DNA from: Bdellovibrio bacteriovorus
GTDB taxonomy: Bacteria; Bdellovibrionota; Bdellovibrionia; Bdellovibrionales; Bdellovibrionaceae
Assembly: GCF_001592755.1 (NCBI RefSeq)
Contig: NZ_LUKF01000018.1
Location: forward strand, 1-64,000
Direction of reading: 5' to 3'
Length of the DNA stretch: 64,000 nt
This document shows, in pieces, positions 1 through 64,000 of the stretch. A model generated the notes under the pieces. The model did not search any database and was not told where the DNA came from. It was given only the letters and a program-made list of their open reading frames with translations. The translations under genes and the position numbers were made by a program. Numbering within the stretch: position 1 is the first letter of the stretch; each line of letters opens with the position of its first letter.

Positions 1-61
1 ACAGTTGCGTGAAGAGAACCCAATTACTTATCTAATTTTACCGATTTTCTGAGAAGGAATT

Positions 62-135
62 TGGAGGTGGCGGCCGGAATTGAACCGGCGTGAGCGGTTT
101 TGCAGACCGCGGCCTAACCACTTGGCTACACCACC
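62..135 (-). tRNA. tRNA-Cys (anticodon GCA)
   Basis: Read on the minus strand this folds as a standard cloverleaf. The seven-base acceptor stem runs from 135 to 129 and pairs with 72-66 (one G-U pair). The anticodon loop reads CTGCAAA, giving GCA, which decodes UGC/UGU cysteine codons. The T loop has the usual GTTCAATTC sequence, and CCA is genome-encoded at 64-62. There is no neighbouring tRNA in the window, so it appears to be a single-gene unit. Confidence 0.97.
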
Positions 136-210
136 TTAAAAAGGAGTCTCAATTTAAGGTTTAGGTGTCTTTAAGTCAATTGGAAAGACGGATAGCCTGC
201 AGAGAACCGA

Positions 211-1659
211 TTAACAACCTAGGCGTTTCAAAGCCTCAAAGGGCACGTACGTGACTTTCAGAGCGCGTTCTACATGCCGGGGTTCGAGCTTTTCACACAT
301 CTCTAGATCGGCGTAACTTCGCGCAACGCGAAGCGTTGCCAAATCCCTGCGACGAGAGATCATCTCTTTGGGAAAGAGTTCTTCTAGATAAAAGCGAGGA
401 AGATCCTCGATCAGCTCTTCCCAAGTCCAACGCGCGGAAACCTTCTTAAATCTCAAATCGTGAAGAGCAGTTTTCTTTCTGAAAAGGCGAACCTCTTCAA
501 GGTGTTTTAATATATCTGCGCCCAGTACCGTGGATCCACCTTCGCGTTTCTGCGTAAAGAACAGAACTTGAAAACGGTCGACGAGAGGCCCTGACAATCT
601 TTCCATATAGGACTGGCACTTCTTTAGCGAACGACCGCAAACCACTTTGGATTGCGGAACCCAATCACCGCAGGGACATAAGTTTGTCGTCGCGATCACT
701 AACGCTTCCGCAGGATGTTCTTCAATATATCTTCCCCGTCTAAGACGAATGCGGAATTCTTCCATAGGTTCACGCAAAGTTTCTTGGGCGCGTGGATTGA
801 ACTCCAAAAGTTCATCAAGAACGAGGATGCCTTTATGGGCACGAGAAAATTCTCCTTTAAAAGGAGGCACACCCCCACCTATCAAACCGAGGGGCGATGT
901 TGAATGGTGGGGATGAACCATAGGACGCCAATTCAATGGGATTTTTGATTCTTTGTTGTTGCGAAAGATTTCATGAAAGTCTTCTTGCGAAGGTTCTTGC
1001 AATAGAGACAACAAAGATTTTGCGATGGTGCTTTTGCCGGAACCAGCAGGTCCCGCCAATAACAACGAGTGTTCGCCGATCGCAATGAGCTTTAAAAGTT
1101 CGGCCTGTCTTTCAGGAAAACGAAGATCTAAACCGAATGCTGGCCTTTCAATTAGATATTCTCGCGCAACCGCAGGATGAATTTCAGGCGCGAGCAAATC
1201 ACGAAGCTCCTTCAAACAGGCACGCATAAAAGGAGTTTTGCGATGACTTCCCGCCCCTGTCCACACAACACGGTCTTCGCTGGTTTCAAAATCTTCTGTC
1301 AGATCGTCGGGCTCAAAGACAGAACCGTTTAATGACAATTCTCCATAGACTAAAACAGAATCTTCCGCAGGCTTGGGAACTTGTTCACTTTCCCAAAGTA
1401 AACCCAAAGCCACGGCAAGTTCCAACCCTCGCGAAGACTTTTTCAAATGCGAAGGTCGAAGATTCACTAAAATCTGTTGTGCCTTCGGAAATTCAAAACC
1501 TTGAGCGCGAATGGCACTTTTGATTCGATGAATGCTTTCTTTGATAGCTTGATCTGGAAGACCTAAGAATTGAATTTGCGGCAAACCAGGAATCAAAGAA
1601 AGTTCGACTTCCACTGGCACCAGACGATCATTTTCACGAATTAAAGACTGTATTTTCAT
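211..1659 (-). CDS. comM: ComM/YifB-family Mg-chelatase-like AAA+ ATPase
   Basis: The protein is 482 residues from the ATG at 1659, close to the usual ~500 of the family. Family members act on DNA uptake and branch migration during natural transformation (established for ComM). Visible are the N-terminal ChlI-like domain, a Walker A motif GPAGSGKS at about residues 203-210, a Walker B stretch (LVLDE), and the cysteine-rich CPCG...C...C segment followed by SGPLVDR, a hallmark of the C-terminal half. The ATG at 1659 has no clear ribosome site. A TTG at 1677 in the same frame is the alternative. It lies downstream of the recombinase gene but is separated from it by a strong terminator, so it probably has its own promoter. 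Confidence 0.9.
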   Translation of the reverse strand: MKIQSLIRENDRLVPVEVELSLIPGLPQIQFLGLPDQAIKESIHRIKSAIRAQGFEFPKAQQILVNLRPSHLKKSSRGLELAVALGLLWESEQVPKPAEDSVLVYGELSLNGSVFEPDDLTEDFETSEDRVVWTGAGSHRKTPFMRACLKELRDLLAPEIHPAVAREYLIERPAFGLDLRFPERQAELLKLIAIGEHSLLLAGPAGSGKSTIAKSLLSLLQEPSQEDFHEIFRNNKESKIPLNWRPMVHPHHSTSPLGLIGGGVPPFKGEFSRAHKGILVLDELLEFNPRAQETLREPMEEFRIRLRRGRYIEEHPAEALVIATTNLCPCGDWVPQSKVVCGRSLKKCQSYMERLSGPLVDRFQVLFFTQKREGGSTVLGADILKHLEEVRLFRKKTALHDLRFKKVSARWTWEELIEDLPRFYLEELFPKEMISRRRDLATLRVARSYADLEMCEKLEPRHVERALKVTYVPFEALKRLGC

Positions 1660-1695
1660 GCCGAGACGACTTTGCAAAAGAAATCTCGACTTACG

Positions 1696-1728
1696 AAAAA
1701 AACAAAGGGCTTCTTATTCAGAAGCCCC
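1696..1728 (-). terminator. Rho-independent terminator after the XerC/D-type gene
   Basis: On the minus strand GGGCTTCT, a five-base loop, AGAAGCCC, then a T-rich tail (TTTGTTTTTTT). It sits just past the recombinase stop codon and before the comM start, ending the upstream transcript. Confidence 0.85.
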
Positions 1729-1745
1729 TTCGAGGTTCGGACGAT

Positions 1746-2624
1746 CTATTTGTCCACTTCGGCCATCTGCGAAAGCGGATGGTGTTCCTCAATCGTGCGC
1801 GACATCGTATTTGTCGTCACACTTGTATAGATCTGGGTGGTTTGAATACTTGCGTGACCCAACAACATTTGGATCGAACGAAGATCGGCGCCACTTTCTA
1901 AAAGAGCGGTCGCGCATCCATGACGGAAGCGATGTGGATTCACAGGCTCTGGGAATCCTGCTCTTAAAGACCAGGCAGCCAACCATCTCCATACATCGAC
2001 GCGTGAAGGACGATGCCCACGATCATTGATCAAGATCGAAGGACTGTTTTCTTTCACTAACATCGGGCGATGTTCTTTAAGATAAGTCGTTAGATTTTCC
2101 GCAAGCTTTTCTGTCAAAGGCACCAAACGTTCTTTGCTGCCTTTACCCAGAACCTTGATCCAACGATCGGTCGGATTGAAGTCTACGATATTTAAAGCAA
2201 TCAATTCAGAAACGCGGCAACCTAATCCATACAAGAAAAGCAAAGTCAGCTGATTGCGAGCTGTGCGAATAGGATCTTGCACTTCGGCCGCATCAAAAAG
2301 CATTTGAAATTCTTGGGGAGTTAAAACTTTAGGAAGTCCCACTTTCACTTTCGGCGGACGAAGCTCACGAAGCTCCTCACATTTCATCCCGCGGGTCTCG
2401 CAGAACTTGAAATATGTGCGCAGAGAAGAAATCACGCGCGCTTGAGAACGCGTGGAGAGTTTATTTTTCTTCATAAACTCATAAAATCCGCTCACCGTTT
2501 TGTTGGTTTTTTTGTATTCCATGTAGAGTTCTAAATCACGGCGATATGCCATCACCGTATTCTGAGAACGTCCCCGGACATTTTGAAGCTCATCAAAGAA
2601 GTCGATCCAAAGAGGTAATTCCAT
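1746..2624 (-). CDS. Tyrosine recombinase, XerC/XerD type
   Basis: Site-specific recombinase of about 292 residues, the normal size for XerC/XerD, which resolve chromosome dimers at dif at division. An N-terminal SAM-like DNA-binding domain (LPLWIDFFDEL...) is followed by the catalytic domain with all active residues visible: Arg in CRVSEL, Lys in GKGSKERLVPL, HRFRH, the LGHAS histidine and Tyr in IYTSV. The ATG at 2624 fits the family N-terminus. An upstream extension in frame to 2663 reads as non-conserved. I cannot tell XerC from XerD without alignment. Phage-type integrase is less likely because no mobile genes are nearby. Confidence 0.9.
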   Translation of the reverse strand: MELPLWIDFFDELQNVRGRSQNTVMAYRRDLELYMEYKKTNKTVSGFYEFMKKNKLSTRSQARVISSLRTYFKFCETRGMKCEELRELRPPKVKVGLPKVLTPQEFQMLFDAAEVQDPIRTARNQLTLLFLYGLGCRVSELIALNIVDFNPTDRWIKVLGKGSKERLVPLTEKLAENLTTYLKEHRPMLVKENSPSILINDRGHRPSRVDVWRWLAAWSLRAGFPEPVNPHRFRHGCATALLESGADLRSIQMLLGHASIQTTQIYTSVTTNTMSRTIEEHHPLSQMAEVDK

Positions 2625-2684
2625 ACCGATATTAGACCTAGACTTTCCTCTAAGCGCAAGCAATTATTATGTAAGGTTTTTGAA

Positions 2685-2715
2685 ATAAAAAAGCCCCAAG
2701 GTTTTATCCTTGGGG
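2685..2715 (-). terminator. Rho-independent terminator after lipoprotein gene 2741-3352
   Basis: On the minus strand CCCCAAG, loop, CTTGGGG then a run of T (GCTTTTTTATTTC). It lies immediately downstream of the lipoprotein stop. Confidence 0.85.
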
Positions 2716-2740
2716 CGCAAGTTATTCTTAAGTTTTAATC

Positions 2741-3352
2741 TTACAAGATTGTATCAGCAAACATCGCTGAACATACGTAGCCATTCGCGCGCACGATCGT
2801 TACTTTTGCATAAAGCTTACGACCTTCATCAACGAAACCGCCACCAGCAACTCCTGTAGATTCGATCTTCAACTCGATGTTACCCGCAGTTGTTAGCAAT
2901 GCTGGAACTGATACGTTCGCACCTAGGTTCCCAAGCTGACCTACAGAGTATGTCTGTAAGTAGTAAGTTCCTGCTGGAACCACGCAGCCAGAGTTCGTTG
3001 TGTCGTAGAACGTAGTTGGTACAGTCAAAGTTCCTTGCATCGCAATCGGACCGTTGTACCACTTATAGTTGTAACCTGATGCGTTCGGCTGGATCAGACC
3101 GGCCTGCGCGTACACTTGCATATTCGACAATGTAAATGCATTTGTGGAAGCCTGGCTGCTGAATGTTGTGATTACAGTCGGAGCTGTAATACCGCCGCAG
3201 TTTTGGCAACCATTGATACCCACGATCGGCGTAGTTCCGCCGCCATCGCCTTTACCACACGCTGCCAGTGTTAGTACGATTCCCAGCGCTGCTAAAGTTT
3301 TTGTGAATACCATTGCTGGAAAACTTAAAGTCTTTTTGTTAAGTCTTTCCAT
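2741..3352 (-). CDS. Predicted lipoprotein, unknown function
   Basis: A 203-residue protein with a lipoprotein signal ending in the lipobox LAAC at about residues 29-32, then a Gly-rich linker. The short motif CQNC follows near residue 50, and further single cysteines appear later (SGCVVP, YVCSAMF). The rest is rich in Thr, Gly, Asn and aromatic residues in an alternating pattern typical of beta-sandwich surface proteins. I do not recognise a family. It is followed by its own terminator. The next upstream gene on the same strand is also a lipoprotein of similar composition, so the two may be co-expressed cell-envelope proteins. Confidence 0.8.
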   Translation of the reverse strand: MERLNKKTLSFPAMVFTKTLAALGIVLTLAACGKGDGGGTTPIVGINGCQNCGGITAPTVITTFSSQASTNAFTLSNMQVYAQAGLIQPNASGYNYKWYNGPIAMQGTLTVPTTFYDTTNSGCVVPAGTYYLQTYSVGQLGNLGANVSVPALLTTAGNIELKIESTGVAGGGFVDEGRKLYAKVTIVRANGYVCSAMFADTIL

Positions 3353-3430
3353 AAATTTCTCCTAGTTTCCAATCTTTCTTTTATTCCTAATTAAACTTTT
3401 ACCTAAATCTACTTCTTTATCTCATCACTC

Positions 3431-4201
3431 TTATTTGATCGCTGCTGCTTTAGAAAGTCCTGAGAATGTACCAAGCTTTCTGTAACCGTCTCCAGGGTAT
3501 GGAGTGTTTTTGTTCATCACTGCAGAAGCGCGGCAGTTGTAAGGACCGTCATAGATGTACCAGCATTTTCTGTAAGGTGATTGTTGAACATAGGATTGAG
3601 CAAAGTTTTTGTAGTAAACAGAGCCCGACAATGTTCCTGAACCTTGAGCATCACCTTGGTTAATATAGTTATCAACTACTAGAACGATCGCACCATAAGC
3701 ATCTTGGAAGTAAGCAGAGAAGTAGTACTTACCATTGATGATGAACCATCTGTTGAACTCAGCTTCCATCAAACCGTTATCTTTCATACCTTTATAGCTT
3801 ACGTTTGTGCCTGAACCCGCTTCGAACTTACCTTCATATTGGTAACCAGTGTCTACGTAAGAGATTTTTACGACACCTGCGTATCTACCATTACCTGCGT
3901 TGTTCAAATCAACTGTCAGTTTAAAGTTCGTTGGGTTGTTCAACGGATGCATTGCTACGTAAGAGTTAAACTCTGAGATAGACACCGGAGTGAATGTCAC
4001 AGTGTTTGAACCTGTTGCCGTAGAACCGTTGCCAGTGTTCGTGCCACTTCCATCTGGAGAATCAGGGATGATGCCTTCTCCGCCAATGAGTGGTGGCTGA
4101 ACTACTGAATTCGTTTGGAACTGATTGCTTTGACCACAACCTACGCCCATAAGTGCGAATGCTGCCATCGTTAGGATCAGTTTTGAGTTGAATGTTTTCA
4201 T
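3431..4201 (-). CDS. Predicted lipoprotein, unknown function
   Basis: A 256-residue protein beginning with a hydrophobic signal and a Cys at about residue 22 (MGVGCGQ), a slightly unusual lipobox. A disordered Gly/Ser/Thr linker (about residues 45-70) follows, then a globular Tyr- and Asn-rich domain with alternating beta-like pattern and one CWYIYDGPYNC cysteine pair near the C-terminus. No family recognised. It sits 78 bases upstream of the second lipoprotein on the same strand with no obvious terminator between, so a two-gene operon is plausible. Confidence 0.8.
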   Translation of the reverse strand: MKTFNSKLILTMAAFALMGVGCGQSNQFQTNSVVQPPLIGGEGIIPDSPDGSGTNTGNGSTATGSNTVTFTPVSISEFNSYVAMHPLNNPTNFKLTVDLNNAGNGRYAGVVKISYVDTGYQYEGKFEAGSGTNVSYKGMKDNGLMEAEFNRWFIINGKYYFSAYFQDAYGAIVLVVDNYINQGDAQGSGTLSGSVYYKNFAQSYVQQSPYRKCWYIYDGPYNCRASAVMNKNTPYPGDGYRKLGTFSGLSKAAAIK

Positions 4202-4436
4202 GTCAGCCTCTCTTTAAGCAGTTCGGTTTAAAAGGGACCGCTCACGAGGATACTATTGCGATGCTTGTGCCAACCCACTAAAACTGCGCTAAACTATTGG
4301 AACTACAATACAATAGTCACTATTCTCGTGTTGAAACATCACTCTGGTTGTCGTCTAACGTCTGTGGCAGGTGCGCAAAATGGGCACTACTGTCACATCT
4401 TGAGATGGCAAAAAGTTCGACGAAAAAGAAAATATT

Positions 4437-4463
4437 TAAGATTTTTCCTCACCTTACCGAAAT
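4437..4463 (+). promoter_or_regulatory. Possible FliA (sigma-28)-type promoter
   Basis: TAAGATTT, exactly 11 bases, then ACCGAAAT. Against the enterobacterial sigma-28 consensus (TAAAGTTT-N11-GCCGATAA) this matches 6/8 and 5/8. It would start transcription about 25 bases before the small ORF at 4496. It is a weaker match than the one at 10393. Confidence 0.3.
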
Positions 4464-4495
4464 GGGATTGTAGCGAAAATATAAAGGAATTAGTC

Positions 4496-4573
4496 ATGAC
4501 TATCACAGCAACTAATGCATTGATCTTGGGCGCAGTTTTTATGTTCGCAGCTCGAGTCTTTTTGGGATTCTAA
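4496..4573 (+). CDS. Candidate 25-residue hydrophobic small protein
   Basis: An ATG preceded by AAAGGAA at good spacing opens a 25-codon frame. The peptide is one hydrophobic stretch with a single Arg near the end (ALILGAVFMFAARVFLGF), so it could span a membrane. It is followed 40 bases later by a rho-independent terminator on the same strand, and a sigma-28-like promoter lies upstream. This makes a compact promoter-RBS-ORF-terminator unit between two minus-strand genes. It could instead be a small RNA. The frame stays open upstream to 4256, but that extension has no ribosome site and unlikely composition. Confidence 0.5.
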   Translation: MTITATNALILGAVFMFAARVFLGF

Positions 4574-4610
4574 AATTTAACTGAATTTAGACTTTCCAAA
4601 CTTTTACGAA

Positions 4611-4638
4611 GGAACTTCCTTGCGAAGCTCCTTTTTTT
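4611..4638 (+). terminator. Rho-independent terminator after the 25-residue ORF
   Basis: GGAACTTC, loop CTTGC, GAAGCTCC with one A/C mismatch, then seven T. It supports the presence of a real short transcript ending here. Confidence 0.7.
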
Positions 4639-4668
4639 ATTTCTAGCACTTCATTTCTTCCCGATTTA

Positions 4669-6498
4669 TTAGAACTTACCATGCAGGAAGACCATTCCTT
4701 GCACCTTGCTTTGTGTTGTTCCCATCACTGGTGATACAGGACCGATAACTCCAAACGGCGTGATTTGGTTCCCGCGCGTAGAAGACACATTGGCACCCAA
4801 TTCGAACATTTTATTCAGCTTCTTCGTCCACTCAACAGAGACCGTCGACGCCGGTTTGATATCGTAAAACGGATCTTTGCTTTTATTGTCCACAATACGG
4901 CCTAAATCTGCACTGACACTGAAAGTGCCTAACTTCTCTGTGGGCAAAACGGCTTTAATAGAATTGCGAACAGCAATTGCAGAGGAGGTATTCACTCCTT
5001 CCAAGAAGTACACGTCAGCACCTACGACTAAATACGCTTCCTTGCTGTCGGGTTTGCTTGTGTCGTAGATCACACCGACGCGGTCATAAGTCGTTTGGAA
5101 TTCGGGGCGATGTTTCTGCTCTAGCTGCACCGGCATGAAGCTCCACGTACGATCGGCAGAGGCTTTTAAGTTCAGCTCTTTCCATTCATGCTCTACGCCG
5201 GCCTTTAATTCGGTGCGAACACCTGACGTCGCATTTTTATCTTGGTCTCCGATTTTGGGTTTAAAATCAAATGTCGAAGTGCTGAGTTCCACTTTGCCCG
5301 TCGTATTGTTGATGCGCGCAGAACCTTTTAAGTCTGAGCCAAAAAACAATGTGCTTCTTTCGCCGTCTTTGAAAGTATTTGTCATGCGATCAAACCCGGG
5401 AGCCGTCAAGCGAAGCGTGCCTCCATATGTTTCGGCAGTCACTTTCACTTCATCAATCAACTTTCCGTCAGAGATAATGCTTGCTCCTGTGCGCGCGGAA
5501 AGACCTGCCGCCTCAAGGCGATAAGTTCCTTCATCCGTACGAACTTGAGTGCCCAACATAAAACCTTTTACGTTCTTAGTTCCTAATTGCATAGCAATGG
5601 TCTGCTCGTTATTCGAAGCGCGAACCGTGAAAGCACTTTGATCAGGCTTAAACAAAGCGACACCTTTAATGGACTCTTGCACCCATTGCGAGGTCGCAGG
5701 GACATATTCATGCACTTTGCCCGGACGAGATTCGATGTATTGAGTGCCCGTTAAGACGCCCATAATTTTTGACGAAACATCCACCGCAGACTGAAGAGTT
5801 TTTTGTTTGGTATTATAAAGCTGAGAGTAGTTTTGCACATAGTACTCTCCTGTCTTAGGATCACGGAAATGAAGAATCGCGTGTCCACCGACTTTGTCTT
5901 TATCTAGATTCTGTTGCCACTGACCGTTGTGATGACCAACGGCTTCAAAACCCAAGCCCTTCGCGACTTCACCAAGAACGCGATGAATGTCTCCGCAGAT
6001 GCCGCCCTCTTTTTGCTGACGAACGGCGTTTTGATAGACGGCTTCTAGATTTTTATTTTCGGTGCCCGTCGCGCTGTAACCCGCAGAAAGACGACTGCCT
6101 ATCATGCTTAGAAGCAAAAGTTTTTCTTCATGATTGAACGAAGCTCCACTCTTGTGTGCGTAAGCGACAGCGTCATTCAAACTTTTTTGCGAAAGAAATG
6201 CGAGATAAGCCGAATTGACTTTGCTTTGCGAGTCTTGGGAAAGCTGCAGGTCTTTCGGATTTTTAAACGTCACATCCAACTCTTTACCGACAACCTTTGT
6301 GTCCGCGTAAAAATAGCCATCAATCCAATGCGTGTTGCCGGAGTTCAATGCTTGCGCGAAAGATTTAAGTGAACTTACGGGTTTATTTTCCGTGCCCGCA
6401 CAGTCGATACAAGGCGCCTCCGCCTCTGTAGCTAAAACTGAAGTTGAAAAACTTGCGATCACAATACCGACTAACAAAGTTGATTTATTCATAACCAA
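4669..6498 (-). CDS. Secreted protein with transglutaminase-like region and beta-barrel-like C-terminal half
   Basis: A 609-residue protein with a signal peptide (cleavage near VLATEA, residue ~24) and a CIDCAG motif just after it. Residues about 150-225 resemble a transglutaminase/cysteine-protease core: GGICGDIH (Cys ~167), GGHAILHF (His ~205) and a following acidic/Asn segment (DPKTGEYYVQN), with spacing that suits a Cys-His-Asp/Asn triad. The C-terminal ~350 residues are amphipathic beta strands with repeated charged turns, and the protein ends in Phe (MVFLHGKF), as outer-membrane barrels do. It may therefore be an outer-membrane-anchored crosslinking or cleaving enzyme. It has no recognised name. 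An RBS-like GGAG lies before the ATG. Confidence 0.75.
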   Translation of the reverse strand: MVMNKSTLLVGIVIASFSTSVLATEAEAPCIDCAGTENKPVSSLKSFAQALNSGNTHWIDGYFYADTKVVGKELDVTFKNPKDLQLSQDSQSKVNSAYLAFLSQKSLNDAVAYAHKSGASFNHEEKLLLLSMIGSRLSAGYSATGTENKNLEAVYQNAVRQQKEGGICGDIHRVLGEVAKGLGFEAVGHHNGQWQQNLDKDKVGGHAILHFRDPKTGEYYVQNYSQLYNTKQKTLQSAVDVSSKIMGVLTGTQYIESRPGKVHEYVPATSQWVQESIKGVALFKPDQSAFTVRASNNEQTIAMQLGTKNVKGFMLGTQVRTDEGTYRLEAAGLSARTGASIISDGKLIDEVKVTAETYGGTLRLTAPGFDRMTNTFKDGERSTLFFGSDLKGSARINNTTGKVELSTSTFDFKPKIGDQDKNATSGVRTELKAGVEHEWKELNLKASADRTWSFMPVQLEQKHRPEFQTTYDRVGVIYDTSKPDSKEAYLVVGADVYFLEGVNTSSAIAVRNSIKAVLPTEKLGTFSVSADLGRIVDNKSKDPFYDIKPASTVSVEWTKKLNKMFELGANVSSTRGNQITPFGVIGPVSPVMGTTQSKVQGMVFLHGKF

Positions 6499-6528
6499 CT
6501 TTTCGGAGGAACCCCGTAAGAGCTGTAT

Positions 6529-7701
6529 TTACTTAAGTCGAGCCAAGGGGTAATAGTGTGTTAAGATTCGTTTATAATCGTAACCGGAACGAGACAGTGC
6601 GCGACTTCCCCACTGGCATAAACCCACGCCATGGCCAAACCCCCGACCTTCGAAGACGAAATTCTCTCCGACTTTATTCATTGTAAACATTGTACTGCGA
6701 AGTTCCGTGAAGCCTATTTTCTGACGGAAATCATTGGCGGGAATTTCGGCAACTGAAGAATCATTCATCGCGACTTTGACCTTAAGAACTCTTTTGTCTT
6801 CTTTGTTGCGAATGAAATCAATTTTAGCAATGGGAGGCAGTTGAAGACGCTTATGCAATTCCTCTTTGCTTAAAGAAAGCTTCCAGTTAGCACGAGGATT
6901 TGTCGGGCATGAAGCGTCCGTAGCAACTCCCGTATTCACACCATGATTCCAAACGCTCTTTGCTGTCGTCGTTTTCCCACCGCAATCAGAGTGGAAAAAG
7001 GCTTTAAGCACTTTATCATTAGAAGCGTACAGCTTTTGTCCTTGAGTTTCTTTGACGGCTTGAAGAGCTTTCTTAATAAGCGGATCATTTTCGTCTTCCG
7101 CAAGAACATGCCTGAAGACTTGATCTAAGATGCTGCTCTCCAAATGGTAAGGCTTGTCTTTTCTTTCTCTCATGACAGCTAAGGCATAAGATCTTGCAGC
7201 GACCGCTTGAGCTTTCAAGCTTTCCATGGGCCAAGACAACGGCATTTCACTAGCAAGAACTCCGACGACATAATCTTCTAAAGGCATCACACCCACGACA
7301 TCGACTTTTTCTTTACTTGCATGCAGCAGAACTTTTTGGGGCAATGACTGCGAGCCCACGCGCAGGTTTTCACCTTGAATGTATAAAAACTTTTCTGAAA
7401 ACAAAGTCTCTGGATCTTTATTGTTAATACGAAGGGACCAAACTTTTTTGCCGGCTCTTTCCATCAGGCGCACTTCGGCTTGGCCGCTATCGGGAATAGC
7501 CACTTGACGATACGGGCGATCCAGGTTGTGGAACTTAAGACCTAATCCAGAAATTTGAACTTTGTGAGTCGTAGATAAAAGACGAACACGCACCAGCTCC
7601 GACCCTGCGATGAGGGAGGATTGCGCGTCGGAAAGAAAACTGACATACACAAAGATGAAACACAAAGACGCCCAAATCAGTTTCACTGACACTCCATCCA
7701 T
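6529..7701 (-). CDS. SpoIID/LytB-domain secreted protein, probable peptidoglycan lytic enzyme
   Basis: A 390-residue protein with an N-terminal signal. The central SpoIID domain is clear: MPLEDYVVGVLASEMP, then WPMESLKAQAVAARSYAL with the catalytic-type Glu in SEMP, FHSDCGGKTT, and at the C-terminus GRGFGHGVGLCQWG followed by ILTHYYP. Characterised SpoIID proteins cleave glycan strands that lack stem peptides. In a predator such an enzyme could act on its own wall or on modified prey wall (inference). The gene ends only 30 bases before the next gene on the same strand, and there is a terminator just upstream of its start, so it begins a new transcript. Confidence 0.88.
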   Translation of the reverse strand: MDGVSVKLIWASLCFIFVYVSFLSDAQSSLIAGSELVRVRLLSTTHKVQISGLGLKFHNLDRPYRQVAIPDSGQAEVRLMERAGKKVWSLRINNKDPETLFSEKFLYIQGENLRVGSQSLPQKVLLHASKEKVDVVGVMPLEDYVVGVLASEMPLSWPMESLKAQAVAARSYALAVMRERKDKPYHLESSILDQVFRHVLAEDENDPLIKKALQAVKETQGQKLYASNDKVLKAFFHSDCGGKTTTAKSVWNHGVNTGVATDASCPTNPRANWKLSLSKEELHKRLQLPPIAKIDFIRNKEDKRVLKVKVAMNDSSVAEIPANDFRQKIGFTELRSTMFTMNKVGENFVFEGRGFGHGVGLCQWGSRALSRSGYDYKRILTHYYPLARLK

Positions 7702-7709
7702 GAAGATTT

Positions 7710-7743
7710 AAAACAAAAAGGGCAAGGCTTCATGCCTTACCCC
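7710..7743 (-). terminator. Rho-independent terminator after the slipin gene
   Basis: On the minus strand GGGTAAGGC, loop ATGAA, GCCTTGCCC and a T-rich tail (TTTTTGTTTT). It closes the UDG-like/nfeD/slipin operon. Confidence 0.8.
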
Positions 7744-7778
7744 CCTATTAAACCGCACAGATGAGCGCAGATGAAAGT

Positions 7779-8528
7779 CTAGTTTTGCTTTTGGGCATCC
7801 AAAAGTGGCTTAATGATATCCAGCGGCAAAGGAAAGATAACCGTGTTCGTCTTGTCCCCCGCGATTTCGGTCAATGTTTGCAGGTAAGCTAGCTGCAAAG
7901 CGGAAGGTGAACCTGCCAAAGTGTTTGAAGCCTCTTGAAGCTTCTGTGCACGCTGAACTTCACCTTCTGCGCTAATAACTTTCGCACGGCGTTCACGCTC
8001 TGCTTCCGCCTCACGTGCCATCGCTCTTTGCATTTCTTTGGGAAGGTCGATCTGTTTTACTTCCACCATCGTGACCTTGATACCCCAAGCTTCTGTGTGC
8101 TTATCCAAGATACCTTGAAGAGCCGAGTTGATCTTATCTCTGTGCTCTAACACGTCATCTAAAGGATATTGTCCCATCACCGAACGCAAAGTTGTTTGCG
8201 CAAGCTGGCTTGTTGCGAAGTAGTAGTCTTCGATTTTTGTGATCGCCTCTAGCGGAGAAATCACTTTGAAATAAACAACGGCATTTACTTGCATGCTCAC
8301 GTTGTCTTTCGTGATGACGTCTTGAGGTTGCACGTCCATGGCGATTGTACGTGTGTCGATCTTAATCATGCGTTCAACGAAAGGAATAAGTAGGATAAGA
8401 CCGGGGCCACGCACGCCGACAGCTTTACCTAGACGAAGAACAACACCGCGCTCCCAGTCGTTTAAGATTTTGACCATGGAACTTAGGATGATTCCACCGA
8501 TGATGACTATGGCTATTAAAAATTCCAT
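7779..8528 (-). CDS. Slipin (stomatin/SPFH-family membrane protein)
   Basis: A 249-residue protein with one N-terminal membrane segment (residues ~3-22), then an SPFH domain with the family signatures [39 protein letters not shown] and the coiled-coil run of [20 protein letters not shown]. Slipins form oligomeric membrane-bound rings and are the usual partners of NfeD proteins. Here nfeD lies directly upstream with a 10-base gap, the standard pairing. A strong ribosome site (AAGGAG) precedes the ATG. A terminator follows. Confidence 0.93.
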
Positions 8529-8538
8529 TATTATCTCC

Positions 8539-9813
8539 TTATAAAACTTTTTTTACATTCAATGTAAGACCTTGGCGACCGGTGACTTGCACGCGGTCGT
8601 TCACCTGCAACGAGTCTTCAGATACGAAGATCCAGGTTTCACCCATAATCTGAATTTGCCCACGATGACCGAGGGCTTCGACGGTCATCACAACACCGGT
8701 GTGATTCGCTAAATCAGCGTCGGCGTCTTTGCTCTTATGACGAATTGTTTTTAAAGCAAGGTAGCCTATTCCTAAAAAGAAGACTCCCAGAACGGCAACA
8801 ACAGAAATGATCAAAGACAGTGGCAAAGTGTACCCCGTGGATTGAGCGTCAAAGAGGAATAAACTTCCAACGAAAACTGCGACCAAGCCACCGATTCCCA
8901 AAAGGCCGAAGCTAGTCACGAATATCTCTAAGATAAGGAACGCGATTCCCAGAAGGATCAACGCTAAGCCGCCCCACGCGACATCCAGTTTATGAAATGC
9001 CACCAGCGAAAGCACAAGACCGATCCCACCGATCACTCCGGGAGCAATCATGCCGGGATTAGTGATTTCGACGTAAAGAAGTCCCAAGCTTCCCATAAAA
9101 AGAAGATAAGCAAATTCCGGATCTGCGATAAAACTTAAAACTTTATAACGAAGATCCGGAGCAAATTCTTGCAACTCGCCCACTTTCACCGACAGTTCTT
9201 TTTTTTCATTTATTAAAACTGTTCGCTCTTCCGATTGTTTTAAAAATTCGGACTCGTTTTGCGCCAGGATGTCTAAGGCTTTGGCTTTGTGAGCAGCTTC
9301 ACTGCTCAGAGATTTTGCTTCCGTGACAATTTCTTTCGCGAATTCCAAGTTACGACCGCGCAGTTGCGTGACACCTTCAAGCCAGCTGACAGTGTCGTTG
9401 ATGATTTTCTTACGCAAGTCTTCAGGAGTGGCCTCGCCAGTTCCTAGAATCGGAGTTGCGGCACCGATATTCGTCGCTGTTAAGCCACCGTTCACATGAC
9501 ATGCTTGAAGAATAATCGCTCCGGCACTTCCCGCTCCGCCTCCGCTGGGAGTGATCAAACAGAGATAGGGAATATCCGAAGCTAGAATTTGCTCTACGAT
9601 CAAGCGCGTGCTTTGCAGGCTTCCGCCTGGAGTGTTCATTCGCACAAATAATGAATCACATTTTTGCTCTTTTGCTCTTTTTTCGGCGCGAGCCAAATAA
9701 TCTGAGGTTGAGGCTGTGATCGCTTCGTTGATAGTAACAGCCAAGGTGCAGGCCGCTTCCGCTTGAGCTGTCAGAAAAAGAGTCACGAAAAGAATGGCGA
9801 CGAGTTTTATCAT
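8539..9813 (-). CDS. nfeD: NfeD-family membrane protease (ClpP-like serine protease domain plus OB-fold)
   Basis: A 424-residue long-form NfeD. After a signal peptide comes a ClpP/SppA-like domain with MNTPGGS, the loop [12 protein letters not shown] carrying the probable nucleophile Ser, and a conserved Lys further on (residues ~25-200). Four to five membrane segments follow (~225-355), then the C-terminal NfeD beta-barrel (residues ~370-424, [20 protein letters not shown]). Long NfeDs cleave the hydrophobic tails of their slipin partner in archaea. The slipin is the next gene. The ATG overlaps the stop of the upstream gene by four bases, so translation is probably coupled. Confidence 0.92.
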
Positions 9814-10301
9814 AACCCCAGTTCCTTCATTACTTTTTGCAAGTCATTCCAAACGACTTTTTTTGCCGCCGCATCTTCAAGTAAATAGGCCGGGCTGTAG
9901 GTTTCAATCCACTTTCCGGGGCCTTTGAAAATCAACTCTCCCAAATCTTTAGGGAACGAACTAAAAACGACGACCACACGACTTTCACAAATCTGCGCAA
10001 GTTCCGAGGGCAGCTGCGAACGATCCTCCACTGTGCAATCCAACTCAAGTACTTGTATATTTTTGAGCTTCATCGCCGCCTTCATCTTGTCGAAAAGATC
10101 GCGCACTTCAGGCAGAAAGAAACTCTCTTTGGCTTGAGTCAGGATATTAAGAAAGACCAATTCTTTTTGCTGCACGGATGTAGGTTCAAAAGCTCCCTCT
10201 TGAGTGAAGAAATGAGCCTTCGTAGAACCAGGTTCAGATGCTGGAAGCATCACGTTTTGCAGGCCTAAGACTTCTTGCAGGTATTGGATATAGTCTTTCA
10301 T
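9810..10301 (-). CDS. Uncharacterised protein resembling a degenerate uracil-DNA glycosylase fold
   Basis: A 163-residue cytoplasmic-looking protein. I do not recognise a named family, but the C-terminal segment WIETYSPAYLLED...K..VWNDLQKVM is laid out like the closing motif of family 4/5 uracil-DNA glycosylases (TYHPSYLL...K...W.DL). The catalytically important His of HPS is Ser here. The middle part (LPSELAQICESRVVVVFSSF) sits where that family has its Cys and beta strand. The iron-sulfur cysteines and the GEAPG motif at the N-terminus are absent. So it could be a non-catalytic relative (inference). It is the first gene of a coupled set with nfeD and slipin, an unexpected partner. Confidence 0.7.
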   Translation of the reverse strand: MKDYIQYLQEVLGLQNVMLPASEPGSTKAHFFTQEGAFEPTSVQQKELVFLNILTQAKESFFLPEVRDLFDKMKAAMKLKNIQVLELDCTVEDRSQLPSELAQICESRVVVVFSSFPKDLGELIFKGPGKWIETYSPAYLLEDAAAKKVVWNDLQKVMKELGL

Positions 10302-10389
10302 GGCAGGGATTTTACCTAGACCTTCGCCTATAGACTAATAAAACCGGACGTAATGCAGCGCTCAAACCGCCTCAATGACCGCAAATTTA

Positions 10390-10404
10390 GTCTCAAGTTG
10401 AGAC
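10390..10404. promoter_or_regulatory. 7+7 bp palindrome over the -35 box of the FliA-type promoter
   Basis: GTCTCAA, one base, TTGAGAC, a perfect dyad that overlaps the -35 element at 10393-10400. It could be an operator for a repressor, or chance conservation of the -35 region. Confidence 0.35.
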
Positions 10405-10419
10405 GAGGCGCACCGATAA
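10393..10419 (+). promoter_or_regulatory. FliA (sigma-28)-type promoter
   Basis: TCAAGTTG, exactly 11 bases, ACCGATAA. This matches the sigma-28 consensus (TAAAGTTT-N11-GCCGATAA) at 6/8 in the -35 and 7/8 in the -10. Transcription would begin near 10426 and run into the small gene at 10470 after a leader of about 45 bases that carries a good ribosome site. Confidence 0.65.
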
Positions 10420-10469
10420 GAGTATTAAGACGCCGAAGTGCGCAGTGCTAAGGCAGTAAAGGAGATCCC

Positions 10470-10676
10470 ATGGAAATCTTTAAATTCAATATCCTTCCAA
10501 CTGAAGAATTCAATAAGCGTGAGGACTATCGTAAAGCTGTAAATAACTGCGATATCTGTGGCGGAGCTTTGGAATTTAGCTATGAACAAGCGGCCGAGTT
10601 TCATGTGCTACAAGAAAAAGCTCAATGCCCTTGCTGCTCTTCTGAAAAAGAACCTCGCAATCACCGCGTTCACTAA
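10470..10676 (+). CDS. Small zinc-ribbon-like protein
   Basis: A 68-residue protein with two CxxC knuckles, CDICGG at about residue 27 and CPCCSS at about residue 54, the layout of a small zinc ribbon. It is otherwise acidic to neutral with a central helix (SYEQAAEFHVLQEKAQ). A strong ribosome site (AAAGGAG) precedes the ATG. It is a single gene behind a FliA-type promoter and converges on the MFS gene, whose last codon overlaps its own by four bases. Function unknown. The promoter suggests a link to motility or the flagellar regulon (inference), for instance as a small regulator or adaptor. Confidence 0.85.
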   Translation: MEIFKFNILPTEEFNKREDYRKAVNNCDICGGALEFSYEQAAEFHVLQEKAQCPCCSSEKEPRNHRVH

Positions 10677-11863
10677 ACGCGCGCGCGAAGTCCTTTCGCA
10701 AATCCGATCAAGGCCAACGCGACGGCAGCAATGACTAGCGCCCACGAAGTTTGGCCTAAACGAGCCACCGCTCCCCAACTGACCGAACCGATCGCCATTC
10801 CCGCATAAAAGACCGCCAGAAAAACTCCCAGCATCGTTGCTTTGAGATGGGACTTGCCCGTGATTTGGCGAGAGCTCATGTTCATCAATGTTGATAATAC
10901 AAGCCATCCTGTTCCGCACAAGAACATCGCCAAACACAGAACTGCAAAGTTGGGAGCTAAACCCAGCAATAAAATTCCCAACGCATAAACAATGTACGAA
11001 CCCGCAAGCGAGTTGTTTGTGCGATGAGGTTGCATGATCCTTTCTGACAGAAACGCGCTAACACAAGCTCCTAAGCCGAAGCATCCTAAGAGTGATCCGT
11101 ACTGCCAGGAATTTAAGGCCATCTCGACCCGTCCGCGCGTGGGATAAAGTGCCCACATTGATGAAGCACAAAAAGTGACAAAGAAAATTTCCACCCACAG
11201 TTTTAAATTATGAAGAGAGAAAAGAGGCTTCCAGTCTTCTTCCGTCAGAGTGATTTTCTTTTTTGTTTCAGCACGTTCTTCTTTCACGGGCCAAATCCAG
11301 AAAAAACAAATGAGCCCCAAGAAGGAAATACTATTTACTAAGAAAGCCGTACTTGGACCGAAGGCGCTCAGTAAACCACCGCCGACTGTCGGCCCCAAGA
11401 CTCGCGTGATGTTAATTCCCATGTAGTACACAAGCACAGCTTGCTGCTGCATCGGGTGCGGAACTAAATCTGTTAGCACAGATTGAAACGCAGGATTCGT
11501 CATTGCAAATCCAATCCCCATTGTCAGGGCCAACGCTAACAAACTGAGTTCGGTGATTTTTTCCTGCCACACTAGATAGGCAAGCAAACCCGCGGCTAAA
11601 AACATAAGACCTTGCGCAAAAAGCAAGATGCGTCGGCGATGCCCTAGATCAGCCACAATTCCAGCAGGAATGCTTAAGAACAAAACCGGAAGATTCGTCG
11701 AAAAGGCTAGCAGTGAAATGACAAGTGGAGAAGTATTTAAATGTGTCATCACCCAGCTGGCCGCCACATCTTGAATCCACGTCCCCAAATTTGACAAAAA
11801 CGCACAGATCCAGAAGGACCGGTACAAAGATAATTTCATGGGGGACCAAACAGACTCATTCAT
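10673..11863 (-). CDS. MFS transporter, EntS/MFS_3-type exporter
   Basis: A 396-residue major facilitator protein with about 12 membrane segments. The N-terminal LSNLGTWIQDVAASWVMTHL and the loop GIVADLGHRRRILLF are typical of the MFS_3 group that includes the enterobactin exporter EntS and macrolide exporters. The substrate cannot be predicted. The start may be the ATG at 11863 or the downstream one before KLSLYRSFW (11839). The latter fits the family N-terminus better but the former has similar context. The gene is monocistronic and converges with the zinc-ribbon gene. Confidence 0.88.
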   Translation of the reverse strand: MNESVWSPMKLSLYRSFWICAFLSNLGTWIQDVAASWVMTHLNTSPLVISLLAFSTNLPVLFLSIPAGIVADLGHRRRILLFAQGLMFLAAGLLAYLVWQEKITELSLLALALTMGIGFAMTNPAFQSVLTDLVPHPMQQQAVLVYYMGINITRVLGPTVGGGLLSAFGPSTAFLVNSISFLGLICFFWIWPVKEERAETKKKITLTEEDWKPLFSLHNLKLWVEIFFVTFCASSMWALYPTRGRVEMALNSWQYGSLLGCFGLGACVSAFLSERIMQPHRTNNSLAGSYIVYALGILLLGLAPNFAVLCLAMFLCGTGWLVLSTLMNMSSRQITGKSHLKATMLGVFLAVFYAGMAIGSVSWGAVARLGQTSWALVIAAVALALIGFAKGLRARV

Positions 11864-11939
11864 GACAACGAAAGCATACTACGGAAAAACTTTGCGACCA
11901 ATTTCTTATTGGTAAAAAATAAAGGTGTCGGAGGTTTGT

Positions 11940-12344
11940 ATGAAAGTTCTATTGCCTATTTTCTTAGGTTTGTTTTTGTCAGTCTCTTCTTTCGCCGCTC
12001 CAACTCCGGTAGAGATCAAAACACAAACAGGTCAAATCGAAGCTAAAGGCGATCGCTACTATTCATACAACTTCGGAAGCCAGTGGATCAACTTCAGCCG
12101 CTGGGTCGATTTCACATTAAGAAACACCGGCACTGATCCGGTTCAATTACGCGGAGTCTTTATTATGGGCTCCAGCTATTGGGCCCAAAGCAACTGCCCG
12201 CCAATGATAGCTCCCGGACAAGTGTGCCTTACACGCGTAGAGTTCCGTCCATGGTTTGAGGGTTCCCATCACGGCAGACTGCGCTTCGCTTTTATCAATG
12301 ATAGTATTTATATCGATTTGTATGGTTGGGGCATACGTCGATAG
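11940..12344 (+). CDS. Secreted protein with an ASH/HYDIN-like beta-sandwich
   Basis: A 134-residue protein from the ATG at 11940, chosen because GGAGG lies seven bases upstream. A signal peptide (cleaved near SFAAP, residue ~20) is followed by one small beta domain. The segments VDFTLRNTGTDPVQL, SNCPPMIAPGQVCLTRVEF and GSHHGRLRFAF follow the pattern of ASH/abnormal-spindle-like domains (NxG, C.....LapGxxC.v.V.F.P...G). These are usually protein-binding modules. It is a single-domain member, exported to the periplasm or beyond. It is monocistronic, and the accessory-like repeat region follows. Confidence 0.8.
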   Translation: MKVLLPIFLGLFLSVSSFAAPTPVEIKTQTGQIEAKGDRYYSYNFGSQWINFSRWVDFTLRNTGTDPVQLRGVFIMGSSYWAQSNCPPMIAPGQVCLTRVEFRPWFEGSHHGRLRFAFINDSIYIDLYGWGIRR

Positions 12345-12431
12345 TTCAAAAGGAACATTTGACGATCTGACCCGACGATCTTCCTTCTCGAATTTTATGT
12401 TGTTTAGAGTCCACAAGCTTGCATCGGGCAG

Positions 12432-12473
<42 letters not shown>

Positions 12474-12494
12474 TCGGCCCCTACAGGGTAGGAA

Positions 12495-12520
12495 CTCCAG
12501 AAGTACTTGTACTTCTGGAG
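12495..12520. repeat. Perfect 12+12 bp palindrome with two-base centre
   Basis: CTCCAGAAGTAC, TT, GTACTTCTGGAG. It lies 21 bases after the microsatellite. Without a following T tract it is not a standard terminator; it could be a cruciform, an operator or part of a structured RNA. Confidence 0.85.
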
Positions 12521-12593
12521 AGCAAAGTGGACGAGAGGAAAAATAATTTACTGACACTAAATCAGGATGAAGCTATGGCAAACCCCGCAGCGA

Positions 12594-12648
12594 GGGCGCC
12601 TTGCGTTGATTTCACAATTAATGTATTTTTCTCTTGCGCCCTTTTTTT
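12594..12648 (+). terminator. Terminator-like hairpin with long loop
   Basis: GGGCGC and GCGCCC arms separated by 36 bases, followed directly by seven T. The long loop makes it weak as a terminator, but it would end any transcript crossing the palindrome. Confidence 0.35.
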
Positions 12649-12820
12649 GAATCTTTAATCCCTCAATGAATCAACACTACTTTATAATCCAAGACCGGTC
12701 TCAGAATTTAGAAAATCATCAAAGCTAGAGCATTTTAAGCATCTTTAAATTTATTTAACCGACCTATAAAGCATCGAGCGCTCATTAAGAAAAAGTCGAA
12801 AAATCGACTCGAAAATCCTG

Positions 12821-12829
12821 TGGTATAGT
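12821..12829 (+). promoter_or_regulatory. Extended -10 promoter for gene 12851
   Basis: TGG followed by TATAGT, an extended -10 element with no clear -35, 22 bases upstream of the ATG. This implies a very short leader. Confidence 0.45.
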
Positions 12830-12850
12830 CGCCTTGATTGCGAGGTGCAT

Positions 12851-13522
12851 ATGAATCTTCAAAATATTTCTAATGATGAATTGATCTTTCGAATGGAAAA
12901 ATTGGCGCGCACGGAGCGTAAGATCACTCATTTGGTTTTGTGGCATATTGCTGAGATTGATTCGCGCAAGCTTTATACGGATCTAGGTTATGATGGAATG
13001 TATGCGTATCTTACACGTGGTCTGGGATATTCTGAGGGAAGTGCTTATCGCCGATTGCAGTCTGCCCGTCTTTTGAAGAATGTTCCTTCCGTTGCGGAGA
13101 AAATTGAAACTGGTAAGCTGAACTTATCGCAGCTAACGCAAATTCAGAAGTGTCTTAATGAGAGCAAGAAGTCCGGCGAAAGAATTTCCGCGCAAAAAAC
13201 GCTGGACGTATTAAGCAAGCTTGAAAATATGAACACATTCGATACGCAAAAGACTTTGGCTTTGGAAATGAATCTTCCGATTGTAACATATGAAAAAATC
13301 CAACCGCAAAAGGATAGCTCAGTGCGAATTGAGCTAACACTCACTCAAGAGCAGTTCGTCGAGCTAGAAAAAGCGCGCAGTCTTATGTCCCATATTTGCC
13401 CGGAGGGAAATTGGTCTGACGTCATTGCTGAACTTTCAAGACGCTTTAACAATAAAAAACTGGGAGCATTGCCAAAGTTAACTCAGCCCGCCATCGCAGC
13501 GGGGTTTCATCAAAAAAACTGA
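12851..13522 (+). CDS. HNH-endonuclease-family protein lacking the HNH domain
   Basis: A 223-residue protein from the ATG at 12851, chosen because GAGGTG lies just upstream. Its N-terminal half (DELIFRMEKLARTERKIT, YTDLGYDGMYAYLTRGLGYS, AYRRLQSARLL, EKIETGKLNLSQL) matches the helical N-terminal domain that in Bdellovibrio-type genomes precedes a C-terminal HNH nuclease (from family knowledge). The middle has an EKARSLMSH segment that also occurs there. The protein stops before any HNH motif, so it looks like a truncated or nuclease-free member. The 118 bases after the stop contain no HNH remnant I can read. It may have arrived by transfer; the flanking gene-poor and repeat-rich sequence is compatible with that. 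Confidence 0.75.
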   Translation: MNLQNISNDELIFRMEKLARTERKITHLVLWHIAEIDSRKLYTDLGYDGMYAYLTRGLGYSEGSAYRRLQSARLLKNVPSVAEKIETGKLNLSQLTQIQKCLNESKKSGERISAQKTLDVLSKLENMNTFDTQKTLALEMNLPIVTYEKIQPQKDSSVRIELTLTQEQFVELEKARSLMSHICPEGNWSDVIAELSRRFNNKKLGALPKLTQPAIAAGFHQKN

Positions 13523-13639
13523 TGTTCAGGAATTTAGGGTGCGTCAATCTGTCTTGAAGTAGCCAAAGAGCGTTCTTCTTCTTGAAACTTAAGACTATCC
13601 TGAGATGAAATTAATAAGCCAGCATTATCGGATAGAAAT

Positions 13640-13771
13640 TTACAACATGCCGTTGATCCCACAACCGACGGGGCCTTCGATTATGTTCTGGCATACAGCG
13701 ATGGTATACGAGCTTTTGCCATAAACCGTGTTGTCACGACCTTCTAACGGCCAACATAGAAGGGGAACCAC
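13640..13771 (-). CDS. Candidate 43-residue small protein in frame after murJ
   Basis: Directly after the murJ TAG the same frame stays open for 46 codons. A GTG at 13771 could start a 43-residue product that is hydrophobic at first (VVPLLCWPLEG) and ends with a Gly/Cys-rich tail (AVCQNIIEGPVGCGINGML). An AGGAAA element within the murJ end is a possible but distant ribosome site. The composition looks protein-like rather than random, but length and start are weak evidence. Alternatives are a fragment of a decayed gene, or readthrough of the murJ stop. Confidence 0.3.
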   Translation of the reverse strand: MVPLLCWPLEGRDNTVYGKSSYTIAVCQNIIEGPVGCGINGML

Positions 13772-13780
13772 AACTAAAAT

Positions 13781-15346
13781 CTATTTTCCTAATCGGCGCA
13801 GGATTTTATCTGCGACGGATTTGGTTTGTTCGATTTTGAAAAGGTATCCTAAGCCGAAGTACAATAAGCCGTAGATTGAAAGAGCGATGGCGGCTCTAAT
13901 GATAACGTGGAGATCGGATTGCAGAACGAAGCGAGCAATAGCGGCGCCGGATAATGCGGAAATAATAGCGGCGGACCATACTTTGATTTGGAATGGGATT
14001 TTTAATCCGGTGTGGCCGATTTTTTTGTTCAATGCTTTGCGGAGGAAATAGAATTCAATCCAGCCAGCTAAACCTGCAGATACCGTCAAGCCCGCCGTTC
14101 CCCACTGGCGTTCGAAGCCCAAGGTTTCAGGTAAGTAGAACGCGAAGATCACACCCAAGATTGTTGTGAAGATCACGCGAATGATCGCGAATTGCAGTGG
14201 GGTTCTTGTGTCTTTCAATGAATAGAACGTCGACGAATACAGGCGGCCTAAGGTCGTTGCTAAAAGCCCCACGGAATAACCCGCCAAAACCATCCATACG
14301 AAATCGGTGTTTTCTTTTTGGAACTCCCCTGTTTGGAAAACGGCGCCGACAATCAAATCACCTAAGAAGAAAAACGCCACGGCAGAGGGAATGACAAAGA
14401 AGGCAATTTGCTCTAGCCCGCGGTTCAGACGTTTTTGTAAGTACTCTTTAATTTCCAGATCAGAACCAGTTGCTTGAGACATTGCTGGCAACTCGGCGAC
14501 GGACACGCTCATACCAAACAAACTTACCGGCAACAGATAAAGTGTCTGTGCATATGCCAAAGCCGAAACCGCACCTGTCGGCAATAAACTCGCTAACATA
14601 TTGTCGATATAAGCACTGATCTGAACCACACCGCGAGAAACCACCACGGGAGCAAAGTTTTTCGTGATCGAACGAACGCTGCCTAGTTTTAAATCCAATG
14701 ACGGAAAGATCTTTTTTCCTAAACGAAGCGCTGAAGGCAATTGAATCGCAAATTGCAAAAAACTTCCTGCAACGAGTCCCCAGGAAACGGTCACGGCTAA
14801 ATCATACTGCCCTTGCTTACTTCCCCACATCACCAATGTAAAGATGATTGCCAAGTTCCAAATAACTGGAGCCACATACGAAAGAAAAAATTTACGGTGC
14901 GAATTTAAAATCCCTAAACACCATGCCGACATGACCAAGAATCCCGTGCCTGGGAAAAGAATTTGCACGATCTGGATCGTCAATGCGCGTTTTTCACCTT
15001 GGAAACCGGGAGCAATAAGATCAATTAAGAATGGAGTTGCAAAGACGCCCACCAAAACCAAAAAAGACGTCATCAAGAATAAAAGACTGCCGATAACAGA
15101 TGCGACCTTTGCGGCCTCTTCGTCATGTTTTTTTGCTAAGAGCTGGGCATAGACCGGAATGAAGCTTGCGGAAAGAACACCTTCACCAAAAAGATTTTGC
15201 AGGAAGTTGGGAATTTTAAGGGCGGCTTTAAACGCATCCCCGGCATCCGAGTTTCCAAAGAAATGAGCGAAAACTCTTTCACGAACCAGCCCTGCAATAC
15301 GACTTAAGAATATTCCCAAACCTACTAACAGGGCATGACTTTTCAC
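13781..15346 (-). CDS. murJ: Lipid II flippase MurJ
   Basis: A 521-residue integral membrane protein of about 14 helices with MurJ signatures at the N-terminus (LSRIAGLVRERVFAHFFG, GDAFKAALKIPNFLQNLFGEG, LSASFIPVY). MurJ moves lipid-linked peptidoglycan precursor from the inner to the outer face of the cytoplasmic membrane and is essential in most bacteria. Its ATG overlaps the uvrC stop by four bases (ATGA), so it is translationally coupled to uvrC. This pairing of a wall-synthesis gene with a repair gene is odd but appears to be simple operon packing. Confidence 0.95.
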   Translation of the reverse strand: MKSHALLVGLGIFLSRIAGLVRERVFAHFFGNSDAGDAFKAALKIPNFLQNLFGEGVLSASFIPVYAQLLAKKHDEEAAKVASVIGSLLFLMTSFLVLVGVFATPFLIDLIAPGFQGEKRALTIQIVQILFPGTGFLVMSAWCLGILNSHRKFFLSYVAPVIWNLAIIFTLVMWGSKQGQYDLAVTVSWGLVAGSFLQFAIQLPSALRLGKKIFPSLDLKLGSVRSITKNFAPVVVSRGVVQISAYIDNMLASLLPTGAVSALAYAQTLYLLPVSLFGMSVSVAELPAMSQATGSDLEIKEYLQKRLNRGLEQIAFFVIPSAVAFFFLGDLIVGAVFQTGEFQKENTDFVWMVLAGYSVGLLATTLGRLYSSTFYSLKDTRTPLQFAIIRVIFTTILGVIFAFYLPETLGFERQWGTAGLTVSAGLAGWIEFYFLRKALNKKIGHTGLKIPFQIKVWSAAIISALSGAAIARFVLQSDLHVIIRAAIALSIYGLLYFGLGYLFKIEQTKSVADKILRRLGK

Positions 15347-17232
15347 TCTTCAACCTCAGCATCTTCATCATCTGGTTCATTCAATTGAAGCAGAATGCGC
15401 TCCGCCAGTACACGATTGAACCCTTTAAGAGTCGCAATTTCTTCAGGTACGGCACCCTTGATTTCATCAATAGAGTTAAAGCGAGTCAAAAGAACTTTCT
15501 TTCTTTTTTCGCCCAATCCCACAACATAATCCAGTTCACTTTCCAAAGAACTGCTTTCACGAAGCTTACGATGGTACGTGATGGCAAAACGATGGGCCTC
15601 GTCACGGATGCCTGTCAGAATATGCAAGGCCTCGGCGTTATGTTTAAAGATCACCGGATTAGACCTATTAGGCAGGAAGAAGCGCTCTTCGGTGGACTCC
15701 ACTTCTTGTTTTTGGAAGTCACTTTCCGTCCGCGCCTTCGCCAACCCCACAACGGGGATATCGCTGCGACCAATTTCTTGTAGAATACGAATGGCTTGAG
15801 TCAATTGCCCCTTACCACCATCAATCACAATAAGTTGCGGATCTTCATACTCAGTGTGCTTAAATCGACGGCTGAGAACCTCATACATCGAAGCAAAGTC
15901 ATTGATACCTTGAACCGTTCTAATTTTATAGCGACGGTAATGTTCTTTTGCCGGAACACCATCTTCAAAAACCACTTGCGAAGCAACGGTTTCAGCACCT
16001 TGGAAGGTCGAAATATCATAACACTCAATACGACGTGGAAGTTCTGGCAACGACAGTTTTTCTTTGATTTCGTCTAGACCGCGAAGTTTTTCTTCCGACT
16101 TAGAAACATATTTCAAGAAGTGAGACTTGGCATTTTCATTAGCCATGTCGATCAAATTGCGACCACGCTCATCGGTAGCAAATCGAACGACGACTTTATT
16201 GCCCGAGCGTTCTTTCAAAACTTCGCCCATCAATTTCGTTAAGTCATTGCCGATATCCACCGTCAACAAAACTTCATCCGGGATAAAGTTGTCTTCGTAA
16301 TACTGATTGAGGAAATCCACCAGCCATTCTCGTGGATCTTCCGCCGGATCATTTGGATCAAAGTGAGGTAAGAAGTGAGACCGAGTTCCAATCACCCTTC
16401 CCGAGCGAACATGCACCGTTTCCACCAAGCAACCACGATGATCACCAAAGAAACCCACCGCATCCTGATCTTTTTCAGAAGTGTCATTGATAACGGCCTG
16501 TTTTTCTAAAATGGCTTTAATCGCTTGAACCGAGTCGCGCAGACGGGCCGCCACTTCAAATTTTTCTTCTTCAGCGGCAACCATCATTCTTTCCGTGATG
16601 GATTTAACGACTTTCTTATTCTGCCCTTTCAAAAAGAGCTTCGCGCCTTCGACTTCTTCACGGTAATCCGTTTGATTGATGTACTCCACGCAAGGCGCCG
16701 TACAACGACCGATCTGGTAAGTCATACAAGGCCGCGTGCGAGATTTAAAAACCGCATCGGTGCAATCACGAATCTTAAAAGTCCGATTTAAAAAACGAAT
16801 GGTGCCTTGAACCGCAAATCCAGAAGTATAAGGACCAAAATAAAGCGACCCATCCTTCTTTACTTTGCGAGCAACGTAAAGACGAGGATAATCATCAGCC
16901 CAGGTAAAACGAATGTAAGGATAAGCTTTGTCATCACGAAGACGTATATTGTACTTCGGACGATGTTTCTTAATTAACGAAGCTTCCAATAAGAAAGCTT
17001 CGACTTCGGTTTTAGTCAGAATGTATTCAACTTCATGAATATTCTGAACCAACAACCGCGTCTTTGGTGAATGATCCTTGCTATCGGTAAAATAGCTTCG
17101 AACACGCGCGCGCAAATTCTTAGCCTTACCGATATAAATGATCTTATCGGCATGACCCTTCATCAGATAGACCCCGCTTTGTACCGGGAACTCCCTGACT
17201 TTATCGCGCACTTCCTCGAACTTAGAAATCAT
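15343..17232 (-). CDS. uvrC: Excinuclease ABC subunit C
   Basis: Makes both incisions in nucleotide excision repair. The protein is 629 residues from the ATG at 17232. In order: the GIY-YIG nuclease (GVYLMKG, IIYIGKAKNLRARVRSYF), the cysteine cluster (CTD...RPCMTYQIGRCTAPC), a UVR helical hairpin, the RNase H-like second nuclease (IECYDISTFQG, IVIDGGKGQL), and C-terminal helix-hairpin-helix motifs. The ATG at 17232 has an ideal GGAGGG six bases upstream. The frame stays open to 17274 only because it translates a repeat. Both the ribosome site and the start codon lie in one arm of that repeat. uvrB lies just upstream and murJ is coupled downstream. Confidence 0.96.
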   Translation of the reverse strand: MISKFEEVRDKVREFPVQSGVYLMKGHADKIIYIGKAKNLRARVRSYFTDSKDHSPKTRLLVQNIHEVEYILTKTEVEAFLLEASLIKKHRPKYNIRLRDDKAYPYIRFTWADDYPRLYVARKVKKDGSLYFGPYTSGFAVQGTIRFLNRTFKIRDCTDAVFKSRTRPCMTYQIGRCTAPCVEYINQTDYREEVEGAKLFLKGQNKKVVKSITERMMVAAEEEKFEVAARLRDSVQAIKAILEKQAVINDTSEKDQDAVGFFGDHRGCLVETVHVRSGRVIGTRSHFLPHFDPNDPAEDPREWLVDFLNQYYEDNFIPDEVLLTVDIGNDLTKLMGEVLKERSGNKVVVRFATDERGRNLIDMANENAKSHFLKYVSKSEEKLRGLDEIKEKLSLPELPRRIECYDISTFQGAETVASQVVFEDGVPAKEHYRRYKIRTVQGINDFASMYEVLSRRFKHTEYEDPQLIVIDGGKGQLTQAIRILQEIGRSDIPVVGLAKARTESDFQKQEVESTEERFFLPNRSNPVIFKHNAEALHILTGIRDEAHRFAITYHRKLRESSSLESELDYVVGLGEKRKKVLLTRFNSIDEIKGAVPEEIATLKGFNRVLAERILLQLNEPDDEDAEVEE

Positions 17233-17326
17233 ATCAGGCCCTCCGCTGCAAGGCGCGAGGAGGAAGGCGTACATCTCGTACGTCGACGACGAGCAACGCA
17301 GTCAGAGGAGGGTTGTTTGAGATGAT
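17228..17326. repeat. Dispersed hairpin repeat, copy 1 (uvrB-uvrC gap)
   Basis: The core reads GCAAGGCGCGAGGAGGAAG then GCGTAC, a five-base loop, GTACGTC and GACGACGAGCAACGCAGTC. Outer arms are ATCATATCA (17228-17236) with CCCTCC (17239-17244) against GGAGGG (17307-17312) with TGAGATGAT (17318-17326), pairing at 14 of 15 positions. It fills nearly the whole gap. In the transcript running to uvrC the arm hides the uvrC ribosome site and ATG. Shares its core with copies at 26228 and 38988. Confidence 0.85.
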
Positions 17327-17328
17327 TT

Positions 17329-19419
17329 CTACTTAAGGCCATCTTTGAGGACCTCTGCGCTTGTCTGCTCCACTTCACCGCTGCGGATATTCAATTCAAT
17401 GATTTGCAAACGCTTGATTTCATCGCGGACTTTCGCCGCTTCCTCAAACTCAAGATCTGCTGAAAGTTTTTTCATCTTCGCGCGCAGCTTAGCAATTTCT
17501 TCCTGAAGTTTATCGGGTTGATTTGAGAATTTCGTAACCACGGCTGCGGTCTTATTTTCCCCTTGAAGAGGTCCGCCAGCCAGTGTTCCGTCAAAGACTT
17601 CGCCCAAACCTTCTTTGATTCTTTTACGAATCGATTGCGGAGTGATGCCATTGTCTTCATTATATTTTTGCTGAATGCGGCGGCGACGCTCGGTTTCACC
17701 CATGGCTTTTTCCATGCTCTCCGTGATTCTGTCTCCGTAAAGAATCACATGCCCATTTAAGTTACGAGCGGCTCGGCCAATAGTTTGAATTAACGAACGC
17801 TCTGAGCGCAAAAAACCTTCCTTATCGGCATCTGTGATACCAACAAGACTGACCTCTGGAATATCCAAACCTTCTCTTAACAAGTTGATACCCACAAGAA
17901 CGTCAAAAACTCCCAAACGCAAATCGCGTAAGATTTCTGTACGCTCTACCGTCTGAACTTCACTGTGCAGATATTTAACTTTAATGCCTAGATTTTCATA
18001 ATATTCAGTCAAATCTTCCGCTGAACGCTTCGTCAACGTCGTGATAAGAACACGCTCGTTCTTTTTGATACGATCACGGATCTCTTTTAACAAATCATCG
18101 ACCTGGTGTTTGACCGGACGCACTTCAACAACGGGGTCAATCAAGCCTGTCGGACGAATGATCTGCTCAACGATGATACCTTCGGATTTTTGCAGCTCGT
18201 AAGTTCCCGGTGTCGCCGATACATAGACGACCTTATCCATCATTGTTTCAAATTCTTGAAAATTTAAAGGTCGGTTGTCTAAAGCCGAAGGCAAACGGAA
18301 ACCGTGTTCGACCAGAGTCATTTTACGAGCGCGGTCCCCACGGTACATGCCGCCGATTTGCGGCACGGTCACGTGTGACTCATCGATGAAGGTGACGAAT
18401 TCTTTCGGGAAGTATTCTAAAAGTGTCGGAGGTGGCTCCCCCGGCCCACGACCTGTCATGTGACGAGAATAGTTCTCGATCCCCTGACAGAAACCCATTT
18501 GCTCCATCATCTCGATATCGTAGTAAGTTCTTTGCTCGAGACGTTGAGCTTCTAAGAACTTCATTTCTTTATTCAAATCAACCAGGCGTTCGCGCAGTTC
18601 ATCTTGAATCGTGCGAATCGCGCGCTTTAAGTTGTCGTCACTGGTGACGTGATGGCTTCCCGGATAAATACCGATTTGATCCAGCTCTTCTAGAACCTGA
18701 CCTGTTAACGGATCAATCCAAGAAAGACGCTCGATAAAGTCGCCAAAGAATTCCACACGCACGGCGCGGTCTTCTTCGTAAGAAGGAAAGATCTCGACAT
18801 TATCGCCGCGAACGCGCACAGTTCCGCGCGAAAAATCCACGTTGTTACGTTGATACTGAATGCGGATCAATTCACGAATCAAATGATCACGCTTCATTTC
18901 CGTATTTGAAACGATTTGAATCATCATGCCTTCGTAAGCTTCCGGAGAACCCAAACCGTAAATACAAGAAACCGAACTGACGATGATCACATCGCGACGA
19001 TCAAACAACGAACGCGTTGCCGAGTGGCGCATACGATCGATCTGTTCATTGATCGCCGAGTCTTTTTCGATGTAAGTGTCCGTCGACGGAATATAAGCTT
19101 CTGGCTGATAATAATCGTAGTAGCTGACGAAGTACTCGACCGCATTGTGCGGAAAGAGTTCTTTAAACTCTGCATACAGCTGGGCCGCCAAAGTTTTATT
19201 TGGAGCAAGCACCAACGCTGGCTGATTGAGTTTTGCAATAGTGTGCGCCATCGAAAAAGTTTTTCCCGATCCTGTCACACCCAGAAGTGTCTGATGTTTT
19301 AATCCAGCATCAAAGTTTTCCATCATCTGCTGAATCGCACGAGGCTGATCCCCAGAAGGTTTATACTCAGAGACTAGTTGAAAGTTCTTTTTATAAGCAG
19401 AGGCCATCCCTTCGAGCAT
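17329..19419 (-). CDS. uvrB: Excinuclease ABC subunit B
   Basis: The damage-verifying helicase of nucleotide excision repair, about 696 residues. Motifs in order: PSGDQPRAI, Walker A GVTGSGKT, the beta-hairpin [10 protein letters not shown], the DESH box ([11 protein letters not shown]), YVSATPG, the helicase C domain ([13 protein letters not shown] and QTIGRAARN), and a C-terminal UVR motif ([25 protein letters not shown] in part) that binds UvrC. The start could be the ATG at 19419 or the one at 19407; the latter gives the more typical MASAYKK N-terminus. The frame is open to 19506 but that extension is not conserved in style. It is likely transcribed with uvrC and murJ through the repeat. 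Confidence 0.96.
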
Positions 19420-19551
19420 AGCATAATTTCGAAAGGTGCCTGCTTCTTTTTTGGGTCTACGTTGCGTCAATCCAAAGTCCAGCCCTTCATTTCTGCATAG
19501 TGACATGGAAAGTCCCTTGCTTCGAGCTGAGCTCCGTTCGAGAGTTTTACT

Positions 19552-21843
19552 ATGAAAAACTTAAAGCGAATTCTGCTCGTTCTTACCGCTCTGATCTGTA
19601 TAGCTGTCTTTGCCGTCTACTTTTTTATGAAGCAATCCGTGGCGCCCATGGATGGACAACTAAAAATTCAAGGACTGTCTGCCCCCGTGACGGTCACTCG
19701 TGACGCCTTCGGAATTCCGCATATCAAAGCACAAAATAAAATCGATGCTTTGAGAGCACTGGGTTTTGTCATGGCCAGTGAGCGACTTTTTCAAATGGAG
19801 CTTTCTCGCCGCATGACTCAAGGAGAACTGAGCGAAGCTTTCGGAGAAGTAGCGCTTACGAGCGACAAACTTTATCGCAGCCTCATGATTAAACCTGCTG
19901 TAGAACGCATGCTCAAACACGAAAAAGAAACAGGCACTTTCGACGAACGCCTGTGGAGCGAGATGGAAGCCTATTTCGACGGTGTTAATCAATACGTAGC
20001 AACCCGTCCCTTGCCTTTTGAAATGAAAATACTGGGGTTGAAGCCCCGTCCTTTCACGCCTCTGGACGCTTACGTTATGACAGGCCACATGGCTTATAGT
20101 TTCGGCATCGCTTTAAAAGCGGATCCCCTGATGTCAGAATTAGCTAAAAAACTTTCTGAAGAACAGTTTCAGGCTTTAAGAAACAATCCCTTAACCGCGC
20201 CACTGAAGATTGTCAGCAACAGCCTCGCATTGCCGGCTCTTACCGAAGGATTATTTACTCCGCACTTTGAAGGAAGTAACGCCTGGCTGATTGCCCCCAG
20301 CAGATCACAATCAGGAAAAAGTATTTTCGCCAACGATCCCCACATTGGTTATGCCCTTCCCGCTGTTTGGGTGGAAGCACACATTCAAACCCCTGAGTTT
20401 GAACTTTACGGTCACTATCTTCCACTCGTTCCCTTTGCGATCTTAGGACACAACCGTCATCATGCTTGGGGTTTCACTATGTCTCTTTCCGATGACATGG
20501 ATCTTTATCGCGAAACTTTGAACAGTGAGCAAAAAACGGTTCTCTTCAATAAAAAACCTGTCGGCTACCAAGAGTGGAACGAAGTTATCAAAGTGAAGGA
20601 TGGCATCGACGTCACTTTGCCGATGATTGAAACTCCGCACGGGCCCTTGATGGACGGAATCTTTACTGAGAAAAATTTAGCGTTGAAGTGGGCTTTTCAT
20701 AGAAAAGAAAACAACCCCATGAAAGCTTTGCGCCTGATGGGCGAAGCGAAAAGCATTACAGAGTTTGAGTCAGCACTGAAATCAGCGACAGCGCCTGGAC
20801 TTAACGTAATGTACGCCGACGCCGATAACATTGCGTGGTGGGTGTTTGGCGATATCGCTGTTAAAAAGAATCCTAATTCCGATATGCTTTTTGACGGAGC
20901 CTCTGGCGACGATGAATATCTTCGTCTTTTGGAGTGGAACGAAAAACCCCACTCTGTAAATCCGCCCTCAGGGTTTATTGTGACCGCGAACTCACGTCCT
21001 GACAGCCTTCCGGCAAACATCCGCGGCGACTTCCAGGCCGATGATCGCTATCAAACTATCGTTAAGGCCCTTTCCGAAAAAGATGTGTGGAATGCAGAAG
21101 AGTTTAAGGCCCTGCAAACTGAAAACTTCAACACCTTTACTGCAGAAATTTTAGAAAAACTTCTGGCAGATCTTCAATTATCACCAGAAGAAAATAAAAA
21201 ACACGAAAAAGCCCTGCAAGATCTTAAAGATTGGAATCATCGATCCGATATTTCGTCGACAGCCGCAAGTCTTTACCACCAATGGAATAGCGAAAACATC
21301 CAGCTTCTGCTGCAGAAACTTTCAGAAGAGGAACGCAAAACTTTCCTTAACACCCCTTACGCTTGGCAATTCTATCGTCGTACGATCTTGAACGAAACTT
21401 CGCCTTGGTGGAAAGACTTGAAAAGAGCTGAAGTGATCACCGCAGGCTTCAAAAAAGCGGTTGAAAAAGTACAGAACCAAAGCTGGGGTACGATACATAC
21501 TGTTGAATACATACATCCGCTAGGCAGAACTGCACCTTTAAACAAAGTCTTCAACCTAGGTCCCTACCCCATTCCCGGGGCGTACAATGAAATCAACAAC
21601 AACAAAATGCGCGGCATGGGTGGAGACTTTAAAGTCGTCGCGGGTCCGTCCACTCGCAGAATCATTGACTTCGCCTCACCTCAAAAAAGCTGGGGCATCA
21701 ATCCTATTGGGATTTCCGGTCACATGCTTTCCCCGTTCTATAAAGATCAGGTCCATCTTTTTATCGAAGGCAAATACCGCGAGCAATGGATGGATGACAA
21801 AGATATCGAGCAGGTTAAAACCCACGTGCTCACCCTGGAATAA
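19552..21843 (+). CDS. Penicillin acylase-family N-terminal nucleophile hydrolase
   Basis: A 763-residue precursor with an N-terminal signal or membrane anchor (residues ~5-26). The small chain ([33 protein letters not shown]) is followed by the autoprocessing site FEGSNAWLI, where Ser ~242 becomes the N-terminal nucleophile of the large chain. NDPHIGY and VTANSRPDS are further family motifs. Members hydrolyse amide bonds of beta-lactams, acyl-homoserine lactones or peptides; the substrate here cannot be read from sequence. In the periplasm it could act on envelope amides or signal molecules. It is transcribed divergently from uvrB and ends with a terminator. Confidence 0.92.
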
Positions 21844-21879
21844 GCCCGATTTTCGTTTACATCTATTGCAGTTTCATAA

Positions 21880-21910
21880 GGGCTCAGACTAAATGCTGAG
21901 CCTTTCTTTG
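21880..21910 (+). terminator. Rho-independent terminator after the acylase gene
   Basis: GGCTCAG, eight-base loop, CTGAGCC, then TTTCTTTG, 37 bases after the stop. Confidence 0.75.
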
Positions 21911-21987
21911 TATGATTGCAAACCCACTAAAGAATAGCTCCCCCTCTGAAAAACCCATGCGATTCTGGATCCCATACAGGAGGCATG

Positions 21988-22491
21988 ATGAAACTTTATA
22001 AACTCTTTTCCGCTTTGGTGGTTTCTTCGTTCTCCCTGCAAGCCTGGGCATATCCCAGCGTGGGAGACAAAGTTCAATGGACGGGCACGGTTCAACAACG
22101 TGATGGCACTCAAAAATCTGTGCGCATTGTAAAAGAAGTTGTTAAGTTCGATAAAGACACTAAGAAATGGACCGTCAAATACGAAGCCACGATGGGAAAT
22201 GACGTGGTTTCTGAACATCTGGAAGTGACGGATCTTTATTCCCCAGAGCGCTTTAAGCAGATTCTTGCTAACTGCGTGACTAATGGAGGTATCTTAGAAA
22301 AAGTCGAAGCTCCTCCGGCTGGCACTTATGATACTTGCAAAATGACGACGAAAAATGCAGATGGCTCTATCGTAGAAAAATGGTGGGGTAATATCCCTTT
22401 CGGTGTCGTTAGCAAAAGTACGAAGGCCGTCGTGAAAGGCAAAAAGCTCGCGGACATCCCGGATCTTCAATCCATCGTCGCTGGCCTTTAA
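21988..22491 (+). CDS. Periplasmic protein of unknown function
   Basis: A 167-residue protein with a signal peptide cleaved near QAWAYP (residue ~22). The mature part is beta-rich with a repeated Trp-containing pattern (VQWTGTV, KKWTVKYE, EKWWGNIP) and two cysteines (ANCVTNGG, YDTCKMTT) that could form a disulfide. No family recognised. Two ATGs lie in tandem after AGGAGG. The second (21988) has the better spacing, the first (21985) is only one base from the ribosome site. It is a single gene between terminators. Confidence 0.8.
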   Translation: MKLYKLFSALVVSSFSLQAWAYPSVGDKVQWTGTVQQRDGTQKSVRIVKEVVKFDKDTKKWTVKYEATMGNDVVSEHLEVTDLYSPERFKQILANCVTNGGILEKVEAPPAGTYDTCKMTTKNADGSIVEKWWGNIPFGVVSKSTKAVVKGKKLADIPDLQSIVAGL

Positions 22492-22503
22492 GCAAAATAA
22501 AAA

Positions 22504-22525
22504 GGGAGCACGAAGCTCCCTTTTT
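22504..22525 (+). terminator. Rho-independent terminator, usable on both strands
   Basis: GGGAGC, loop ACGAA, GCTCCC with five T on the plus side and A-rich sequence (AATAAAAA) on the other. It ends the plus-strand gene above and can also stop the convergent gene at 22558. Confidence 0.85.
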
Positions 22526-22557
22526 ACCAGAAAAGTTTTCATAAGAATCACGAGCGG

Positions 22558-23043
22558 CTATTTAGCCACCTCTTTCACATCCACCGTCGTCGTTAAGAAC
22601 CCATCACAGAAAGCACTTCCGCAATTACTGCGAAGTTTACGCTCATCACTGAACATCTTTGTCGCATCAATCGTATAAGTCACTTCTTTGAAAGTCTCAT
22701 CATACACTTGCGCCTTCACTTCATAAATGCCGGCAGCAATTCTTTGAGCCGAAATAAACTTATAAGCCTCTTCCGTAATTCTGAACTCAGCAAAAATATT
22801 TCCCATTTCCGCAAGACTTGCTAACGTCAGATAGATCGCGTGTCTTGGAGACACATCCGTGCTCATCCCGTAATCAGTAACGACAACAGAAACCTTTAAG
22901 TTTGAAGACCCCGGAGAATCTTTATCCACCAAACGAATCACTTGATCGATGGAAGAGGGATTTATTTTCTCTTCGACTGAAGACAACGTGCGGGCTTGAG
23001 CCCAAGAAGAGGCCAATAAGATAGCAGCAATTAAAAGACGCAT
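22558..23043 (-). CDS. Periplasmic protein of unknown function
   Basis: A 161-residue protein from the ATG at 23043, chosen because AAAGGAG lies just upstream and a good signal peptide begins there (cleavage near AQARTL). The mature protein is mixed alpha/beta with a C-terminal SNCGSAFCDGF segment whose two cysteines could pair or bind metal, followed by a beta strand (LTTTVDVKEV). I do not recognise a family. It appears to be monocistronic. The ribosome site lies inside a perfect 16-bp-arm hairpin (23051-23098), which suggests translational control. Confidence 0.8.
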   Translation of the reverse strand: MRLLIAAILLASSWAQARTLSSVEEKINPSSIDQVIRLVDKDSPGSSNLKVSVVVTDYGMSTDVSPRHAIYLTLASLAEMGNIFAEFRITEEAYKFISAQRIAAGIYEVKAQVYDETFKEVTYTIDATKMFSDERKLRSNCGSAFCDGFLTTTVDVKEVAK

Positions 23044-23050
23044 AAAAAGC

Positions 23051-23098
23051 TCCTTTGATTTTGAATGACGGGATCTTATCCGATTCAAAATCAAAGGA
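23051..23098 (-). promoter_or_regulatory. Hairpin hiding the ribosome site of gene 22558-23043
   Basis: A perfect inverted repeat with 16-base arms (23051-23066 and 23083-23098) and a 16-base centre that can itself pair (CGGAT with ATCCCG, one bulge). In the minus-strand RNA the 3' arm contains AAAGGA of the ribosome site, leaving only the last G free, and the ATG follows ten bases... downstream of the stem at 23043. The stem is A-U rich, as in thermolabile leaders. Confidence 0.7.
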
Positions 23099-23160
23099 AA
23101 GAAGGCACACGGAAATTACAGAGGATTAATCAGAGAGCTGCAAACTCACAGCCCATTATG

Positions 23161-23190
23161 AAAAAACGCCAGGCTAAGCTGGCGTTTTTT
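23161..23190 (-). terminator. Rho-independent terminator after cysS, usable on both strands
   Basis: AACGCCAG, short loop, CTGGCGTT with six A on one side and six T on the other, immediately after the cysS stop. Confidence 0.88.
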
Positions 23191-23193
23191 AGA

Positions 23194-24642
23194 TTATTTA
23201 GTCACTTCCCAGAAGCTTCCTGTCGGTGTATCGCTGACAGAAATTCCCATTCCCGTCAGTTTCGCACGAAGTTCATCGGATTTTGCAAAGTCTTTGGCCT
23301 CACGCACCTGAGTGCGTTCTGCAACCAAAGCATCCACATCCGCGCGCTTCACGTTCATTTTTGCAAGCAGCATATCATCAAGCTTGATTAAGAAAGAACC
23401 CGCAGGTTCTTGGAACAGGCTTAAAAGACGACCGAGTTTAGCAACAAAGTTTTTAAATGCGACGGCCTTCCCTTGCACTGCCGGGTTGGACTTCATACCA
23501 CGACGAACTTGCGAGTTAAACTGGCGCACAACTTCGAACAAAGAAGCAAAGGCCTCGGGTGTTCCGAAATCATCATTCAAAGCCGCTTCCACTTTCTTCC
23601 AGGCCTCTTGCGTGATTTTTTCAAATCCGGCATCTGGTGCCACACCTTCAGCGACATACTCATCCGCCAAAGAAAGTGCGGAATAAATGCGCGCTAAGCC
23701 TGACACCGCTCTTTCCACAGCCGCATCACTAAAATCACTCATCGTACGATAGTGAACAGAAAGAACCATCCACTTGTAGATTTCCGCGTTGTTCGTTTCT
23801 AAGAACTCACGCATCGTCACGACATTACCTAATGACTTCGACATTTTCTGTCCGCCGAAGTTTAGCATATTGTTATGCATCCAGTATTTTACAAAGTGCT
23901 TACCGGTGCAGCCTTCGCTTTGCGCGATCTCGTTTTCATGGTGCGGGAAGATCAAATCCATACCGCCGCCGTGAATATCAATCTGATCACCGAAGATTTT
24001 TTGAATCATCGCCGAGCATTCGATATGCCAGCCAGGTCTCCCCGGTCCCCACGGAGAAGGCCAAGAAACTTCACCTGGCTTCGCCGCCTTCCACAGAGCA
24101 AAATCCATTGGATTTCGTTTCTTTTCATCAATATCCACGCGAGCGCCGGCTTGAAGCTCTTCAGGATTACGACCGCTCAACTTACCATAGCCATCAAAAG
24201 CCGCGATGGAATACATCACATCACCTTGAGTTTCGTAGGCGATATTTTTATCCACCAAAGTCTTCACCATATCGACGATGCCGTCCATATGTTCAGTCAC
24301 CTTCGGATTGTGATCATGAGGACGAAGACCTAAAGAGGCAAAATCCTTTTTATACTCGACGATGTACTTTTCAGACAACGCGTGAGGATCCATACCCAAT
24401 TCGTGAGCACGATTGATAATCTTGTCGTCCACGTCAGTGAAGTTCAAAGCATAGTCGACTTTGTAACCAGAAGACTCTAGCCAATTGCGAACCAAATTAA
24501 AGAAGACAACCCCACGGAAGTTCCCGACATGAAGAAAATTATAAACCGTCGGACCGCAGACATACATTTTCACCTGACCCGGAGTCAGGGGCACAAAGTC
24601 TTCAAGCTGCTTAGACTGAGAGTTGTAAATCTTTAACGACAT
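23194..24642 (-). CDS. cysS: Cysteinyl-tRNA synthetase
   Basis: A 482-residue class I synthetase charging tRNA-Cys, whose gene is at 62-135 in this window. Visible are the zinc ligand and HIGH-type region CGPTVYNFLHVGN, further zinc ligands WHIECSAM and HHENE, and KMSKSLGN. The length matches the family. A terminator follows directly. gltX lies only seven bases upstream, so the two synthetases form an operon gltX-cysS. Confidence 0.97.
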   Translation of the reverse strand: MSLKIYNSQSKQLEDFVPLTPGQVKMYVCGPTVYNFLHVGNFRGVVFFNLVRNWLESSGYKVDYALNFTDVDDKIINRAHELGMDPHALSEKYIVEYKKDFASLGLRPHDHNPKVTEHMDGIVDMVKTLVDKNIAYETQGDVMYSIAAFDGYGKLSGRNPEELQAGARVDIDEKKRNPMDFALWKAAKPGEVSWPSPWGPGRPGWHIECSAMIQKIFGDQIDIHGGGMDLIFPHHENEIAQSEGCTGKHFVKYWMHNNMLNFGGQKMSKSLGNVVTMREFLETNNAEIYKWMVLSVHYRTMSDFSDAAVERAVSGLARIYSALSLADEYVAEGVAPDAGFEKITQEAWKKVEAALNDDFGTPEAFASLFEVVRQFNSQVRRGMKSNPAVQGKAVAFKNFVAKLGRLLSLFQEPAGSFLIKLDDMLLAKMNVKRADVDALVAERTQVREAKDFAKSDELRAKLTGMGISVSDTPTGSFWEVTK

Positions 24643-24649
24643 CTTTCAC

Positions 24650-26131
24650 CTATAATTGAGCCAAGGCTTTTTCAGCACGCGCGATCAAAGAATCTTTTTT
24701 CATCAATGGTACTAGGATTTTTAATTCTGCACCATGAGGCTTCCCGATCACCGCCACACGAATCGGCATGAAAAGGTTTTTACCTTTTGCACCCGTTTTA
24801 TTTTTCACTTCATCTTGGATCTTCAAGAACTCTTCTTCCGTCATGTAATCAGACGTATGAGCACTTACTAGCTCTTTCCAAGCCGTCAATACTGCTTTCG
24901 TGCTTTCCCACTTCATCGCCTCTTCCGCTTCCGGAAGAATCACGTAAGATTTGTCATTCAGTGGTTTATAAAGCTCAATCGCATCCGACAAAATTTCCAT
25001 GTAAGGCTTAAACACTGTGATGGATTTATCCTGCCATACCGGATCTTGCGGAAGTTCCATTTTTTCACGCGCCAAGAACGGTTGAATCGCATTCCAAAGT
25101 TCCATATTTGGAAGAGCCCGCAAATGTTGCGCGTTCATCCATTTAAACTTCACGCGGTCAAAGATCGCACCCGACGGGTTCAAACGAGAAATATCAAAAG
25201 CCTGGATCATGTCATCAACAGACATGATCTCTTTACCTTCCGGATGAGACCAACCCAGAAGAGCAATGAAGTTCAAAACCGCAGAAGCTAAGTAACCTTC
25301 TTCTTTTAGAAGACCACAAGCCACCGCGCCTTTACGTTTTGAAAGCTTCTGTCGGTCTTCATCCAGAATCAAAGCCATATGACCAAATTCAGGAAGAGGC
25401 CAGTTCAAACCTTCGTAAATCATCATCTGACGAAGCGTGTTTGGCAGATGCTCTTCGGCACGGAAAACATGGGTGATCTTCATCAAGTGATCATCAACTA
25501 CACAGCAGAAGTTATAAACCGGCATACCATCAGAGCGCAGAAGAACAAAGTCCCCGACCATATCTGAAGGGAATTTCACTTCGCCACGAACCAAGTCATT
25601 CAAAGTGTAGTCTTTCGCCAAACCTTTGGTTTTAAAACGAACCACCCCTTTATTGCCTTTTTCGATATGTTCTAAAGCTTTTTGCAAAGGCCAATCTTGG
25701 TAAGGAGAATTCACATGCGGAGAACGGCCTGCCGCTTTCGCCTCTTCACGTTGCTTTTCAATTTCTTCGTCAGTCAAAAAGCAGTAGTAAGCTTTACCGG
25801 CATTTAGAAGCTGATCCGCATATTTTTTGTAAATATCTTGGCGCTGACTTTGACGGTAAGGCCCCAAAGGTCCCACATCTTTCAAAGTTTTTGGATCCAC
25901 GCCTTCCGCCCAAAGAAGATTCAACCACACGAGGTCATCCACCACACCACGCAAAGATTCTTCCGTCGAACGAGCCTCATCGGTGTCTTCAATACGCAAA
26001 ATAAACTCGCCGCCATTTTTCTTAGCGAAAAGATAGTTGTAAAGAGCGGTACGAGCTCCACCAACGTGCAAATAACCCGTCGGAGAAGGCGCAAAACGAA
26101 CGCGAGGATGCGGTGAAATTTTTGAGGTCAT
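24650..26131 (-). CDS. gltX: Glutamyl-tRNA synthetase
   Basis: A 493-residue class I synthetase from the ATG at 26131, chosen because TTGGAG lies eight bases upstream and RVRFAPSPTGYLHVGG begins shortly after. The HIGH-like motif is HVGG and the KMSKS-like motif is KLSKRKG. The anticodon-binding C-terminal domain is present. A discriminating versus non-discriminating enzyme cannot be told by eye. It begins after a terminator that ends the carD transcript, and is followed seven bases later by cysS. Confidence 0.96.
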   Translation of the reverse strand: MTSKISPHPRVRFAPSPTGYLHVGGARTALYNYLFAKKNGGEFILRIEDTDEARSTEESLRGVVDDLVWLNLLWAEGVDPKTLKDVGPLGPYRQSQRQDIYKKYADQLLNAGKAYYCFLTDEEIEKQREEAKAAGRSPHVNSPYQDWPLQKALEHIEKGNKGVVRFKTKGLAKDYTLNDLVRGEVKFPSDMVGDFVLLRSDGMPVYNFCCVVDDHLMKITHVFRAEEHLPNTLRQMMIYEGLNWPLPEFGHMALILDEDRQKLSKRKGAVACGLLKEEGYLASAVLNFIALLGWSHPEGKEIMSVDDMIQAFDISRLNPSGAIFDRVKFKWMNAQHLRALPNMELWNAIQPFLAREKMELPQDPVWQDKSITVFKPYMEILSDAIELYKPLNDKSYVILPEAEEAMKWESTKAVLTAWKELVSAHTSDYMTEEEFLKIQDEVKNKTGAKGKNLFMPIRVAVIGKPHGAELKILVPLMKKDSLIARAEKALAQL

Positions 26132-26158
26132 GAGAACTCCAAGTTGCCGAGGCACAAA

Positions 26159-26188
26159 CAAAAAAGGCCTGGTTAAAAACCAAGCCTA
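26159..26188 (-). terminator. Rho-independent terminator between carD and gltX
   Basis: On the minus strand AGGCTTGGTT, loop, AACCAGGCCT (one mismatch) then TTTTTTG. Its sequence is close to the terminator at 26962, suggesting duplication or a preferred local design. Confidence 0.8.
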
Positions 26189-26227
26189 AAACTTATATTC
26201 TTTTTATAACGAAGTCCACCACATCAA

Positions 26228-26349
26228 GGTCGATCAAAAGGGTTCATATGCAAGGCGGAGGGGTTTTCCGAAACGAAAGCGTACTTAAAGTACGCTGGAG
26301 AGAAGGAGGACCCCCGACAACGCAGTCAGATGGGCCCTTTTCATCGACC
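26228..26349. repeat. Dispersed hairpin repeat, copy 2 (after carD)
   Basis: Outer arms 26228-26247 and 26330-26349 pair at 17 of 20 positions. Inside are GCAAGGCG, a central palindrome AGCGTACTTAAAGTACGCT (26268-26286 region) and GACAACGCAGTCAGA. Core elements GCAAGGCG, GCGTAC/GTACGC and CAACGCAGTCAG are shared with copy 1. The intervening GGGGTTTTCC/GGAGGACCCCC part differs. The element ends two bases before the carD stop codon. Confidence 0.75.
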
Positions 26350-26351
26350 GA

Positions 26352-26846
26352 CTAGCCTGTGATTCCGAAGATGGCTTTCACTTCTTCTTCCATAAAAAGC
26401 TCTTCTTGGCTGGTCGCCAAAGTCAGCTCTTTCAAAAGAAGACTGCGCGCAGAATCAAGCATCTTGCGCTCGCCAAAAGAAAGCTCTTTATCCGCTTTCA
26501 AAAGGAATAAATCGCGTAAAACTTCAGCAATTTCGAAAACGGAACCTGTTTTGATCTTTTCCATGTACTCACGGTAACGGCGGTTCCAAGTTTGATTGTC
26601 GATTTTGATGTCTTTTTCTTTAAGAATGCCCACGACTTTGTTGGCTTCGTCTTTAGAGATAATAGGACGAAGACCCGCAGATTTTACGTTCGTAGTAGGG
26701 ATCATGATTTTTAAGCCAGTGTCGACCAGTTGCATGTTGTAGAATGTTGTTTTCGTTCCCAACATTTCTTTGGTTTCAATAGAAACCACTTTAACAACGC
26801 CATAGCCGGGATAAACAGCATTATCACCAACATTAAACGTCTGCAT
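26352..26846 (-). CDS. carD: CarD-family transcriptional regulator
   Basis: A 164-residue protein that stabilises the open RNA polymerase complex at promoters in the characterised Myxococcus and Mycobacterium members. The N-terminal RNA-polymerase-interacting Tudor-like domain (FNVGDNAVYPGYGVVKVVSIE, in part) and the C-terminal helical domain (NRRYREYMEKIKTGS, AEVLRDLF, FGERKMLDSARSLLLKEL) are both present. It has a strong ribosome site (GGGGGAGG). Single gene, followed by the repeat at 26228 and then a terminator. Confidence 0.94.
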   Translation of the reverse strand: MQTFNVGDNAVYPGYGVVKVVSIETKEMLGTKTTFYNMQLVDTGLKIMIPTTNVKSAGLRPIISKDEANKVVGILKEKDIKIDNQTWNRRYREYMEKIKTGSVFEIAEVLRDLFLLKADKELSFGERKMLDSARSLLLKELTLATSQEELFMEEEVKAIFGITG

Positions 26847-26961
26847 TCGACCTCCCCCTTAATTGGACAGAGTTTCAACCTCGTCTGTTCTATCAAATCT
26901 GACGCAAGTTATCAAACGAGAGCGGGGTGTTAGGAAATATTTTCAGAGGGATTTTCAGAAC

Positions 26962-26992
26962 AAAAAAGGCCTGGGAAAACCCAAGCCTTTTC
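26962..26992 (-). terminator. Rho-independent terminator after the subtilase gene
   Basis: On the minus strand AAGGCTTGGG, loop TTTT, CCCAGGCCTT (one mismatch), then TTTTTGTTC. Confidence 0.85.
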
Positions 26993-27022
26993 GTAAGCAT
27001 TTCAGCTATTTAAACTAGCAAA

Positions 27023-29164
27023 CTAGAGTTCCGCTGCAGTGTAAACAAGAGCGTAAGCTTGCGAGCCATTCTTACCTTGCGGAACTTTAAAGCCTTTTAC
27101 AGTGAGCTTATAAGATCCAGCCGGAAGACCGGACTTTTCGATCATTTCAAGGTTATTGACGTGATCATTCATGCTGAGAGTCTGTCCATTTGGAAGAGTC
27201 AAAACTAAGTCTAAGTCATTTACCAGAGCTTGAGCCGCATTCGCTGAACCCGGAGCATCTGTCCAAACTAGGTTTGCGTAAAGCTTTCCTTCACGAGCTA
27301 AAGTGAACTCGTAAGAAACTTCCTGACCTTGCGCCACGCCTTGGCGGTTGTCGATGAACTGAGTTTTGGATCCCAAGTTCACGATGTTTTGAACGTCGAC
27401 GCGACCATAACCCTCATCCGAATTTGGACGACGAGTCAAAATCTCTTGCCCACGAGAAGCACCGATTTCACCGAACTGACCTGGATACATATCCACAGCT
27501 GTGTGAATCATTGTCGCTTTCATCAAAGCCGCTGATGGTTTTTGAATGTTCAACTTTTCAATCAACACCTGACGAGCTACGGCTGCAGCACCTGCCGTCA
27601 GAGGTGTCGCCATCGAAGTACCGCCCGACCAAACATAGTCTTTATTATAAGCGCCCCATAATTCAGAAGCGTCTTTTTGTTGAGACTTCACACTCAAGAT
27701 GTTTGTGCCTGGAGCCACGATATCTGGTTTCACACGGCCATCCGAAGTAGGACCACGTGAAGAGAACATCGCAATACCGTTTTCATTATTAGAGATGTAG
27801 TCGCTATAGATAGGCTCTGACGGCCACTCGTCTTTAGCGGCTCTTAATTTGCTGATAGGAACTTGGATACCACCTGTTGTAACCACGTTTTCAGAAGCGC
27901 CAACAGTAAGAACGTTTTTCGCTGTTCCAGGAGAAGCCATAGAGTTCGCATCAATACGACCATCTTTGTTTTTATCCGCGCCGCTGTTACCCGCCGCGAA
28001 AAGAACAAGCATGTCTGGGTTGTCGTACAACCAAGTATCTACTTGAACGGCAAAGTTATCGTAAGCACCGAAAGTACGCGCGCCACCCCAAGAGTTCGTG
28101 TGGATGCTGGCACCATCAGTTTGTGCTTTTGCAAATAAATCACCTAATTTTGAAGGAACGCTTAAGTTCTTAAGCATTGGCGACCACATACCTTCTGCCA
28201 CCATTTTTGCTTCGTAAGCGCCCCCTTTAAGAAGTCCACCGGAAGCTTTTCCATTTCCCATCACCGAACCCGCAACGTGGGTTCCATGTCCCATGGGATC
28301 ATCCCAAGTTTTTGACCAAAGACCGAAAGGATATCCTGAGATCACATTACCCGCGAAATCCCCATGAATCGCATTCACGTTTCCAGAATCTAAACCTGTG
28401 TCTGCCATAGATACGATTTGGTTACGACCTGTGAAACCTTGCGCCCAAGCCGCTTGGAATTTCATCACGCGTGTTCCTGGCTCATCACCAGTAAGATCTG
28501 AATAATCGCCCGCAGCTGTTGCATGAACATCCGCTGCCAAGTCTTGATCCATCACGAAATGGAAGGATTCAATTTCAGGAGTTGGTTGAATGTGCTCAAC
28601 ACCTGTTAAAGCCGCTACTTGAGAAACAAGTCCGCGAGGAACTAGCGCCATCACTGAGTTTCCGTCAACAACTTGAAGTTCTACTTTAGGATTTAAAGCC
28701 GCCATTTTTGAAGCCACAAGATCTGCATCTGATGCTTTAAATGTTTTCACAAGAACAGATTGAACCGTGTCTTTGTTGAAAACGCTCGCCACATCAAATG
28801 AGCTGCTGACTTTGTAAGAAGCAGAATATTTAACCACCGCTTGAACTTCTGGGTGAGAATTTTTGAAGCTAAGAAGTTTTGCATAAGTACTGCGCACAAC
28901 CAAAGCATCTTCAGGCAGATAGCCGAAAACTTCAAACTGAGCTTTCAACTTAGCTTTGTCGGCTTCAGTGATCGCCTTTTTAAACTGAACGATATACTCC
29001 GTTGGTTGAGTTTCCATCATCCAAGAAGCTGCGTAGTTGTTAGAGATTTTAGTAGTGTCAACCGCACCACTGTTCAACTTAAGAACAGTTCCGGCACTAG
29101 CGGCACTCGCAGTTAAAGCTGCAATCGCCGTGGTTGTTGTGATGCTTTTCACAAGACGAATCAT
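27023..29164 (-). CDS. Secreted subtilisin-like serine protease (S8 family)
   Basis: A 713-residue preproenzyme from the ATG at 29164, chosen because AGGGGG lies upstream. A signal peptide (SAASAG) and an inhibitor-I9-like propeptide (EYIVQFKKAI...) are followed by the catalytic domain with the triad Asp ~253 (MADTGLDSG), His ~293 (GHGTHVAG) and Ser ~515 (GGTSMATP), plus the oxyanion Asn (FAAGNSG). The C-terminal ~110 residues (LYANLVWTDAPG, VNDLDLVLTLPNG) form a beta domain seen in kumamolisin- and fervidolysin-like exoenzymes. Secreted proteases of this kind are abundant in predatory bacteria and could act on prey protein (inference). Monocistronic with its own terminator. Confidence 0.94.
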   Translation of the reverse strand: MIRLVKSITTTTAIAALTASAASAGTVLKLNSGAVDTTKISNNYAASWMMETQPTEYIVQFKKAITEADKAKLKAQFEVFGYLPEDALVVRSTYAKLLSFKNSHPEVQAVVKYSASYKVSSSFDVASVFNKDTVQSVLVKTFKASDADLVASKMAALNPKVELQVVDGNSVMALVPRGLVSQVAALTGVEHIQPTPEIESFHFVMDQDLAADVHATAAGDYSDLTGDEPGTRVMKFQAAWAQGFTGRNQIVSMADTGLDSGNVNAIHGDFAGNVISGYPFGLWSKTWDDPMGHGTHVAGSVMGNGKASGGLLKGGAYEAKMVAEGMWSPMLKNLSVPSKLGDLFAKAQTDGASIHTNSWGGARTFGAYDNFAVQVDTWLYDNPDMLVLFAAGNSGADKNKDGRIDANSMASPGTAKNVLTVGASENVVTTGGIQVPISKLRAAKDEWPSEPIYSDYISNNENGIAMFSSRGPTSDGRVKPDIVAPGTNILSVKSQQKDASELWGAYNKDYVWSGGTSMATPLTAGAAAVARQVLIEKLNIQKPSAALMKATMIHTAVDMYPGQFGEIGASRGQEILTRRPNSDEGYGRVDVQNIVNLGSKTQFIDNRQGVAQGQEVSYEFTLAREGKLYANLVWTDAPGSANAAQALVNDLDLVLTLPNGQTLSMNDHVNNLEMIEKSGLPAGSYKLTVKGFKVPQGKNGSQAYALVYTAAEL

Positions 29165-29262
29165 CTGATACCCCCTCATAGGGAAAAATCACATCACGAC
29201 CGAGGTCGAGTATCAAATGGAATATTTATGTCGCACTGAGTGAAAACTCTAAGCCGGTCGAC

Positions 29263-29670
29263 CTAGAGTTTGTGTGCCATGACGGCCAAGGAAAGATTCC
29301 CTGCCATTCTGCCTTTGGAATTCATGCCGAACTCCATTTCCTGATTTTCAGGAGCGAAGATTTGCGCGCGCTCAGTGACTTTCGACTGACCTTTCACACG
29401 TTTTGTTACGAGAACATCCATGTAAAGACCGTTTTTGTTTTTCACCTGGGATTTCTTGGCGAAGACTTCCACCAAAGTTTCCGTTTGCCCGTCATCAGAA
29501 AACTGACTGACGAAACTTTTTTTGCCGGATTTAGCCACCGTATTTACAGAAATAGGCGACTGACCTTTAATACCGACACGCATGCTAACTTTATAAGAAG
29601 AAGGGGCTGCCAAAGCAGATAAAGAAATAAATAGAGAAGCTGTTACTACGCTGAAAAATCTTGTTGTCAT
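29263..29670 (-). CDS. Periplasmic protein of unknown function
   Basis: A 135-residue protein with a signal peptide (cleavage near LAAPSS). The mature part has alternating beta pattern (YKVSMRVGIKG, SVNTVAKSGKKSFVSQF, ETLVEVFAKKSQV, GLYMDVLVTKRVKG) with high Lys and Ser, like a small beta-sandwich or the middle domain of pilus-secretin proteins. No cysteines. No family recognised. It stands between recG and the subtilase gene on the same strand, with gaps of about 100 bases on both sides, so it may be a single-gene transcript. Confidence 0.78.
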   Translation of the reverse strand: MTTRFFSVVTASLFISLSALAAPSSYKVSMRVGIKGQSPISVNTVAKSGKKSFVSQFSDDGQTETLVEVFAKKSQVKNKNGLYMDVLVTKRVKGQSKVTERAQIFAPENQEMEFGMNSKGRMAGNLSLAVMAHKL

Positions 29671-29778
29671 CTGAACACGTCCTTGTGATCCACTTCAGGA
29701 TGACTTAAAAAATTTTTCTTCGCAACTTTATTTTTAGAACCTATTTCATAAGCACAAGCGCAAGACAGAGGATGAAGT

Positions 29779-31866
29779 CTATGCAATTCCGGCGAGGGCT
29801 GCCGGCCCGTGTTCGCGAAGCAATTCCTCGCGCAGTCTTTGATTTTCTAGATACGCAAGCTTCGGATCTTTTTTCAAAACCTCAAAGGCCGCTTCACGCG
29901 CTTGTTGCAGGATTGCCATGTCACGAACCAAATTTGCAAGTTTGAAACCCGAAAGACCTGACTGCCGAGTTCCCATGAATTCACCCGGCCCGCGCATTTC
30001 AAGATCGAATTCGGCAATCTTAAATCCGTCGGATGTTTTTTCCATCATCTCTGTGCGCTGACGCCCTTCTTCCGAAACCGCATAACCCATGATCAGAATA
30101 CAGAAGCTTTTGAATTCTCCCCGTCCGACACGACCGCGCAACTGATGCAGCTGAGACAACCCAAAGCGTTCGGCGTGTTCGATAATCATAATGTTGGCGT
30201 TTGGCACGTCGACGCCGACTTCGATCACGGTCGTTGAAACCAGAACTTGAATCTCCTGATTGCGGAACTGGGTCATGACTTGATCTTTTTCGTCCGGCTT
30301 CATTTTGCCGTGTAAAAGACCAAAGCGAACATCGGGGAACTGCGTTTTTAGTTTTTCGTATTCAGAAACCGCATCCTTCAGATCAATCTTTTCGCTTTCT
30401 TCCACTAACGGATAAACGATGTAAGCCTGACGCCCTTTTTTTAATTGATCCAACATGAACTGCAAAGCTTGAGGTCGCTTGCTTTCATACGTGACACGAG
30501 TTTGGATGGGACTTCTGCCTGCGGGCATCTCATCAATAATCGAGACATCCAAATCTCCGTACACAGTCATCGCCAAGGTTCGCGGGATCGGGGTCGCCGT
30601 CATGACTAAAAAGTGCGGTGACTTGCCTTTGTTTTTCAAAACACCTCTTTGCTCAACTCCGAAGCGATGCTGCTCATCGATAATAACTAGACCCAAGTTG
30701 GCGAACTGCACTTCATCTTCAATCAAGGCATGGGTGCCGATAATCAAATCGACTTCCCCGGCTTGAAGAGCTGCTAACATCTGCTTTCTTTCTGAAGCTT
30801 TGGATTTTCCGACTAACAAAGCTAAACGAACCCCGAGAGGCTCAAGGACTTTACGCGCGTTTTTAAAGTGTTGCTCTGCCAGGATTTCCGTTGGCGCCAT
30901 CAAACAGGATTGATAACCACTTTCCATGGCGTAAAGAGCGGCCATAAAACTAACCAGCGTTTTTCCGCTTCCCACATCCCCTTGAACCATACGGTGCATA
31001 GGATGGGTCTTTTCCATATCAGATTTAATTTCGCCAAAGACTCTTTTTTGAGCATTGGTCATGGTAAAAGGCAGCGAAGCCTCCAGGGCTTTTAACTTTT
31101 CCGCTTTGTTTTTGATTTGCGGCGCCCCCTCTTTTTGGAATCCCGTTTTTCGTGATGCCAGGTAGAGCTCTAACCAAAAGAACTCATCAAAGATGATTCT
31201 TTTTTGTGCGGCACTTTTAAACTCAGCATATTCTTGCGCGCGGCTAGGTTCAGGAAAGTGGATTTCCTTAAGTGCGTCTTGACGCTTTTTAAGCTGGTAT
31301 TTTTCAAGAATCCATTTTGGCAAAGCTTCTTCCGGCCACTCTTCCATTTGCGCAAAAGCGGCGCGCACAAGCTTCATGATTTTTGCCGTCGCAAGGCCTT
31401 CGATCTCGGTATACAGAGGAATCAAAGCGTCTTGGGTTTCTTCGTCGGGTTCAATATCGCGAATGTCGGGATGATGAAACTCAATGCGCCCGCGGTACTC
31501 AATCACTTTTCCCACGACGCGGACTTCAGTGAAGGGCTTAAATCTTTCAAAGTATCCCTTATAAGGAACGCGGAAATATTTGCAGTGAATTTGTCCCGAA
31601 GAATCGCGAACGACGACGTCATACATCTTTCGTGTCGAGCGTCCCATGTTGATACTATGAACTGTCACAACTTGAGCCTTGATGCTGACAATGTCTCCTG
31701 GTTTGAGACTGGAAATGTTGCGAGCGGCTCTCTGATCTTCGTAGGCTCGGGGATAGAACTCAAAGAGGTCCCCTAGAGTCTTTAATCCCTTGCGAGAGAA
31801 GAGATCTCCGAGCTTGGGTCCGACTCCCTTTAGGTACTGAATCTGTGTGTCTAGACGAAGGGCCAT
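29779..31866 (-). CDS. recG: ATP-dependent DNA helicase RecG
   Basis: A 695-residue branch-migration helicase that rescues stalled forks and processes recombination intermediates. In order: helical N-terminal region and wedge/OB domain (GDIVSIKAQV, GQIHCKYF), Walker A GDVGSGKT, the DEQH box (IIDEQHRFGVEQR), TATPIPRTLAMTVYGDLDVS, and helicase C motifs with QLRGRVGRG. Length is typical. It is divergent from the HD-GYP gene, with about 60 bases between likely starts, so the two probably share a promoter region. Confidence 0.96.
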   Translation of the reverse strand: MALRLDTQIQYLKGVGPKLGDLFSRKGLKTLGDLFEFYPRAYEDQRAARNISSLKPGDIVSIKAQVVTVHSINMGRSTRKMYDVVVRDSSGQIHCKYFRVPYKGYFERFKPFTEVRVVGKVIEYRGRIEFHHPDIRDIEPDEETQDALIPLYTEIEGLATAKIMKLVRAAFAQMEEWPEEALPKWILEKYQLKKRQDALKEIHFPEPSRAQEYAEFKSAAQKRIIFDEFFWLELYLASRKTGFQKEGAPQIKNKAEKLKALEASLPFTMTNAQKRVFGEIKSDMEKTHPMHRMVQGDVGSGKTLVSFMAALYAMESGYQSCLMAPTEILAEQHFKNARKVLEPLGVRLALLVGKSKASERKQMLAALQAGEVDLIIGTHALIEDEVQFANLGLVIIDEQHRFGVEQRGVLKNKGKSPHFLVMTATPIPRTLAMTVYGDLDVSIIDEMPAGRSPIQTRVTYESKRPQALQFMLDQLKKGRQAYIVYPLVEESEKIDLKDAVSEYEKLKTQFPDVRFGLLHGKMKPDEKDQVMTQFRNQEIQVLVSTTVIEVGVDVPNANIMIIEHAERFGLSQLHQLRGRVGRGEFKSFCILIMGYAVSEEGRQRTEMMEKTSDGFKIAEFDLEMRGPGEFMGTRQSGLSGFKLANLVRDMAILQQAREAAFEVLKKDPKLAYLENQRLREELLREHGPAALAGIA

Positions 31867-31925
31867 CGCCTTCGATTATTCAGGAATTTCTATCTAAGTC
31901 AATGTATCCATGGCAGAATTTTCGT

Positions 31926-32873
31926 ATGACGTCGCCATCCTATTTCCGTATACGTTTAAGCACCATCCGGCCTGACAAACTCACCTCTTTCGACATCTAT
32001 GTTCTCGTCGATCAGAAGTATATTTTATATCTTCGCGCGGGAGATCGTCTTTCTGACGGAAAGATTAAAAATCTGCACCGCAAAGACACCGGGGATTCAT
32101 TCTTCGTATTAGCAGAAGACAAGCAAAAATATCGTGACTGGGTTCGCGAAGAAATGAACTCCAGCATGATTGACCCTTTTGAAAAAGCCGCGATTTTGCG
32201 CGAATCTTCGGTCGCTTTGATGGAAGATCTTTTTGAAAATCCGGATGTGAATCGCGCCCTGGATGACTCTCGTCCGATCATCAAAGACTTTATTGATTTG
32301 ATGGAAAATGCCCCTGAAGCCATGGGGTTTATGATTTCTCTGTCGGGGCATGACTTCTACACTTACAACCACTCTTTGGATGTTAGTATCTACTCTTTAG
32401 GTTTGGGTAAAGCCTTGGGATACGATGCAAAAACTTTGGAAGAACTGGGTGTGGGTGCTCTTTTCCACGACATCGGAAAACGCAACGTCAGTTTAGACAT
32501 TCTTTGCAAAAAAGGTGGCTTAACAGACGCGGAATGGGAGCAGATGAAAATGCACCCCCAGTACGGGCTTGTTATTTTAAATAACCATCCCAATATCAGT
32601 GATGCTATTAAGGCTGCTTGCTTTGAGCATCATGAATCTTGGTCCGGCAACGGTTATCCACAACAGTTAGTCGCTGAAGAAATTCATCCTTTCGCTCGTA
32701 TTGTGGCGATCACTGACACGTATGATGCGATGACGACTCAACGCTCTTACAATGTGCCCATGACTCCGTTGGATGCGGTGACGATGATGAAAGAAAAGCT
32801 GGCGGGTCGTTATGATCCCGACATGCTTAAAGCGATGTACTCGGTGCTATTTAAAATCAAGGTGGCTTCATGA
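31926..32873 (+). CDS. HD-GYP domain protein, probable cyclic di-GMP phosphodiesterase
   Basis: About 315 residues from the ATG at 31926. The N-terminal ~120 residues resemble the PilZ-like/DUF3391-type domain often placed before HD-GYP. The catalytic domain has HSLDVSIYSLGLGK, HDIGK (about residue 181), HHESW and GNGYP (about 241), VAITDTYDAMT, so the metal ligands and the GYP motif are present. Such enzymes cleave cyclic di-GMP, a key switch in Bdellovibrio predation (established for the genus). In-frame ATGs at 31902 and the open frame to 31845 are alternative starts; none has a strong ribosome site. Translationally coupled to the next gene. Confidence 0.9.
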   Translation: MTSPSYFRIRLSTIRPDKLTSFDIYVLVDQKYILYLRAGDRLSDGKIKNLHRKDTGDSFFVLAEDKQKYRDWVREEMNSSMIDPFEKAAILRESSVALMEDLFENPDVNRALDDSRPIIKDFIDLMENAPEAMGFMISLSGHDFYTYNHSLDVSIYSLGLGKALGYDAKTLEELGVGALFHDIGKRNVSLDILCKKGGLTDAEWEQMKMHPQYGLVILNNHPNISDAIKAACFEHHESWSGNGYPQQLVAEEIHPFARIVAITDTYDAMTTQRSYNVPMTPLDAVTMMKEKLAGRYDPDMLKAMYSVLFKIKVAS

Positions 32874-33265
32874 GACTTGCGATAAAGTCTGTCGTTTTGA
32901 TCGCAAGCATCCCGCTCTTTGCTTTTGCCATTGAACCTACAAATCCTTCCGGGTTCTGCGATCGCTTTATCGGCGAAAAAGACATTGAAGCCTGCAAAAC
33001 CCGCACGGAAAATGAAGAAGTCGATTGGTATGCCGTCACCGTCTGCAACTTACAAAAAGACGACAAAGCCTTTTGGAACTGCTGGGAGAGCGTTAAAGGA
33101 AAAAGCTTTGACCCCAAAGCACTAGCTCAGTGTACGGAGTCTGAAGACTCCAGCGATGAAGACCGCCAAGCTTGCGTTCTTAAAGCTGGTGGAAGTCGAA
33201 AACCCGCTTCGCAAAATACGAGCACTCCTTTTCAAAATATGAAAATCAACAAACGGGGCCAATAA
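32870..33265 (+). CDS. Small Cys-rich secreted protein
   Basis: A 131-residue protein with a signal peptide (cleavage near AFAIEP) and six regularly placed cysteines in FCDRF, EACKTR, VCNLQK, NCWES, QCTES and ACVLK, which suggests three disulfides and a small helical fold. The last 30 residues are polar and probably disordered. Its ATG overlaps the stop of the HD-GYP gene (ATGA), so the two are made together. No family recognised. The coupling to a c-di-GMP enzyme is the only functional clue. Confidence 0.78.
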   Translation: MRLAIKSVVLIASIPLFAFAIEPTNPSGFCDRFIGEKDIEACKTRTENEEVDWYAVTVCNLQKDDKAFWNCWESVKGKSFDPKALAQCTESEDSSDEDRQACVLKAGGSRKPASQNTSTPFQNMKINKRGQ

Positions 33266-33280
33266 GTCCCGTTTACTTTT
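33251..33280 (+). terminator. Terminator-like hairpin overlapping the stop codon of gene 32870
   Basis: AAACGGG, ten-base loop, CCCGTTT, then ACTTTTTAG. The stop codon lies inside the loop. Confidence 0.5.
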
Positions 33281-33359
33281 TAGACATCTCGGAATTTATT
33301 TCTGGGGCTCTTCGTTACTTCCCCACAACTTGCTTAAAATTTGATAAAAGCCAAGTCTT

Positions 33360-34103
33360 ATGAAAAAGGCACTTCTTTTCGTTGGCGCATTGATGGGACT
33401 TAGCTTGACCGGTTGCAGTTATGCACTGGAAGAACTTGGTGTATTTAAAACGGATGGCTCCGGCCTTCCGCAAATAGGTTCTTTTGCAGCCTTTCGTGAT
33501 CAATCTGTTTCATTCGAGGTGGTGAAAGCCACGTCCCTTCGCACATGCCAAGAGTGTCACGCCAGCGGCAGCCGCGCCATGGATACAGCTGATAAAGTAT
33601 TAGCACAAAAGGATTCTATTTTAAGCGCCGTTCAACGCGAAACCATGCCTCCCCGCTCGGCAGGTTACAAAGCTTTGAATGCCTGTGAAAAACAGATTTT
33701 AGAAACTTGGTTGGACGATCAAACTCATGATCGCAAAGACGTACAGAAGGTCAAAGACTTAGCCGCTTGTGCGGATGCCGAAGCCCCTAAAGAAAAACCA
33801 GCCACAGACTTTAAAACTTTGGAGCTGAGTTTTGAAAACTTAAAAGCGGAAATCTTCAATGCCAAATGCATGGTCTGCCACTCTAAGGAAACGGCCAAAC
33901 GCACGGTTCTTGACGACCTTCAGGTCATCAAAGAAAAAGGGCTTATAAAAGAAAGCGCCGCAGACAGCGTGCTTTATCAAATCGTCGTTCCCGGCATGTA
34001 CAAACGCTTTATGCCACCTCAAAATGGCAAATACGGAATTAAGCCATTAACGCCGGAAGAAACAGACTATCTAAAGCGCTGGATTGATGCTGGCGCCAAC
34101 TAA
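33360..34103 (+). CDS. Lipoprotein with two c-type haem motifs
   Basis: A 247-residue protein with lipobox LTGC at about residues 17-20. Two CxxCH motifs are present: CQECH at about 63-67 and CMVCH at about 169-174, each followed later by a Met-containing segment (MPPRS, MPPQNG) that could supply the sixth haem ligand. The two halves look like a duplicated cytochrome-c domain of the type found in PSCyt1/DUF1588-like proteins. It would be an envelope-anchored dihaem protein for electron transfer. No oxidoreductase gene adjoins it. It ends with a terminator. Confidence 0.88.
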   Translation: MKKALLFVGALMGLSLTGCSYALEELGVFKTDGSGLPQIGSFAAFRDQSVSFEVVKATSLRTCQECHASGSRAMDTADKVLAQKDSILSAVQRETMPPRSAGYKALNACEKQILETWLDDQTHDRKDVQKVKDLAACADAEAPKEKPATDFKTLELSFENLKAEIFNAKCMVCHSKETAKRTVLDDLQVIKEKGLIKESAADSVLYQIVVPGMYKRFMPPQNGKYGIKPLTPEETDYLKRWIDAGAN

Positions 34104-34154
34104 GCTGTCGAAATCTTAGACATAGTAAAATCTTTTCCTAAAGAGACAGTTCAA

Positions 34155-34179
34155 GGGCGAAGCTTCGCCCTGTTTTTGT
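34155..34179 (+). terminator. Rho-independent terminator after the cytochrome gene
   Basis: GGGCGAAGCTTCGCCC, a perfect 16-base palindrome, followed by TGTTTTTG. Confidence 0.8.
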
Positions 34180-34192
34180 TATATTGCCCTTC

Positions 34193-34675
34193 ATGAAATC
34201 TATGCTTCTGATCCTTACTTTCATCGCGATTTTTCCCCTGTCTGTCTTTGCCAAGGCCCCGGCATGTTTGGATAAAAAAGATCGCATGGATTTTAACGAA
34301 AGCCGCCTTCTGGCTTATCGCGATGAGATGGAAAAGAAATTTACCGCTCGCGCTTTTATTCAAGGCCGTATCGTCGAGGTGATGGAAGACCGCCAGAAGC
34401 ACGTGCATTTTGAAGTAGATTTGGACGAGGATCTTTCAACAAATGAAGATCGCATCGAAGTCATCTACAATACTAAATTTGGGCCTTTGCCAGAGTTCAG
34501 AGCGGGCGACGTTTTAGTAGCTTGCGGAGATTTCGTTGTCGACCCTTATTCTCCCTTCAAGGCCGTTGTGCATTGGTTGCACATGAGCCCGAATCTTAAA
34601 TCTCATGAGCACGGATATCTTTCCATCAATGGCATCGTCACAGGCTTAATCAACCCGAAACCGGAGAAGAAATGA
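34193..34675 (+). CDS. Periplasmic DUF3465-like protein
   Basis: About 160 residues from the ATG at 34193, with a signal peptide (cleavage near VFAKAP). The C-terminal half (GDVLVACGDFVVDPY, AVVHWLHMSP, HEHGYLSING) follows the layout of DUF3465, where a GD..V.F.GEY strand precedes HWTHHDP and GW...NG. The domain is probably an OB-like fold with no known activity. Another ATG nine bases upstream (34184) is possible; neither has a clear ribosome site. The stop overlaps the ATG of the trypsin-like protease gene by four bases, so the pair is coupled. Confidence 0.75.
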   Translation: MKSMLLILTFIAIFPLSVFAKAPACLDKKDRMDFNESRLLAYRDEMEKKFTARAFIQGRIVEVMEDRQKHVHFEVDLDEDLSTNEDRIEVIYNTKFGPLPEFRAGDVLVACGDFVVDPYSPFKAVVHWLHMSPNLKSHEHGYLSINGIVTGLINPKPEKK

Positions 34676-35553
34676 GATTTCTAGTTTTTCTTCTTCCCTT
34701 TGTATTTGCAGCTTGTGGGCAAGGTCCTGCGGTGTCTTCCGATGTTGTCCTGAAAGACGGTCAAGGCGTTATCTATGGTGAAGACACACGTAAAGACGTC
34801 GAATCTGTCGGAGATATTTCGCAAGTGGCGCAAGCCACCGCAATGCTTGTTCAAGAATACAATCTTTCCAAAAGAGACGGCGCTTGGAAACCCCGTCTTT
34901 CTACCTTGGGTCGCAGCTGGCCGTTGTGCGAAGATGAAAAGTTTTTGGATCAACCTCTTTTGGGTTTTTGTAGCGGTGTTTTGATCGCACCGGATAAGGT
35001 CCTAACAGCAGCGCACTGTGTGCAGAAAAAAGATTCTTGTGCCGACACGAAGTTTGTTTTTGCCTGGACGATGAATAAAGCTCTTCAGCCTTTTAAAGAT
35101 GAAGAAGTCTTTCACTGCAAGAACATCGTGAAACAGGAAAGCAGTCTTTCTCGTGGGACTGATTACGCCATCATTCAATTAGATCGCGAAGTTCCCGGCG
35201 TCAAACCCGTGCAAATTTCTAAAAGGAGTTTAGAAAAAGGCGAAAAGGTTTTGAGCCTTTCTTATCCTTTGGGTCTGCCCATGAAGCAAGACGCCGGTAT
35301 CGTGACAGAAAACTCTGCAGAAAAGCAGACCTTTAAAGTCGAAGTCGACACTTTCGCCGGAAGCTCGGGTTCACCTCTTTTTGACAGACAGGGAAACCTT
35401 GTCGGCATCTTAAGTCGAGGCCAGGAAGATTTCTTAGAGGATGACATTTACCGCGTGCGCACCGAAGGCGGCTGCATTCGTTTCAACCGCTGCCAAAGCG
35501 GCTCTTGCTTCGGCGGAGAAACTTTCTTTAAACCCGCGGCCATTGACCTTTAG
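34672..35553 (+). CDS. Trypsin-like serine protease lipoprotein (S1 family)
   Basis: A 293-residue protein with lipobox FAAC at about residue 15, so it should be membrane-anchored. The catalytic triad is intact: His ~116 (LTAAHCV), Asp ~164 (TDYAIIQLD) and Ser ~233 (GSSGSPLFD). The C-terminal region has two more cysteine pairs (GGCIRFNRCQSGSC). The N-terminal ~70 residues before the catalytic domain could be a propeptide or binding region. Coupled to the DUF3465-like gene upstream. Likely an envelope or periplasmic protease; a role in prey digestion is inference. Confidence 0.92.
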   Translation: MRFLVFLLPFVFAACGQGPAVSSDVVLKDGQGVIYGEDTRKDVESVGDISQVAQATAMLVQEYNLSKRDGAWKPRLSTLGRSWPLCEDEKFLDQPLLGFCSGVLIAPDKVLTAAHCVQKKDSCADTKFVFAWTMNKALQPFKDEEVFHCKNIVKQESSLSRGTDYAIIQLDREVPGVKPVQISKRSLEKGEKVLSLSYPLGLPMKQDAGIVTENSAEKQTFKVEVDTFAGSSGSPLFDRQGNLVGILSRGQEDFLEDDIYRVRTEGGCIRFNRCQSGSCFGGETFFKPAAIDL

Positions 35554-35607
35554 CACATTTCACAGTCGTTCTTAGCCCGCTTTTCTTATTCTGCCTAGAA
35601 TAGAAAC

Positions 35608-37749
35608 ATGGATACAAAACGTTTGCCGTGGTGGACTTGGGTTCTTCCTTTCGTCGTTCTCTCTTTGGGGACTTGGGCGAGTCTGCCTTTTACATCTATC
35701 CAGGGAGTCTACTGGATTTATTTTCCAATCAATCTAGCTGTCGCGATGACTCTGTGGTGGGGGCCCCGTGTTCTGATTGCGGTTTTCTTGAATGGTCTTT
35801 TAGCGGCTCCACTTTTGGATCTTCCTCGGCCTGTTTTGTATCCCATTTATGCCGTTCCTGAAACTTTGGAAGTTTTCATGGCATGGATGCTGGTCAAAGA
35901 ACGTTTCAAAACTTTTTCGTCTTGGCGAGCCAGCCCCAAGAATATCACGCTCTTTTCCGTGTACGGAATTTTGATCCCCTCTGTCGTGGCTTCAGCGTTG
36001 ATTCAGGCAATTTTTGTTTTTACAAAATTCAGTTCTCCAGAAGCTTTTTTATGGAACACTCTGGTCACTTCTATTGGCGATATGACGGGTGCCGTATTTA
36101 TCACGCTGCCGGCGATGATCTTGGTAACGCCGTCTTTGTTTAAGCGAGACCTTTCGTTATTTCCGATCGACTCTCGTCCTCCCCTTCGCATCTCCTATTT
36201 AACCAAGAAAGAACGCCTCGTATGGATTGCGGGCATCACCGGAGCGGTGTTCTTAGGTATGTCGGCCCCTTTCACCCAAACCTGGTATGTATTTGGTATT
36301 GGTCTGTTACTTTCAGCCGCTTGGTACGGGCTTTATGCCGCGATTCTAATGAACACCATCATCATGATGTTGGCCGTTCCGCTGCCGAAGCTTCTCAACC
36401 TGCCATGGGCCAATGATCCCTTTGTTTTACAGACACCGGCGACACTTTTGACTCTTTGTTATTGTTCTCTTCTTACGGGTGCCGCCATCACGACCTTGAC
36501 GGACAAACTTGTCAAACTTCGCGAAACCGAAAGTGAACTTAAAGCAGCACGGGATCAAGCCGAGGACGCGTCTCAAGCAAAGTCGGAGTTTTTGGCACGC
36601 ATGAGCCACGAGATCAGAACCCCTTTAAATTCGGTCCTGGGAATGTTGGAACTTCTGAAAGAAACCCAGCTTTCAAAAGATCAAGCGCGGTATTTAACTT
36701 TGTTCAGTCATGCCGGTGAAAACTTAAAAGCCTTGATCAATGACCTTTTAGATTTTTCTAAAATCGAAGCGAAAGCCTTGAGTGTTGAAAACGTCAGCTA
36801 CAATCTGCACGCCACCGTTCGCAGCGTATTTGAAATTTTGCAAATTAAAGCCGAAGAAAAAGGTCTGCACTTTGAGCTGCAACTAGAAAACTCGGTTCCT
36901 GTTCAACAATGGGGAGACCCCACTCGGTTGCGCCAAGTGCTTTTCAATCTTATCGGAAACGCACTTAAATTCACTTCAGAAGGAAACGTCAAAGTCATCG
37001 TTAGAATCGTGAACGAAGGTGGCGAGAAAATATCTATTGAGGTGCAAGACACCGGCATCGGCATTCCTCGCGAGAAACAAGCAAAACTCTTTTCTCCTTT
37101 CTTTCAAGCGGATGTCGGAATTTCCAGAAAGTATGGCGGTACTGGATTGGGCCTGGTGATCTCGAAAAATCTTGTCGAGATTATGGGCGGAACTTTAGAA
37201 ATGAAAAGCCTTGCGGGTCGAGGTACGACATTCCGTATTCTTTTGCCTCATCGTCCCGATACCACCACACATCTTGAAAAGAAATCATCTCCGGCAGCAG
37301 CGTGGAGCACACTTTTTCCAAACAAGCGCTTTCGCATTCTTTTAGTGGATGACTCTGAAGACAATCGGGTCCTTATTATCCACTACCTAAAGAATCTTCC
37401 TTTTGACTGTGAAGAGGCCGTAAACGGACAAGAAGCCGTCGAAAAATTCAAAGCCAAACGCTATGACTTGATTTTCATGGATATGCAAATGCCTATCATG
37501 ACAGGTTACAAAGCGACAGAGACGATTCGTCATTGGGAACAAGAGATGAAAATTCCGCACACGCCCATTATTGCGTTAACGGCCACTGCGGTGGTGGAAG
37601 ATTTAAATCGGACATTAACGTCGGGATGCGATGCCTATGCCGTCAAACCAGTAAAGAAAGCCGAGATTGTTCAGATCCTGGTTCAAAGCTTAACGACGAA
37701 ATCGCCTTTAAAAGATGACTTCAGTGAGCCACCATCTGCGACAATGTGA
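35608..37749 (+). CDS. MASE1 hybrid sensor histidine kinase
   Basis: A 713-residue protein. Eight or so membrane segments at residues ~10-300 form a MASE1-type sensor. A short coiled coil leads to the kinase with phospho-acceptor His ~334 (SHEIRTPLNSVLGM), N box (VLFNLIGNALKF), G1 (DTGIGIP) and G2 (GGTGLGL). A C-terminal receiver domain has LLVDDSEDN, phospho-acceptor Asp ~625 (FMDMQMPIM), ALTATA and the Lys of AVKPVKK. It probably passes phosphate on to an Hpt protein, but no partner is nearby, so it is an orphan. The last 67 bases overlap the convergent thioesterase gene. Confidence 0.94.
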   Translation: MDTKRLPWWTWVLPFVVLSLGTWASLPFTSIQGVYWIYFPINLAVAMTLWWGPRVLIAVFLNGLLAAPLLDLPRPVLYPIYAVPETLEVFMAWMLVKERFKTFSSWRASPKNITLFSVYGILIPSVVASALIQAIFVFTKFSSPEAFLWNTLVTSIGDMTGAVFITLPAMILVTPSLFKRDLSLFPIDSRPPLRISYLTKKERLVWIAGITGAVFLGMSAPFTQTWYVFGIGLLLSAAWYGLYAAILMNTIIMMLAVPLPKLLNLPWANDPFVLQTPATLLTLCYCSLLTGAAITTLTDKLVKLRETESELKAARDQAEDASQAKSEFLARMSHEIRTPLNSVLGMLELLKETQLSKDQARYLTLFSHAGENLKALINDLLDFSKIEAKALSVENVSYNLHATVRSVFEILQIKAEEKGLHFELQLENSVPVQQWGDPTRLRQVLFNLIGNALKFTSEGNVKVIVRIVNEGGEKISIEVQDTGIGIPREKQAKLFSPFFQADVGISRKYGGTGLGLVISKNLVEIMGGTLEMKSLAGRGTTFRILLPHRPDTTTHLEKKSSPAAAWSTLFPNKRFRILLVDDSEDNRVLIIHYLKNLPFDCEEAVNGQEAVEKFKAKRYDLIFMDMQMPIMTGYKATETIRHWEQEMKIPHTPIIALTATAVVEDLNRTLTSGCDAYAVKPVKKAEIVQILVQSLTTKSPLKDDFSEPPSATM

Positions 37750-38135
37750 GATTGAATAATTCCGCGAACTTTTCCTTTTGTTTGAAGAGTTTTATAAAAC
37801 TCTTCTTCCTCTTCGCTGGAAGGAAACTTACAAATCACTTCAAAGTCTGTTTCAACCGGGCGAAGATATTGGATTTCGCCTTTGGCGATGACGATGTTTT
37901 CTGTAGGAATATTGCGTTCTTTCAGACCTGCGAGAACTAGAGCATAAGCAGCAAGCACCGTCACGGCATACTGACTTCCGCCAAAGGCCGTACCTTTGTG
38001 ATTCTTGCTTTTTTCTAAAGCCACTTTAAAATGCACTTCATGCGAACGAAAAGTAATAAACTCAATGCCGAGATGCTCGTAAAGAGTGATCTTATCTTTA
38101 AGAATGTTTATGAGCTCTTGCGGATTTACTTCCAC
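37683..38135 (-). CDS. YiiD-type hot-dog thioesterase domain protein
   Basis: A 150-residue single-domain protein. HKGTAFGGSQYAVTVLAAYALV and IVIAKGEIQYLRPV are the two signature parts of the YiiD C-terminal/hot-dog thioesterase fold, which hydrolyses acyl-CoA or acyl-ACP thioesters. The substrate is unknown. The 3' end overlaps the end of the histidine kinase gene on the other strand by 67 bases, and its ATG overlaps the end of the rhodanese-like gene by ten bases on the same strand, so it is likely made from the same transcript. Confidence 0.82.
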   Translation of the reverse strand: MEVNPQELINILKDKITLYEHLGIEFITFRSHEVHFKVALEKSKNHKGTAFGGSQYAVTVLAAYALVLAGLKERNIPTENIVIAKGEIQYLRPVETDFEVICKFPSSEEEEEFYKTLQTKGKVRGIIQSHIVADGGSLKSSFKGDFVVKL

Positions 38136-38971
38136 TGCTCATAACCTCCCGCAAAGTTCGTGGCTTTTTTAAAGCCCAGATACTGTAAAGCATAGGTCGC
38201 GGCTCCGGAGCGGACACCGTGATTGCTAATCACCAGAATGCGTGTGTCTTTGCCAATGTTTTTTTCAGAAAGAAGTCTTTCGATCTTTTTATCAGGAAGA
38301 CCTTTTTCACCAAAGAAGGACGTCCAATCAATATTCAGGACCGGCGCTTTGACTTCGCTCATTTGAGCTAAACTGCGCAAAGCAAATTCCTGTGATGAGC
38401 GTACGTCCAAAATCACAAGGCCATTGCCACCATTCAAAGCCTGAATTTTAAATGTCTTAAAATCTACGGCCAGTTCCTCTTGAACTTTAGGTTTCCAGTA
38501 AGGTTTATTCTGAACGGGAGGCACTTCCCGTGTCGTATTCATTTCACGATAAGAATTATGAATGACTGTATAAACGTCTTTCACGCCTAGAACTTTTAAA
38601 GTCCAAGCAATACGTCCTTCTTCGCCCGCGCCTTGAGGCCCTTTCCCGAGCACTAAAACTTTTGTGTCCGGATCAACACCAATTAAAGACAAGCGACGAG
38701 CCAATGCAAAGAGGTCACCTTGCAGAAGCCCTCGAGATTTAGGGTTTTGTGAAGAGAAGTCTTCCCAGCGCACATTGATCGCTCCGGGCACATGTAAAAG
38801 ATTAAACTCAAATGGAGGACGCGCATCCAGGATCACCGGATTGCCTTTGATAAGCTTTTCAGCCGTGACACTTTCACCCATCACCGGCTCTTCAGAAACA
38901 ACTTTCGTAGGCTGTTGCTGACATCCTAAAAAAAGAACCAAACTGATCAATGTTAAAACAAAGATTCTCAT
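38126..38971 (-). CDS. Tandem rhodanese-like lipoprotein without catalytic cysteines
   Basis: A 281-residue protein with lipobox FLGC (residue ~17). Two rhodanese domains are visible: the first with PVILDARPPFEFNLLHVPGAINVRW, in part, and the second with VILDVRSSQEFALRS and the C-terminal GGYEQWK ending. The active-site loop of the second domain reads SNHGVRSG where catalytic members have Cys-x4-Arg, and the first reads GKGPQGAGEEGR, so neither has the sulfur-carrying Cys. It is probably a binding protein rather than a sulfurtransferase. Transcribed from the lysS direction through the repeat at 38988. Confidence 0.85.
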   Translation of the reverse strand: MRIFVLTLISLVLFLGCQQQPTKVVSEEPVMGESVTAEKLIKGNPVILDARPPFEFNLLHVPGAINVRWEDFSSQNPKSRGLLQGDLFALARRLSLIGVDPDTKVLVLGKGPQGAGEEGRIAWTLKVLGVKDVYTVIHNSYREMNTTREVPPVQNKPYWKPKVQEELAVDFKTFKIQALNGGNGLVILDVRSSQEFALRSLAQMSEVKAPVLNIDWTSFFGEKGLPDKKIERLLSEKNIGKDTRILVISNHGVRSGAATYALQYLGFKKATNFAGGYEQWK

Positions 38972-38987
38972 TCACGTCCCCCTTCAC

Positions 38988-39100
38988 ACCAAGTGCGTAA
39001 CAAAATGGTCGCGGCCGCGGCGCGAGGAGGAAGGCGTACTCCCAGTACGCCGACGACGAGCAACAAAGGCCCCGGCCATTTTGTTAGCACCCTACTTGGT
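38988..39100. repeat. Dispersed hairpin repeat, copy 3 (lysS end to rhodanese gene)
   Basis: The core GGCGCGAGGAGGAAGGCGTAC, loop, GTACGCCGACGACGAGCAAC is nearly identical to copy 1 (split here: first part 39019-39039, second 39045-39065). Outer arms differ: ACCAAGT, a gap, TAACAAAATGG then CGCGGCC on the left, and the mirror on the right (17 of 19 in the inner block, plus 7 of 7 in the outer ACCAAGT). The right arm contains the last two lysS codons and its stop, so the left arm is an inverted near-copy of the lysS end. Confidence 0.85.
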
Positions 39101-40570
39101 AATTCTCATTGTAGGGAAGAAGATGATATCCCGGATACTTGGACGATCCGTCATAATCATCACAATACGTTCGATACCAATTCCCACGCCACCTGTCGGC
39201 GGCATACCTGCGTCGATGGCTAGCAAGAAGTCTTCATCCATCGGATGCGCTTCTTCGTCATTCGCGCGGTTGGCTTCTTGTTCTTTCAAACGTGCCAATT
39301 GATCTTCTGGATCATTCAGCTCAGAATACGCATTACCGATCTCCATGCAAGCGGCGAACGGCTCAAAGCGCTCAACCAAACGACCATCGCGACGGTGAAT
39401 CTTGGTCAGTGGAGAAATCTCTACCGGGTGATCCATCACGAATGTCGGTTGCCACAAGTGTTGCTCTGCTGTCAGTTCGAAAAGCTCCATGATCATCTCG
39501 CCTTTTTTACCAGGCTTTTCAATGTCGCCACCGTTTTTACGGATGGCTTGGAACAATTCTTCTTCGGTCGCTTTATCTGGATCAATGCCCGCGTATTCGC
39601 GAACACCGTCAAAGACCGTCAGACGGCGCCAAGGAGGAGTGAAATCAATTTCTTTCCCTTGATAAGACACCTTCATGCTGCCTGTGATTTTCAAAGCCAG
39701 CTGCGAAATCAACTCTTCAAATTGTTTCATTTGATAGTTGTAGTCAGTGTAAGCTTCGTAGAACTCTAGCAACGCGAACTCTGGATTGTGAGTGCGGTCG
39801 ATACCTTCATTACGGAAGTTTTTAGAAATTTCGTAAACTTTTTCAAAGCCACCCACGATCAGGCGTTTCAAATAAAGCTCTGGCGAAATTCTCATGTAAA
39901 GCTTCATATCCAAAGCTTTGTGATGAGTTGTAAATGGAGTCGCCGCAGCACCACCATACACCGGCTGCAAGGTCGGAGTTTCCACTTCCATGAAACCACG
40001 GTCGTCTAAGAAACGACGGATTTCTTTGATGATTTTAGAGCGAGTTTCAAAAACTTTGCGAGACTCTGCATCCGAGATCAAATCCAAGTGACGGTGGCGA
40101 TATTTGATTTCGATATCTTGAACACCGTGGAATTTTTCTGGCAAGGGCTCAATGGTCTTTGTCAAAATTTGGAAGCTTTTTACGTAAATTGAAAACTCGC
40201 CTTTTTGAGATTTAAAGACATAACCTTCGATACCCACGATATCGCCCAAATCCACAAGGTTGAAAGCTTCACGGTCTTTTTCAGCAAGCTCTTCGGTTTT
40301 AACGTAAACTTGCACTGTGCCCGTTTGGTCTTGCACGTTGAAGAAAGAAGCCTTCCCCATCATACGCAAAGTCATCAAACGACCCGCGATACGGTAAGAG
40401 AACTCAGGCTTCTTTTCACCGGCTTGCAAAGTGGCCGCGTGCTCAGCAACAACTTCAGCGATCTTCGCTTTGTTTTCAAAAACGTACGGATAAGGATTGA
40501 TACCTTTTTCACGAAGAGCATGAAGTTTTTTACGTTTTTCCGCTCTGAGTGGATTTTCATGAATGGACAT
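39092..40570 (-). CDS. lysS: Lysyl-tRNA synthetase (class II)
   Basis: A 492-residue class II synthetase from the ATG at 40570, chosen because TTGGAG lies nine bases upstream. An N-terminal OB-fold anticodon-binding domain (SYRIAGRLMTLRMMGKASFF, in part) is followed by motif 1, motif 2 (FRNEGIDRTHNPEF) and motif 3 (GIGIERIVM). Length is normal. Downstream of the aldolase gene but separated by a hairpin terminator. The 3' end enters the right arm of the dispersed repeat. Confidence 0.97.
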   Translation of the reverse strand: MSIHENPLRAEKRKKLHALREKGINPYPYVFENKAKIAEVVAEHAATLQAGEKKPEFSYRIAGRLMTLRMMGKASFFNVQDQTGTVQVYVKTEELAEKDREAFNLVDLGDIVGIEGYVFKSQKGEFSIYVKSFQILTKTIEPLPEKFHGVQDIEIKYRHRHLDLISDAESRKVFETRSKIIKEIRRFLDDRGFMEVETPTLQPVYGGAAATPFTTHHKALDMKLYMRISPELYLKRLIVGGFEKVYEISKNFRNEGIDRTHNPEFALLEFYEAYTDYNYQMKQFEELISQLALKITGSMKVSYQGKEIDFTPPWRRLTVFDGVREYAGIDPDKATEEELFQAIRKNGGDIEKPGKKGEMIMELFELTAEQHLWQPTFVMDHPVEISPLTKIHRRDGRLVERFEPFAACMEIGNAYSELNDPEDQLARLKEQEANRANDEEAHPMDEDFLLAIDAGMPPTGGVGIGIERIVMIMTDRPSIRDIIFFPTMRITK

Positions 40571-40598
40571 TAAATTGAGCTCCAAAAATTATTACGAG

Positions 40599-40644
40599 GA
40601 AAAAGAACCTGGTACCTTTTTCCCACGAAGGGAAGCAGGTACCT
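40599..40644 (-). terminator. Terminator hairpin after the aldolase gene
   Basis: On the minus strand GGTACCT, TTCCC, loop, GGGAA, AGGTACC, then AGGTTCTTTTTCC. The stem is interrupted by a small internal loop. Each arm contains GGTACC, itself a palindrome, so the element can also be read as two direct copies of AGGTACCTTT separated by 20 bases. Confidence 0.6.
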
Positions 40645-40651
40645 TTGAGAA

Positions 40652-41575
40652 TTATAGTTTTTTGCCGGCGAAGGCTTCCATGACGTTGTGAAGAAGTTCA
40701 AGAGCTTCTTTCTTTGGACGTTGGAAGGCGTTGCGGCCCATGATCGAACCGAAACCGCCACCTTGAGCTAGATCCGAAACCTCTTTCAAGATTTCTTCAG
40801 TGCCCTTGGCTTCTCCACCAGAGAAGATCACGATGCGTTTACCAGCAAAGCAAGATTGAACAACGTGACGAGCGCGGTCTGCCAATGAAGAGACTTTGAT
40901 ACCTTGTTCTTGGTAAACTTTTGCCGCTGCGGCTTGTTCGATGTGAGCTGTTGGCGGTTTTACCTTGATGATGTGGGCGCCCAACTGAGCGGCGATGTGT
41001 GCAGAGTACGCGATCACGTCGATAGCAGTTTCACCCTCTTTAGAGATTTGTTCACCACGAGCGTAAGACCAGATCACAACAACAAGACCCGCTGCTTTCG
41101 CTTCACGAGCCGCTTGCGCGATTTCTTCGTATTGACCTTTGCGTTCTGCAGATCCTGGGTAGATTGTGAAACCGATACCCACGCAACCCAATCTCAAAGC
41201 ATCGTCGATGTAAGACGTCAATGCAGAGTGCGGGCGCTTGTCTGTGTAAAGAGTGTCAGAGTTATTGATTTTAAGAATCAATGGGATTTCGCCCGCGAAG
41301 TCACGAGCCACAGCTTCGATAGCGCCCAGTGGAGCCGCATAAGCATTACAACCAGACTCGATCGCCAATTGAATGTGGTAAGCAGGATCATAACCATCTG
41401 GATTTTTTGCGAAAGAGCGAGCCGGACCGTGTTCGAAACCTTGGTCCACCGGCAAGATCACCATTTTACCTGTGCCTGCAAGTTTACCGTGATTCATGAT
41501 GCGAGCCATATTAGCTAGCACTCCAGGATTATCAGCTCCGTACCAACTTAAAATCTCTCTAACTCTAGGTGTCAT
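40652..41575 (-). CDS. fbaB: Class I (DhnA-type) fructose-bisphosphate aldolase
   Basis: A 307-residue archaeal-type class I aldolase that interconverts fructose 1,6-bisphosphate and the two triose phosphates by a Schiff base. Motifs: LPVDQGFEHGP, the active-site Lys ~204 in HIIKVKPPT, GIGFTIYPGS, SYARG, and FSGGEAKG with the phosphate-binding GRNAFQRP. Lengths and motifs are typical of FbaB. It is preceded by a 198-base intergenic region that also serves the divergent nfu gene, and followed by a hairpin terminator. Confidence 0.93.
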   Translation of the reverse strand: MTPRVREILSWYGADNPGVLANMARIMNHGKLAGTGKMVILPVDQGFEHGPARSFAKNPDGYDPAYHIQLAIESGCNAYAAPLGAIEAVARDFAGEIPLILKINNSDTLYTDKRPHSALTSYIDDALRLGCVGIGFTIYPGSAERKGQYEEIAQAAREAKAAGLVVVIWSYARGEQISKEGETAIDVIAYSAHIAAQLGAHIIKVKPPTAHIEQAAAAKVYQEQGIKVSSLADRARHVVQSCFAGKRIVIFSGGEAKGTEEILKEVSDLAQGGGFGSIMGRNAFQRPKKEALELLHNVMEAFAGKKL

Positions 41576-41718
41576 CTCTGCTTCCCTTTCGATTAATCAG
41601 CGTAACTTCAAATAAAGCTCACAAAATAGACTGCAAAACCGCATAAATTGAGGCTTAAGCCGAGATAAGTTAGTAATATTTTTTGAGATAATCAAGCGCG
41701 TCTCATGGATTAACACGC

Positions 41719-41745
41719 TTGGCAGAAAACACTCTGTGATATACT
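41719..41745 (+). promoter_or_regulatory. Sigma-70-type promoter for the nfu-MATE pair
   Basis: TTGGCA, 15 bases, TATACT, with a TGA directly before the -10 that makes it an extended -10. The spacing is shorter than ideal, so the extended -10 probably carries the activity. Confidence 0.5.
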
Positions 41746-41773
41746 GTGCCTTGTCCGCAAAAGAGGTCTTTTT

Positions 41774-42319
41774 ATGAATAAAGTGACGTTCGAAAACACA
41801 CCCAATCCCTCAACCATGAAGTTTCTTTTAGGAAAACAAGTGACTTCAGAAGGATTTGACTGCCCGACAGCCGAAGAAGCTGAACGTTCGCCTTTGGCCT
41901 CGAAAATCTTTGGCTTCCCTTGGACAAGCTCCGTTTACGTCGGTCCTGATTTTATCACTGTGACTAAGCAAGACTGGGTCGACTGGGATCTTCTTGCTCA
42001 ACCTTTAAGCGGATTGATTCAAGAGCACATGGATCGCGATGAACCGGTCGTGGTTGAGTTTGTCGCCATGCCTGAAGACGATGAAAACGACTTGCCGATT
42101 GTTCGTAACATCAAGTCGGTTCTAAACCGTGAAATCCGCCCTGTGGTGGCTTTGGATGGTGGCGACATCGCTTTCTATAAATACGAAAACAATATTCTTT
42201 ACATCCACATGAAGGGTGCATGCTCCGGATGTCCAAGTTCGCAAATCACGTTGAAAGACGGCATCGAAACGCGAATGAAGGAACTTTTCCCGGAGATTCA
42301 AGAAGTTGTCTCAGTCTAA
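41774..42319 (+). CDS. Nfu-type iron-sulfur scaffold/carrier protein
   Basis: A 181-residue protein with the N-terminal Nfu domain (FENTPNPSTMKF, GFPWTSSVYVGPDFITVTK, in part) followed by the C-terminal NifU-like domain with the cluster-binding CxxC (GACSGCPSS, Cys ~151 and ~154). Two monomers bind a 4Fe-4S cluster through these cysteines and pass it to target apoproteins. The domain order is that of the mitochondrial/alphaproteobacterial type. The 3' end overlaps the TTG start of the MATE gene by 14 bases. Confidence 0.93.
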   Translation: MNKVTFENTPNPSTMKFLLGKQVTSEGFDCPTAEEAERSPLASKIFGFPWTSSVYVGPDFITVTKQDWVDWDLLAQPLSGLIQEHMDRDEPVVVEFVAMPEDDENDLPIVRNIKSVLNREIRPVVALDGGDIAFYKYENNILYIHMKGACSGCPSSQITLKDGIETRMKELFPEIQEVVSV

Positions 42320-43649
42320 ATTTTTTCATGAAAGTAAACTCTTAGCCAAACTTTCAGGTCCCATCGTTGTCGGCCAAGTAGGTCAGAATCTGATCACACT
42401 CGCCGACACGATCATGGTGGGAGCTTTAGGTCCGTTGGCTTTAAGCGCTTCGGCTTTTGCCGGAAGTGTTTTTATTGTCTTTTTGATTTTTGGTATCGGC
42501 ATGCTTTCGCCGATCACCGCCTTGTTTGCCCGCATGCAGGGACAAGAAAACTACCCTTACGGAGGAGTGCTTCTTCGTCACAGTGTTTTTGTGGCCTTGG
42601 GAGTGAGTGCTTTCACCATTGGATTGCTTTATCTGCTTGCGCCGAATCTGCATTGGTTTGGACAAACGCCCGACGTTTTGGAATTAGGAAGCAGTTTCTT
42701 TAAGATCATTACGTGGTCGATTCTTCCCAGCTTGATTTATCAGACTTACAAACAATTCACCGATGGCATCGGTAAAACTAAAGTTGCCATGTATGTGATG
42801 ATGTTGGGCGTAGTCCTGAATATCGCCGGCAACTATGTTTTGATTCATGGGCATTATGGATTTCCTAAAATGGGACTTGATGGGGCCGCCTGGGCGACGC
42901 TGATAGCGCGTATCGTGATGGCGGTGATCATGATGCTTTATGTTCATGTGCATCCTCACTTTAAGCATTACATGCAAGAGCGTTGGACTCACCGCTTCGA
43001 TCACCATCTTTTAAAAAATCTGATTCGCTTAGGTATTCCGAATGGACTGACTTATATCTTTGAAGTCGGTGCCTTTTCAACGGCCGCCGTGATGATGGGA
43101 TGGTTTGGTGCGGGACCACTCGCCGCTCACCAAATCACGATCAGTCTGGCGAGTACGAGCTTTCTTATCACTTTAGGAATTGGTATCGCGGCTTCCATTC
43201 GCGTGGGTTACGAACTAGGTCGCGGGGATTATTCTTTAGCGCGTTTTGCTGGATTCACAGCGATAAAACTGGGCGGCGCTTACATGAGCTTGTGTGCTCT
43301 TGGATTTTTCTTTTTACGCGAGTGGTTTCCAACCTTCTATGTGAAAGATGCTGATGTTATTGCCTGGGCTGCACAGTTTTTCATTGTCGTTGCCATCTTT
43401 GAAGTCTTTGACGGTGTTCAAGCCGTGGCGATCGGGGCTTTGCGTGGAATGAGCGATACGCAATGGCCAAGTATCATCGCATTTTTCGCATACTGGATTA
43501 TGGGTTTGCCGTTGGGATACTTATTGGCATTTCACCTTGGCGTGGGACCCGTCGGAATTTGGATTGGTCTTTTGATCGGCCTGATTTTCGCGGCCATTCT
43601 TCTGACATGGAGATTCCATGTTCTTAGTAAAAGATTTTTGAAGAACTAA
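42306..43649 (+). CDS. MATE-family multidrug/Na+ antiporter
   Basis: A 447-residue membrane protein of about 12 helices in two MATE halves (PIVVGQVGQNLITLADTIMVG, in part, and LIRLGIPNGLTYIFEVGAF, in part). The best start is TTG at 42306, which places KLLAKLSGPIVVGQ at the family-typical distance. The ATG visible just after is in another frame. The start overlaps nfu by 14 bases, so coupling is likely. Substrate unknown. The gene converges on the large lipoprotein gene and overlaps it by four bases. Confidence 0.9.
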   Translation: MSQSKFFHESKLLAKLSGPIVVGQVGQNLITLADTIMVGALGPLALSASAFAGSVFIVFLIFGIGMLSPITALFARMQGQENYPYGGVLLRHSVFVALGVSAFTIGLLYLLAPNLHWFGQTPDVLELGSSFFKIITWSILPSLIYQTYKQFTDGIGKTKVAMYVMMLGVVLNIAGNYVLIHGHYGFPKMGLDGAAWATLIARIVMAVIMMLYVHVHPHFKHYMQERWTHRFDHHLLKNLIRLGIPNGLTYIFEVGAFSTAAVMMGWFGAGPLAAHQITISLASTSFLITLGIGIAASIRVGYELGRGDYSLARFAGFTAIKLGGAYMSLCALGFFFLREWFPTFYVKDADVIAWAAQFFIVVAIFEVFDGVQAVAIGALRGMSDTQWPSIIAFFAYWIMGLPLGYLLAFHLGVGPVGIWIGLLIGLIFAAILLTWRFHVLSKRFLKN

Positions 43650-46384
43650 AGTTCGTAGACGCAGCGGAAACCGCCGTCAGTAAAGATAGTCGAGGCATCA
43701 CCGGAACGAATGGCACTGAAAACACCTATGCCTTTGGGCGCAGTGGAAACGGAACTACCGCCTCTCCATATGACGTTACCGGCGTTGTTTGAAAGATCTA
43801 TTCTTCCGAAACCACAATAATCCACACCTGAAGGCGCAGAGCAAGTTTGATTCGTCCCGTATTTAGTTTTCACCGCACTAGCGGCCAGCATCGAGACGTA
43901 GTCTGCTGTTTGCGGTGAAACCGAGTCCGTATCACTCACAAGCTCCATGGCATTCCCCGCCATATCCCAAACGGATTGATTGAACGGCAAAATATGTTTG
44001 CGCTTGTTACCATTACTCGCACAAAGAGCCGTATCGGTTTGAGGCCAGCACGGGTCACTCTCTTGCACGGCACTTAACGAAACTATCTGGTTGTTTCCGC
44101 GGTGTAAGATACCGACGCCCACTGAATTATTTGTCCAATTCTCTGCACGGCGAACAATGAGATCCGCAACTGCATTCCACTGATTATTACTAATCAGAGT
44201 GTACCCCACGCCTAAGCTATTACAGGCTGGAATGGCCTGCATAAGAGTCGCACTCACTGGAGCCCCGGTAGGAATAAACTGCGGCGCATTCGCATTAACT
44301 TTTGCTTCATAGCGAGCGACACAGAAAGGTTGTGCCTGATACGGCTCATTATAGACGTACGCGAAATTGGCTGGACATGATGTAGAGACATAAAAGCTTT
44401 GCGCAATCCCACCGGCATTTCCATGTGGGTCCTTCACTTGCACTTCAACTCTGTATTGAACACCGGGCTCAACCAAGGCGTTATTCAGCAGGATTCCCGT
44501 CGTTGACAATGCCACTTGCGACCAGGCCATGATTTGCAAGTTGTCGCTTTGACGGGAAACTTTCATCCAATACGTCAATGGATCTGGATCCGCCGGAGCC
44601 GTAAAGGAAATAGTCGGCGTCAAATCAATTCTTTTAGGAATTGCTGTGATCGAAAGACCCGTCACAGTCCCTGGCGCTACCGAATCAATACCTATGTTAC
44701 TTGCCGTCAAGCGACTGGAAGGAGCCGTCGGCAGCGCAAGGTTTGCATCCGTCCCATTCACGGCATCTTTGAGTGTGCCACCATTCGCACTGACGTCTGA
44801 TATATCCAAGGCATTGACGTCGATATTCACACCCGGGAAGTAAGTGAAACGAAATAATTTATTGTCGGTCCCAGCAACCACAGAGCCGGAAGAAAAATTG
44901 ACGGTTTCTCCTGTATTCAACGTCACCCTTGGAGATCCGCTAACAACAATGCTTCGGCTGAACTGAAGATTAATGACGATAGCGTCTCCAGCCCTATAAG
45001 TCACATTCGTAGAATCACTGTAAGCTCTGGTGATAGCAGGCACCGGAAGCTGCACGGAAAATGTATAAGCATCATTCAAAGCCGTCGTGACTCGCGCTAA
45101 ATTATCTTTGGCACTAGCGTAAACTTTGTAAGACACCCCGTTCGTCAATGTGCACCCGCTAAAGACAGCATACCCGGTTGTCACATTTCGCGTCGGACAA
45201 ATTATGGTTCCAGACATATCCTTAATTTGCACATCATAAGAAACAGCGTCGACGGAGTTTGAAAAATCCACGCGCAAGACAGTTCCCGTAAGCACATTAT
45301 CAATCGTATTGTCATCGACGGTGGACTGAACACCTGTGATCGTGAAGTCGCCAGGACCTGAAGTGTCTTTCGTCACGCTGACTGTGACGCTGGTTTCGTT
45401 GCCAACCGCATCTGTCTGTTGAACCTGAATATCCGACGCCCCTTCTGGAAGAACGATATCACCTGAAAACTCTTTCGTCGCCGAACAGGTAAAAGACGTA
45501 GAAAGAAGCCCGTTTACTTTCACGTTCACTGGCAAAAGATCTTCGCTGCAAGTTCCTGCGATAGCGAAAGCAGTTCCTGTTGAATAGTCTGCATCAGTAA
45601 GAATCGCGCCCGCCGCCGGTTTCGTCACAAGAATTTCTGGCGCATCTAAATCGGCCGTCACCGTTTTTTCGATCTCTGCGTAAGCCCGACTGCTCGCTGA
45701 GGCCGCGTGCTTCACCTTGTAAGTGAGGGGACCTGACGTGATCGGACTTTTTAAAGTGGCATTCAAAGAATAAGTTCCGCTGTCGCAAGTCACAGTTTGT
45801 TTGGTGGCAAAGACGTCGGTGACTTCAACAAACCCCGCTTGTTTTGAGCAGGTTCCTGAAACCGTGTAGCCGTTGGCTACTTGATTCGGGCCAATCAAAT
45901 CTGATGTTGCAGAGACTGAAGGAGCTTTGAACAGGACATTCAAAGTTTTATAATAAACAGAAATTTCGCCTTCATGGTTTTTCACCGCCCAGCGAATTTG
46001 AAAAGGCTGACGGAAATCGCCCGGTACGGAGGGCATAAAAGGAGCTGCATAGGAGCTGGGAATGCTAAAAGAAATCTTACTATCATCTGCGCAGTTCGTA
46101 TCACCACCGGCGATTAGTTCTGTGCTCTTCGTCCAAACCTTTGTATCTGGATTTTGAATTTCTACGTACTGGATATTAGCACTGCATTCGGCCTCGAGCT
46201 GAATGGAAGACTCGGTGGCATCAGGCAGCAGATCTCCGTTATTTTCATTCGTGATTTTAAATTCAGACTTATTCAGGATGGCGGGATTTAAGAAGGCCAT
46301 TTCCAACGAACGCTCGGTGCACGCCGACAAAAGCATGACCAGCGAAAGACATAGAAATGAATGGATTGGCGCCCCTAACCGCAT
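43646..46384 (-). CDS. Large lipoprotein with Ig-like repeats and a C-terminal FGE/SUMF1-like domain
   Basis: A 912-residue protein with lipobox LSAC (residue ~22). About residues 60-650 contain repeated Ig-like beta-sandwich units with Cys pairs (GTCSEDLLPV, NGLLSTSFTC) and linkers such as DTSGPGDF and DSVAPGTV, of the invasin/Big-family style. The last ~250 residues resemble the formylglycine-generating-enzyme fold: SVWDMAGNAMELVSD, IWRGGS and the terminal GGFRCVYEL. In FGE-like receptors that fold often serves as a lectin-like variable domain rather than an enzyme. It looks like a surface adhesin. Size and composition are unusual next to its neighbours. Confidence 0.85.
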   Translation of the reverse strand: MRLGAPIHSFLCLSLVMLLSACTERSLEMAFLNPAILNKSEFKITNENNGDLLPDATESSIQLEAECSANIQYVEIQNPDTKVWTKSTELIAGGDTNCADDSKISFSIPSSYAAPFMPSVPGDFRQPFQIRWAVKNHEGEISVYYKTLNVLFKAPSVSATSDLIGPNQVANGYTVSGTCSKQAGFVEVTDVFATKQTVTCDSGTYSLNATLKSPITSGPLTYKVKHAASASSRAYAEIEKTVTADLDAPEILVTKPAAGAILTDADYSTGTAFAIAGTCSEDLLPVNVKVNGLLSTSFTCSATKEFSGDIVLPEGASDIQVQQTDAVGNETSVTVSVTKDTSGPGDFTITGVQSTVDDNTIDNVLTGTVLRVDFSNSVDAVSYDVQIKDMSGTIICPTRNVTTGYAVFSGCTLTNGVSYKVYASAKDNLARVTTALNDAYTFSVQLPVPAITRAYSDSTNVTYRAGDAIVINLQFSRSIVVSGSPRVTLNTGETVNFSSGSVVAGTDNKLFRFTYFPGVNIDVNALDISDVSANGGTLKDAVNGTDANLALPTAPSSRLTASNIGIDSVAPGTVTGLSITAIPKRIDLTPTISFTAPADPDPLTYWMKVSRQSDNLQIMAWSQVALSTTGILLNNALVEPGVQYRVEVQVKDPHGNAGGIAQSFYVSTSCPANFAYVYNEPYQAQPFCVARYEAKVNANAPQFIPTGAPVSATLMQAIPACNSLGVGYTLISNNQWNAVADLIVRRAENWTNNSVGVGILHRGNNQIVSLSAVQESDPCWPQTDTALCASNGNKRKHILPFNQSVWDMAGNAMELVSDTDSVSPQTADYVSMLAASAVKTKYGTNQTCSAPSGVDYCGFGRIDLSNNAGNVIWRGGSSVSTAPKGIGVFSAIRSGDASTIFTDGGFRCVYEL

Positions 46385-46458
46385 ACTAGACTTATCGGAG
46401 CGCCCCTCGCGAATCTGAGGTTCAAAATGAGAATACCCAGATATTTATCAGAATTTGT

Positions 46459-47853
46459 TTAGACCCGCGTCTTCCCACTTTGAGACGGTGCAATCGAGTG
46501 CCAGCGAACGCTGCGGTCTTCTTTGATATAAATGCTTCCGATCACAAAAGTCATTAAAGCAACTCCGATCGGATACATCAAACCCGCAAAATGATTACCC
46601 GTTGAAGCCACGAGTGCCGTCCCAATAAAAGGCACAAGCCCACCGAAGACGCCATTGCCAATGTGATAAGGCAAAGACATCGACGTGTATCTGATCTGCA
46701 CAGGGAAAAGCTCAACTAAGAACGCCGCTATCGGGCCATAAACCATCGTCACGTAAACCACCTGGATAAAAACTAAGATCGTCAGCATGACGACGTTAGG
46801 ATTCACGGCTGTGGCCGTCGGATTGGCGGGATCCCAACCCGAATAGGTTTCCATCGCCCGATAAATTGGATAGTAAGTTAAAGCGGCAATCAGACATCCT
46901 GCCATCATGATTTTCTTACGGCCGATTTTATCTGACATCGCTCCAAAGACGATGAAAAAAGGCGTCGCAAACAAAAGAGCTGTGGCAATGATCTGATTCG
47001 CCAAAACGAATTCGACTTTTAAGACTGTCTGCAAATAATAAAGGGCATAGAACTGTCCTGTATACCACACAACCCCTTGGCCCGCAGTGGCTCCTAAAAG
47101 CGCTAAGATGACCATGCGGCGATTTTCTGGCTGCATGAAGCTTTCGCGCAAAGGACTTTTCGAGGTTTTTCCTTGCGACTTCATTTGCATAAAGACTGGA
47201 GACTCCTCCATGCGGCGACGAATAAGATAGGACACGATAACAAGCACCACCGACAATAAGAAAGGAATGCGCCATCCCCAATCGGCGAACTCGGCTTCAC
47301 CCATTGTTAAACGTGTTACTAAGATGACGCCCAATGAAACGAAAAGACCCAATGTGGCTGTGGTTTGAATAAAACTGGTGTAAAAGCCCCGCTTTCCGTC
47401 AGGACTGTGTTCGGCAACATAGGTGGCGGCTCCGCCGTACTCCCCGCCCAGCGCCAGTCCTTGCAGCAAACGCAGCAATAACAAAAGAATCGGCGCTAAA
47501 ATTCCTATGCTTTCGTAACTAGGAAGTAAACCAATGACTGTGGTCGCAAGACCCATGATAAGAAGGGTGATCATGAAAGCGTATTTACGACCGACGACGT
47601 CCCCGACTCTTCCGAAGACCAAGGCCCCGAAAGGTCTCACGATAAATCCCGTCGCAAATGTAGCTAGAGTTCCTAATAAAGCGACAGTTTCGTTTCCTTT
47701 TGGAAAAAACTGCGCCGAGATGATGGTTGCTAAACTTCCAAAGATATAGAAGTCATACCACTCGATCAAAGTGCCCGCACTGGAGGCCGCAATAACCTTC
47801 CAGACATTTCGTTTTTCTGTCGTGCTGATAGTCGCGTCCGCAGATGAAGCCAT
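46459..47853 (-). CDS. MHS-family MFS transporter
   Basis: A 464-residue symporter of the metabolite:H+ symporter group (ProP/KgtP/ShiA type). Signatures: GTLIEWYDFYIFGSLA, in the first segment, VRPFGALVFGRVGDVVGRK, in the loop, and GLALGGEYGGAATYVAEHSP, in part. Substrates of the group are proline/betaine, 2-oxoglutarate, shikimate or other organic acids; this one cannot be assigned. About 12 membrane segments. Single gene between the large lipoprotein and the ABC1 kinase. Confidence 0.92.
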   Translation of the reverse strand: MASSADATISTTEKRNVWKVIAASSAGTLIEWYDFYIFGSLATIISAQFFPKGNETVALLGTLATFATGFIVRPFGALVFGRVGDVVGRKYAFMITLLIMGLATTVIGLLPSYESIGILAPILLLLLRLLQGLALGGEYGGAATYVAEHSPDGKRGFYTSFIQTTATLGLFVSLGVILVTRLTMGEAEFADWGWRIPFLLSVVLVIVSYLIRRRMEESPVFMQMKSQGKTSKSPLRESFMQPENRRMVILALLGATAGQGVVWYTGQFYALYYLQTVLKVEFVLANQIIATALLFATPFFIVFGAMSDKIGRKKIMMAGCLIAALTYYPIYRAMETYSGWDPANPTATAVNPNVVMLTILVFIQVVYVTMVYGPIAAFLVELFPVQIRYTSMSLPYHIGNGVFGGLVPFIGTALVASTGNHFAGLMYPIGVALMTFVIGSIYIKEDRSVRWHSIAPSQSGKTRV

Positions 47854-47950
47854 GACAGGGTCCCCCTTTTTTCTCCATTGTGGAGAGGCGTGAACCCTGC
47901 AACAATCAAATACTCTATGGATTACTCACTCTTAATTCGCGGAAAAGGGA

Positions 47951-50026
47951 TTAAAGAAAAATAGCTTCGCAGCGTAACGCCCCCGCCGCAGGAGCCACAA
48001 CCTTTTCCTTCGCACCGAAGATCACACTTTTCATTTCGCTCCAACCTAATTTGATCAGGTCCGCGCGAGAAATCTTTTCTTCCACCACAAGCTTTTGATA
48101 AACCATCGCCGGATGTGCAACCGCATAACTTTTCATCATGCTCGTCACAGTGAGCTTACTTCCAGCATCGGCCAAAAGCTTATTCACAATAACAATACCG
48201 CGGTTCAAGCTGACAAATTCGTAAGGAAGTTTGATTCCGTTATCCATTGCAAAAGCTGTCCAGTGCTCTAAGGACGTATTTACTTCGGCACCGGAGTGGA
48301 TTCGGCGAATGCGCTCAGCCACCAAGCTTTGCAGCTGAGTTTGATTGACCGTATTTCTATTTTTATCGCTCAAATTCCAGAAGGCACGCGCAATCAGTTC
48401 CGCATTTAAAAGTTCAGTTCCAGCGCCCAAGACCATCACCTGACGTTGCATCGACTCGGAAATCACTCCACCCATACCGAAATCCAGAATGTGCAGACGA
48501 ATCTTAGGATCTGTGACATGCATCATGAAGTTACCTTGATGCAGATCCGAGTGATAAAAGCCGCCACCGAACATCACTTCATTGGCCCACAGTTTGGCCA
48601 TGTTTTCGATAACCGCCTTCTTCATTTCGGGAGCGACTTCTTTATAAAGCGCCACCTCTTTATCGAGTTTTTTTCCGATCACCATTTCTTGAACCATCAG
48701 ATTGGATTCACCCGTCGATTCATAGATACGAGGCACGTTGAACTCGATGTAGTTCTTGTATTCCGGAGTCTTCATCAAAACTGTTCTGTCGTAACGAGTC
48801 TTTGCCAACTGCTGACGACGAATCGTGTCTTCTTGGCTGAGTTCTGCCGTTACGGTCGCTGTGATATCCTCAATAATGGGCGTAAGCTTCGGTGCTCCTG
48901 TTTTACGGAACTCTGGATTGTTATCCAGAATTTTTGCGACTTCCGTCAGAATAACTTTATCCTCTTGCACTCTTTCAGCAATACCCGGCTTGATGAAACG
49001 CACGACCACGTCATGGCGCTTTCCATCCACGGTGATTTTAGCGCGATGAACTTGCGCCATTGTTCCTACACCCAAAGCTTTTCTTTCAAAATAAGTAAAC
49101 TTGTAGTTTCCATGTTCTTTACTGACGATTTGCTCGACTTGCACCCATGGCACGGGACGCACCGAGTTTTCTAAAGTGCGGAAGACCTCGAGCATTTCAG
49201 GGCCTAAATCTGCTTGGCGTGCGACGACTTGCAAAAGCTTTTGCAATTGGGGACCGCTATTTTGCACCATGATTTCGAACTTTTTCATGTCCGAGATTAA
49301 AAGATCTCCGCCCAAGTAAGAAGACACGATGAGCTTTTTTGATTCTGGCGACAAGCGCGAGAAGTATTCACTGAACATGGTCTCCATGAAGATTCTCATG
49401 GTCTTATCTTGCTGTTGAGCAAAACCATTTTGCGCGATTTTTTCGCCCACGCGGTCTAACTCTTTCATACGGTCTGCCAACAAGGCTTCACTTTCTTGCA
49501 GGGCCCAATTTTCCGCAATTTTTTGCGCTTCGGGATTTTGCAAAAGAGCCATCGCCTGACCCGCAAGCTTTTCCATATCCAAAGATTCGCCGCTATTTTG
49601 CTTTTGCGCCATGGATTTTAACTGCTCTTGTTGCCACTCTAAATAAGTATCAATCTGTTTTTGGATGCGAGGACTTTCGGCCTCAAAGATTTTCATGGCG
49701 CGAGGACCTTGTTTTTCCAGAATTTCAAGATCCAGCTTCACGCTGTGAGTATTTGGCCAAGCCCCTTTATGCAGACGCAAGAACTCTTCAAAGTTCTTCA
49801 CTTTGACGTGTTCCACTTCTTTATTATAGACGCCTTGGAAGTAAGCTTTGGCTCTTTCTAGAATCTCTTGCTTGTTTTCCTGAGACTCCCCTTGAGCTAA
49901 AAGCGCATAGGTCAACGCCAGTCTTTGTTCAAAAGACAGGTGCAACCCCGTAGAGGCTGGCGTCGCCGCCACCGCAAACTTCACGACAAAAACGAACAAA
50001 ACAAATATGAATTTTGCCTTATACAT
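47951..50026 (-). CDS. ABC1/UbiB-family atypical kinase with a signal peptide
   Basis: A 691-residue protein. The C-terminal half is an ABC1/ADCK kinase-like domain: ALGVGTMAQVHRAKI in place of the AAAS loop (about residues 320-335), a VVRF beta strand, the catalytic FYHSDLHQGNF (about 490) and ILDFGMGG (about 512). The N-terminus MYKAKF...KFAVAAT is a clear signal peptide, and residues 25-310 are mostly long helices with no membrane segment. UbiB-type proteins are normally cytosolic or membrane-bound facing ATP, so an exported one is odd. The KxGQ motif of canonical members is not evident, so it is a divergent branch. Function unknown. Confidence 0.85.
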   Translation of the reverse strand: MYKAKFIFVLFVFVVKFAVAATPASTGLHLSFEQRLALTYALLAQGESQENKQEILERAKAYFQGVYNKEVEHVKVKNFEEFLRLHKGAWPNTHSVKLDLEILEKQGPRAMKIFEAESPRIQKQIDTYLEWQQEQLKSMAQKQNSGESLDMEKLAGQAMALLQNPEAQKIAENWALQESEALLADRMKELDRVGEKIAQNGFAQQQDKTMRIFMETMFSEYFSRLSPESKKLIVSSYLGGDLLISDMKKFEIMVQNSGPQLQKLLQVVARQADLGPEMLEVFRTLENSVRPVPWVQVEQIVSKEHGNYKFTYFERKALGVGTMAQVHRAKITVDGKRHDVVVRFIKPGIAERVQEDKVILTEVAKILDNNPEFRKTGAPKLTPIIEDITATVTAELSQEDTIRRQQLAKTRYDRTVLMKTPEYKNYIEFNVPRIYESTGESNLMVQEMVIGKKLDKEVALYKEVAPEMKKAVIENMAKLWANEVMFGGGFYHSDLHQGNFMMHVTDPKIRLHILDFGMGGVISESMQRQVMVLGAGTELLNAELIARAFWNLSDKNRNTVNQTQLQSLVAERIRRIHSGAEVNTSLEHWTAFAMDNGIKLPYEFVSLNRGIVIVNKLLADAGSKLTVTSMMKSYAVAHPAMVYQKLVVEEKISRADLIKLGWSEMKSVIFGAKEKVVAPAAGALRCEAIFL

Positions 50027-50200
50027 GCTTCAACCTTGGAAAAAGACGTTCATTCGGGAAGCAAGAGTGCACGGACCAGGCCGCTGTAAAGATGCGGTTA
50101 GGATTTTATGGACTGCTAAAGGATTTTACAGCGACGTAAATTGGCAGCCTGCGGGTCATTTTTACCTGATGATCCAAGGCAGACTCAGAAATGATTTTTT

Positions 50201-50995
50201 TTAACCTAGAACCTCAAGACTGTCGGTTTTTTGAATAAGACCTTCGTTTTCAGGAATCCACAAGGTGCCAAAAAAGACGCCTGCGCCTTCCTTACGATAA
50301 GTGGATAGGGTCTTTAAAGGCTCAGGGCCTTTCTTTTCGCCGGTCACTTGATCGATCGTGATCATCACACAACGAGCACTTCTTTTCGGTTGAGAAAAGG
50401 TCACTTCCCCAATGCGGATGCGATTCCACCCATCCTCTTCAAAGGCCGTTTGCCCCTGAAAAATGATATTGGGACGAAAGCGATCCATTCCCACAGGTTC
50501 GGCCAATCGGGAGTTCAAATCTTCAAGGCTTTTCGTATTTACCAAGAGCAAGGGTCGCGCATCGGCAAAGCGCACTTCGGGCTTCCAGGTTTCTTCTTGT
50601 AACGAACGAACACGTCGGTGCGAAAAGGGAGCATAGCGAACGAGTTTGCAGTTCACCCCTAAATATTGCGAAATACCCTGGGAATATAAATCAGGCTCAA
50701 GGGCGGCTTCAAAACTGTCATTCCAAACTTGAACGGTGATTTTTCTTTTAAAGGAATTGTTCTTCGAGATCTTAAAGAACATCTTCTGAAAGCCGATAGT
50801 CAAAGAGGCTTCATCTTGAAAAACTTCAATCGTTGCAATCTTCGGCAAAGATCTTTGCGAAAGAAATCGGCCGTTTTCATCCACCAGCATCCACTGGCGA
50901 TCCCCTTCGGGTCCTTCCGTGGTGATTTTCATATCTTTCACGTTTTGCGCTCGCGCAGATTTAATGGGATAGATAAAAAGATCTTCGATTTTCAT
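50201..50995 (-). CDS. MOSC-domain protein with N-terminal MOSC beta-barrel
   Basis: A 264-residue protein from the ATG at 50995. The N-terminal region (IEDLFIYPIKSARA, EGDRQWMLVDENGRFLSQR) is the MOSC_N beta-barrel; the MOSC domain follows with MDRFRPNIIFQG, WNRIRIGEVTF and CVMITIDQVTGEK, where the Cys is at the position used to bind molybdenum or sulfur in mARC/MOCOS relatives. The group includes N-hydroxylated-substrate reductases and molybdenum-cofactor sulfurases. No ferredoxin domain is fused. Its ATG overlaps the stop of the short frame upstream by three bases. Confidence 0.87.
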   Translation of the reverse strand: MKIEDLFIYPIKSARAQNVKDMKITTEGPEGDRQWMLVDENGRFLSQRSLPKIATIEVFQDEASLTIGFQKMFFKISKNNSFKRKITVQVWNDSFEAALEPDLYSQGISQYLGVNCKLVRYAPFSHRRVRSLQEETWKPEVRFADARPLLLVNTKSLEDLNSRLAEPVGMDRFRPNIIFQGQTAFEEDGWNRIRIGEVTFSQPKRSARCVMITIDQVTGEKKGPEPLKTLSTYRKEGAGVFFGTLWIPENEGLIQKTDSLEVLG

Positions 50996-51249
50996 GCTAA
51001 TGATGCTTTCGTTTTGTTTCCGCAAATGCAAGCCTTAACTGGCAGTGTTGCATTCCCGGCTTGCATTTCTAAAGCATCTTTATATACTGGTTTTGCCAAA
51101 CGGCTTTGAGGCTTTGGTCTGTTGCCTAAATGGACTACTCGTAGGGCTGATGTTTTCACTTCGTTATCAGCTCGATTAAGACACATCGAAATAATTATCC
51201 CGTTCACGAGAACTTGTTCTCGGAAGCGAGAATTTTGTACCTGAATCAT
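50992..51249 (-). CDS. Possible 85-residue protein upstream of the MOSC gene
   Basis: An open frame of 85 codons whose TGA overlaps the MOSC ATG. It contains a Lys- and Arg-rich stretch and a CICGN motif near the end, but no recognised family and no strong ribosome site. The same DNA also contains an 11-bp inverted repeat (51024-51034 and 51058-51068) and the palindrome at 51207, so it may be a leader region rather than a gene. Stop/start overlap is the main support. Confidence 0.3.
   Translation of the reverse strand: MIQVQNSRFREQVLVNGIIISMCLNRADNEVKTSALRVVHLGNRPKPQSRLAKPVYKDALEMQAGNATLPVKACICGNKTKASLA
51207..51222. promoter_or_regulatory. Palindrome upstream of the XRE regulator
   Basis: CGAGAAC, two bases, GTTCTCG, a perfect dyad of the size bound by small helix-turn-helix repressors. 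It lies 75 bases upstream of the XRE gene and 212 bases upstream of the MOSC start on the other strand. Confidence 0.4.
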
Positions 51250-51296
51250 GAAAGTTTTTAAAAACTAAGATTGGTTTGGTCGAAAGGTCTTTTTCT

Positions 51297-51602
51297 ATGA
51301 GCCTGACTCAAAGTTTACGCCGCATCTTAGATGATCGAAAGCTCACGGTGGCCCAGCTATCCCGGCTCTCTGGGGTTCCTGCTAAAACTATTTATCACTG
51401 GTTGGCCGGACAGCAGCCCCGTAAGATTGAACATTTGTTTCGCATCAGTGATATTTTGAACCTCTCTATCGAGGAGCTTTATGGCCGCGGAAAGAAAGAA
51501 TCCAGTGCGGACTTAGCTCCTACGCGTCTGACCGAGCAGATCAATGCCGGTATTTTCGAGGTTATACTTCGTCCCTATGGAAAACGTCAGGGCGAACCGT
51601 GA
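51297..51602 (+). CDS. XRE-family helix-turn-helix regulator
   Basis: A 101-residue protein from the ATG at 51297, chosen because AAAGG lies ten bases upstream and the domain begins directly after. LTVAQLSRLSGVPAKTIYHWLAG is the helix-turn-helix (in part), followed by RISDILNLSIEELYG, the fifth helix. A 30-residue tail (TEQINAGIFEVILRPYGKR) could bind a partner or dimerise. Its stop overlaps the GTG of the next gene (GTGA), so the two are made together; such coupling often means that the partner controls the regulator. Confidence 0.88.
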   Translation: MSLTQSLRRILDDRKLTVAQLSRLSGVPAKTIYHWLAGQQPRKIEHLFRISDILNLSIEELYGRGKKESSADLAPTRLTEQINAGIFEVILRPYGKRQGEP

Positions 51603-52117
51603 AAGAGTCGTTGCGCCTGGCTTTGATTGCGGCGGGCTTGTCGGTCTGTCTTATTCTTTTGGCGGAAGCCAACTCTCCGGAACCATTTTTATGGAATGAG
51701 GTCGTCGAGCGCTATCGCTTTCATCAAAATGCCGCCAACTTCTTGTCAGAAACACAGGATCTTTTCGAAAATCCCCAAGCCTGCGGATTGTTCTTACTTA
51801 ACAAAAAACACAAAGTATTTTACCAAGGTGCGACTCAAGATTCTTCAGAGACTTTGCTTGAGCTGACCGATGAACTTAAAAGCCGCATTCCTTCCGGCCT
51901 TGAAATTCATCGGCTTTGGCTTGGAGACTATTTACAGAAAAAAGATATTCGTAAAGTTGACGGAAAGTCCTACATTCAGTTTTCAACCCGACTTTTCTTT
52001 GAACTGAGAGCAATCTCCTACCCCTGGATTGAAACCAAGAGAGCCTCTTTCCCCGCCTATGTTGTCACCACTCGCGAGGGAAAGATCTTAGATTGTGCCG
52101 CACAAACTTCTTTTTAA
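51599..52117 (+). CDS. Membrane-anchored protein of unknown function coupled to the XRE regulator
   Basis: A 172-residue protein starting at GTG (51599), with one N-terminal membrane segment (residues ~6-24). The rest is mixed alpha/beta with two cysteines (PQACGLFLL and the C-terminal LDCAAQTSF). The region FLLNKKHKVFYQGATQD...GLEIHRLWLGDYL has a PAS/sensor-like or small-enzyme pattern, but I cannot assign a family. The GTGA overlap with the XRE gene and the terminator after it define a two-gene operon. Confidence 0.75.
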   Translation: MKESLRLALIAAGLSVCLILLAEANSPEPFLWNEVVERYRFHQNAANFLSETQDLFENPQACGLFLLNKKHKVFYQGATQDSSETLLELTDELKSRIPSGLEIHRLWLGDYLQKKDIRKVDGKSYIQFSTRLFFELRAISYPWIETKRASFPAYVVTTREGKILDCAAQTSF

Positions 52118-52160
52118 CCGGCATTCTTGATCGCTTTGATCTGGGAGGCGCCAAAAAATA

Positions 52161-52190
52161 AAAAAGGGTCTCTGCTCGAGACCCTTTTTT
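52161..52190 (+). terminator. Rho-independent terminator, usable on both strands
   Basis: GGGTCTC, loop TGCTC, GAGACCC then six T, with five A on the other side. It ends the XRE operon and can end the convergent deoxyhypusine-synthase-like gene. Confidence 0.88.
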
Positions 52191-52220
52191 CTTATGAACG
52201 TTCTATGAAGGAACTAAAAA

Positions 52221-53192
52221 TTACCAACCCAAAACATAACCGAAGATCAAAGGCGCACAGATAGTCGCATCCGATTCAACGATGTAGCTTGGAGTTGTTG
52301 GAGCCAATTTACCCCAAGTGATTTTCTCATTTGGAATAGCACCAGAGTAAGAGCCATAGGATGTTGTAGAATCAGAGATTTGGCAGAAGTAGCTCCACAA
52401 AGGAACGTCTTCGTGACCCAAGTCTTGCTCAAGCATTGGCACTACGCAAATTGGGAAGTCTCCCGCGATACCACCGCCGATTTGGAAGAAGCCGACAGGA
52501 GCCGCTTTAGAAGCACCCATGTACCACTCAGCCCAAGTCTTCATGTACTCGATACCACCTTTAACAGTTGTGGATTTCTTGATGTCGCCTTTAATGCAGT
52601 GACCAGCAAAGATGTTACCCAATGTAGAGTCTTCCCAACCTGGAACAACCATTGGAAGATTTTTTTCAGCCGCAGCCAACAACCAAGAATTTTTTGGATC
52701 GATTTGGTAGTACTGCTCTAGTTTTCCAGAAAGAAGAATTTTGTACATGAATTCATGTGGGAAGTAAGACTCGCCTTTTTTATCAGCGTCTTGCCAGTAT
52801 TCCAAAACCACGTTTTCAATACGACGGATGGCTTCTTCTTCAGGGATGCACGTGTCAGTCACACGGTTTAAGTGCTTTTCCAAAAGTTTTTGCTCATCTT
52901 GCGGAGTCAAATCACGGTAGTTCGGAATGCGCTCGTAGTGATCATGCGCAACCAAGTTGAAAACGTCTTCTTCAAGATTTGCACCTGTACAAGAAATAGC
53001 GTGAACTTTTCCTTGGCGGATCATTTCAGCCAATGAAAGACCTAATTCCGCTGTCGACATAGCACCGGCTAGTGTCACAAGCATTTGGCCTTTGTTATCG
53101 ATGTGTTTTTTGTAGCCTTTAGCTGCGTCTTTCAATGCAGCGGCATTAAAGTGGCGGTAGTGATGATCGATAAACTGTGTAATAGGTCCCAT
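52221..53192 (-). CDS. Deoxyhypusine synthase-family protein
   Basis: A 323-residue protein of the DHS family. Bacterial members act on polyamines (homospermidine or carboxyspermidine chemistry) or are uncharacterised, since bacteria lack eIF-5A. Motifs: LAGAMSTAELG, ISCTGANLEED, YFPHEFMY, FAGHCIKGD, and the substrate loop FFQIGGGIAGDFPICVVPM (in part). In eukaryotic DHS the loop carries the catalytic Lys (GGGVPKHH); the present loop has no Lys there. The NAD-binding and polyamine pocket residues (WSYFCQISDSTTSYGSYSGA, in part, and ESDATI) are conserved. A strong ribosome site (AAGGAG) precedes the ATG. Confidence 0.86.
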   Translation of the reverse strand: MGPITQFIDHHYRHFNAAALKDAAKGYKKHIDNKGQMLVTLAGAMSTAELGLSLAEMIRQGKVHAISCTGANLEEDVFNLVAHDHYERIPNYRDLTPQDEQKLLEKHLNRVTDTCIPEEEAIRRIENVVLEYWQDADKKGESYFPHEFMYKILLSGKLEQYYQIDPKNSWLLAAAEKNLPMVVPGWEDSTLGNIFAGHCIKGDIKKSTTVKGGIEYMKTWAEWYMGASKAAPVGFFQIGGGIAGDFPICVVPMLEQDLGHEDVPLWSYFCQISDSTTSYGSYSGAIPNEKITWGKLAPTTPSYIVESDATICAPLIFGYVLGW

Positions 53193-53305
53193 TTCAGCTC
53201 CTTGTGTTTTTAATGAAAGCTGAAAGGCTTCACGCCGGTTGAGACCGTTTAAAGACTTCTAGCTACCATCAAAGGACCCCGAAAGTAGCACTTTTAACGT
53301 AAAAC

Positions 53306-54361
53306 TCAAGAAGAGAATGGCTTTTGCCCGACAACGGCCTTGGCGAAAAAGCCCTGATCCTTTTTAATTTTCGCGAAGCCTTGGTAAGACAGCAGGCCTT
53401 CCATCGGATTCATTGTGTAGTTCTTGTAAAAAGGTTCATGAAAGTCCACAGGGAATTGCTCTAAAGCCCAATCGAAGTCTTTGGTATCCTCTTTTTGCAC
53501 AGAGTCGACAAAGCCAAAGAGTCCACCTTCCTTCAAAACACGGTGACCTTCAGCTACGGCCTGGCGACGAATCTCCAGAGGCAGCTCGTGAAATAAGAAG
53601 CAAGAATAAACAAAGTCGAACTTGCCACCCTGGAACGGCAAATCTTCGGCCGCTCCTTGCACAAAATCCAGGCGATCAAAATCGTGCAAATTGTCTTGAG
53701 CCTTTTTCAAGTAAGGATAGCTCAAATCTAAAACCGTGATGCGCGCCTTAGGGAATCCGAGCTTCATAAAACGCGTCAACCTTCCGGTCCCCGCCGCCAC
53801 TTCCAAAAAGTGCAGCCCCTCGCCCTGGCCAGGATAAAAATCTTTCACCAAAGGAATGATCAATCTGCGCATAGCATCCGCCGCACCGGAGAAAAGAATT
53901 TCCACTTGGTGCTCATAAAGATCTGCGGACTCTTTCGTTAAATAGCCGCCCGTTTGAAAGTGGAAATTGCGCTGATAGTACTCAGGGAGTTCTTTAAGAA
54001 ACTCGTTAGCTTCTTCGTTAAAGTCTTTTTGATTTCGATCCATTCGGCGCTTGGCGATTTGATAGCCATCCATAATGATACGCGGATAACGACGAAAATG
54101 CTCCGCCAAGTTTTCTGGCTTTAAAACATCCATTGGGTAATACCCGTGTTGAATGTTTTCGGCGTCCTTTTTTAAAAGACGATACAATTCGGTGTAGGCC
54201 AATTTTATTTTTTGAGGTTCTAACGAATGACGGTGTTTGCGCTTTCCGGTCGTCAGAAATTCAAAAATAGGAAGGGAAAACTGTTGAGCCGCAAAATGAG
54301 CAGAACGAGCCAAAGAGTATCCCAAGGTGATTTTGTCCTGATAGGGAATTCGCAGCTTCAT
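53306..54361 (-). CDS. SAM-dependent methyltransferase (class I)
   Basis: A 351-residue protein. The C-terminal ~200 residues are a Rossmann methyltransferase: FLEVAAGTGRLTRF (SAM-binding loop), ITVLDLSYPYLKKA, VQGAAEDLPFQGGKFDFVYS, in part, and EGHRVLKEGGLFGFVD. The N-terminal ~140 residues are helical (LAYTELYRLLKKDAENIQHGYYPMDVL) and may bind the substrate or lipid. UbiE/COQ5-like methyltransferases have similar motifs, but the substrate cannot be assigned. The same-strand gene upstream (54431) is separated by about 70 bases. Confidence 0.87.
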   Translation of the reverse strand: MKLRIPYQDKITLGYSLARSAHFAAQQFSLPIFEFLTTGKRKHRHSLEPQKIKLAYTELYRLLKKDAENIQHGYYPMDVLKPENLAEHFRRYPRIIMDGYQIAKRRMDRNQKDFNEEANEFLKELPEYYQRNFHFQTGGYLTKESADLYEHQVEILFSGAADAMRRLIIPLVKDFYPGQGEGLHFLEVAAGTGRLTRFMKLGFPKARITVLDLSYPYLKKAQDNLHDFDRLDFVQGAAEDLPFQGGKFDFVYSCFLFHELPLEIRRQAVAEGHRVLKEGGLFGFVDSVQKEDTKDFDWALEQFPVDFHEPFYKNYTMNPMEGLLSYQGFAKIKKDQGFFAKAVVGQKPFSS

Positions 54362-54430
54362 AGAAACCTACTTTCCTTCTCAGAATACTCTTGAGTCTTG
54401 CGATACACAAGGACCGGTGAAGCGAAGACT

Positions 54431-55234
54431 CTACTGTTCCTTAGCAATTGGCAACGTGCAACGGCCGTAAGCGACAAGGCCTTGAGGAATCTTATCCTGC
54501 GTCAAAAGTGCAGAATCGCGCTGACGAGTGCGCACGAGTGCATGCGTGCTTTCTAAAGAAGATTCAAAATATTCGACGCCGACAACCTTTTGCGTTTGCA
54601 TTTCACGATAGATAACCGTGTGAGTGATCGAATAGGGAACGCGCTCGGAGGTCTTATCTAAAGCCCCCTTACCCTTACTATGATAGACTTCCAGTTGTTT
54701 CTGATAGTACTCACCTTGATGACGGTCGACGGATTCAATCGTGGCCTCAATCACTTCCGTCGCTACCGCAGTTCGACCATCAGCTAAAGTCAGCGTCCGG
54801 GAAGCATTTCCTATTTTAGCGGAATTAAAATAGGCGTTGATATTTTTAAAGCCTGAATAAAAGCGACGCGAAATCTCTGCCGCCGATAGCTCCCCAACGG
54901 TCGCATCCGAAGAGATTTCAAAACCGACACAGCCTTCGAAGTGACGAGTGGACTCACTTGTTTTTACCCGATCTTGCCATGAAAGCACGCCAGGAATAAC
55001 GGTTGCGTATTCTGTGCTGTAAATATCATTCGTGGGCATTTTGAAAAGCTCAATTCCGGGTGCTGCAGCGACACGTCCCCGAGAATCAACGGAATAAATC
55101 TTTTTGAGAAGCGAATAGGATTGGTCAAACAAAGCCGCGTCTTGAGAATCAAGTGACGTTATGGCCGCTTGTGACGACAAGGAAAGGCTGACGATAAAAG
55201 ACGATAGAATGAAGGCAATTCTTGGCTTTTTCAT
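54431..55234 (-). CDS. Periplasmic protein of unknown function
   Basis: A 267-residue protein with a signal peptide (cleaved near SQAAIT) and one likely disulfide between FEGCVGFE and the C-terminal GRCTLPI. The middle has alternating beta segments and helices (VGELSAAEISRRFYSGFKNI, RTLTLADGRTAVATEVIEAT). No family recognised. It has a good ribosome site (GGAG) and no coupling to its neighbours. A hairpin terminator upstream at 55305 separates it from the tatD-tcdA operon. Confidence 0.78.
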   Translation of the reverse strand: MKKPRIAFILSSFIVSLSLSSQAAITSLDSQDAALFDQSYSLLKKIYSVDSRGRVAAAPGIELFKMPTNDIYSTEYATVIPGVLSWQDRVKTSESTRHFEGCVGFEISSDATVGELSAAEISRRFYSGFKNINAYFNSAKIGNASRTLTLADGRTAVATEVIEATIESVDRHQGEYYQKQLEVYHSKGKGALDKTSERVPYSITHTVIYREMQTQKVVGVEYFESSLESTHALVRTRQRDSALLTQDKIPQGLVAYGRCTLPIAKEQ

Positions 55235-55304
55235 AAACGACTCCGAATGAACTTCTAAGGAGCCATAAGTATGCCATCTTAATGAGTGTCTTAATCTTTA
55301 TAAG

Positions 55305-55336
55305 GTGAAAGACCCGCCTAAGAAACTAGGCAGGTC
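55305..55336 (-). terminator. Terminator after the tatD-tcdA-small protein operon
   Basis: On the minus strand GACC, T, GCCTA, loop, TAGGC, G, GGTC, then TTTCACCTT. The stem has one symmetrical mismatch and the T run is weak. Confidence 0.5.
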
Positions 55337-55370
55337 GACGAAAATTGGCACTGAAGGCCTAAAGGAAGCG

Positions 55371-55520
55371 TTATTCCAGGGACGCAGATACTTGGGCTGC
55401 GGCCGCGGCTTTACGAGCGATCTTTTTCTCTTTATACCAATGAACAAAAGTGGCCCCTACCAAAGCGAAGCCAATAAGAATAATAATTCCGATCAAAGTG
55501 AACCAAGCTAAAACGATCAT
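55371..55520 (-). CDS. 49-residue single-pass membrane protein coupled to tcdA
   Basis: The ATG at 55520 overlaps the tcdA stop (ATGA). The 49-codon frame encodes a hydrophobic N-terminal helix (WFTLIGIIILIGFALVGATF) then a basic cytoplasmic-side tail with YKEKKIARK and an alanine run. This is the charge pattern of a small inner-membrane protein with the N-terminus outside and the basic tail inside. It resembles CcoQ-like or other small membrane adaptors in shape only. It falls below usual size limits and would be easily missed. Confidence 0.75.
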   Translation of the reverse strand: MIVLAWFTLIGIIILIGFALVGATFVHWYKEKKIARKAAAAAQVSASLE

Positions 55521-56407
55521 TCTTCACCCGCATTTTTTGTTGGCGCGTTGGCCGCTTTCACGTCAGCGTGGATCTGATTCACGATATAAGAAGCCATCGC
55601 CAAACCGAAAGATCCCGTCACGAAGCTTGCCGTTCCGTGAATCACGTTGCGATTGTCACAACCGTGAAGACTGCTCTTCGTCGGGCAAACACACTTAAAG
55701 CCCTGACCGTTATCATATTTAAGTTCTTCTGGAAGTCGTGGAATCTCGTCAGAGAACACACAAGGAATGCCAAATTTTTTCGTGTCAGGAAAGTTGAACT
55801 TTTGGCGCAAAATTTTGCGCACAGAAGCCGCCATAGGATCGGCGTAAGTTTCACCCAAGTCCATCAACTTAATACGAAGTGGATCCATTTTCGCAGCGGA
55901 ACCACCGGAAGTGATCACTTTGATACCGCGTGATTTACAAGTCGCTAACAAGTGAGTTTTTGCAGTCATGTTGTCGATAGCATCCACGATGAAGTCCGGA
56001 TTGTGCGACAGCATCATTTCTGAATTTTCTTCGTTGTAGAATTCAGGGATGACATTCACTGTCGCTTGGGGATTGATCTTACGAAGACGCTCTCCCATCA
56101 CTTCGGCTTTTTTCTTTCCAACAAGACCTTGCAGAGCATGAAGCTGACGGTTTGCATTCGTGATGCAGATTTCATCAAAATCGATGATCGTCAATTTGCC
56201 GACGCCTGAACGAGCCAAAGATTCTGCGGCCCAAGAGCCCACGCCACCCAAACCAATCACCATCACGTGCGTGTTGAAAAGTTTTTTCATCACATCATCG
56301 CCCACCAAACGGCCCATGCGATCAAAACGACGGTGCAAAACGTATTGTGTTTCTGGTGGTTGAGGCAGATTTGTTTCTGGAGTTTGTTGCTCAGGAGTTT
56401 GGTTCAT
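55517..56407 (-). CDS. tcdA: tRNA threonylcarbamoyladenosine dehydratase (TcdA/CsdL, E1-like)
   Basis: A 296-residue ThiF/E1-family protein that cyclises t6A37 of tRNA to ct6A using ATP. Motifs: RRFDRMGRLVG, the nucleotide loop GLGGVGSWAAESLARSGVG (in part), DFDEICITNANRQ and DAIDNMTAKTHLL. The C-terminal half has the CVFSDEIPR and GTASFVTGSFGLAMAS segments typical of TcdA. The N-terminal ~20 residues are Pro/Gln-rich and extra. It is 10 bases downstream of tatD and overlaps the small membrane protein gene downstream. Confidence 0.92.
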   Translation of the reverse strand: MNQTPEQQTPETNLPQPPETQYVLHRRFDRMGRLVGDDVMKKLFNTHVMVIGLGGVGSWAAESLARSGVGKLTIIDFDEICITNANRQLHALQGLVGKKKAEVMGERLRKINPQATVNVIPEFYNEENSEMMLSHNPDFIVDAIDNMTAKTHLLATCKSRGIKVITSGGSAAKMDPLRIKLMDLGETYADPMAASVRKILRQKFNFPDTKKFGIPCVFSDEIPRLPEELKYDNGQGFKCVCPTKSSLHGCDNRNVIHGTASFVTGSFGLAMASYIVNQIHADVKAANAPTKNAGEE

Positions 56408-56417
56408 GGTCTCTCCG

Positions 56418-57212
56418 TTACTTCCCTATCAGTCTGTGAAAATTACCCGTAGTGATATCTAATATTTCTAGAGGATCAAGTGATTTTAGCTCCCCTATAG
56501 TTCTTGCCACCTCCCAGATACTCTCAGGAGGATTTAAGCCATCTTTATAGGCAGGTGGAGGCTGATCCGGGCTGTCACTTTCGATCAGAAGATACTCTAA
56601 AGGCATTTCTTTCACGGCCTGATGCAACTTCTTGTTGTCAGGGCGACACACCGGCCCGCCGATGGAAAGATACAAGCCTCTGTTTAGGAAATCTTGCGCC
56701 TTGGCCCCGCTGCCGTTGAAAGAATGTACCATACCTTTTTGTTTCGGAACGCCGTACAGGTCTAAAATTTTTAAACTTTCTTCGTGCGCTTGCACTAAGT
56801 GAAGAACCATCGGTTTTTGCGAAAAGTGCGCAAGCTCAATCTGCTCGGCAAAGACATCCAACTGCCGCTCGCGGGAATCTTTCATGATGTGAGGGCGAAA
56901 ATCCAAACCCATCTCGCCGATAGCTAAGGCTTGCGGTAAGGCAGAGGCTAAAAGATTTAAAGCCTCTTCGCACTCCTCATCGTCGTGAGCCGCCACCCAA
57001 TAAGGATGCAGGCCAAAACAAAGTCCTATATGGGCAGGATGGCGTTTTTTAAGCTCTTGCTGTCTTGCCCAGTCTTCAGGCCCTACGCCTCCTTGCATGA
57101 AGAAATGCAGGCCACGGCCGCGGGCCTCTTCAATAAGAGCGTCCTGCTGCCCGTCCCAGCGAGGGTCGGCCAAGTGTCCATGAGCATCGATCCAGAATCC
57201 AAAACCAATCAT
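56418..57212 (-). CDS. TatD-family metal-dependent hydrolase (DNase-like)
   Basis: A 264-residue TIM-barrel protein. The metal ligands are visible: DAHGHL, the Glu in IGEMGLDF, His in VLHLVQAH and VHSFNG, and Asp in LIESDSPD. TatD proteins are 3'-5' exonucleases and quality-control nucleases in characterised species. A good ribosome site (AGGA) lies seven bases upstream of the ATG. tcdA follows ten bases downstream. The gene is divergent from the unknown protein at 57292. Confidence 0.92.
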   Translation of the reverse strand: MIGFGFWIDAHGHLADPRWDGQQDALIEEARGRGLHFFMQGGVGPEDWARQQELKKRHPAHIGLCFGLHPYWVAAHDDEECEEALNLLASALPQALAIGEMGLDFRPHIMKDSRERQLDVFAEQIELAHFSQKPMVLHLVQAHEESLKILDLYGVPKQKGMVHSFNGSGAKAQDFLNRGLYLSIGGPVCRPDNKKLHQAVKEMPLEYLLIESDSPDQPPPAYKDGLNPPESIWEVARTIGELKSLDPLEILDITTGNFHRLIGK

Positions 57213-57291
57213 AGGTCCTGGTTATATCGTGAAAAGCAGGACTCGAACAAGGTTCAAATTCCGCCGATATGTTCCAGGTGAAGGAGTCTCT

Positions 57292-58350
57292 ATGAAGCAT
57301 AAAAGCTTACGCTTGGGTTTTGATGTAACGATGGAAAAGGGTGCAACTTGGCGTCCTTTGAAAGTGCAATTCTGGAATCAGGAAGAAAGCTATAAGAAGT
57401 TTTCTCCGACAGCGCCGTTTAAATATCACGCGGACGCATTGACCGGATTGTCGTTGGTCAAATTGAACCACTACATTAAAAGTCCTGTGGCGACTCCCCA
57501 TCTTGATTATTCTTTTGCGGTTGAGGCTTGGAAAGCGTTAGATCCGCATTCAGAGCTGTATGAGCGTTCACAAAAACGCGTTCGCGCATTGCAATCTCAC
57601 CTTGCGGTGGTGAATCCTGAATACTGTGCGGAGTTTGAAGATCTTTTCAATGAGCACTTTGAAATGGCGATCAAACCTTGGGGTGTAGACCTGACGGCTT
57701 TGTGGCCGCTTCTAGATACTTTTGCTTCATTTGAAAATAAAATCGGCGCGCCATTGCTTTATAACTTCGGCTTGAATTTCTCAAAACCCTTCACAGAGAA
57801 ATTGCATGCTTTGTACTCTTTCCTTTATCACCTAAGAAGTCTTGTTGCGATCGATCACAATGCTCACGTTGAAGATCCTTCGCATGAGGCTGTGAAAGTC
57901 GATGCGATCACGGACTACTTGCCGCGCGCAGAGTATGTCGTCAACGACGCTCTTCTATATTGGAATTTCAAAAAGTTTTCTCAACCATTCTCGGGCCCAA
58001 AGACTCCCGATACTCGTGTAGATAAGCTTTTCGTCAATCCGATGGAAAAAGCTTTCCACAAATATTCACACAACGCGTGTCACTTGGTGGACAATCTTCC
58101 GAAAACTTTCGTTTCTTCATTAAACCCCGTTGAACTTGAAGAAGCTTTTTACTTGGTACAAATGGATTGGCTGTTGGGTTCTCCAGCAGGACTTCTCTTC
58201 AAAATCCGTGAAGAAATTTACGGTTTGCAAAGCGGTTATGAGAAGATCTTCTGGAAAGATGTGGAGCCTGTATTCCACTCAAAACCAGTGGCTCTGCACT
58301 TATGCTGCGAGCTCAGTCCTGAAACCGTTTATGGAAAAAAAGCAGGTTAA
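57292..58350 (+). CDS. Uncharacterised 352-residue cytoplasmic protein
   Basis: From the ATG at 57292, chosen because GAAGGAG lies eight bases upstream. No signal peptide, no membrane segment. The sequence is mostly helical with many aromatic and His residues (ATPHLDYSFAVEAW, AIDHNAHVEDP, KAFHKYSHNACHLVD, LHLCCELSPE), which might form a metal site (for example H..H...H..H). I do not recognise a family. It is monocistronic and ends with a strong terminator. Confidence 0.8.
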   Translation: MKHKSLRLGFDVTMEKGATWRPLKVQFWNQEESYKKFSPTAPFKYHADALTGLSLVKLNHYIKSPVATPHLDYSFAVEAWKALDPHSELYERSQKRVRALQSHLAVVNPEYCAEFEDLFNEHFEMAIKPWGVDLTALWPLLDTFASFENKIGAPLLYNFGLNFSKPFTEKLHALYSFLYHLRSLVAIDHNAHVEDPSHEAVKVDAITDYLPRAEYVVNDALLYWNFKKFSQPFSGPKTPDTRVDKLFVNPMEKAFHKYSHNACHLVDNLPKTFVSSLNPVELEEAFYLVQMDWLLGSPAGLLFKIREEIYGLQSGYEKIFWKDVEPVFHSKPVALHLCCELSPETVYGKKAG

Positions 58351-58361
58351 ACTGCAAAAGA

Positions 58362-58389
58362 AAAAGGGCCTTCAAAGGCCCTTTTTTTA
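58362..58389 (+). terminator. Rho-independent terminator after gene 57292
   Basis: GGGCC, TTCAAA, GGCCC, then seven T. The short stem has GC pairs only. It lies just before the stop of the convergent DedA gene and has A-rich flanks usable by the other strand. Confidence 0.85.
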
Positions 58390-58392
58390 TTT

Positions 58393-59070
58393 CTAACTGT
58401 TGTTCGCTGCAGCTCTTTGAAGCCACTTGTCTCTGAGCTTTTTTACTAAGAAGTACACGATCAAAAGACCGATCAAAGCAAATACAACGAGTTTGAACTG
58501 ACGAAGGTATTTCAGGATCGGCTCGCCGTAGTGAGCCAGAAGATAGATTTGCGTCGGAACACTGATCAAAGCGGCAACCCCATCAATGACTAAAAACTTC
58601 CACGCGGGATAGCGCAACATCCCGCAAGCCAAGTGCCCCGGAAAACGAAGGCCTGGAGTAAAACGGAAGATACCGCACGCATAAGCGCCGTACTTGTGAG
58701 TCCACTCTTCCACTCGTTTCATCATGTGCTCAGGGAAGAACTTACGAACTCGTGGATGATAGAGCAATTTCCGACCGAAGACCCGCCCTATCAGATATAT
58801 AATGAAATCGGCACCGACGACGGCGGTAAAGGCAATAATAGAAGCTGTGTGAACGCTGACGACCGGTGCGCCTTCGTAGGGCGGCGGGAAGTGTTGTGGA
58901 TGCGCCCCCATAAAGGCCAAAATACCCACGCTGATCAAAGTCACTTCTTCCGGCAAAGGAAAACCAACTGCCGAAAGCATCATCATACCAATTAAAGCCG
59001 CATAGACCGTACCGGGTTGGTAGGCAAATTGCGACATCCATTGAAATATGGGCTCGTTAGCAAATTCCAA
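58393..59070 (-). CDS. DedA-family (VTT domain) membrane protein
   Basis: A 225-residue membrane protein of the DedA/YohD group with the signature GFPLPEEVTLI at residues ~35-45 and FIRFTPGLR-type RFTPGLRFPGHLACGM (in part) later. DedA proteins move undecaprenyl phosphate or phospholipids between leaflets and support envelope charge homeostasis. Around five hydrophobic segments including re-entrant loops. It ends next to a strong terminator and diverges from the pseudouridine synthase gene. Confidence 0.9.
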   Translation of the reverse strand: MEFANEPIFQWMSQFAYQPGTVYAALIGMMMLSAVGFPLPEEVTLISVGILAFMGAHPQHFPPPYEGAPVVSVHTASIIAFTAVVGADFIIYLIGRVFGRKLLYHPRVRKFFPEHMMKRVEEWTHKYGAYACGIFRFTPGLRFPGHLACGMLRYPAWKFLVIDGVAALISVPTQIYLLAHYGEPILKYLRQFKLVVFALIGLLIVYFLVKKLRDKWLQRAAANNS

Positions 59071-59167
59071 TTACAGTTCTCCTAAGGCAACCACTATGCG
59101 GGAAAGCGTCGCACTTGAACACACTTACCACACCGTGCTATGTGTAGTTTCTTTGTTAAGGAATAGT

Positions 59168-60022
59168 ATGCAGAGTGCCAGAGGTTTTGAATATGGAGTA
59201 AGACACATAATAAGTCCTCAGTCTGGAAGACTTATTGATGTTTTATTGAGCACTTTGTCCCTCGACCGGACCGAGATCGAATTTTTGTTGGGTCTTGGCT
59301 CCATTTATTTGAACCACAAAAGAGTTAAAGAAGATTTCTCGGTTTCCACAGGCGACTATCTTCGCGTGCACACCAAACCCCGCCGCTTCCCCCTTTTCAA
59401 TATCAATTGGAATAATCGCGTGATTTTTAACGACGAAAATTTCATCGTCGCCAACAAAGTTTCCGGCATCCCCGTTCACGCCAGCGTCGACAACGATCAA
59501 GAACATCTGCAATTCTATCTAAGCAAAACTTTGGGCTGCGATCTTTTTGTCACTCACCGCTTAGACGTTCCCACCAGAGGCCTGATCGTCTTTGCGAAAA
59601 ACCTAAAATTTCAAAGTGAGTTCAACAAACTTCTCTTACAAAGAGAGATGACAAAAATCTATAAAGCCACGGTAGAAGGACAAGGATTAGCAAAGGGATT
59701 ACTAACTCACTATATGGAGCCTTCCCCTCGAGCCCCAAAAACAGTGTCACGCGAACCCCAAGAAGGCTGGCAAGACTGCGTGCTTGAAATACTAGATATC
59801 AAATTACTCGCAGAAAACCGCAGCGAATTAAAAATTCATCTACTCACAGGAAGAACCCACCAAATCCGCGCACAACTAGGCTACGAAAAACACCCGATAA
59901 TTGGAGATCACGCCTACGGCGCTAAGAAAATCGACGACATCGAAAAAATCGAACTCGAAGCCAACGAGCTTTCGTTCGTAGATCCAATCACAAATCAAAA
60001 ACATTCTTTTAATTTAAACTAA
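59168..60022 (+). CDS. RluA-family pseudouridine synthase with an S4-like domain
   Basis: A 284-residue protein from the ATG at 59168, chosen because AAGGA lies seven bases upstream. An S4-like RNA-binding region (LIDVLLSTLSLDRTEIEFLLGLGSIYLNHK, in part) is followed by the catalytic domain with the motif HRLDVPTRGLIVF, whose Asp is the nucleophile, then KIYKATVEG, and LTGRTHQIRAQL with GDHAYGA. Substrate position in rRNA or tRNA cannot be set by eye. It is followed by the long inverted repeat at 60050 and not by a standard terminator. Confidence 0.9.
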   Translation: MQSARGFEYGVRHIISPQSGRLIDVLLSTLSLDRTEIEFLLGLGSIYLNHKRVKEDFSVSTGDYLRVHTKPRRFPLFNINWNNRVIFNDENFIVANKVSGIPVHASVDNDQEHLQFYLSKTLGCDLFVTHRLDVPTRGLIVFAKNLKFQSEFNKLLLQREMTKIYKATVEGQGLAKGLLTHYMEPSPRAPKTVSREPQEGWQDCVLEILDIKLLAENRSELKIHLLTGRTHQIRAQLGYEKHPIIGDHAYGAKKIDDIEKIELEANELSFVDPITNQKHSFNLN

Positions 60023-60049
60023 GATTGAAGAACGACGGCTTTTAGCAAT

Positions 60050-60204
60050 GATTTGGAAGTGGCGTAGCCCTTCTGCAAATCCGTCCGAAGGCTCGGCCTT
60101 CAGCGGGCCTGGATGGCCGAACCGGCGAAGCCGGCGCTGATGAGCCAGGATGGCGTGCCGACCGTAGCGACGGGTTTGCAGAAGGGCTACGCCACTTCCA
60201 AATC
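60050..60204. repeat. Long inverted repeat (36-bp arms) between convergent genes
   Basis: Left arm 60050-60085 and right arm 60169-60204 are complementary at 35 of 36 positions (the exception is a G-U pair in RNA). The 83-base centre has its own hairpins, including CCGGC-GAA-GCCGG. As RNA it would be a very stable stem-loop that could stop both converging transcripts, although it has no T run. Its sequence does not match the three dispersed copies. Confidence 0.9.
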
Positions 60205-60221
60205 CGTCGCTGAAAGGAAAG

Positions 60222-61151
60222 CTAGAATACCCAAGCGTTGGTCATTAAAGAATACTGCGTATTTTGCGGTTGGACGAAAGCGATGTCCTGACCACGATAG
60301 CTGTTTAGCATGGTGTCGTTGCTAACACCCAATGTGAACGAAAGACCGCGCATTGGGCGGATCCACAAGCTCGCACCCAAACGAAGAGCCGTTGTGTGAT
60401 TGCCTTCTAGATCTTCCACGTTCGAAGTGTGGTACCAGCTTTCGTTGAAGCCTGATTTCGTCGTGATACTAAACATCGAGTTGATGTCCCATTGGAATTG
60501 AAGATAGTGCTCAAGACCAAATTGCTTCGTTGTTTGACGAGGGTCAAACACGTAACCACCATCATCGAATTGAGGTACGTCTTGATTGAAAGACGCTGTT
60601 TGGCTTTGTAAGTAAATGTCCGGCTTCGCTACGTAAGCCACAAGAATCGAACGAGACAACGCCAAATCGGCATAACCTTCAAGACGGATTTTGCTGATTG
60701 TTTTTTGGTTCTGAGAAATACGGCTTGTTGGTAAGTACCATTTTACTTTACCAGAAAGATCCACGTCACCGATGTAACCCAAGTCGTAGTTTGAATACAC
60801 GAAGTGAATGTCGTTCAAAGAAAAATCAGAAGTGACTTCGTCGCCGTATTCGTTTTGACCTTGAGTTGTGAAGTTAAATGGAACACGCAAAGAAGCACGG
60901 CTGTTAGAATCCAATTTGTAGTTTAAAGAAAGATAGCTGTAGGTGTCCATGGAGCGCGTGTCTGTTGCCGTTTTACCTGGCTTCATGTTTTGCACAGAAG
61001 CGATAGAAAAGAACGACATGTTCCAGTCGTTGAAGCGACCCGCGTCTGTAGAAATCTGCGCACCGAAGTCTTCTCCGTCTAAAACCGCCGCGAAAGAGGG
61101 GGATGCCACGAAAAGGCAGGAAAGGGCTAAAGCGAGCGATTTTCTCAACAT
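60222..61151 (-). CDS. Predicted outer-membrane beta-barrel protein
   Basis: A 309-residue protein with a signal peptide (cleavage near SFAAVL). The mature protein is almost entirely amphipathic beta strands alternating with polar turns (YSYLSLNYKLDSNSRASLRV, in part; LRLGASLWIRPMRGLSFTLGV, in part) and it ends in Phe (NAWVF), matching the outer-membrane barrel signature. Roughly 12-14 strands fit the length. It has no recognised porin family. It probably has its own promoter near 61190 (TTGCGC, 17 bases, CATAAA on the minus strand). Confidence 0.82.
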   Translation of the reverse strand: MLRKSLALALSCLFVASPSFAAVLDGEDFGAQISTDAGRFNDWNMSFFSIASVQNMKPGKTATDTRSMDTYSYLSLNYKLDSNSRASLRVPFNFTTQGQNEYGDEVTSDFSLNDIHFVYSNYDLGYIGDVDLSGKVKWYLPTSRISQNQKTISKIRLEGYADLALSRSILVAYVAKPDIYLQSQTASFNQDVPQFDDGGYVFDPRQTTKQFGLEHYLQFQWDINSMFSITTKSGFNESWYHTSNVEDLEGNHTTALRLGASLWIRPMRGLSFTLGVSNDTMLNSYRGQDIAFVQPQNTQYSLMTNAWVF

Positions 61152-61227
61152 ACGTACTCCTAGTATTCCAGTCTGGATCGGGGGTGTTTATGCCATAGCG
61201 CTGCGCATTGCGCAATATCCAAAGTTT

Positions 61228-61242
61228 AGACATAGTATGTCT
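61228..61242. promoter_or_regulatory. Palindrome between divergent genes
   Basis: AGACATA, one base, TATGTCT, a perfect 7+7 dyad in the 152-base gap between the outer-membrane protein gene and the nuclease-fold lipoprotein gene. It lies just upstream of the likely minus-strand promoter and could be an operator serving one or both genes. Confidence 0.4.
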
Positions 61243-61303
61243 CAACCTAATCCTAAAACTCTTTCGACTTGAGATGAGTCCACAAACCCCTTAGTGTGAC
61301 GTC

Positions 61304-62488
61304 ATGAAAAATTTACGACTCATTCAAAAACTCATCCTTTGCATCGCCCTTCTAGCTCTGGCTGGATGTGCCGTTTCCTTCAAAAAAGAAAAGTGGGATC
61401 TACCACCAAAAGCGGCTGACGAAATCAGCGTCATGTCCTTCAACGTAGAGAACCTTTTCGACACCGTAAAAACGCCCGGTCACAACGATGAAACCTATAT
61501 GCCTTTGTCGGCGAAAAATGCCGATCCTAAGCTGCGCGAAGCTTGTGTCAAAAATAATGACAGTAGCTACCGCCGTGGCGAGTGCCTAAGCACCGATTGG
61601 AGCGAAGAGGCTTTAAATAAGAAACTTGCTAACGTTGCTAAAGTTATTTTAGGCGTCGATGGCAAAGGACCCGACGCTTTGATGATCATGGAGATCGAAA
61701 GCGACGTTGTTCTTCATAAATTGAATACAGAATATCTTAAAGAAGCAGGCTACATCACAGAAGTCATTATTGATGGCCCCGATAAACGCGGTATCAACTT
61801 GGCGTTTTTGTCTCGCTTCCCTGTAGTTGGTAAGCCGATCTTGCACCCTATCCCTTGGAAGCCTAAAGAAGAAAAAGACCGCGAGTGGATGGAACGCTCT
61901 CGTCGTATCCTTGAAGTAACCGTAAAGGCACCTAATGGCGATCCTATTACGTTTATGGCGGCGCACTTCCCTTCTCAAGCAAACCCGACTTACTGGCGCC
62001 AACAAATTGCGACTTTCGCGACGGATCTGATCAAATCTAAAGGCCCTGATGCGATGGTGATCTTCGGCGGGGACTTAAATATCACGCACGAGGAAGAGAA
62101 TAGTTATCACATCTTCCGTGATATCTTCCAACAAGGTGGAGCGGTTTCTCACTTTGTAGGTTGCAAAGAATGTCCAGGAACGCACAACTATCGCAAGTCT
62201 TGGTCTTTCCTTGATGCTCACGTTTACAGCAAAGCTTTGCTAGCTGACGGCAAAGGCAGCTATCAAATGCTTCCAAATACAATCGACGTGATTCGCTATG
62301 ACGATGTTCACTTGTCTAAAGGAAAATATCCAAAGCGTTGGGATTACGACAAAATGGAAGGTGTGGCCGACCACTTCCCGCTTTATGTTCGCTTGAAACA
62401 AAGAAGCGAAGCAAAGAACCCTGTAAAAGAAGAAGCTCCGACGAAACCTGCGGCGAAAGAGACTAAGAAAACCAAAGGTAAGAAGTAG
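61304..62488 (+). CDS. Endonuclease/exonuclease/phosphatase-fold lipoprotein
   Basis: A 394-residue protein with lipobox LAGC (residue ~22). The fold is recognisable from SVMSFNVENLFD, the catalytic Glu of LMIMEIES, the AAHFPSQ, FGGDLN and the terminal DHFPLYV. Members cleave DNA, RNA or phosphodiesters in phospholipids. Here the enzyme would sit on the outside of the membrane, a nutrient-scavenging or prey-DNA-digesting position (inference). The last 30 residues are Lys- and Pro-rich and disordered. It has its own terminator. Confidence 0.9.
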   Translation: MKNLRLIQKLILCIALLALAGCAVSFKKEKWDLPPKAADEISVMSFNVENLFDTVKTPGHNDETYMPLSAKNADPKLREACVKNNDSSYRRGECLSTDWSEEALNKKLANVAKVILGVDGKGPDALMIMEIESDVVLHKLNTEYLKEAGYITEVIIDGPDKRGINLAFLSRFPVVGKPILHPIPWKPKEEKDREWMERSRRILEVTVKAPNGDPITFMAAHFPSQANPTYWRQQIATFATDLIKSKGPDAMVIFGGDLNITHEEENSYHIFRDIFQQGGAVSHFVGCKECPGTHNYRKSWSFLDAHVYSKALLADGKGSYQMLPNTIDVIRYDDVHLSKGKYPKRWDYDKMEGVADHFPLYVRLKQRSEAKNPVKEEAPTKPAAKETKKTKGKK

Positions 62489-62540
62489 TTTTCTTTTAAA
62501 GATACGGAAGAGATCGAAAGATCTTTCTTCACGAATAAAA

Positions 62541-62568
62541 AAAGCCGCGAACTTCGCGGCTTTTTTTA
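62541..62568 (+). terminator. Rho-independent terminator, usable on both strands
   Basis: AGCCGCGAA, CT, TCGCGGCT, seven T on the right and seven A on the left. It serves the nuclease-fold gene and the convergent lipoprotein gene. Confidence 0.9.
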
Positions 62569-62590
62569 TTTCAGCATTTGAGATTTTCAA

Positions 62591-63541
62591 CTACCAGATG
62601 AAAAGACGGCTGAAATCTACTGTGGGGCTTTCACCACAAGTCGCCGTTGCTGCTTTAAACTTTGTACCTTCAACAACGATTTCTGTTTTTGTCAGAATCA
62701 TGTTTTTAGGTTTCGAGCCACCCAAAACCAATTTTCCTTCCGCTGTAGAGCAGAAAGGATCCAAAGTGATATTCAACTCACCTTTGGCAGTGCTCGTGTT
62801 AGCTCTTTCTTCATCTTTTTTCGTAAATACGAACTTACCGTCAAACTTCGTAATAGAAGCTTTTCCGCTTTCAAGACCCGCAGCATCCACTTCAAAACTC
62901 AGGACAGTTTCCATACTCCCCGTGTTGGCTGCTTTATTCAAACGGCCATTTACAGTCCCTTTAGAAACCAAAGAGGCTTGATAAGAGTCAGAACCTTCAA
63001 TGGCAGTTAAAGTCAGCTTCATGTCGTTTTCAAAAACATTCAAAAACGTCACGCCTTTTTCTTTATCGATAACAGTTTTTGAATTAGCCACTGTCGCCGT
63101 CAAAGACTGAATTTTATTTTCAGCCGTTTTAACCGTCACATTCCATTTTTTATTCAGTGTAGATTTATACTCTACACCGGCAACGTCATAAGAGATCAGG
63201 TCATTAGCGGCATTCAAAGTCACTGTGTAACCCTCGCCGTCTTTCAGAGCGACTCTTTCAGAAACTTTGTACTGAGACTTGATTGTTTTATCTTCCGAAG
63301 TTGCCAAACGAACAACATCCAAAACTTCGATGGCCTTATCTGCAAGTACGGCCACGCCAGAATATCCGCCGATTCTAAATTCGCCGCCACTTGCTCCGGG
63401 CTTCCCGGATTTACGAGCATTTTGCGCTTGAATCTTCGCACGTGTGTTCTTGTCAGTGACAGAGACATCACGAGGCGTACAAGCCGTGGTTAATAGAGCA
63501 GAAGAAACGAATAAAGCAGATAAAATGACGGATGTTTTCAT
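62591..63541 (-). CDS. Predicted lipoprotein of unknown function
   Basis: A 316-residue protein from the ATG at 63541, with lipobox LTTAC (about residue 20), then a Lys/Gln/Ala-rich linker and a Gly-rich stretch. The rest is a series of beta strands with charged turns (VALKDGEGYTVTLNA, SYDVAGVEYKSTLNKKWNV, in part; MKLTALEGSD) and a single disulfide candidate (FCSTAEGK, TATCGESP). No family recognised. It appears monocistronic. Confidence 0.78.
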   Translation of the reverse strand: MKTSVILSALFVSSALLTTACTPRDVSVTDKNTRAKIQAQNARKSGKPGASGGEFRIGGYSGVAVLADKAIEVLDVVRLATSEDKTIKSQYKVSERVALKDGEGYTVTLNAANDLISYDVAGVEYKSTLNKKWNVTVKTAENKIQSLTATVANSKTVIDKEKGVTFLNVFENDMKLTLTAIEGSDSYQASLVSKGTVNGRLNKAANTGSMETVLSFEVDAAGLESGKASITKFDGKFVFTKKDEERANTSTAKGELNITLDPFCSTAEGKLVLGGSKPKNMILTKTEIVVEGTKFKAATATCGESPTVDFSRLFIW

Positions 63542-63624
63542 GGCTCGGGAATTTATCCTGAAACAGGGGAAGATTCTAGTGGAACCTCTGCCGCCCTCCG
63601 CAAATCTAACCAATTCCTAAAAAT

Positions 63625-64000
63625 TTACAGACGTGTCAAAAGAGTAAACAGGCAGCGAAGTCCGCCATTATTGATTTTAAGCTCTTTAAGGACTTTATAA
63701 CCCGCAGGCGGGTTCTGAACACGCTCTTTATCAGGGTAAAGAATACCCAGGCGCTCGGGCTTATACTGACCACAAAGGACGTCGACCAGCCCTTTAAGAC
63801 CACCTTTAATAGCTGTGGGCAAACGCTCTCCATAAGGAGGATTTAAAATCAGCCACAGGGGGCCCTCAGAGGGATACGTTCCTTCCAGGGCATCTTGGAC
63901 TTTGAATTCACGCGGAGCCGACGCAAACGAGGACTTCTGCACTTCTTGAAGCTGACGCTCGACTTCAGCGAAATTCTTTTCTGCCGCTGGAATCATGTCC
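63625..64000 (-). CDS. 23S rRNA (guanine-N2) methyltransferase-like protein, C-terminal part (partial)
   Basis: The visible 3' portion of a gene that continues past the end of the window (the codon before the first in-window ATG is sense). LILNPPYGERL is the methyltransferase catalytic NPPY motif, as in RlmL/RlmK-type rRNA guanine-N2 methyltransferases, followed by the family-like KGLVDVL and a C-terminal LKINNGGLRCLFTLL strand. Start and full architecture cannot be seen. Confidence 0.75.
   Translation of the reverse strand, partial: DMIPAAEKNFAEVERQLQEVQKSSFASAPREFKVQDALEGTYPSEGPLWLILNPPYGERLPTAIKGGLKGLVDVLCGQYKPERLGILYPDKERVQNPPAGYKVLKELKINNGGLRCLFTLLTRL

Follow-up and report, generated by a model that had tools for sequence, protein, structure and literature searches.

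The window, a 64,000-nt stretch of the Bdellovibrio bacteriovorus contig NZ_LUKF01000018.1 (positions 1 to 64,000), carries three genes on the minus strand that were identified with NCBIfam models as uvrB, uvrC and murJ. A repeat of 105 nt is found directly after the uvrB stop codon. The features at this junction are the following:

17329-19506, minus strand: uvrB, encoding the UvrB excinuclease subunit (open reading frame; NCBIfam PRK05298.1/TIGR00631.1; junction comparison)
17225-17329, minus strand: repeat insert of 105 nt with TA on both sides, TA-GAAATCAT...ATGATTTC-TA (comparison with insert-free congeners)
15343-17232, minus strand: uvrC from its displaced start (open reading frame, NCBIfam, junction comparison)
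13781-15346, minus strand: murJ, whose GTG overlaps the uvrC stop codon (open reading frame, NCBIfam)

In the congeners with a readable junction, the uvrC ATG lies within or at the end of uvrB, as in GCGGAGGTCCTAAAGGATGGCCTCAAGTAGTTTTGAGGAA, and in those free of the insert it is preceded by GGAGG or a variant. Among 24 genomes, only that of the window (G000) and that of a sister species (G003) gave a match covering the junction, insert included, in full. Both retain the ancestral uvrC ATG together with its ribosome site (GAGG), contained in the last codons of uvrB. The repeat had been predicted to be an insertion, and the congeners that lack it bear this out; an assembly artefact is unlikely, since the insert is carried by two independent assemblies. 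The TA at its borders appears to have been duplicated from AAGTAAGTTCG in the congeners. TA flanks and inverted ends, both present here, would be expected of a MITE with a TA target duplication; most other copies of the repeat do not have TA at both ends, and no transposase was tied to the copies.

The first two residues of UvrC past the methionine are encoded by the arm of the repeat together with the flanking TA. An in-frame ATG farther upstream, at 17274, would in principle allow a UvrC of 643 aa but was rejected as the start: it lies at the tip of the hairpin described below, no convincing ribosome site precedes it, and the congeners align to a start near 17232. At the other end of the gene, the overlap with the murJ GTG reads GTGA (15343-15346, minus strand); because of this overlap, the coupling of murJ after uvrC that the original prediction put forward is plausible.

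The repeat has the organization of a long hairpin, and the new uvrC ribosome site and start codon are both located in its 3′ arm:

17307-17331, minus strand: hairpin 5′ arm, beginning at the uvrB stop codon and holding CCCTCC
17247-17305, minus strand: conserved core (tip) of the repeat, common to dozens of copies in the genus
17222-17244, minus strand: hairpin 3′ arm, holding the new Shine-Dalgarno sequence GGAGGG (17244-17239) and the new uvrC ATG (17232-17230)

On the uvr transcript, CCCUCC (17312-17307, minus strand) is complementary to the uvrC Shine-Dalgarno sequence GGAGGG, and UAGAAAUCAU is complementary to AUGAUUUCUA, inside which the uvrC AUG is found. At the start codon, ATCATCTCA (17326-17318) faces TGATATGAT (17236-17228), with eight of the nine positions paired. 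Both pairings had been claimed from the sequence and both are present. The extent of the outer arm was understated: farther out, TAGAAATCAT and ATGATTTCTA form a perfect 10-bp match, and the 14-nt arms are 93% complementary.

Fold prediction for the 111-nt element alone (17331-17221) gives -38.6 kcal/mol (z = -5.0), a value that none of 200 shuffles equalled; the copy of the sister species reaches -43.5 kcal/mol (z = -4.5) and beats all 200 of its shuffles. The wider 141-nt region named in the original prediction shows only a modest excess (z = -1.5, 15 of 200 shuffles as good). In the minimum-free-energy fold of the minus strand, the core does not outcompete the outer arm: the helices at the Shine-Dalgarno sequence and at the AUG are both formed alongside the core. 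In G000, the probability of the helix closing the Shine-Dalgarno sequence and the AUG swings from 0.01 to 0.99 with the length of flanking sequence folded, so that this pairing is the most stable predicted fold only conditionally. In G003, it is 0.99 at each of the flank lengths used and also when the span was limited to 110-120, and both differences from G000 tighten the stem.

The ancestral start codon opens a reading frame that traverses the hairpin:

17229-17342, minus strand: leader open reading frame of 37 codons that opens at the ancestral uvrC ATG (17342-17340), crosses the hairpin and closes with a TGA (17231-17229)

This frame, which like the ancestral start codon was absent from the original prediction, is open across the whole insert in both species, and in both its TGA overlaps the new uvrC ATG as ATGA (17232-17229). 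The leader of G003 has 36 codons in the same frame; a 3-nt indel that keeps the frame and a single synonymous change separate the two versions. GAGG is retained about 9 nt upstream of the ancestral ATG, and the predicted cost of opening this ribosome site (12-13 kcal/mol) is close to that of the native uvrC sites of congeners. Leader and uvrC have two features of a translationally coupled pair, namely an overlap of stop and start, and an upstream ribosome site and start codon belonging to the leader itself. Such an arrangement is seldom produced by the repeat family: with other copies placed at the junction, the leader stopped next to a start codon that had a ribosome site in 3 of 168 graft trials, a rough rate, as each copy was tried with three trims that are not independent. 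One of these three successes is the uvrB-uvrC copy itself, and another is not open through the insert.

How far the hairpin occludes the uvrC start was estimated as the cost of opening the region from -18 to +13, in equilibrium predictions that leave translation outside the model. The cost is 11-13 kcal/mol in G000 (11.1-12.8), within the range of 6.5-16.5 kcal/mol of 18 insert-free congeners, and about 18 kcal/mol in G003, where the site is tighter than in G000 and in the insert-free congeners; the modelled occlusion is therefore ordinary in G000 and stronger in the sister species. When the 5′ arm is held open, the cost in G003 drops from 18 to about 10.5 kcal/mol, with a smaller drop in G000. 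In a ribosome-walk folding, intermediate positions inside the core gave no lower cost until the ribosome was near the stop.

The original prediction proposed that the hairpin could repress uvrC translation, with murJ coupled after it. As a dedicated translational off-switch, the hairpin would hold uvrC and murJ down until it was opened by a factor, by temperature or by stress. The Shine-Dalgarno sequence and the AUG do both lie in the stem, the fold of the element beats all shuffles, and in G003 the pairing has a probability of 0.99 under almost every setting, with both differences acting to tighten it. However, any ribosome moving along the leader would routinely open the stem, the opening cost in G000 is ordinary, and a hairpin of this kind is common to the whole repeat family, with no regulator or temperature feature found; we consider such a switch improbable. 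What stands of the proposed repression is the pairing of the two sites; a distinctive repressor is not supported, the G000 cost being within the congener range. Among the agents proposed to open the stem, a ribosome moving through the leader is likely the normal state, and nothing pointed to a helicase or to a temperature switch. We therefore regard the hairpin as a likely block that leader translation opens, through translational coupling, rather than as a stand-alone off-switch, and ribosomes probably keep uvrC on.

The repeat is dispersed in the genus, with 12 copies in G000 and 0-25 copies per genome found by model search. Related repeats extend beyond the genus, to others of its family and order. 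A consensus from MAFFT and RNAalifold recovered only a 5-bp GTAC hairpin, because the stem sequences vary; hence, complementarity within copies was compared with that across copies. The arms of 56 of 61 distinct copies are more complementary than in all 200 shuffles, and for 47 of 58 copies the best partner among all copies is their own 3′ arm, while the identity between copies is 32% for the 5′ arms vs. 72% for the cores. As far as sequence can tell, the family is a conserved tip of about 60 nt carried on stems that differ at each locus, with arms that stay complementary. Two Bdellovibrionia MAG contigs carry tandem related repeats 82 nt apart (L111, 4338-4458, and L112, 3404-3606), and longer variants are located at the 3′ end of the RNase P RNA in G008 and G002 (L131 and L130).

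A looser exact-pattern search of genome contigs yielded five loci, all in Bdellovibrionaceae or Bdellovibrionia. No repeat was found by exact pattern outside Bdellovibrionota, where diverged copies would be missed, and plasmids gave no match; judged by exact pattern, the family is restricted to Bdellovibrionota. Rfam covariance models, run on 12 loci, identified only tRNAs and RNase P nearby and had no match on the repeat. Bdellovibrio is not mentioned in the REP papers PMC3733652 and PMC12306157, nor in a survey of stem-loop families (PMC2267715). Searches of open-licence papers yielded nothing relevant to uvrB-uvrC coupling or to terminator repeats of Bdellovibrio, and an earlier description is possible.

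Copies often lie at gene ends. In a survey of 42 loci with gene calls from a simple in-house script, the core lies 20-34 nt past the stop codon of the upstream gene in 20 of the 26 copies with an upstream gene on the same strand, uvrB included. The window contains a second copy:

38988-39096, minus strand: second repeat copy, directly downstream of another, conserved gene

Several congeners have an ordinary intrinsic terminator at this locus instead. This replacement, together with the position of the 20 copies, is what would be expected if the repeat were an attenuator or polarity element, the hairpin cutting transcription or stabilising the uvrB 3′ end and leader translation letting RNA polymerase pass. 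At least five T in the next 8 nt are, however, present in only 9 of 61 copies, and the uvrB-uvrC copy has no U-tract, nor was a terminator called at its hairpin, which makes this role quite improbable here. The copy was likewise rejected as an intrinsic terminator in the sense of a G+C-rich hairpin followed by a U-tract.

Since its stem begins at the uvrB stop codon, the hairpin might also stall ribosomes finishing uvrB, trigger mRNA cleavage and lower uvrB expression. A passage of PMC12306157 that cites earlier work reports down-regulated translation for E. coli REPs within 15 nt of the stop codon. In its sequence, however, the repeat does not belong to the REPs, and such an effect would be hypothetical in a Bdellovibrio-type lineage; we regard this explanation as highly improbable.

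Between G000 and G003, the insert differs by one substitution in 102 aligned sites and a 3-nt indel. The third codon positions of the flanking genes differ at 117 of 533 sites in uvrB (22%) and 139 of 541 in uvrC (26%). Four other repeats are shared by the pair, with 3, 2, 14 and 1 differences in 109 nt, respectively. Sequence flanking the first two diverges by about 6-12%, and the last sits in a stretch with almost no divergence. In the repeat with 14 differences, a block is changed in both arms, mostly by paired changes, and the arms stay largely complementary. One repeat locus in the two genomes (L239 and L247, both at about 300-409) has a stem block altered on both arms with the pairing largely kept, which suggests templated or selected compensation. 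The conservation of the insert is weakened as proof of uvrC regulation: because most of the other shared repeats are equally conserved, the constraint on the hairpin is, on this comparison, mostly a property of the family and alone no proof of such regulation.

The similar conservation of most other shared copies, with no link to uvrC, would agree with an insertion that is simply tolerated, a selfish or incidental copy of the hairpin past which uvrC uses its new Shine-Dalgarno sequence and AUG with little regulatory consequence. So would the dispersal of the family at 0-25 copies per genome and an accessibility of the new site that, as predicted for G000, falls inside the insert-free congener range. 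A leader stop on the new AUG is nevertheless rare among the grafted copies, and the site is tightly paired in G003, so that we hold a merely tolerated copy to be somewhat unlikely.

With moderate confidence, from sequence and modelling, we lean towards the explanation that the repeat displaced the uvrC start and that a leader from the old start carries translation through the hairpin onto uvrC. A dispersed Bdellovibrionota hairpin repeat landed just past the uvrB stop, where the uvrC start formerly overlapped uvrB, parting the old start from its gene and shifting the frame. The 3′ arm of the repeat supplied a substitute Shine-Dalgarno sequence and AUG, placed in the stem of the predicted RNA hairpin. 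The old start, behind its ribosome site in uvrB, would drive the leader of 36-37 codons through the entire hairpin; the ribosome would unwind it, terminate at the UGA overlapping the uvrC AUG and re-initiate on uvrC, and translation of murJ would follow via its own GTGA overlap. The analysis shows the sequences, the insertion, the frame, the overlap, the predicted fold and the conservation, whereas use of the leader start, formation of the hairpin in the cell and efficient re-initiation are inferred. Translation of uvrC would thus depend on ribosomes coming from uvrB and the leader, rather than be shut off.

More tentatively, the family may represent a Bdellovibrionota element not described before, located at gene ends, whose tip is conserved and whose stems are rewritten on both arms together. 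At uvrB-uvrC it was possibly co-opted to gate uvrC and murJ under the control of the leader, with the repeat as the source of the hairpin and the leader stop as well as of the ribosome site and start codon. The junction is a before-and-after case in which a dispersed palindrome moved the start codon of a DNA-repair gene with the translational coupling of the operon apparently preserved. The ancestral state is given by the insert-free congeners, which makes the role of hairpin and leader directly testable. No repeat family of this kind, in which the tip is conserved and the stems are compensated separately at each locus, was found in Rfam or in the repeat papers checked.

Translational coupling through a leader or upstream open reading frame with an overlapping AUGA stop-start is a known arrangement. 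The uvrC leader resembles such leaders in that its stop overlaps the start, a Shine-Dalgarno sequence lies just before, and a hairpin would close the start unless the leader is translated. Unlike in those, uvrC owes its hairpin, its ribosome site and start codon, and the greater part of the leader to a single dispersed repeat, and the leader begins at uvrC's own former start. Like extragenic palindromes such as REPs (GTAG and CGTC superfamilies, PMC3733652; RepRanger survey, PMC12306157), the repeat is short, dispersed and often found right after stop codons, and able to form mRNA hairpins. REPs of the GTAG and CGTC types are short palindromes (20-40 bp), one end of which bears an unpaired GTAG or CGTC tag (PMC3733652); the Bdellovibrionota repeat falls outside this definition, being about 105 nt long and having a variable stem below a conserved tip in place of a short conserved palindrome. 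The stem-loop replacement of IS1272-type elements (PMC5678879) offers a possible route for the swapping of palindromes at a terminator site, although no transposase was linked to the repeat in this analysis and the uvrB-uvrC target was not palindromic. Pneumococcal BOX repeats likewise add an open reading frame at the end of operons, without good Shine-Dalgarno candidates (PMC3049150), whereas the uvrB-uvrC repeat supplies a plausible ribosome site and a start codon for an existing gene.

Follow-up and report, generated by a model that had tools for sequence, protein, structure and literature searches.

A C-terminal cysteine peptide common to an exported ABC1-type protein and unrelated exported proteins of Bdellovibrio bacteriovorus: a possible sorting or docking signal

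Introduction

Proteins of the ABC1/UbiB type, known from the cytoplasm, from mitochondria and from plastids, make up an ancient kinase-like family that is still poorly understood. A gene of Bdellovibrio bacteriovorus raises the question of what such a protein might do once it carries an export signal, and how it would be positioned outside the cytoplasm. The gene lies in a stretch of 64,000 nucleotides (hereafter the window; RefSeq assembly GCF_001592755.1, contig NZ_LUKF01000018.1, positions 1 to 64,000), and a preliminary description had read it as an ABC1/UbiB-type kinase that might be an exported effector acting on the lipids or quinones of prey. A literature search pairing ABC1 kinase or UbiB with Bdellovibrio found nothing on such a protein.

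An ABC1-domain protein with an export signal

A single intact open reading frame with an ATG start occupies the minus strand from 50026 to 47951 and encodes 691 aa (whole gene 47951..50026)—exactly the interval described before, when no strand had been given. The family assignment is borne out by a Pfam match to the ABC1 domain (PF03109) at residues 285-531 (48434..49174, minus strand; E 5e-30, 104.9 bits against a cut-off of 22.9), while the UbiB equivalog TIGR01982, with a cut-off of 487.55 bits, is not reached at a score of 104. Among solved structures, its sequence is similar to those of COQ8A/ADCK3, of COQ8B and of two bacterial ABC1 chains. Residues 21-245 (49292..49966, minus strand) match no Pfam domain above cut-off and appear as a helical N-terminal region, the helices coming solely from a low-confidence model; AlphaFold2 with four sequences gave poor models of both the full protein (mean pLDDT 40.6) and the kinase region (mean pLDDT 44.4).

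The signal peptide comprises residues 1-20 (49967..50026, minus strand) and reads MYKAKFIFVLFVFVVKFAVA, with cleavage inferred after AVA and an Ala as the next residue; it is recognised by sequence, by hydropathy and by its retention as a feature in relatives, among which the h-region sequence itself varies. As had been claimed, there is no other membrane segment, the signal peptide being the sole hydropathy peak above 1.5. Using a crude rule of our own in place of SignalP (a positive start, a hydrophobic core and small residues at -3 and -1), signal peptides were found in 33 of 35 near relatives, 18 of 20 distant relatives and 0 of 21 cytosolic UbiB-type rows. Moreover, 9 of the 20 distant members of the exported clade carry a lipobox which, being a different signal, lends independent support to export. 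The export proposed in the preliminary description is thus upheld, and the window protein very probably resides outside the cytoplasm.

Could the N-terminus instead be an uncleaved anchor that leaves the kinase domain in the cytoplasm, as in membrane-tethered UbiB? The Lys just ahead of the c-region (FVVKFAVA) and the crudeness of the predictor would allow for it, but N-termini of the signal-peptide type, with a small residue at both -3 and -1, recur across divergent rows, the lipoboxes of the distant members require processing outside, and the membrane helices that UbiB has at its C-terminus are missing: UbiB-type paralogs mostly show one or two hydropathy peaks at the C-terminus, and the window protein has no C-terminal helix. 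An uncleaved anchor is therefore highly improbable.

The exported ABC1-fold clade arose once within Bdellovibrionota. In a tree of the kinase region—a check that the preliminary description had itself proposed—57 exported rows split from 21 UbiB-type rows with a support of 100/96 and one label change. L329 (48-3083), a protein of 1012 aa from a distant family of the phylum that was first labelled UbiB-type, groups with the exported clade; it has a signal peptide and is without KxGQ and VAIK. Two hydrophobic segments lie close to its start.

Two further ABC1 proteins are encoded in the same genome: the first has 559 aa and a pair of hydrophobic segments at its C-terminus, the second 493 aa. B. 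bacteriovorus is reported to produce UQ-8, by a gene set that is unclear (PMC13386864), and L001, a separate UbiB-like protein of the same genome, is the natural candidate for the UQ-8 role. No quinone pointers were seen in the neighbourhood or family of the exported protein, and the earlier suggestions of delivery to prey and of action on lipids or quinones find no direct support.

An apparently rebuilt nucleotide pocket

Shared with the UbiB/COQ8/ADCK kinases are the ABC1 domain, the K and Q of KxGQ, the HxD, N and DFG residues and the C-lobe Arg. In contrast to them, the window protein has a signal peptide, a helical N-terminal extension and a C-terminal Cys tag; it is without the C-terminal membrane helices, has lost the KxGQ glycine, and bears Gly in the A-rich loop and Arg for the VAIK lysine. 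In an alignment of 36 near members, no more than 12 residues are invariant (36/36): K263, Q266, G451, W480, H492, D494, N499, D515, G517, R609, G610 and C686. This alignment omits the near-duplicates L013, L014, L021 and L038, three rows from the same contigs as L034 to L036 (L007, L008, L020), the contig-end pieces L035, L044 and L024, the broken fragment L049 and the UbiB-type rows. Across the wider set, K263, Q266, D494, N499 and D515 are retained in 56/56 exported rows.

The motifs HSDLHQGN (residues 492-499), DFG (515-517) and GVGT (319-322) are all present as previously read. On the minus strand, as are all features of this section, the catalytic loop H492-S-D494-L-H-Q-G-N499 lies at 48530..48553 and D515-F-G517 at 48476..48484; the H, D and N of the former and the D and G of the latter are those invariant in 36/36. 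The KxGQ motif had been called not obvious, but alignment reveals it as K263-L-L-Q266 (49229..49240), with the glycine alone lost: L, F, I, V or M takes its place in 56/56 exported rows, and the 21 UbiB-type rows have G.

In place of the A-rich loop stands G319-V-G-T322 (49061..49072, by alignment), whose G321 falls opposite the third Ala in the loop of ADCK3, Ala339 (numbering after PMC4718504). Position 321 is G in 48/56 exported rows and Ala in 21/21 UbiB-type rows. The alignment further places an Arg at the VAIK lysine position, in R343-F-I-K346 (48989..49000), with a Lys three residues further; exported rows have R in 48/56, K in 7 and G in 1, and the 21 UbiB-type rows have K. Depending on the alignment, either T401 or Q405 falls opposite the alphaC Glu, the partner of the VAIK lysine, and 35 or all 36 of the near members have a residue other than Glu there. 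Finally, R609-G610 (48197..48202) is invariant in near members, and R609 is probably the equivalent of ADCK3 R611, the Arg/Lys partner of the catalytic Asp (PMC4718504).

To judge from these substitutions, the pocket of the exported clade is rebuilt consistently, not decayed. The chances appear evenly balanced that the exported protein binds nucleotide and has some ATP-dependent activity. It is rather unlikely to be an exported pseudokinase whose ABC1 fold would serve as a nucleotide-sensing or protein-binding scaffold without phosphotransfer. The Arg in 48/56 rows and the replaced alphaC Glu do recall pseudokinases; however, dead kinases often lose the HxD, N and DxG residues, which are invariant here in 36/36 near members, with D494, N499 and D515 kept in 56/56 rows. 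The loop has also shifted toward Gly, a change that in ADCK3 (A339G) reversed the ADP preference and enabled autophosphorylation (PMC4718504, with a similar account in PMC7263595). The altered activity foreseen in the preliminary description therefore stays plausible by way of a retuned pocket—A-to-G loop, K-to-R VAIK, catalytic Asp, Asn and Asp kept—and not by way of a lost KxGQ; neither Arg343 nor the conserved C-terminal Cys peptide (C686) had featured in it.

A conserved cysteine at the C-terminus

The window protein ends LRCEAIFL, and its tag C686-E-A-I-F-L691 (47954..47971, minus strand) contains its sole Cys. A Cys stands 4 to 11 residues from the end in 36/36 near members, in 31/36 as the only Cys beyond residue 35, and the last Cys lies at most 17 residues from the end in 19/20 of the distant set. 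Those rows omitted from the alignment that have a complete C-terminus also end in the Cys motif (L013, L014, L021, L024 and L038, as well as L007 and L020 via their twins L034 and L036), and the linker ahead of the tag is variable. As far as residue conservation in the 36 near members tells, the tail Cys is under constraint equal to that on the catalytic Asp.

A lone tail Cys permits no disulfide within the same protein, which makes docking on a partner more likely. Disulfides can form, since one VKOR domain is encoded in the genome (G000:C17:173942-174334, inside a 413-aa open frame); DsbB was not found there, and disulfide formation probably runs through VKOR. A thiol-using docking peptide is our first choice and lipid modification the second. 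A C-terminal lipid anchor that substitutes for an N-terminal one is weakened, as members with a lipobox also retain the tail Cys. Recognition of the free carboxylate in a PDZ-like manner is likewise weakened, with 0 to 7 residues found beyond the F/L position in near members.

The tag in unrelated exported proteins

The motif was derived from the ABC1 family and then sought among the ORFs of its own genome, of which about a third was sampled. In the first 464 kb, it occurs in 3/174 signal-peptide-type ORFs (the ABC1 gene included) versus 0/246 others. Over 1.264 Mb, 5/459 exported-type ORFs, a class that includes some membrane proteins, terminate in the strict form C..[VIL][FY].{0,2}. At 20 shifted positions, taken as a control, the number of matches averaged 0.05 and never exceeded 1, and 2/744 non-exported ORFs matched the strict form. 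Four of the five strict matches are larger exported proteins and the fifth (112 aa, contig C1) is probably chance, while one more larger exported protein fits the looser form only (RCEAILL). A form refined after the members had been seen gives 5/459 exported-type versus 0/744 other ORFs.

The tagged proteins differ in kind. P0005 (L054:71-1105, that is G000:C17:20071-21105, minus strand), a signal-peptide-bearing peptidase C26/GATase (Pfam E 4.7e-26) with relatives in 20/24 genus genomes, ends RCSKIF. Two overlapping exported genes at L067:2007-6061 (G000:C17:282007-286061), both Cys-tagged, encode the PNP-like P0003 (PF01048 E 0.0013, below cut-off) and, directly downstream, the ART-like P0004, an adjacency that recurs in several other genomes. 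P0004 may be termed ADP-ribosyltransferase-like by its invariant R349-G350, S432/S436 and E489-x-E491, read against the motif of such enzymes; Pfam and PDB gave no support for an ADP-ribosyltransferase, and a literature search on Bdellovibrio with this enzyme found, by title and abstract start, none on P0004. The exported P0002 family has no known domain; both of its paralogs (L086:7068-8141 and L232:1663-2853) possess the tail Cys, and relatives down to 24% identity retain it.

Could the shared peptide be fortuitous, or simply come with a C-terminal domain that these proteins have in common? Motifs this short do arise by chance, as the 2/744 non-exported ORFs and the doubtful 112-aa match illustrate. 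Yet the shifted-position control stays far from 5/459, the parent proteins differ in their domains, with a variable linker before the tag, and the endings RCEAIFL and RCEAILL sit on two unrelated proteins of the same genome. The Cys is retained within the last 13 residues of relatives in all four other families: ART-like 24/24, PNP-like 16/17, C26 26/30 and P0002 13/13, a total of 79/84 distinct complete C-termini across the order (incomplete ORFs at one ART-like and two PNP-like loci were excluded, and the C26 count covers 30/43 listed places). It is invariant in 19/19 and 14/14 rows of the cohort-family alignments A4 and A5. Coincidence is thus quite unlikely.

Genome-wide DNA patterns for the tag gave 7 matches versus 9 for a reversed control, and a second set gave 138 versus 70. 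As only 1 of 20 stretches chosen from the list of 138 held a real tagged exported ORF, with a slightly different ending, these counts were not used as evidence. In two further genomes, stretches sampled at random yielded no new tagged family, with tags in 0/89 exported-type ORFs of G016 and in 1/56 of G030 (its own ABC1 copy).

Two further proteins may be mentioned. In another genus, an exported protein of 325 aa (L042:3043-4020, minus strand) that ends LCSFYYK is encoded divergently beside an exported ABC1 gene and is a candidate for a further tagged family. In the window itself, a probable lipoprotein (2741-3352, minus strand) has the end YVCSAMFADTIL, which is somewhat tag-like but farther from the C-terminus.

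What is new here is the C-terminal Cys peptide itself, as read from sequences, which is common to the exported ABC1 family and four unrelated exported families. Literature on C-terminal sorting tags included none on a Cys peptide among the matches listed, and literature on Bdellovibrio with C-terminal cysteine held, judged by titles, nothing relevant. The available portion of a bdelloplast proteomics report (PMC11003981) offers many candidates and no general signal beyond secretion signals.

Distribution and place of action

The exported ABC1 protein has orthologs in 21/24 genus genomes, with a match far above that of the cytosolic paralog, the G004 copy lying at C1:2245173-2247236; G005, G013 and G025 (3/24) have a weaker match only and lack it, meaning that it is not essential. 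It is present in about 42/140 genomes of the order, and when 368 genomes from across the phylum were searched with a profile, long relatives turned up in further classes and families. Its architecture is common to relatives down to ~20% identity and hence not due to chance. Among plasmid records, 107 match the kinase part, none of them covering 80% of the query.

This spread bears directly on the place of action: a clade that spans other classes and families need not serve predation. The protein could be a housekeeping component of the predator's own periplasm or outer membrane, engaged in assembly or in lipid or cofactor handling unrelated to prey and positioned there by the Cys peptide. In keeping with this, the 9/20 distant members with a lipobox are probable lipoproteins of their own envelope, and within the genus the gene has as its neighbours those for an MFS transporter and a MOSC protein, so named by reading their sequences and not by searching for families; a predation cluster was not seen. 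On the other hand, no ATP source is known in the envelope, and 3/24 genus genomes do without the protein. A housekeeping role is conceivable, if somewhat improbable.

G044, which we presume to be B. exovorus, has no exported ABC1 protein, nor does it appear in the match lists of the four remaining tagged families. As far as one genome goes, this absence would fit a periplasm-linked role.

Discussion

The reading that we prefer is of an extracytoplasmic, ATP-binding ABC1 protein that would be docked or sorted by its C-terminal Cys peptide, a proposal that we hold to be about as probable as its opposite. The window protein would be exported by Sec and fold outside the cytoplasm, where it would still bind nucleotide, its loop resembling the ATP-preferring A339G form of human ADCK3. 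Through a mixed disulfide, or by way of a modified thiol, its tail Cys may then dock it on a common partner that would position or dispatch a small cohort of exported enzymes; that the Cys is needed for placement or docking is slightly favoured. ATP is not expected in the periplasm, which speaks against this reading, and the prey compartment would be the place to meet it. That the protein acts on prey contents serves as our working hypothesis, and no other step is less certain. Its delivery into prey is possible, any action within or upon the prey is doubtful, and effector status can at most be surmised.

More broadly, and tentatively, the short peptide (~[RS]-C-[ESQ]-x-[VILA]-[FLY]) might serve in Bdellovibrionota as a signal for sorting or docking that has so far gone unrecognised. 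It would mark a small set of enzymes exported by Sec, an ABC1-type kinase among them, for a single common receptor or modifying enzyme, possibly en route to prey. It counts against such a tag that the motif was refined after its members had been seen and that most of the genome-wide pattern hits were not tagged genes. Short C-terminal tags on unrelated exported proteins also define GlyGly-CTERM, PEP-CTERM and PGF-CTERM, but these are tripartite with a hydrophobic helix (PMC11980579), whereas the Bdellovibrionota tag is a peptide of 5-7 residues on a linker. There is also the MYXO-CTERM/myxosortase system of Myxococcota, in which unrelated Sec-exported proteins bear a C-terminal motif with an invariant Cys. 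Beyond this Cys, MYXO-CTERM continues with a membrane helix and ends rich in Arg (PMC11980579), as opposed to the five residues without a hydropathy peak that follow the Cys of the window protein. Rce1-like CPBP proteases (PF02517) gave 0 matches in the genome in a search that was positive in 11/14 control genomes. As for kinase folds outside the cytoplasm, Fam20C belongs to a different, eukaryotic kinase family. Fam20C-type kinases of the secretory pathway share with the window protein an atypical kinase fold acting outside the cytoplasm (PMC7948968).

A normally intracellular ABC1/UbiB-type protein has thus been converted to an exported form in a predatory lineage, and the conserved exported branch with its natural Gly loop constitutes a test of the ABC1 fold freed from quinone synthesis. 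If the Cys peptide is indeed a sorting or docking signal, it would provide a sequence handle on how predators place or deliver their enzymes.
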